A DNA stretch of 21,242 nt, from positions 1 through 21,242 of the IMG/VR virus record IMGVR_UViG_3300042860_002606; one strand, 5' to 3'. A model generated the notes under the pieces. That model was not told where the DNA came from, searched no databases, and saw only the letters and a list, made by a program, of their open reading frames with translations. Below are positions 1 through 21,242 of the stretch, piece after piece. The translations under genes were made by a program, and so were the position numbers. Position 1 is the first letter of the stretch; each line of letters starts with the position of its first letter. Origin of the DNA: a virus.

Positions 1-426
1 GGTTTCATCATCCTCGTAGTACTCATCTTCATCATACCTGTTTTCTAAATCAGAGTCGTACTGATTTTCAAGTTCAGATTCGTTATCATAATTTTTTGAT
101 ATATTTTCAAACTCTCTTTGAATTCTGTGCATTTCATTTTTTTCTAATGCATCAAAATATTCATCTATCATTTCTTCTTCTGGATTTGCTGTCAGCATAA
201 TCACATCTTCCGATATCTTATAAATTCTATCTTTGCTATATTCCATCCATTCTTGCATGAAGATAGTCATACTTTGTATTCCTTTTTTACTCATAACAGG
301 AAGCATGTTTATCTGCATAGGATTTTCTAAGATATAGTCAGAATTGTCAATAGACAAAGAGCATATAATTGTATCTCCATTCTTTAATCTGACAAGTTTT
401 ATCCCTGTTCTATTTTTATTGCTCAT
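1..426 (-). CDS. Small Sm-like, acidic-tailed phage protein (3' end outside window)
   Basis: An open frame starts with ATG at 426 and stays open for 142 codons to the window edge, so the C-terminus is missing. The start has a good ribosome-binding site (GGAG, 6 bases upstream) that overlaps the uvsW stop region, so the gene probably belongs to the uvsW transcript. Residues 9-20 (IKLVRLKNGDTI) look like the first strands of an Sm/LSm fold, followed by a short domain to about residue 95. From about residue 108 the chain is very acidic, rich in Asp, Glu, Asn and Tyr. Small Sm-like proteins of this style are carried by T4-like phages of aquatic bacteria, often as conserved hypotheticals. The coding call is firm. 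RNA binding is only an inference from the fold-like motif. In related phages the late sigma factor gene 55 often lies a little further on, but that is outside the window. Confidence 0.8.
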   Translation of the reverse strand, partial: MSNKNRTGIKLVRLKNGDTIICSLSIDNSDYILENPMQINMLPVMSKKGIQSMTIFMQEWMEYSKDRIYKISEDVIMLTANPEEEMIDEYFDALEKNEMHRIQREFENISKNYDNESELENQYDSDLENRYDEDEYYEDDET

Positions 427-435
427 TAACAACTC

Positions 436-1938
436 CTAATTTAGTGGAATTTTTATCATTTGATAAGGAAATCCTTCTTCCGAGTATATCTTTACTCGCT
501 CCACAAAATGCTTCAGAGTATGATTTTTTCTAGATTTCCATCTCAAATCATCTGAAATATCATACAATTTTGCTTTTGTTTTCTTTTCACTTTTACGCAA
601 TTGTCTACCAATTGACTGTAGAACTCGTATTCTGCTTTTTGATGGCGAAGCAAAAATAATGTTTTTTAGACTACGAATATTTATGCCGGTAGAAAAGGTT
701 CCATACGAGGCTACAATAATTGCATTATCTTCGTTTTCAGTGATATGGCGAACAGACTCACGATAGTCGGCTTCAGTTTCACCGTGAACAAAAAAGACAG
801 GTCTGCCTTTCGCCCTCTTCTGAATTAATTCATGCAGAGGCTTGCCGTGCTTTTCTACAAATTGAAACAGAACTAAAGTATTGCCTTTGGTGCTTAAAGC
901 AAGATTAGTGATAAACTTGTTACGAAGCGTGTTTGTAACCAAGAATTCAAGTTCGTCTTGATACGATGCTTCTCGCATGGTTTGACAAACTTCGGCAGGA
1001 TAGTTCAAAACAATACAGTCAATGCTGATAGTGGACAGCAGATTACTGTCAATCAGGTCTCGTGTTGTGGTGACTTTCAAGGTTGGGCCAAACAGACCTT
1101 CAATAGCGAGTTTATTGGTTTTAGTTCCATCCAAGGTTCCTGTTAAAGCAATACGATACGGACACTTGGTTAGTTTTGTCATTATAGAAGTTAAAGACTG
1201 CGCCTTGAATAGATGTGCTTCGTCTCCGATTACTACTTCAAACTGGTCGAAGTAAGCCTTAGGCAATTCGTAGATAGATTGCCATGTGGAGATTACTATC
1301 TGTCGTGAGTCCATCTTCTGTTGACCACCAAAGATGGTATGACAGTTTTCTTCCGCATCCCAATCTGTGGTTTTAGAATAGTCTGCAAAATCTGATTTCA
1401 TCTGTGACACTAGTGATATGGTGGGAACCACAATCAAGATTTTTCGGTCTGGTGGTATGATATTCTGATACCATCTGAGCAGCGAGTAAATGATAAGCGA
1501 CTTGCCGCTTGCGGTGGGAGACAACAGCAAAGCCCGCTCACGGTTTACGGCAGCACCAATAGCATCTAACTGATGAGGATGCGGGGTAATAGGCTTACCG
1601 TTCGCTGCAAGTTTCAGAGTGTCTAGAAATTCGACTATTTGTTCAGGAGTGACTTGTGGTGGCTTTTCCGTAAAGCCTTTATCAAGTTCTAGGGTGTAAC
1701 CGCGTTCTTTTGCAAACGCAGCCAGATAGTCCAACAAGCCGATATACAGTAATCCGTTGAACGGAGAAAACAATCGAATCTTACCGTCCCAATAACGATT
1801 CTTGTAAGCAGGTGTAAATTTTGCGTTAGGCACATCGAAAGTGAAATACTCGGCGTAAATGCGAGCATGAACAGTATTAAAGCATGTTGCAGAAATCACA
1901 GACATATCCCCTGTATTTAGGGGTGTCTGTAAAGACAT
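436..1938 (-). CDS. uvsW: UvsW-type recombination helicase
   Basis: This is a superfamily 2 DNA/RNA helicase. In T4, UvsW unwinds R-loops and branched DNA, switches replication from origin-dependent to recombination-dependent, and drives branch migration with UvsX and UvsY. Visible motifs, numbered from ATG 1938, are an N-terminal WDGKIRL substrate-binding region near 50-56, Walker A SPTASGKS at 140-147, the DEAH box at 239-242, TGT at 266-268, and motif VI QSIGRQLR at 441-448. The length of 500 residues matches T4 UvsW. ATG 1938 overlaps the uvsY stop by one base (TAATG) with AAGG upstream, which suggests translational coupling. An upstream ATG-less extension to 1968 only overlaps uvsY. An internal ATG at 1905 gives a start closer to the T4 protein's N-terminus and sits just behind a late-type promoter box, so a shorter late product is possible. 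Function is confident; the exact start is not. Confidence 0.95.
   Translation of the reverse strand: MSLQTPLNTGDMSVISATCFNTVHARIYAEYFTFDVPNAKFTPAYKNRYWDGKIRLFSPFNGLLYIGLLDYLAAFAKERGYTLELDKGFTEKPPQVTPEQIVEFLDTLKLAANGKPITPHPHQLDAIGAAVNRERALLLSPTASGKSLIIYSLLRWYQNIIPPDRKILIVVPTISLVSQMKSDFADYSKTTDWDAEENCHTIFGGQQKMDSRQIVISTWQSIYELPKAYFDQFEVVIGDEAHLFKAQSLTSIMTKLTKCPYRIALTGTLDGTKTNKLAIEGLFGPTLKVTTTRDLIDSNLLSTISIDCIVLNYPAEVCQTMREASYQDELEFLVTNTLRNKFITNLALSTKGNTLVLFQFVEKHGKPLHELIQKRAKGRPVFFVHGETEADYRESVRHITENEDNAIIVASYGTFSTGINIRSLKNIIFASPSKSRIRVLQSIGRQLRKSEKKTKAKLYDISDDLRWKSRKNHTLKHFVERVKIYSEEGFPYQMIKIPLN
1914..1920 (-). promoter_or_regulatory. Late-type promoter box inside the 5' end of uvsW
   Basis: CTAAATA on the coding strand is identical to the box found before five other genes here. 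It lies inside the first codons of uvsW and ends 8 bases before an in-frame ATG at 1905. With T4 late-promoter spacing, transcription would start at about 1908. The box is flanked by an inverted repeat (CCCCT...AGGGG, 1908-1923). In T4, uvsW is known to be a late gene while uvsY is a middle gene, which agrees with a late promoter between them. It could be a chance match within codons. Confidence 0.5.
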
Positions 1939-2375
1939 TACACAACACCTTGAGTAAACTTTCGCCATTCTATGCTGTTACGAATAACCCAATGACGCTG
2001 ATTTATAGCCTTTAGCAAGGACTCAAGGTAATCCGTTTTTTCTTTTTGCAAAGCAATTTTAGCCTGTGCTTCATTCAGGTCAGCATCCGCATCCATATAC
2101 AGGTCGAGGTCTTGACGCATGATACGAATTTGAAAAGGTTCCCAACCTAAAGCAGCCAACTGCTCTTGACTAAGTTTACCTGTCATCCACTCCCACTTGT
2201 TCTTACGCAGCACATTGAAATCTGCGTTCATCTTGCTTAAGACCAACCGCTCGTCGTGAAACAGGTTCAGATACTTGTTATGCAACTGTGGAATTCTAGC
2301 GGACTCATCGCCAAGTTCAGTCTTGTCGATAGGAATATCTCGTTCCACCATTTCACGAATTTGTTCTAGACGCAT
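1938..2375 (-). CDS. uvsY: UvsY recombination mediator
   Basis: UvsY loads the phage recombinase UvsX onto single-stranded DNA covered by gp32, promoting strand exchange and recombination-dependent replication. The 145-residue protein opens with MRLEQIREMVERDIPID, closely following the T4 start (MRLEDLQEELKKDVFID), and is charged and helical throughout, as expected for the T4 protein of 137 residues. That match fixes the start at 2375. No ribosome-binding site precedes this ATG. Instead a sigma70-like promoter ends 6 bases upstream, so the mRNA may be leaderless. The stop codon overlaps the uvsW start by one base. The gene lies 35 bases after the preceding tail-tube-like gene and appears to be the first gene of its own unit. 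Confidence 0.85.
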   Translation of the reverse strand: MRLEQIREMVERDIPIDKTELGDESARIPQLHNKYLNLFHDERLVLSKMNADFNVLRKNKWEWMTGKLSQEQLAALGWEPFQIRIMRQDLDLYMDADADLNEAQAKIALQKEKTDYLESLLKAINQRHWVIRNSIEWRKFTQGVV

Positions 2376-2381
2376 GCAGTA

Positions 2382-2409
2382 AGTTTAGCAGAAATTTCAC
2401 AGAAGTCAA
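2382..2409 (-). promoter_or_regulatory. Sigma70-like extended -10 promoter for uvsY
   Basis: On the coding strand TTGACT (2409-2404) is followed after 16 bases by TAAACT (2387-2382), with a TG one base before the -10 box (extended -10). The -35 matches the bacterial consensus at five of six positions and the -10 at four of six. Six bases separate the -10 from the uvsY ATG, so the expected transcription start falls on or next to the A of ATG. This is the only host-type promoter I noticed in the window. It fits middle or early expression of uvsY. Confidence 0.55.
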
Positions 2410-2410
2410 A

Positions 2411-2947
2411 TTATAAATCTTCAATAATGTAATCGTTTAGAGTAAATTTTGCTGTTGCTATCAAAGGTTTATTTTCCGTGTCAGAGTAGTTAAATTCAAG
2501 ACCTGACAGTTCTGTAGGAAAAACTCCCTGCATAACTATTCTTTTATATGGGTTTTTTTTGTTAGTGAAGTAGATTAAAACTGCCTCCTCCCATATATCT
2601 TTTACCGGCTTTACTTCGGAAAAATCTTTATAGGGTGTGGCTTCTCTCAACCATTTTAATATTTCATAGTAATTTCTCATAGTTTCATTAACTAAAAAAG
2701 TTACAGTGAAATAGGTTATTCTTGCAGTAGAATTTGGTAATTTGATGTTTGGGCCTAAAGTCGAAGGAATATCTATAGGTTCAGAACCAACTTCATTTAA
2801 AGCAACAGTTTGAACAAAGTAAGAAAATGTTGGAATTTTTTTTATCCCAAAACGAAAGTTTTGAGGTATGCCCAAATTAGTATTGTCTGATGGACGATTG
2901 ATTCCTCCAAGAGGTCTTTCGGGTATTCCATAATCATTTTCACTCAT
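2411..2947 (-). CDS. Tail-tube-like virion protein, paralogue B
   Basis: This 178-residue protein has the layout of the T4 gp19 tail-tube family: an N-terminal strand region (NFRFGIKKIPTFSYFVQTV, about 30-48), a central ITYFTVTFLVNE strand pair followed by MRNYYEILKWL, and a C-terminal VMQGVFPTELSGLEF hairpin ending in alternating hydrophobic strands. It resembles its upstream neighbour throughout, including the shared start NDYGIP and the SD/PSNTNL-type segment, so the two are tandem duplicates. ATG 2947 overlaps the neighbour's stop by 8 bases and has GGAG 7 bases upstream. It probably forms part of the tail tube, tube cap or baseplate tube. In T4-like cyanophages a gene at this place is often labelled gp3 (tail completion); the tube-fold reading is from motif layout only. 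Confidence 0.75.
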   Translation of the reverse strand: MSENDYGIPERPLGGINRPSDNTNLGIPQNFRFGIKKIPTFSYFVQTVALNEVGSEPIDIPSTLGPNIKLPNSTARITYFTVTFLVNETMRNYYEILKWLREATPYKDFSEVKPVKDIWEEAVLIYFTNKKNPYKRIVMQGVFPTELSGLEFNYSDTENKPLIATAKFTLNDYIIEDL

Positions 2948-3488
2948 CGAAAAACTCCATATTATAATATGTGAAAGATAGCGTAGCAGTTGAAATCATG
3001 TTTGTTGCTTCAGTATCTGCGCTGTTTAAAGTTATACCAGAAAGTTTGCTCGGAAATAAGCCACGAAATGTTATTCTGAATTTAGGATTCTTTTTTGCAG
3101 ATAAAACCAATAATTGGCCTTCTTCACTCATCCAATTTCTATAACTTAATGCAGTGTCTTTATCTGTGAAAGTGGTCATTTTTCTAAACCATTCCTGTAG
3201 TTCACTATAATTTTTCAGTTTTTCATCCACCAAATAAGTAAATGATAATTCCCCATGAATAACCTCACTTCCTGGTACTTTTAATGATATGCCTCTGCCT
3301 CGTTTATATACTAGTTCATTACATGTCATACCTGGAATACTAACACTTGTGCAAAAGTAAACAGCATTTGGAACTTTGGGTAAAAAGAATACAAAGTTTG
3401 TTGTGTACGCCAAATTTGTGTTTGACGGCTGACTGTTTGCTGCGCCAGTGGCTATGTAATTTGGTATACCGTAATCGTTTATTGTCAT
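2940..3488 (-). CDS. Tail-tube-like virion protein, paralogue A
   Basis: A 182-residue protein of gp19-like design: NFVFFLPKVPNAVYF near 31-45, SIPGM, then LSFTYLVDEKLKNYSELQEWF, and a C-terminal FRGLFPSKLSGITL hairpin. Comparison with gp19 of this window shows the same order of landmarks (an aromatic/IP strand, a central strand pair with a following helix, and a xFPxxxSG/WPREIQG-type hairpin). The start is fixed by the matching N-terminus of paralogue B (MTINDYGIP against MSENDYGIP). Unlike B it has no ribosome-binding site: a CTAAATA late box ends 5 bases before the ATG. It heads a unit separated from the upstream cassette by a terminator. Likely a virion tube or baseplate-tube component; the precise role is not established. 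Confidence 0.75.
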   Translation of the reverse strand: MTINDYGIPNYIATGAANSQPSNTNLAYTTNFVFFLPKVPNAVYFCTSVSIPGMTCNELVYKRGRGISLKVPGSEVIHGELSFTYLVDEKLKNYSELQEWFRKMTTFTDKDTALSYRNWMSEEGQLLVLSAKKNPKFRITFRGLFPSKLSGITLNSADTEATNMISTATLSFTYYNMEFFDE

Positions 3489-3493
3489 ACTAG

Positions 3494-3500
3494 TATTTAG
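3494..3500 (-). promoter_or_regulatory. Late-type promoter abutting the tail-tube-like gene A
   Basis: CTAAATA on the coding strand, followed by CTAGT and then the ATG at 3488. In T4 late promoters the start of transcription lies about six bases after the box, which here is the A of the ATG. The box is immediately downstream of a rho-independent terminator, so it is well placed to start a new unit. Confidence 0.7.
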
Positions 3501-3505
3501 AAATG

Positions 3506-3530
3506 AAAAAACGGCTCTTAAGAGCCGCCT
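3506..3530 (-). terminator. Rho-independent terminator after the adhesin-like gene
   Basis: The perfect palindrome CGGCTCTTAAGAGCCG (3512-3527) is followed on the coding strand by six T residues (3511-3506). It lies 30 bases after the stop of the 570-residue gene and just before the next promoter. A weaker inverted repeat (TGATTTA...TAAATCA, 3536-3560) covers the stop codon itself. Confidence 0.85.
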
Positions 3531-3557
3531 TTTCTTGATTTAAATTACCCATATAAA

Positions 3558-5270
3558 TCAGGGTAGAGGCAATTCTGTAACATCATCAGGTCTTGTTACA
3601 AACTTATTTGAACTAGAAATTATGTTGTTTAGAGTGTCTACAATAAAGTTCTCTGTCGATACCGCAGTGTTAATGTTCTTGTTGAACATGGCAACCCCTT
3701 CACTCATTCTTATTGTGCTGGTATCATCACCGTAAATACCTCCTAGTATTTGAGTTGTTGCTCCAATTGCGGGCAACAGTCCAAAAGACCAAGAATTTAT
3801 ATTGGGGGCTTCATTCAACAGCAATTCTGAATTATTGTTCATTCTTAATGTGCCAATATCTATAGAACTGATTTGGGCTTCTTTCCAAGCACTAATTTTT
3901 GTTTTTATAACTTTAGCATCAGCGACAACAGCACTTCCCATGAATAAAATGTTTGTTGGAGTCGTTGTTGCGTTTGGATATTGATTTACAATTTCTAGTC
4001 TAGAAATTCTTGAAGAACCCGTATAGCCAAACGCGGTTAATCCAGATATGTTCAAAAAGTTTCCTATGGTCACATTTAGCGAATCGCTAGTTACACCCAA
4101 AGCGTTAGATAAAATCTGAGGAAGAGTGTTTATGGTAACTTTACCGTATTCTGCACCTGTTGGGCCGCCAGTTAAACTATAACCCAAAGCAGCAAGAGAT
4201 TTATCTGAAACTTCTCCTAAAATACTTATAGGATAATTATCTAATCCGACATTTGATGTTGTTGGTTTATGAACATACACGGTATTAATATTAATTTTAC
4301 CTACAGTAGAATTGTTGTCTACAACAAGGTTTGTAAGATTGTTACCCAAATACGAGCCTACCGTGCATCCAACACCATTCCAACCAAAATTTACTTCAGG
4401 ATAGCCATAAAGACCGTAAGATAACGATGTATCATTGTAATCTTGGCGTATTCTAGAAACATCAACAACATTTCGAACGAAAGAATCACTTGGTCTAGAT
4501 TCATTTATGAATTGATTTAAAAATCCTGTTAGGAAAATTTTCGATCTGGTTGTTGACCCGCCATTCCATGAATTGCCAGTTAAAGAAGAACCTTTGATAA
4601 ACAGTCCAACAGGATTTCCAAGACCGTCTACAGCCTTTACAGAATTCAAAAATATTGTTTTATTGTTTGCTCTTGAAGATTCTTCTTTAAATACTCGTGA
4701 CTTAACCTTCAATGATTGATAATGTGGATTGGTCGAATAGTTACCAAAAGTAACACCATATGCTGCACTAGCACCAGTAATTGAACTAGAGGTTACACCC
4801 ATAGAATATAATGAGTTAAGACCACCACCAACAACATTAAACGGATACTTTTGTTCATATCCGTATTCCCATTTAATATTCAGTTCTAATAGCGTATTGT
4901 TTGTAGTTGTTCCTGCATCAAAGGTTAAGCCAGTTGAATTTGCATAACCTCCAGTTGTGCTGCTGCCAGAAAATCCTCCGTATAATAGAGGAGCATTTGC
5001 TGTTGGGCCGAAAGACAAACCACCAACAAAAACTATATCGTTAGTCCCATTAATAGCACCAGGAACTCTTGAAGAAGTTACCCATTCACCACCATTTAAT
5101 GCGTTCCAAGTTTTCCAGTTGCTTGGATGATTCCAGTCGTAAGAATCTTTACTAGATCCAGATGTTACACTTGTTCCCAAGCCACCAACCCACCAGAATT
5201 GGTTTGCATATGAAGAAAAATTAAATTCTACGCTGCTAAGTTTCGGTGCATTTAATGGATTGTTAGGCAT
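3558..5270 (-). CDS. Large Gly/Ser/Asn-rich virion or adhesin-like protein
   Basis: A 570-residue protein, low in Cys, rich in Gly, Ser, Thr and Asn, predicted to be beta-structured. Near the N-terminus it carries the pattern WWVGG (26-30), a Trp-rich stretch with NW (51-52), PG (70-71) and NDIVF (77-81). This resembles the WVGGxGxW...NW...PGxxDxVxF opening of phage fibres and bacterial surface proteins with beta-helix repeats. The rest is a succession of short strands separated by Gly/Asn turns. ATG 5270 has a strong site (AGAGGGG) upstream. The gene has its own late-type promoter and terminator and lies just after gp23, where T4 has head accessory genes such as hoc. It could be a capsid decoration, a fibre or an adhesin; I do not recognise a specific family. 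Its base composition is lower in G+C than gp23 next to it. Confidence 0.85.
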   Translation of the reverse strand: MPNNPLNAPKLSSVEFNFSSYANQFWWVGGLGTSVTSGSSKDSYDWNHPSNWKTWNALNGGEWVTSSRVPGAINGTNDIVFVGGLSFGPTANAPLLYGGFSGSSTTGGYANSTGLTFDAGTTTNNTLLELNIKWEYGYEQKYPFNVVGGGLNSLYSMGVTSSSITGASAAYGVTFGNYSTNPHYQSLKVKSRVFKEESSRANNKTIFLNSVKAVDGLGNPVGLFIKGSSLTGNSWNGGSTTRSKIFLTGFLNQFINESRPSDSFVRNVVDVSRIRQDYNDTSLSYGLYGYPEVNFGWNGVGCTVGSYLGNNLTNLVVDNNSTVGKININTVYVHKPTTSNVGLDNYPISILGEVSDKSLAALGYSLTGGPTGAEYGKVTINTLPQILSNALGVTSDSLNVTIGNFLNISGLTAFGYTGSSRISRLEIVNQYPNATTTPTNILFMGSAVVADAKVIKTKISAWKEAQISSIDIGTLRMNNNSELLLNEAPNINSWSFGLLPAIGATTQILGGIYGDDTSTIRMSEGVAMFNKNINTAVSTENFIVDTLNNIISSSNKFVTRPDDVTELPLP

Positions 5271-5313
5271 TTTACCCCTCTTTAAAGATGCGAATTAACA
5301 ACTTACTGTAGCA

Positions 5314-5320
5314 TATTTAG
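5314..5320 (-). promoter_or_regulatory. Late-type promoter for the adhesin-like gene
   Basis: CTAAATA (followed by T) on the coding strand, between the gp23 terminator and the ATG at 5270. With T4 late spacing the transcript would begin near 5308 and have a leader of about 38 bases that contains the AGAGGGG ribosome-binding site. Confidence 0.7.
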
Positions 5321-5335
5321 GAAAATTGAAAAGTG

Positions 5336-5371
5336 TATTAAAAGAACAACCCCCTCTTTCAAGGGGGTTGT
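5336..5371 (-). terminator. Strong rho-independent terminator after gp23
   Basis: A 10-bp perfect stem, ACAACCCCCT (coding strand) with its partner AGGGGGTTGT, and a 6-base loop occupies 5346-5371. It is followed on the coding strand by TCTTTTAATA. It is 25 bases after the gp23 stop and should end the abundant capsid transcript. Confidence 0.9.
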
Positions 5372-5384
5372 CCGAGTAGAGAGA

Positions 5385-5402
5385 CTTCTGAAGAATCAGA
5401 AG
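5385..5402 (-). other. Inverted repeat covering the gp23 stop codon
   Basis: CTTCTGA (5402-5396 on the coding strand, containing the TGA stop) pairs with TCAGAAG (5391-5385) across a 4-base loop. It sits directly before the main terminator and may form a second hairpin that protects the mRNA end. It could also be incidental. Confidence 0.45.
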
Positions 5403-6799
5403 AGGTTTGTTACCTTGACGATACGATAGTACATGTTGCGACGAACTGTGTCGTCCAAAGTACTGGTCACATTGCCACTCGAATTTAGAACGAATGGGTT
5501 GTGAATCATTCCGTAACGAGTCTTGAAGCCAATCTTTGGCTGGAATGAGTTCTCACCAACTGCACGAACCATTTGTAGCGGAACATATGGGCAGTAGAAG
5601 AGACCAGCATCGTATGGGCTCGAACCCTTATAGCCAACGCAGAAGAACTCGTGAGTTGCTGTCTGTGAAGCGTATGGGTCGATGTAGACGCGGAGACGAC
5701 CGTTGAGAACACCAGCGAAGGTGTTGCCTGTATCGTCAACATTGAGGTTGGTTGAGAGGGCTGGAGCGTAGTCAAGAACGCCTGCCATGCTTAGAGCACT
5801 TGCCACATCTGCCGAGCAGAGAACGAAGTTGCCCTTACCACGACGGGTTTCCTTGGCAATTTGATTGCACTCGCGCTCCATTTGGAAGAGCAGACCCTTG
5901 AACTTCTCGACCGACCAACGACCGTTTGAGTCAACATTCAAGTCGAACACGCCTGTGGTCTGAGTTAGACCAGCGCGAGCACCCAACTTGGCTGACACAT
6001 AGATGCGACGAACGACTTCGCGGTTAATTTCAGCAAGAATTTCACTCGACAAGATGTTGGCGAGTTCGGTTTCAGCGTCAAGACCGTGAATTGCCTTCAA
6101 GTCTTGTGCCAATTCCATTGTGTATTCTGCCTTCAACGCACGGGTCTGAGCAGTCACAGTGGTCTTCTCGATTGAGAATGCCATTTGTGCAAACTGTGAG
6201 CCTGCGGCTTGTGAGCCGTTTGGATAACCAAGCGATTCGCCAGTGTTTGTGCTCATTGCTGTGCCCAAGAATGGATCGCCGTTGGTGTCTAGACCAAAGT
6301 TGCCTGCGGTGAAACCAGCACCGACACCGTTATAGAACGGATCAGTATCGGTTGCTGTTACGCCACCGAAGTTAGCGGTTTGACCTAAACCTACGCCAGT
6401 TAGACCGGTAGCAGCCTTACCTGAGAAGCGGCTGTTGGCTTCTTGGAAGAGTGCTTCATTGCCGAACTGATCGTTGTAACGACTGCGTAGAGCAAAGATA
6501 AGACCAGTTGGGCCACTCATTGGCTGAACGCCGCATACATCGTATGCGATTAGGTTTGGCATAGCGCGGCGAACTAGCGAAATGAGAATTGGGTCCCACT
6601 TAGCAATATTGCCGTTTGCATTGCCTGGAAGATCGGCTGAACTGTTGGCTGGGCCATCTTCGCGTAGATATTGTTGCTGATTCTCTAGAAGAATCGTGGT
6701 TACTGCTTTGCGATATGGATCAGAGATGTCAGGAAGTTCTGAGTGCTCAAGCACTGGCTTCCACTTACTCTGTAAGGCTTCTGAAATAGTAAGTTCCAT
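5396..6799 (-). CDS. 23: gp23 major capsid protein
   Basis: This protein forms the hexamers of the icosahedral head shell with an HK97 fold. The 467 residues begin LTISEALQSKWKPVLEH, then RRAMPNLIAYDVCGVQPMSGPTGLIFALRSRY at about 77-108, a hallmark of T4-type gp23. It is about 50 residues shorter than T4 gp23. T4 gp23 is trimmed by gp21 after an L/I-x-E sequence; candidates here are LLE (37-39) and LRE (45-47), the latter just before a Gly/Asn/Ala linker, implying a short propeptide. The start at 6799 has AGGAG 10 bases upstream. A perfect late promoter precedes the gene and a strong terminator follows it. The coding sequence is richer in G+C than its neighbours, as expected for the most highly translated gene. 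No separate gp24 vertex protein follows, so gp23 may fill that role too. Confidence 0.98.
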   Translation of the reverse strand: MELTISEALQSKWKPVLEHSELPDISDPYRKAVTTILLENQQQYLREDGPANSSADLPGNANGNIAKWDPILISLVRRAMPNLIAYDVCGVQPMSGPTGLIFALRSRYNDQFGNEALFQEANSRFSGKAATGLTGVGLGQTANFGGVTATDTDPFYNGVGAGFTAGNFGLDTNGDPFLGTAMSTNTGESLGYPNGSQAAGSQFAQMAFSIEKTTVTAQTRALKAEYTMELAQDLKAIHGLDAETELANILSSEILAEINREVVRRIYVSAKLGARAGLTQTTGVFDLNVDSNGRWSVEKFKGLLFQMERECNQIAKETRRGKGNFVLCSADVASALSMAGVLDYAPALSTNLNVDDTGNTFAGVLNGRLRVYIDPYASQTATHEFFCVGYKGSSPYDAGLFYCPYVPLQMVRAVGENSFQPKIGFKTRYGMIHNPFVLNSSGNVTSTLDDTVRRNMYYRIVKVTNLF

Positions 6800-6836
6800 T
6801 GGTTTTATACTCCTGTGGTAGTTTAAAGGTTAAAGT

Positions 6837-6844
6837 TATTTATA
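6837..6844 (-). promoter_or_regulatory. Canonical T4-type late promoter for gp23
   Basis: TATAAATA on the coding strand, starting three bases after the gp22 stop. The predicted start near 6831 gives a leader of about 32 bases that carries the AGGAG site of gp23. It is one of only two perfect TATAAATA boxes seen on this strand. Confidence 0.88.
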
Positions 6845-6846
6845 AA

Positions 6847-7953
6847 TTAGTTTTTCTTGCTTTGTGCCTTGTTACGGCTTAGGCGAGACAACATTTGTGA
6901 ATATGCTTCCATCGACTCACTCAAAATTTCTTCGTGATTTGTTGGAGCATTTTCTGCATCCGTTATGTCATCTTTCGTTTCTTCTTGAAGGAATGACTTT
7001 CCAGAATTTCCAAAGTAAGATTCGCGGATAGTTTCTAGTTTCGAGCGGAATTCTGTGTTGTTATCGAAGCCAACACCTTCTGCTAACTTTAAGAAACGAT
7101 CTTTGTCTGTATCAACAAGACCCTCACTCATGCTTGCAACTAGTTCTTTTCTTTCTAGTTCAGCAATTTTCGTTTTTAGTTCTAGACTCTTATTGATTTC
7201 TTCATTCAATGAAGCGGTTAGGACTTCAACCTTTTCTGCCATTTCGTCTAGCAAATCAGTCTTGCCCTGTGGAACTTCAATGTTGTGCTGCAAGAAGAGA
7301 CCGCGAAGACCTTCAATAAATTCTTCAGCGATTTCGGTCCGTAGACCCTTCTCCACAGCGAGTTTGTTTTCTTCCATCCATTCCTCTACAACATATGAGA
7401 GGTAAGAGTCGAGTTGCTGAGTGAGTTCAGTCTTCATCGTTTCGGTTTGTTCGATGAGACGATTCTCGTATTCCGCTTTCATTTCGGCTTCGATTGCTTG
7501 AACGCGCTCATTGAGAGCAGTTTCAAAAATGGTAGAGGCCTTAGTCTTGAAGTTTTCACTTAGTTCTTCTCCATTGAACATAGCGTCCATATGAACTTGA
7601 ACAGATTCAACTTTACCCGAACGCTTTCCATCAACATTTTTCATTTGCTTATCACCAGAAGCAGCCGTGTCTGTAGCAACAGGTTCAGGAACAACAGCAC
7701 CCTTGCCAGTTCCATCCTTGTAAAGACCAGCATACTTTGAAGAACCAGCAGCAGTAGGAGCAGACTTCAAGTTAGTCTTGTCGCCTTTGGCTTGCTTTGC
7801 GGCAACATTTGCCTTCAAAGTAGCAGCCGAATCCTCTTCGATGGTGTCTTCATCTGTTACAACTACTTCTTCCGAAGCAGTTTCTTCGGCTTCGGTTGCG
7901 GTTTCCTCTTCTTCGAGGATTTCTTCTACTTCTTCGTTCTTAAATGAGTCCAT
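6847..7953 (-). CDS. 22: gp22 prohead scaffolding core protein
   Basis: The main component of the temporary inner core around which gp23 assembles; it is later cut to small peptides by gp21. The 368-residue protein is strongly charged and alpha-helical. It has an acidic N-terminus (residues 1-45, many Glu/Asp), an Ala/Gly/Lys linker, then a long coiled-coil-like region from about 120 with FNGEELSENFKTKA, an LDSYLSYVVEEWMEENK segment and an EEFIEGLRGLF segment that are typical of gp22. It ends in a basic tail (SRNKAQSKKN). Several L-x-E sequences are possible gp21 cleavage sites. It is about 100 residues longer than T4 gp22, mostly from the acidic N-terminal extension. ATG 7953 has AAGGAG 7 bases upstream and its own late promoter. 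gp21 is immediately upstream and gp23 downstream. Confidence 0.92.
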   Translation of the reverse strand: MDSFKNEEVEEILEEEETATEAEETASEEVVVTDEDTIEEDSAATLKANVAAKQAKGDKTNLKSAPTAAGSSKYAGLYKDGTGKGAVVPEPVATDTAASGDKQMKNVDGKRSGKVESVQVHMDAMFNGEELSENFKTKASTIFETALNERVQAIEAEMKAEYENRLIEQTETMKTELTQQLDSYLSYVVEEWMEENKLAVEKGLRTEIAEEFIEGLRGLFLQHNIEVPQGKTDLLDEMAEKVEVLTASLNEEINKSLELKTKIAELERKELVASMSEGLVDTDKDRFLKLAEGVGFDNNTEFRSKLETIRESYFGNSGKSFLQEETKDDITDAENAPTNHEEILSESMEAYSQMLSRLSRNKAQSKKN

Positions 7954-7991
7954 GAACTCGCTCCTTGTGAATTTATGAAGGTGTCAAACTT

Positions 7992-7999
7992 TATTTATA
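7992..7999 (-). promoter_or_regulatory. Canonical T4-type late promoter for gp22
   Basis: TATAAATA on the coding strand, starting 3 bases after the gp21 stop codon. The predicted transcription start near 7986 gives a leader of about 33 bases that includes the AAGGAG site of gp22. Confidence 0.88.
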
Positions 8000-8002
8000 T
8001 TA

Positions 8003-8650
8003 TCAGAGATTTCGTAAAAACTTTTCGAATGCTTTCATTTTTGCTTCTTCTAGTTTACGAGAAGAGGCGTTTTGAATGTTCTTTTTAATTTCTTCTAGGT
8101 CTTTTTCTACCAGTCTACCACTTTCCCAAATCCATTCCTTGCCTTCCATTATGCCTCTCACAAAGGCTTCTGGAGCGGAAGGGTCGGCTACAATATCCGC
8201 AGCCGTGGCTAACTGATAATCGTCTTTCACATAGTTTACGCCGTTCTTTTCTTCCAAAGAACCGATACCACGGCTTGAAACGCCTAGTTTTGCACCCTCA
8301 TCAATCAAATTTTTAACAATTTTACCGTATGGGGTATCCATGATTTTGGCTCTACCGATGAAGTTCTTCTTATCGGAGTAAAGGTCAGTAATCATATGTG
8401 AGACACGCTCTAGGTTGATGGTTGGGCCCTCGGGGTGTCCCAATTCACCGAACGCTCTCTTTTGCTTTACAAAACTGTTGTTATACTCATTAACCTTCTT
8501 GTTCATCATTTCAAAGGTATAGACACGACCGTTGCGATTCTTTTGGTCGCACATCAGGAAGATACCTTCAATAAAGTAGTTTTTTTTACCCGGTTCGTTC
8601 TCTTCAGTTAGAACTTGAATTTCCTCGTTAATGTCGCAGAATAGTTTCAT
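8003..8650 (-). CDS. 21: gp21 prohead core protease
   Basis: A serine protease of the T4 prohead protease family. It is carried inside the prohead, degrades the core and trims gp23 to allow shell expansion. The 215-residue length is close to the T4 protein (212). Catalytic signatures are GELGHPEGP with His72 and GVSSRG with Ser125/Ser126; the nearby NRNGRVY (38-44) is also typical. After the protease domain a charged helical tail (from about 180, ending EKFLRNL) probably contacts the core. ATG 8650 is preceded by AAGGGAG. No late box was seen directly upstream, so it is probably read from a promoter further up. Confidence 0.95.
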   Translation of the reverse strand: MKLFCDINEEIQVLTEENEPGKKNYFIEGIFLMCDQKNRNGRVYTFEMMNKKVNEYNNSFVKQKRAFGELGHPEGPTINLERVSHMITDLYSDKKNFIGRAKIMDTPYGKIVKNLIDEGAKLGVSSRGIGSLEEKNGVNYVKDDYQLATAADIVADPSAPEAFVRGIMEGKEWIWESGRLVEKDLEEIKKNIQNASSRKLEEAKMKAFEKFLRNL

Positions 8651-8675
8651 TTATGGTTTCTCCCTTTAAATTTGA

Positions 8676-9092
8676 TTAGACATGACGAGTCACAAATTCC
8701 ATAACGATTGAAGCGGTAGCACCACTACTTAAACGATTCGTGATGGTTGCCATACCTGTTGATCCTGTTGATAAATTTTGTATTGTGAATCTTTCGAAGT
8801 TGGCATCAACAACACTAGCAAAAGGAACTTGAAATGCTTGGTGTGGAGCGGATCCAGCAAACGCAATTTCAACAGTTCCTCCATTACCACCAGCAGAACC
8901 TATAACTCTAGACAGACAAGCAGAAGTAAAGGTCAATCCTTTGGTGGCAAATTCTCCGGTAAATTCCGTAATGTTCGAACAAAAGGCTGAAGGCCCAATA
9001 TCAAAATTGACATTTCCGCCTCCTCCATCCGAGGAATACGCCACCACACAACGGTTTTTACTCTTTACAAGATAGTCTAATCTAGCAGTCAT
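8676..9092 (-). CDS. Small beta-rich protein between core genes, unknown
   Basis: A 138-residue protein of no family I can name. It is rich in Gly, Ser, Thr and Ala with alternating hydrophobic residues, so it is likely beta-structured. It includes SSDGGGGNVNFDIG near 20-33, several Cys (15, 38 and 59), and ends IVMEFVTRHV. ATG 9092 shares one base with the preceding stop (TAATG) and has AAGGAG 8 bases upstream, so its expression is coupled to the core-protein genes. Its place between the portal/core genes and the protease, where T4 has gp67 and gp68, suggests a virion or prohead protein such as a decoration protein. That is inference from position. Confidence 0.75.
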   Translation of the reverse strand: MTARLDYLVKSKNRCVVAYSSDGGGGNVNFDIGPSAFCSNITEFTGEFATKGLTFTSACLSRVIGSAGGNGGTVEIAFAGSAPHQAFQVPFASVVDANFERFTIQNLSTGSTGMATITNRLSSGATASIVMEFVTRHV

Positions 9093-9352
9093 TAGTTCTT
9101 CTCCTTACAGAAGGAGATTACTCCTTCAAATGTTTTTTTGCTTTCTATTAACATTAATCTAAAAGATTGTTGACTGACTTCGTTTAATTCGTCGTGAACA
9201 TCTACAAATTTTTTTGCAATTGTTGGTGTTAGCCTAACTATTGTTCCATCCATCAGTTCTAAAGTTTTTCCTTTATTTTCAGAAATACAACCATTCACAC
9301 ATTCAATTATTTTGTGTGTTATTTTATCTGAAATTTTTTCAGTTTGTTTCAT
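9092..9352 (-). CDS. Small charged protein between core genes, unknown
   Basis: An 86-residue protein, mixed-charge and probably mostly helical: KQTEKISDKITHKIIECVNGC, a short strand pair (KTLELMDGTIVRLTP), then a helix with DVHDELNEVSQQSFRLML. The TTG at 9364 would lengthen it by four residues, but ATG 9352 overlaps the upstream stop as TAATG and has GGAAAGG just before it, so I start there. Its own stop overlaps the next ATG in the same way. It sits where T4 encodes a small second core protein (gp68), but I see no clear gp68 likeness. Function unknown. Confidence 0.7.
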   Translation of the reverse strand: MKQTEKISDKITHKIIECVNGCISENKGKTLELMDGTIVRLTPTIAKKFVDVHDELNEVSQQSFRLMLIESKKTFEGVISFCKEKN

Positions 9353-10338
9353 TAACCTTTCCAATTAGATTTAATGTAGTTAAAAAATTGTTTCTTTTTA
9401 TCTCCGCTCAATTCTGTTGGTGAAGACACTCCATATTTTTTCAATGTGCTATTAAAAAATTTTCTGTATTTTGCTTGATCTTCTTCCAACTCATTTTCAT
9501 TCATAATATATTTTCCATTTTTCATGGCTATAGCATTTAGAAGTTTTTTATTACTCATACTTAAAGTCATCGAACCAGATGAAATATTTTCAGTTTTATT
9601 GGTTTTGGTTAGTCTAGCGTTTTCTAAACGAGCAACGGTGTTTTTAAACACCCTTGTTCGGGCATCTATTTCCACTTTTTCATCAATTTTATTTGATTGA
9701 TTATTAAACTCTTCCTTTGTTGTTTCTTCAAAAGCCAATGAATCAACATAAGACCTTGCTGCTTTTAAAGCAGATTCGGGACCAGGAAAAAATTCCCATC
9801 GGTTTCCATCAACATAAACACGAACAGGTTTAGATAGACCAAGACCAACTTGTTTAATTGTTATTTTGTGTCCTTTATGCTCCATTTCTTTCATAAAGAA
9901 TTCTTTTTCAAAGTTAGGGTCAAGAGAAATATCGTCATCCTTTGCAGTCACGGTTCCTGCTGAACCTTTAACTCCGAATGCGGTTTCGATTTCGTCTCTT
10001 AACCCGTCTTCTAAAGGGTCGGGTACTTCTGCACCTCCAGCATTACTTCTTTCTGAACCAGGAATTCCTACTTTTGCTCCAGTTGTTGGAGCGGACGGAG
10101 CAAGAACATTTGCTTCAGTTACAGCAGTTTCTACTGGTTCGGAAGAAACTTCAGATTCTGATGAAATGCTTTCATTATCAGATTCTGTTTCTGTTGTGTT
10201 TATAGTTTTTGAAATTGATTCTTTTTTGGTGTTGATTGCCGAGTAAAGGCGATTAGCCAATTCGGAAGCAATCAACTCTTTAAAATCAACTGCATTTTTT
10301 TCTTTTGTGGCTTCTATTGCTTTTTGAAGATTTTCCAT
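9352..10338 (-). CDS. gp67-like multidomain prohead core protein
   Basis: A 328-residue protein in the place of T4 gp67/gp68, between portal and protease. Residues 1-45 (MENLQKAIEAT..., ELIASELANRLYSAI) resemble the N-terminus of T4 gp67, a prohead core protein of only 80 residues. A Ser/Glu/Thr-rich low-complexity stretch (40-80) and a Pro/Gly linker follow. A compact domain at 150-202 carries KGHKITIKQVGLG, VRVYVDGNRWEFFPGP and a following helix. The C-terminal 45 residues (KYRKFFNSTLKKYGV, SPTEL, FFNYIKSNW) form another module of a kind seen at the ends of proteins in T4-like aquatic phages. ATG 10338 has CGGAG 7 bases upstream. Role as a core or internal head protein is inferred from position and N-terminus. 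Confidence 0.8.
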   Translation of the reverse strand: MENLQKAIEATKEKNAVDFKELIASELANRLYSAINTKKESISKTINTTETESDNESISSESEVSSEPVETAVTEANVLAPSAPTTGAKVGIPGSERSNAGGAEVPDPLEDGLRDEIETAFGVKGSAGTVTAKDDDISLDPNFEKEFFMKEMEHKGHKITIKQVGLGLSKPVRVYVDGNRWEFFPGPESALKAARSYVDSLAFEETTKEEFNNQSNKIDEKVEIDARTRVFKNTVARLENARLTKTNKTENISSGSMTLSMSNKKLLNAIAMKNGKYIMNENELEEDQAKYRKFFNSTLKKYGVSSPTELSGDKKKQFFNYIKSNWKG

Positions 10339-10350
10339 TTAGTTGCTCCG

Positions 10351-11856
10351 TTATTGTAGACCGTAAACGCTATTGTCTGGTGCATATAGACCACCATTGC
10401 GTTCTATTTGAATTTGTTTATCCATTTCTTTAATTTGTGCTTCGCTCATGTTCAAAACTTGAGTTCTTATCCAATAGTGAGAATAGTACTTACCTATGTA
10501 TTTCTCAACTTGAGTCAGTTCTTCGTACATGCCCTTTCGGAGTTCTTGATTTTTTAATTCTACGAAATGGCTATCTTTAAGGAAATCAAAAAATATACAT
10601 TCTTTTAATCCTGCCCAATCGTCAGGTTTAATTACATTTTTCATTAAAAGTTGCTTACGCAACAAATCATAAAACAATTCGCTGAACTTATTACGCAATC
10701 TAATTACAAATTTGTTGAATTTAAGTTCATCTCGACTTATTTCTGCTGCTCTACCTAGTTGGAAGCCTTTATCTTGCTCTAAACGAGATACCGGAACATT
10801 TAAAGCCTTATACAGTTTCTTTTGAAAGTACACAACATCTTGTAATTCGCCAAGGTTTTGTGCCCCGCTGAGTGTACTAATTTCAGTACCCTTACTACCT
10901 TCACGACGAGGTAGCCAGTAGTCTTCCAACATGCTCATAAACTTGCGGTCATCGCGGATTTCGCCAGTATTCGCATCGTAAACTAGTTTGTTACGATACT
11001 TACCCATGATGTCCTTTACATACTGTTCTGCCTTAGTCTTTGGTAGCGAACCAACATCTATGTAAAAGATGCGTCGTTCAGGCGCACGGGAGATACGGTA
11101 GATGACCACAGCATCTTCCATCATGCGAAGTTGGTTTAGTGGCTTGATAGCCTTATGTAAATTTCCTACCGTGCGGCGATAACGACTATCAAACAGACCC
11201 GACGAGCAGAATGCAATGGCATCATCATTAATTTTTATTCCTGATGCGTTTCCTCCGGCTCTTGGATTGTCTTTGTTATACACATAGAAGTCTCGATATC
11301 CTGTGATAATTTTTGTTCCATCAGGACGAGTTTCTTTTTCAAATTCACGAATTTTTTGGATGTTTAGCGGGTCAACAAAACGAAGTTCTAAAACTCCTTT
11401 TTCGGGTTTCTTTTCATCAGCAATAATATGAAAATATATTTTTCCATCAACATACCAACGACGAAATACTTCGTAACCTTTGGTTTCGAATTGCATAATA
11501 CGAAGAATGTTTTTAAATTCTTCTTGAATTTTATCTTTAATATTTTCGCTGACAGTCAAATCGCTTGTAAAATAAATTTTTACAGGAGAACGCTTTCCTT
11601 CGCAAACTATCGCTTCGTTTACAACATCATCTATGGCAGTTTCACAAATAGGATCCATAGACATTTCACGATATTTTGCAACTAGTTCATAATCATTACG
11701 AACCGAGCCGTCAAGGTCAACATATTGACCATAGAAGCCGCCTGCTTCAACTGGAATAGCACCATCGTCTGTAGTAGGTACTACAAACGATTTGAGTGCT
11801 TTGAAGTCGCTTTTTTGCTTCTTCGACCGCTCAATTTTTAAGCCGAAGAGTTCCAT
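10351..11856 (-). CDS. 20: gp20 portal protein
   Basis: This protein forms the dodecameric ring at one vertex of the prohead. It starts shell assembly and is the channel through which gp17 drives DNA and to which the neck binds. The 501-residue length is close to T4 gp20 (524). Recognisable stretches are ELVAKYREMSMDPICETAIDDVVNEAIV (57-84), the RRWYVDGKIYFH region (132-143), KPLNQLRMMEDAVVIYRISRAPERRIFYIDVG (238-269), which is the most conserved part of the family, and SGAQNLGELQDVVYF...ALNVPVSRL (330-359). AAGGAG lies 10 bases before ATG 11856. gp19 ends 23 bases upstream. Confidence 0.97.
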   Translation of the reverse strand: MELFGLKIERSKKQKSDFKALKSFVVPTTDDGAIPVEAGGFYGQYVDLDGSVRNDYELVAKYREMSMDPICETAIDDVVNEAIVCEGKRSPVKIYFTSDLTVSENIKDKIQEEFKNILRIMQFETKGYEVFRRWYVDGKIYFHIIADEKKPEKGVLELRFVDPLNIQKIREFEKETRPDGTKIITGYRDFYVYNKDNPRAGGNASGIKINDDAIAFCSSGLFDSRYRRTVGNLHKAIKPLNQLRMMEDAVVIYRISRAPERRIFYIDVGSLPKTKAEQYVKDIMGKYRNKLVYDANTGEIRDDRKFMSMLEDYWLPRREGSKGTEISTLSGAQNLGELQDVVYFQKKLYKALNVPVSRLEQDKGFQLGRAAEISRDELKFNKFVIRLRNKFSELFYDLLRKQLLMKNVIKPDDWAGLKECIFFDFLKDSHFVELKNQELRKGMYEELTQVEKYIGKYYSHYWIRTQVLNMSEAQIKEMDKQIQIERNGGLYAPDNSVYGLQ

Positions 11857-11879
11857 TATGTAAATACTCCTTAAATATT

Positions 11880-12512
11880 TTAGGTTGTTACATCCTGCAA
11901 TTCGTGATACTGATACGACATTGAAACACCGAATTCTGAAATGTTAGTTTTAGAATCGAAGTTCATTTCGTAGCCTTGAATTTCTCTAGGCCATACCCCG
12001 ACCATTTTGTAGGTGGCAATCGGATTGCCTTCGCGGGTTAGAGGTTGAACATACCAGTCGCATAGATACGAATTCATGTTGTTTGGGCCAACATTGCCCT
12101 GATATGAATTTATAACATTTGACCAAGATTCAAATGCTTTGCGTAATTGATAAGCACCATCGTTATAGCACTTGATGTTCCAATCAGCAAATTCTCGGTC
12201 TCCACCATATTTTAATTTTCTTCCCATATAATTCACTTCAACTTGACCAAGAGTTGCAGCAGGAATGTTTGCTGCACGACACAAAAACGATACTTGAGCG
12301 CCAGGATTACTTAATCCTATTGCAGCAGCAACATTTGTGATTGCTCCTGCTACTGCTCCGCCGAAAACTGCTCCCGCAACACTAGCAGCAGCATTAATAA
12401 CGCCTGTTGCAGTTCCTGGAAATACACCAGAAACCAAGTAGAGGTTATCTCTTGCACCACCATTTATTAGGTTTGCTCTAAATGCGTCTATGCTAAATTG
12501 ACTGTATGCCAT
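11880..12512 (-). CDS. 19: gp19 tail tube protein
   Basis: The hexameric rings of this protein stack into the inner tail tube that penetrates the host envelope. Family landmarks are CRAANIPAATLGQVEV (78-93), YMGRKLKYGGDREFADW (95-111), AFESWSN, and the C-terminal VWPREIQGYEMNFDS hairpin. At 210 residues it is longer than T4 gp19 (163), owing to a hydrophobic Gly/Ala-rich insert between the N-terminal strand and CRAANIP (about 30-70). ATG 12512 has AGGAG 9 bases upstream and its own late-type promoter, so the tube can be made in excess of upstream gene products. It is directly downstream of the sheath gene, as in T4. Confidence 0.95.
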   Translation of the reverse strand: MAYSQFSIDAFRANLINGGARDNLYLVSGVFPGTATGVINAAASVAGAVFGGAVAGAITNVAAAIGLSNPGAQVSFLCRAANIPAATLGQVEVNYMGRKLKYGGDREFADWNIKCYNDGAYQLRKAFESWSNVINSYQGNVGPNNMNSYLCDWYVQPLTREGNPIATYKMVGVWPREIQGYEMNFDSKTNISEFGVSMSYQYHELQDVTT

Positions 12513-12536
12513 TTAACTATTCTCCTGTTTCCTTTT

Positions 12537-12543
12537 TATTTAG
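12537..12543 (-). promoter_or_regulatory. Late-type promoter for gp19, overlapping the gp18 stop
   Basis: CTAAATA on the coding strand includes the TAA stop codon of gp18. The predicted start near 12531 gives a leader of about 19 bases containing the AGGAG site of gp19. Confidence 0.65.
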
Positions 12544-14279
12544 GCTCCTACTTCCTCGAACGATACGCCCGACTTGGTAGCAACAAAGTTGAGTTGGATA
12601 AAATTAATACTACGATTTGGCTTCACATAAATGTCGGCAACAAACTGATTGCTGTCGATAACTTGTGGTGTGTTGTTCTTCTCGTCACATACAACCTTAA
12701 AGTCGGTTATTCCACGACGAGACTGTACATCTCTCAAGAATGGTTCAACTAATGACCTAAACTGAGAACGAGTAAATGCGTCATTGTATTCAAACAAACT
12801 ATACTTAGCAGCGGTTGCAATTGCTTTTTCTAGCACGATGAATAGACGGCGAACATTTATACGGTCGAAGGCTGAGGGTCTTGTCTGAGCAGTTTTATCA
12901 CCATATAACACAGTTCCTTCTCCAGAAAATGTTACTACTGGATTTATTGCAGAAGAGTATAAATTATCTCTCTCAGTTTTTGTTGGATTGAAAGCCAATT
13001 TGATGGTGTTACGAATCTGCCCACGATTAAACCCTGCTGGCGACCACCAAGGATCGTTAGTAACATCGGTTCTGGCACATAGTCCCGCAACATCTCCGTT
13101 TAGAGGAATATAGCGATAGGTGTCATTAAATGGGTCATACATGTATTTGTAGCCACTATCAATAAATGCATAGTTATTATTACCGACCGCATTTCTTAAA
13201 GTAATGCAGTTAGAAATTTTTGTGGCTGCACTTTCTGCTGGATTTTTGTTTGGTGAAGAAACAAACGCCACACAATCTTTGCGATTTTTTGCAATATCAC
13301 ACAGTTTTTGTGCGTTATTTCCGGTCAAAGGCCCACCAAGAACAAGATTTACATCAATAGTGTCTGCATCGCCGAATACATCGTATCCTTCTCCTATAGC
13401 ACCAACAATTGTCGATTCGCCGGTAAACTGACCGGTACCACCACTCATTCTAGCAAAGTAGTTTCCACCAGTTTGATATGAAGTTGCGTTAGTCCAAGTT
13501 GCTGTGTGATTTCCCCAAGCAGTCATACCACCAGCAAATTCAGAAACATCAAAAGTGGATGGAGTACCTATCGCAACAATATAGCGAGACTCATCGTTTA
13601 TCTTGGTTTTATAAAACAGAGGAGTTCCGTCAGAATTTATAGCACCAGGATGAACTGAAATGTTTTCGTATTTTTCAAGAACTGTTAGTGGAGTTCCTGT
13701 AAATTTACCATCATAATCCACAACAACCAAGTGAAATGCATCATTTTCGGCTATTCCCAATCGGTCTGAATATGCGGAAGTTGTTGGTCTTCCACTGAAC
13801 AAACTATTCCATTGCCAACTACCGAAAGTTGCTCCTTCGCCTGCGGCAGATAAAGATGAACCACAAATTTCAACCCATAACGAATTTCCTAGTTCGCCTG
13901 GATAACGAGCACCAAAAGCACCATTGGCAGCAACTGTTGCCACCGAACTAATTGATGCAGAATCTACAGTGCGAATTAATGCCGGTGTTTTTGTACCAAC
14001 CGTTGCATTTCTTGCAGCAGAACTAACATGGCGAACAATTTTTAAATTATTTCCGTAACCAAGGTAGTTATAAGCGGTAAACCACCAATCGGCGTTGCCG
14101 TCTCTCGGCATTCCGAATAGTGTTCCTAGTTCTTGCACACTACTTATTGTTACTGGTAGCCCTACGGGGCCCCATTCAAACAATCCAGCCATACCTGCGG
14201 CAGTTGTAGCCACGGTAGGAACGATTGTTGTTAGGTCTTTTTCTGTTACGCTTACGCCTGGACTTAATTGGAATGCCAT
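12540..14279 (-). CDS. 18: gp18 contractile tail sheath protein
   Basis: This protein forms the contractile sleeve around the gp19 tube. The 579 residues start FQLSPGVSVTEKDLTTIVPTV, the classic sheath N-terminus, with GLFEWGPVG (33-41), and a QELGTLFG segment. The C-terminal domain has FDRINVRRLFIVLEKAIATAA and ends DIYVKPNRSINFIQLNFVATKSGV, the part that links sheath subunits. The central region (about 120-380) is variable and presumably surface-exposed. It is shorter than T4 gp18 (659). ATG 14279 is preceded by AAGGAG and a late-type promoter. Confidence 0.97.
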   Translation of the reverse strand: MAFQLSPGVSVTEKDLTTIVPTVATTAAGMAGLFEWGPVGLPVTISSVQELGTLFGMPRDGNADWWFTAYNYLGYGNNLKIVRHVSSAARNATVGTKTPALIRTVDSASISSVATVAANGAFGARYPGELGNSLWVEICGSSLSAAGEGATFGSWQWNSLFSGRPTTSAYSDRLGIAENDAFHLVVVDYDGKFTGTPLTVLEKYENISVHPGAINSDGTPLFYKTKINDESRYIVAIGTPSTFDVSEFAGGMTAWGNHTATWTNATSYQTGGNYFARMSGGTGQFTGESTIVGAIGEGYDVFGDADTIDVNLVLGGPLTGNNAQKLCDIAKNRKDCVAFVSSPNKNPAESAATKISNCITLRNAVGNNNYAFIDSGYKYMYDPFNDTYRYIPLNGDVAGLCARTDVTNDPWWSPAGFNRGQIRNTIKLAFNPTKTERDNLYSSAINPVVTFSGEGTVLYGDKTAQTRPSAFDRINVRRLFIVLEKAIATAAKYSLFEYNDAFTRSQFRSLVEPFLRDVQSRRGITDFKVVCDEKNNTPQVIDSNQFVADIYVKPNRSINFIQLNFVATKSGVSFEEVGA

Positions 14280-14324
14280 CTATCGTTCTCCTTGTTAGGA
14301 AGTGTAAAATTAGGTTTCAAGTTA

Positions 14325-14331
14325 TATTTAG
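14325..14331 (-). promoter_or_regulatory. Late-type promoter for gp18
   Basis: CTAAATA (followed by T) on the coding strand, in the 64-base gap between gp17 and gp18. The expected start near 14319 gives a leader of about 40 bases ending in the AAGGAG site. Confidence 0.72.
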
Positions 14332-14343
14332 CAAAAATGATTA

Positions 14344-16020
14344 TTAGAATGAAGTGCTGTAGTCACCACCACTTGCAAATCCATCCCCATTAAAAATACG
14401 ATGAGAACTTTCTCTTCCAAGGTCAATCACATCCTGTTCATGCGAATCTATTTCCGAACTTAAAAATCCAAAAGGAAGTAAATCTTCTTCCATTTTTTTA
14501 ATTTTTTCTTCCATTAATTTCTTTCTAATGTTGACATTGACAAGATCTCGGAAATAAGATTGTGTTGTTAGCCATCCAAAAAGAACCATACACGACACCA
14601 AATCATCGTTATATCCTTCAGAAGCGGCATAAGAGGACTTATGGGATATAAATGTGGACATTTCTGATATTAAATCAAAATCATTGAGAATTACCTTATC
14701 TGCTTCAATCATTTCTTTGAGAATTAAACATCCTGTTTTTTTAACTTGATTCGACATTCTAACACCATATTGAACTCTACCCACTCCGAATCCGGTAGCC
14801 CTTTGTCCCTTTTTTCCTTTTATTGTGGTGGTTATTAGATTTTCATACTCCAATTCCTCGTGGAGGATGTCGGACACCTGTTGACCCGTATCGTTAGTTT
14901 CAATTAGAATATAAGCATTATTATATTTTTGAGCCACACTCGCTATAACATTAGGCAATAGCATTACAGGCATTGTGTTATTTCTAAATCTAGCAACAAC
15001 GGCATATGGCATTTTTGTTACATCTAAAACAACAAAAGCATGATAATCTAATCCAATTGCTCTGCAAGTATCAACAGTTATGGTATAAATTCTGCCTTTT
15101 TCAGGCTCTTTATACAAAATTAAACCATCTCTAGTAACGGCTTTTGGATCTTCATACACTAAAGCGGACAATTTGTTTGGCGAAATTAGTGTATCTTCAG
15201 AACCAAGAAATTCGCATTCATATTCTGCCAACCATAGGCGTTCTGACCCCAAAGCCTTTTTAGTCATTTCTTTCCATTTTTCATCTCTACCTGGCACTTC
15301 CCACCACTTAACTTCAATTGCTTTGTATGGATTTCTGTTTGCTAGAGCATCCTTCCAAATTTTGTAATACATGTTCATACCCTTAGGGGTAGATACAATA
15401 ACTACTTTAGAGGTTTGACCTGATGAAATGGTTGGGTATACAGATGCAAAGAATTCGTCTGCTATATTGTTGGGAACGAATGCAAACTCGTCCAACATGA
15501 TGTAGTTAAACGAGTCGCCACGAACAGCGGTAGCGGAGGTAGAAGATGCAATAATCTTGGAACCGTTTTCAAATTTTATACTTTGTTTATTCCATTCTAC
15601 CACACCCTGTTTCATCCAAACAGGCAAACGCTCGTATGCCATTTTAATTCTATCTAAGATTTCCGTGGCAGTTTTTTGTTTGTTGGCTAATACTGCTACT
15701 TTGTAGTCGGGAGTAAACTGAGTCATGTGCAGAATATCGCCAGTTACACACGATGTTTTACCTGTCTGACGAGGAAATTTGCAGATTGAGAAACGATTGT
15801 TTCTAACTTCTTTTAAAAACCTTTTTTGATAATCATAGAGGTCAAAAAGTATTGGACCTTTATCAAGCGAACGAATATAAAAATACTTTGTTAAAAAATA
15901 TTCTAAATCTTCCGAGGACTTAACATACTCTTCCATTTGCTCGGGAGAATATTCAATTTTAACACCAGGCCCTTTGAGAAGCGCATTGCCGAGATAAGCG
16001 ATTCCTTGTTTAGCGGGCAT
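14344..16020 (-). CDS. 17: gp17 large terminase (packaging ATPase-nuclease)
   Basis: The motor that pumps DNA into the prohead through the portal and cuts it at headful. ATPase motifs: Walker A PRQTGKTS (83-90, Lys88), Walker B IMLDE (174-178, Asp177 and Glu178), and the coupling motif STPKG (210-214). The RNase H-like nuclease has acidic residues at Asp317 (ITVDTCR), Glu374 (LIETNDTG) and Asp472/Asp473 (YNDDLVS), matching the T4 catalytic triad. The 558 residues compare with 610 in T4. ATG 16020 lies 11 bases inside the end of gp16 with GGAG 9 bases upstream, so translation is likely coupled to gp16. All catalytic residues are present. Confidence 0.98.
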   Translation of the reverse strand: MPAKQGIAYLGNALLKGPGVKIEYSPEQMEEYVKSSEDLEYFLTKYFYIRSLDKGPILFDLYDYQKRFLKEVRNNRFSICKFPRQTGKTSCVTGDILHMTQFTPDYKVAVLANKQKTATEILDRIKMAYERLPVWMKQGVVEWNKQSIKFENGSKIIASSTSATAVRGDSFNYIMLDEFAFVPNNIADEFFASVYPTISSGQTSKVVIVSTPKGMNMYYKIWKDALANRNPYKAIEVKWWEVPGRDEKWKEMTKKALGSERLWLAEYECEFLGSEDTLISPNKLSALVYEDPKAVTRDGLILYKEPEKGRIYTITVDTCRAIGLDYHAFVVLDVTKMPYAVVARFRNNTMPVMLLPNVIASVAQKYNNAYILIETNDTGQQVSDILHEELEYENLITTTIKGKKGQRATGFGVGRVQYGVRMSNQVKKTGCLILKEMIEADKVILNDFDLISEMSTFISHKSSYAASEGYNDDLVSCMVLFGWLTTQSYFRDLVNVNIRKKLMEEKIKKMEEDLLPFGFLSSEIDSHEQDVIDLGRESSHRIFNGDGFASGGDYSTSF

Positions 16021-16516
16021 CTATAATATCTCCATCGGGCGGAAGTTGTTTAGTCGCTGTTTCTAAATCTCTACGAGCCCGTAAAAACTTGGAAAGTTCG
16101 GCGGTGTTGCCAACAAAAATGTTGTTATTTGTAGTTGTAACATTGCCTGCCGTTTTGATTGGGTCTTCGCGCTTGATATCTTTCAACTGCTTATGCAAGT
16201 GCATCAGTTTATTATTCGCCTCTAGTGTTGCTTGTATTAGTTGTGCAGCCACTTCGTATGCTCGGGCACTTTGAGTTTCCTGAGCCACCTGAAGCACACC
16301 TTGAATTGCGTCTTCCGACTGAACAATAACTCGCTTAAGATTATCTCTTACTTCTCGGTAGTCTTTGTCGGAATCTGCTTGTCCTGTTATAGAAGACGCA
16401 GTAGATTTTACTAAAAAGTTTTGGGAAAGAGAATTTAATTCAAGCGATTCGCCAGATAAAGATTCACCAAATATAACATTATTTAAATTGTTATCGACTT
16501 TTAATTTTTCATTCAT
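16010..16516 (-). CDS. 16: gp16 small terminase subunit
   Basis: The small terminase recognises DNA and regulates gp17 packaging. The frame runs up to an ATG at 16531 that overlaps the gp15 stop, but ATG 16516 has a clear GGGAG 5 bases upstream and is preferred, giving 168 residues against 164 in T4. Visible features are a polar N-terminus, a central helical region (about 55-120, RDNLKRVIVQSEDAIQGVL then EAAQ/EANNKLMHLHKQLKDI), which fits the oligomerising coiled coil of the family, and a polar tail. Likeness is moderate by sequence; placement between gp15 and gp17 makes the call secure. Confidence 0.88.
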   Translation of the reverse strand: MNEKLKVDNNLNNVIFGESLSGESLELNSLSQNFLVKSTASSITGQADSDKDYREVRDNLKRVIVQSEDAIQGVLQVAQETQSARAYEVAAQLIQATLEANNKLMHLHKQLKDIKREDPIKTAGNVTTTNNNIFVGNTAELSKFLRARRDLETATKQLPPDGDIIDAR

Positions 16517-16527
16517 TTCAACTCCCA

Positions 16528-17379
16528 TCATGTATTAGGTATAAATTCTATAATACTTTCTTGTGCTGTAGGGCCAAGAGGAACATAACTTCCTGCTGTT
16601 ACTCCTTCATTAGCATAAACTCTAATATTTGCTGCGGTAATTCCATTTGTTTCATCGCCTATTATAAGATTTATTCCTCCAGCACCATCAATTGAGGTTG
16701 GGCCAGAAGGACCTCCAGGAATTATAGTAACTCCACCAGTATCGGTAATAACTCCCAATTCTTTGATTGGGCCGTACATATAAAACTTTGAAGTAAATGA
16801 AAGATTGGCGTAAGTCAATTTTCTAAGATCATATCCACCATAAGAACCATCATCACCCTCACCCAAAACACAGTTTTTAAATACTATTGGTACATTTACA
16901 TTTGTGTCCAATTCATTCATTCTCAAAGAAACTGTATATTCTGGCTGAAAATACGGTAAAATTTGTTCTATTATTTGTAAAGCATCTTCGGTATTTTTAG
17001 TCATAATACCAAGATTCATATCCATGTTATAAGGAACTCTTTCATACCTTGTCTTTAGTGTAGAAGTGTTTGCAGCATTAAAAAACACAGTCCTATTCAT
17101 TGTGTTTAATTTACGACTTGAATCGTAATTTAAATTTGATATTTCAAAAGATAATCTTGGAAGATAATTTTCTATTCTCACCTTCGTAGCATCAAAATCT
17201 GTTCCTATTCTTGATAATCTACGAATAAATTTTTGCTGTGGCCCATAAGAAATAGGAACTTTGATTCGTTCTATTTCTAAACCATTATCATCATAACGGC
17301 TTATGTAAATGTTGTTAAACATTGCTCCAAAAGCAACAACAATTTTTCTTATCGTTTGGTGATAAAAATGATCAAACAT
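16528..17379 (-). CDS. 15: gp15 proximal tail sheath stabiliser / tail terminator
   Basis: In T4, gp15 caps the head-proximal end of the sheath and tube and docks the tail to the neck. The 283 residues start MFDHFYHQTIRKIVVAFGAMFNNIYISR, with KVPISYGPQQKFIRRL (41-56) and RNxx/LPRLSFEISNL, the typical gp15 core, and later SLRMNELDTNVNVPIVFKN. The core ends near residue 205 (KFYMYGPIKELGVITDT). A Gly/Pro/Ser-rich tail follows to residue 283. The total is close to T4 gp15 (272). ATG 17379 is 3 bases after the gp14 stop, with GGAG inside the end of gp14. Its own stop overlaps ATG 16531 by four bases. Confidence 0.94.
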   Translation of the reverse strand: MFDHFYHQTIRKIVVAFGAMFNNIYISRYDDNGLEIERIKVPISYGPQQKFIRRLSRIGTDFDATKVRIENYLPRLSFEISNLNYDSSRKLNTMNRTVFFNAANTSTLKTRYERVPYNMDMNLGIMTKNTEDALQIIEQILPYFQPEYTVSLRMNELDTNVNVPIVFKNCVLGEGDDGSYGGYDLRKLTYANLSFTSKFYMYGPIKELGVITDTGGVTIIPGGPSGPTSIDGAGGINLIIGDETNGITAANIRVYANEGVTAGSYVPLGPTAQESIIEFIPNT

Positions 17380-17382
17380 TTA

Positions 17383-18258
17383 TTATGGTTCTCCAAACGG
17401 ATGTTTTTCGCTAAAGTTAAAATATTGTTCTGCCTCTTGTTGTATTTCTTTGTTGCTTTCGTCAACAAAAACCCCAAATTTATCCTCAACACCAATTACA
17501 ATTCTATAGTAACTATTATTAGTGATGTAATAGGGGTTGCCTACTGTCGTTTCCGACCATTTACCAACGATATTAGAAAGTGTAATATTGTTTGGGATGT
17601 TCGGGTTATAGGATACAACATTCGCTCTCGCAATTGCATTTTCCACAGTTCCCGTAGTTGTTCCACTTGCGTATTGATATACTGTGTCGCCTTTTGTAAA
17701 AGTTCCTGTTCCACCTGTTACTCCTAAAGAAAGGTTAATGTTGTAACTAGAATCATTTTCTACAACATCAATTTCTGGTATTCCAGTATTCATTTTCTCT
17801 TCGCTGTATTGGAATAGTTCACAGGTCAATTGAAACGATAAAAGTTTTCCTAATTGATAGAATGGATTTTCATGTTCTACAAATTTTATTTCAAATAATC
17901 CTCTATTTAAAGGCAAATAAAGCAAATCTCCTTCTATCGGTCTTTCCATACCAGTTTCTCGTTTAAATCTTTTTCGAGAAACGGTAAACTTTACACTATC
18001 TCTAATTTCAAATCCAAATTTTGTAAATGCATCACCACCTTCAAATGCTGTGGTTGTGTCCATATACATTTCAATCATTTTGAAAGAAGAAAACCTAGAA
18101 TATGGTGCTTCTCCAAAAAAATCATCTTTATGAATCATGCTTCTAGGAAGGTAATAAATTTCCATTCCATGAATCTTGATTGCTTCAATAGTCAAATCTT
18201 CAACAAGATTTTGTTCAGGTAAGTTTTTAAATTTGTTAAAATACGGATTAAGTGCCAC
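17383..18258 (-). CDS. 14: gp14 neck protein
   Basis: Together with gp13 this closes the filled head and forms the tail-binding neck. The protein starts ALNPYFNKFKNLPEQNLVEDLTIE, then IKIHGMEIYYLPR, a strong gp14 signature, and continues with SRFSSFKMIEMYM and FEIRDSVKFTVSRKRF. From about residue 170 it contains a beta-rich segment with GTFTKGDTVYQY...TGTVENAIA and LSNIVGKW, a small inserted domain found in gp14 of some T4-like phages, before the C-terminal Glu/Gln-rich end. It has 291 residues against 256 in T4. The start codon is GTG at 18258 (no ATG is available that keeps the conserved N-terminus), with GGGG 6 bases upstream at the end of gp13. A double stop, TAATAA, ends it. Confidence 0.93.
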   Translation of the reverse strand: MALNPYFNKFKNLPEQNLVEDLTIEAIKIHGMEIYYLPRSMIHKDDFFGEAPYSRFSSFKMIEMYMDTTTAFEGGDAFTKFGFEIRDSVKFTVSRKRFKRETGMERPIEGDLLYLPLNRGLFEIKFVEHENPFYQLGKLLSFQLTCELFQYSEEKMNTGIPEIDVVENDSSYNINLSLGVTGGTGTFTKGDTVYQYASGTTTGTVENAIARANVVSYNPNIPNNITLSNIVGKWSETTVGNPYYITNNSYYRIVIGVEDKFGVFVDESNKEIQQEAEQYFNFSEKHPFGEP

Positions 18259-18261
18259 AAA

Positions 18262-19077
18262 TTACCCCATCATAAAATCTGTTGGTAATTGATACATATC
18301 CATTATTTGTTTTTCTATATTTTCTATTTCCGTAGACGCTTCGGAAACAAGTTTATCTCCGTTAAAGGTTATGTCTCCGGGTAATTTTATTCCGCTATAT
18401 TTACTTAAATTTATACCCCATTGCTTTTTCAGTAAAGCAGTTAAGTATCTTTTAAGCATTCTATCTTCATATATCTCTGTATAAATTCTAGGATCTAAAA
18501 CTCTATACGCTTCAATAATAAAATATTGACCAGGTTCAACAAATTTCCAATCCATGTTTACCTGCAATTTATTGGTGACTCTACTAAAATTGACCATTTT
18601 TTCTGGCGACAAATATTGTCTAAGTAAAGACAGATATTGTTGAGTTAAATCATATTGAACTAAATCAATTGTGCCGAATGTGTATAAATCATTCAAAGCG
18701 TACTGATAACGAACATCAAACATACCCACAGACTGTGCGGTTATGTGAAATATTCTAGTTACGCTGGTGATTAAATCTTGTAATAAAATATCACCAGGCT
18801 GGTCTTGTTCTTCAGAGACTATAGTTTTATCTGCCAATTGAAAGCCAGGATTGTCGGCTTTAATCGAGATGTAGCGATTGGCTATATCTTCAGGTTGAAT
18901 TTGATACTTCAAATATACCTGTTCCACACCGTCAAAATGATATTCAGAAAAAAAACGAATAGCGTCATCAACGCGATCCTGAATTTGTTCGTCGTCTACA
19001 TTCACTTCAATTACAGGCGAGCCTAAAGCCCGCAAACAGTAATCAACTAATTTCCGTCTCGTCCTGACTGAGGGCAT
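18262..19077 (-). CDS. 13: gp13 neck protein (head completion)
   Basis: gp13 is one of the two neck proteins that seal the packaged head and allow the tail to bind. The 271 residues start with a basic segment and then LVDYCLRALGSPVIEVNVDDEQIQDRVDDAIRFFSEYHFDGVEQVYLKYQI, a strong gp13 signature; the segment around VGMFDVRYQYALNDLY and LDPRIYTEIYEDRMLKRYLTALLKKQWG is also typical. It is slightly shorter than T4 gp13 (309). ATG 19077 overlaps the end of the upstream gene by 35 bases. GGAGA lies 6 bases before it and a late-type promoter just upstream, so it can be expressed separately from that gene. Confidence 0.94.
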   Translation of the reverse strand: MPSVRTRRKLVDYCLRALGSPVIEVNVDDEQIQDRVDDAIRFFSEYHFDGVEQVYLKYQIQPEDIANRYISIKADNPGFQLADKTIVSEEQDQPGDILLQDLITSVTRIFHITAQSVGMFDVRYQYALNDLYTFGTIDLVQYDLTQQYLSLLRQYLSPEKMVNFSRVTNKLQVNMDWKFVEPGQYFIIEAYRVLDPRIYTEIYEDRMLKRYLTALLKKQWGINLSKYSGIKLPGDITFNGDKLVSEASTEIENIEKQIMDMYQLPTDFMMG

Positions 19078-19567
19078 TTATGTTCTCCGAAGGATATTTA
19101 GCCTTTATTTCTTTTCTTAATTTTTGAATAGAACTAATGCTAGATTCTGTTTTTGGTTTCTTTTCTATAAGATTTTCCCACATTGCTACAACTAGTTCTT
19201 CAATACTCGGATATTCTAATTTTCTTTTATCAAGTCGATTAAATGTTTTCTTTTGATTTATTGCCGCTCTAACATCCTCTAAAACTTCCAATTCTTCTGA
19301 ATTAACTTCGGTTTCTAAAGTTGTTGAAACTTTAACAAATTCATTAATTCTTTTGAAATATCTTTCTCCATCATCCCAAACACCAAATATTTTATATTGT
19401 TTTTCTTTAGTTTTAATCAATCTGTAAGGCGAATGTTCATTATCGTATTTCAAATATACAGTGCTTGTTGGTTCTGTGTAATTTGGCTCCAATAACATAA
19501 ATGCAGCAGATTTTACTAGTTTGCCATTAATTAAAAAATCACCAGATTGTAGTCTTTCAAATTTCAT
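19043..19567 (-). CDS. Conserved T4-like phage protein of unknown function
   Basis: A 174-residue protein. The frame extends to a GTG at 19579, but ATG 19567 has GAGG 6 bases upstream and is preferred. The N-terminal half (FERLQSGDFLINGKLVK, FMLLEPNYTEPTSTVYLKYDNEH) looks beta-structured. The C-terminal half is helical and charged: EYPSIEELVVAMWENLIEKK and IQKLRKEIKAKYPSEN. Helical YPSIEEL...IKAKYP endings of this type occur in small proteins of many aquatic T4-like phages near fibre genes, but their role is not known to me. It follows the large fibre-like gene by 8 bases and overlaps gp13 by 35 bases. Codons for AKYPS also contain the gp13 late box. Possibly a fibre-assembly or virion protein. 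Confidence 0.75.
   Translation of the reverse strand: MKFERLQSGDFLINGKLVKSAAFMLLEPNYTEPTSTVYLKYDNEHSPYRLIKTKEKQYKIFGVWDDGERYFKRINEFVKVSTTLETEVNSEELEVLEDVRAAINQKKTFNRLDKRKLEYPSIEELVVAMWENLIEKKPKTESSISSIQKLRKEIKAKYPSENINALSQDETEIS
19095..19101 (-). promoter_or_regulatory. Late-type promoter for gp13 inside the upstream gene
   Basis: CTAAATA on the coding strand, inside the last codons of the 174-residue gene. With T4 spacing, transcription would begin at about 19089, leaving a 12-base leader with the GGAGA site almost at its 5' end before ATG 19077. Confidence 0.62.
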
Positions 19568-19575
19568 GTTTGTCC

Positions 19576-21242
19576 TCACAGCGGTATTGGTGGTATGTAA
19601 ACATCGGAAATATCTGTTTCCGACGATCCCTTTTTGTTTGTTGTTGCAAAATATGAAACTTTTCCTCTACCCATATTCCAAATATATCCTGAAAGATTAA
19701 CTGAAGATGGAACATTTAATCCTACCAGTCCATTTCCGTTCTTAAAATATAAATCTCCAGAACTTTGTGTACTAACATTCAAAAATGCCTGAACACTATT
19801 ATTTCCCGAAACTCCTCCAGAACCTCCTACAGCAAATGATGTATGTCCCGTTCCTCCCGTTAACCCTATAGCGCGAGAATCTCCTTCAACAAGCAATTTA
19901 GAAGAGCCGGAGAAAAAGAATCCGCCTTGATATCCGGTAGATAATAAATTAGAAAAACTATCTTTAATAGTTATTTCTGCGTTATTAATTATTCCTATAA
20001 CTCCGTTATTTGCTATGTTTGTAAACTTTACACTATTTGAATTTGCTTCAATATCAATTATTCCATAATTTTTTGCAGATAATCCGTAAAGATTTCCAGT
20101 AATGATCGGATTATTCATAAGGATTATTCCATTTCTATTAGATTCAACAGCGGTTCCGCAGTCTGAAAATATATTGTTTACAGATTCAATTCGACCGTTT
20201 CTAGTTGCGTATAAAGCACTACCGTAATCGGGCCATCCATAGAATGCCATATTTTCGCCAATTCTTACCAAACCAGAACCAGAACTAATAATTGCTTTTG
20301 CGGTTTCTGAAGAAAAGGTTGTTCCCTCAAATGATATTACAAACGGATCGCCTTGTGTTGAAAGACCTAAAGTTAGTTCTCCAGAATTAACCAAGTAACC
20401 GCTGCAATCTGCAAAATTCATTGATACGGTATAAATGTCTACTCGTTGTAAGTTATCTGTAGAAACTCCACCAGTAATATAACCTGAAAATACACTTGAA
20501 CCGCTGATTCCAAACGGAACAGAAGAATTAACAGTAACCTTTCCTGTTTCTACAGAGTTTATTTTATAAATGCCTGCAAGCGATTGTGGTCCTGTTGCGG
20601 ATGCCGTTAGTGTGTGAGAAAAATATTCCGGTCTAATACCAACATAATTTCCTACAGCAACATTAGATGTGTCCATGAATATATCAAGAACCATCGTGTT
20701 TCTTCCTGTACTGCCGTATGCAGTAGAAAGAAGACCCGCAGACAAACCTATGGGTATTTTGTTGAAGAAAGAATCCGAAGAAGCATACATGTTTATTTTA
20801 CAACCATCAACAATATTTGTTTTAGTGTTTGAAAAAACAGTGTTTGGCGTATCTTTAACCAAAACAATATTTGTTTCTTTTGGTGAAGTAAAATAATTTA
20901 AAGTGTCTGTATCTCTAGCAGCATCACATAAGGATATGTAACCACTAGAACCTTTACAATTTCCTGCACAAGGTTCAGATGTTATTCCGATTGCAGAATT
21001 GAAATATCTCTTTAATATCGGAGATTGCCACACAGATTCCAATTCTTCAGTATACCTTACAACACCCCAATCGCTTAAAGAATTTAAAAACACTGAATAT
21101 TGTGTTGGTGAAGTGGAAAGTGTCGAGAAATTGTGTGGGCCAATTGAATCCACATCCGAAACGGGATCTCCTACCGGCGAAACATAAACGGTGGGGAAAA
21201 TATTTCTATAGTCTGCGGCGGTACATCCACAAGAACCAGTTT
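19576..21242 (-). CDS. Large beta-helix-like virion/fibre protein (5' end outside window)
   Basis: The frame is open from the stop at 19576 to the right edge of the window with no ATG at the upstream end, so the N-terminus is missing. A GTG at 21153 is internal, because 29 codons with coding-like composition continue above it. The visible part (about 555 residues) is rich in Gly, Ser, Asn and Thr. Counted from that GTG, residues around 300-400 show short repeating strand-turn units with Asn/Gly turns (NGRIESVNN, NGIILMNNP, YGIIDIEAN, GVIGIINNAEITIKD), the look of a right-handed beta-helix of tail fibres and polysaccharide-binding proteins. Cys are clustered near the N-terminus (SCGC just above the GTG; Cys62, Cys66, Cys76). 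It ends just before the gp13 region, where T4 has gp12 and fibritin, so a fibre, spike or whisker role is likely but not proved. Confidence 0.85.
   Translation of the reverse strand, partial: TGSCGCTAADYRNIFPTVYVSPVGDPVSDVDSIGPHNFSTLSTSPTQYSVFLNSLSDWGVVRYTEELESVWQSPILKRYFNSAIGITSEPCAGNCKGSSGYISLCDAARDTDTLNYFTSPKETNIVLVKDTPNTVFSNTKTNIVDGCKINMYASSDSFFNKIPIGLSAGLLSTAYGSTGRNTMVLDIFMDTSNVAVGNYVGIRPEYFSHTLTASATGPQSLAGIYKINSVETGKVTVNSSVPFGISGSSVFSGYITGGVSTDNLQRVDIYTVSMNFADCSGYLVNSGELTLGLSTQGDPFVISFEGTTFSSETAKAIISSGSGLVRIGENMAFYGWPDYGSALYATRNGRIESVNNIFSDCGTAVESNRNGIILMNNPIITGNLYGLSAKNYGIIDIEANSNSVKFTNIANNGVIGIINNAEITIKDSFSNLLSTGYQGGFFFSGSSKLLVEGDSRAIGLTGGTGHTSFAVGGSGGVSGNNSVQAFLNVSTQSSGDLYFKNGNGLVGLNVPSSVNLSGYIWNMGRGKVSYFATTNKKGSSETDISDVYIPPIPL

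Follow-up and report, generated by a model that had tools for sequence, protein, structure and literature searches.

The sequence analysed here, which we call the window, is an entire IMG/VR virus record, whose 21,242 bp do not make up a whole genome. It carries a T4-like structural cluster, encoded on the minus strand, in which PHROGs assigns gp19, gp23, two tail-tube-like paralogues, uvsY and uvsW. For gp13-gp18 and gp20-gp22 the labels are presumed from T4 gene order and were tested individually only in part. Because the closest gp23 of a cultured phage is only ~61% identical (Pelagibacter and Methylophilales phages), the phage group is regarded as uncultivated. Directly downstream of gp23 lies a gene that we call X, with the following surroundings, all on the minus strand.

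1938..2375, minus: uvsY, the backbone gene that closes the gp23-uvsY interval (PHROG 231, E 3e-41)
2411..2947, minus: tubeB, tail-tube-like paralogue B (PHROG 45, E 9e-19)
2940..3488, minus: tubeA, tail-tube-like paralogue A, downstream neighbour of X in the gp3 position (PHROG 45, E 2e-25)
3486..5285, minus: block exchanged between lineages, from the X ribosome-binding site to the tubeA start codon (window and contig L003 99% identical)
3494..3500, minus: second late-promoter-like box, CTAAATA, ahead of tubeA (sequence)
3505..3534, minus: X intrinsic terminator (13-bp hairpin, -19.2 kcal/mol, z -5.6)
3558..5270, minus: gene X, ATG start, 570 aa, predicted right-handed beta-helix adhesin-like protein (ORF and AlphaFold2 model)
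3666..3878, minus: conserved C-terminal region of X, about residues 465-535, SSIDIGTLRM..SELLL..WSFG..GGI..DDTSTIR.S.G (family alignment)
4941..5201, minus: conserved N-terminal region of X, about residues 24-110, WWVGG..W-N..NW..P..ND.V..PLLYGG.SG (alignment of 24 relatives)
5276..5282, minus: X ribosome-binding site, AGAGGGG (sequence; conserved in contigs L003, L004 and L005)
5314..5320, minus: late-promoter-like box, CTAAATA, 44 nt before the X start (sequence and position)
5344..5373, minus: gp23 intrinsic terminator, the upstream boundary of X (13-bp hairpin, -23.5 kcal/mol, z -5.2)
5396..6799, minus: gp23, major capsid protein, upstream neighbour of X (PHROG 138, E 6e-157; Pfam Gp23)

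The tail-tube-like paralogues form an adjacent pair (2411..3488), while the cultured relatives examined have one gp3/tube-like gene. At the other end of the window, the reading frame of orf525 (19576..21240, minus) is still open. Its C-terminus, DVYIPPIPL, resembles the VYIPPAAIP of an X paralogue in contig L112, the proteins being otherwise dissimilar, and orf525 (19576..21153), tested as an X paralogue, was rejected.

The X transcription unit

The sequence-only reading had described X as a self-contained late unit, and its elements are all present: the 570-aa ORF has its own late box, ribosome-binding site and terminator. Strong terminators do flank the gene on both sides (z -5.2 and -5.6, minus strand); each hairpin has a T run after or overlapping it, and 0 of 200 shuffles folded equally well. 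A hairpin is also present at the position of the X terminator in L003, L004, L005 and L095. Since YTAAATA does not exceed its chance frequency in the window, the weight of the late box comes from its position: [ATC]TAAATA occurs at most 90 nt upstream of 12 of 15 X-family members, not all of them mutually independent, compared with a rate of 3.7% in random windows and none of the 15 on the reverse strand. A late box NATAAATA has been reported for cyanomyovirus S-PM2 (PMC2984593).

The upstream terminator loses its value as the mark of a cassette when other phages are considered. A terminator stands after gp23 in each of 16 other T4-like contigs, accompanied by a TAAATA late box in 15, and the upstream terminator is therefore assigned to gp23. 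What X contributes is one unit of gene, terminator and late box. The reported difference in composition between X and gp23 is genuine (36.9% and 49.9% GC), but it is gp23 that departs from the genome, with a codon-usage z of 16.3, while X is average (z -0.2). A foreign origin of X on compositional grounds was rejected, given this codon usage and a window GC of 37.9%. High expression is the probable cause of the biased codons and high GC of gp23.

The X family and its predicted fold

X has no significant match in Pfam, PHROGs, NCBIfam, PDB sequences or INPHARED, nor do X and 23 relatives have one in Pfam or PHROGs, and INPHARED tblastn with five family members as queries found nothing. Pfam hits to DUF5620 and others (E 0.007-1) fell under cut-offs and were rejected, and a PDB sequence match to beta-lactamase II (E 0.2-0.5) was unconvincing. 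A pattern scan of genome contigs found no family homologue in bacteria. By sequence comparison, X belongs to an undescribed family represented in about a dozen IMG/VR contigs, which profile searches starting from X brought together. Paralogues occur within the same phage in L106 (12033..13973), L112 and L113; L123, L126 and L127 each have two tandem copies, L132 has three in tandem, and L128-L131 and L134 carry further members, the two tandem copies of L135 being the weakest. Family members are mostly self-contained late units, and in nearly all of them a hairpin and T run follow the gene or the tandem array.

The W-G..W-N..NW..P..D.V opening, singled out earlier from the window sequence, is real and constitutes the conserved N-terminus of the family. 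Across 24 relatives its invariant or near-invariant columns are W27, G29, N47, N51, W52, P70, D78, G83, P94, L96, G98 and G99. The family-wide C-terminal signature is FG..GGI..D..TIR, and the middle region is poorly conserved between subfamilies. D78 is the only invariant charged residue among the 24 relatives and no catalytic set is conserved, an observation that favours binding over catalysis, with the proviso that active sites can differ between homologues.

AlphaFold2 with 24 relatives gave a model with pTM 0.75 and mean pLDDT 65.5; a run with nine close homologues (pLDDT 29) was discarded. Aligned with VIA-align, the model matches the AIDA-type autotransporter adhesins TibA (Z 15.5, 256 residues) and Ag43 (Z 15.3), PL6 lyases (Z ~13.5), phi29 gp12 (Z 13.1) and the HK620 and P22 tailspikes (Z 10-12), as well as GH28 enzymes and the tailspikes of 9NA and Acinetobacter phages. 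Z is at least 8 for 74 of 147 compared chains and, among the matches listed, almost all are beta-helices. Foldseek returned nothing significant for the model (best E 0.37 in PDB, 0.11 in BFVD), so that the right-handed parallel beta-helix is a probable rather than proven fold class, assigned from VIA-align as second-look aligner together with predicted secondary structure. A common fold by itself shows no function.

Distribution and allele exchange

X is carried by every contig that has a gp23 at least 88% identical and reads past gp23 (L001-L005, L007, L008, L010, L011, L093 and L095; L001 and L003 contain gp23 only in part). In five sister lineages with gp23 at 70-79% (L013, L014, L128, L131 and L134) there is no X between gp23 and the tail-tube-like gene. 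Three of these, L128, L131 and L134, have a distant X homologue ~3 kb beyond, as a strand-isolated unit of its own, and L129, whose contig view begins after gp23, has the same gene order. This pattern of presence at 88% or more and absence at 70-79% indicates that X is an addition relative to the sisters, yet an old one, fixed in its genus-level group. The earlier claim of an added gene is supported relative to these five lineages. Moron in the strict sense is a poor description of X, which is genus-wide and not sporadic. Judged from these contigs, X is not a recent addition but a genus-wide gene with swapped alleles.

The swapping is seen most directly in L003. Over 3486..5285 this contig differs from the window by 17 substitutions, whereas identity directly outside is ~68-82%; dS between the two is 0.02 in X and 1.85 in tubeA. 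The L003 backbone is nearest to L095 (identity 0.92 at the gp23 3' end, 0.80 in tubeA, 0.81 in tubeB), with X DNA only 0.55 identical, and the L095 allele encodes a protein 45% identical to the X shared by the window and L003. Between L095 and the window the X alleles are 45-49% identical and gp23 94%. Between other lineages, amino acid identity is 68-70% for X, 88-94% for gp23 and ~80% for tubeA. In these alignments X changes faster than its neighbours gp23 and tubeA, and with dN/dS of ~0.15 (0.30 against L095) purifying selection dominates.

Allele replacement at the gene boundaries is the simplest reading of L003, a single 4.3-kb metagenomic contig. Its small size would also suit a chimeric assembly, in which case X need not have moved as a module; so would the fact that L094 stops exactly at the tubeA start and that several contigs end within X, as happens where assemblies branch. 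We consider a chimera improbable. With 17 differences between the two X copies, L003 does not simply consist of the window's reads; sequence common across each junction is ~20 nt or less where comparable, short for an assembler misjoin; and the 45%-identical L095 allele demonstrates strong allelic divergence independently. On the evidence of these comparisons X behaves as an exchangeable module, although exchange is not unique to it, because tubeA and gp23 recombine in the genus too.

Two contigs from one sample, L007 (70.9 kb, at its end) and L009 (119 kb, at its start), have their breaks within X or directly behind it, and their overlap there is only 96.9% identical, which suggests coexisting X variants. 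An enrichment of contig ends inside X was also considered as a sign of variation and judged weak for short contigs.

In T4-like marine phages the interval from gp23 to the gp3-like gene, which X occupies here, holds variable insertions: a 2OG-Fe(II) oxygenase in P-SSM2, L038 and L071, a PnrA-like binding protein in L061 and a methyltransferase in L092. A fatty-acid desaturase and a GNAT acetyltransferase lie between gp23 and the tube-like gene in L047 (7498..9937), and homing-endonuclease-like genes adjoin gp23 in L056 (4014..4705), L065 (2058..3407) and L087 (2737..4239); the latter are a possible driver of recombination in the interval. Whereas those insertions encode enzymes or a binding protein or are mobile genes, X is a probable structural adhesin and fixed in its genus.

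Small genes accompany X-family members in L120 (10026..10541 and 10534..11088; a contig matching the window), L106, L123 (5168..5833), L129 (9759..10304), L131 (10268..10960) and L135 (3157..3651). Several begin like a signal peptide and, after a Pro-rich turn, end in a hydrophobic stretch with an Arg/Lys cluster; tails such as VPAPASAAILICSAISARRRRTHQ and APAPGAIALLGMAGLIGRRRR resemble PEP-CTERM/exosortase sorting signals, with NCBIfam matches under cut-off. Such sequences could be a hint to the host; a pattern scan of genome contigs found no relatives of a sorting-signal protein located next to the family members of L123 and L129. A GDP-mannose 4,6-dehydratase and a GDP-fucose-synthase-like gene lie on the opposite strand directly after the family member in L128 (6554..8483), L129 (5466..7395) and L131 (6919..7950), and the dehydratase of L128 matches TIGR01472 above cut-off.

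A probable role for X

We infer that X is a late-made beta-helix adhesin of the virion surface with a Hoc-like role, at a probability of roughly 60%. The earlier suggestion of an adhesin-like surface protein gains support from the predicted model and its resemblance to TibA, Ag43 and phage tailspikes. X would be transcribed from its own late promoter once gp23 transcription stops and made in the cytoplasm, with no recognisable signal peptide. Predicted to fold as one right-handed parallel beta-helix, conserved towards both ends and changing faster in between, the protein would be incorporated into the virion as an accessory adhesin and play the part that Hoc plays on T4 heads. There it may bind carbohydrate or another surface structure on the host or in the host's surroundings. 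Since a conserved ribosome-binding site opens the unit and a terminator closes it, whole X alleles would pass between related phages by homologous recombination and leave gp23 and the tail-tube-like genes undisturbed.

The positional comparison starts from T4, where hoc is flanked by gene 24 and uvsW; binding at the centre of gp23 hexamers is a trait of the Hoc family. X resembles Hoc as an accessory gene near gp23 and uvsW/uvsY whose product is a proposed surface adhesin with a variable exposed part. It differs in its predicted beta-helix, where Hoc has Ig-like domains and a C-terminal capsid-binding domain; no sequence similarity to Hoc was found for it, and its capsid binding is only putative. 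By this analogy X would be Hoc-like in working but outside the Hoc family. Hoc and similar decoration proteins promote attachment to cell surfaces via carbohydrates (PMC7602432) and are variable in the part they expose (PMC10385173); a surface-adhesin role has been proposed for Hoc (PMC10385173, PMC7602432). TibA and Ag43 share with X the predicted helix (Z ~15 over ~255 residues) at ~9-11% identity; they are passenger domains that bacteria export, whereas neither a signal peptide nor a translocator domain is apparent in X.

A tail location is the main rival to a head adhesin: X might be a receptor-binding tailspike or tail fibre on the baseplate or neck, possibly polysaccharide-degrading, encoded outside the usual tail-fibre cluster. 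The beta-helix body is shared with phi29 gp12 and the P22 and HK620 tailspikes (Z 10-13), and the wider matches include PL6/GH28 enzymes and the tailspikes of 9NA and Acinetobacter phages. Swapped alleles are what one expects of host-recognition proteins such as tailspikes and are typical of receptor-binding proteins, and two tail-tube-like genes come after X. Yet in X we see neither the adaptor domain nor the conserved catalytic residues of those proteins: Pfam and PHROGs recognise no tailspike adaptor region, and no acidic or other catalytic set is conserved across 24 relatives. The gene sits between gp23 and the tail-tube-like genes, unlike those of phage tailspikes and appendages, with no annotated tail-fibre gene or chaperone adjoining it, and in other T4-like marine phages the host-recognition genes form a separate cluster between VrlC and gp14 (PMC7029224). 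We regard a tail protein as possible but doubtful.

The exosortase-like tails on proteins near several family members could instead mean that X is a non-virion late protein partnered by these neighbours, for example a coat or aggregator of cells or debris released at lysis. This seems unlikely, as X has no apparent signal peptide, its late box sits inside the structural cluster, and the sorting-signal matches fall under curated cut-offs. Least probable is a true moron, a foreign gene of recent acquisition with its own promoter and terminator. The putative late box, the terminator and the absence of X between gp23 and tubeA in sister lineages fit that description; against it stand homologues near gp23 in sister lineages and a promoter box of phage late type, not host type, and genus-wide presence and average codon usage largely refute it on sequence grounds.

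Our best reading overall is thus an undescribed beta-helix family with a role of known kind. A bolder and distinctly tentative extension is that these virion adhesins are encoded in self-contained late cassettes that can be amplified in tandem and often lie close to capsid genes. Their alleles would move among T4-like phages and take over from Hoc-type decoration of the head, perhaps where the host bacteria display exosortase-sorted surface proteins. An uncharacterised protein family of uncultivated T4-like phages in any event gains a probable fold, a transcription unit of described anatomy and a natural example of allele swapping. Should X prove to be an adhesin of the head, a beta-helix would do in T4-like phages outside enterobacteria what Ig domains do in Hoc, and the interval between gp23 and gp3 would serve as a docking site where surface modules can be exchanged.
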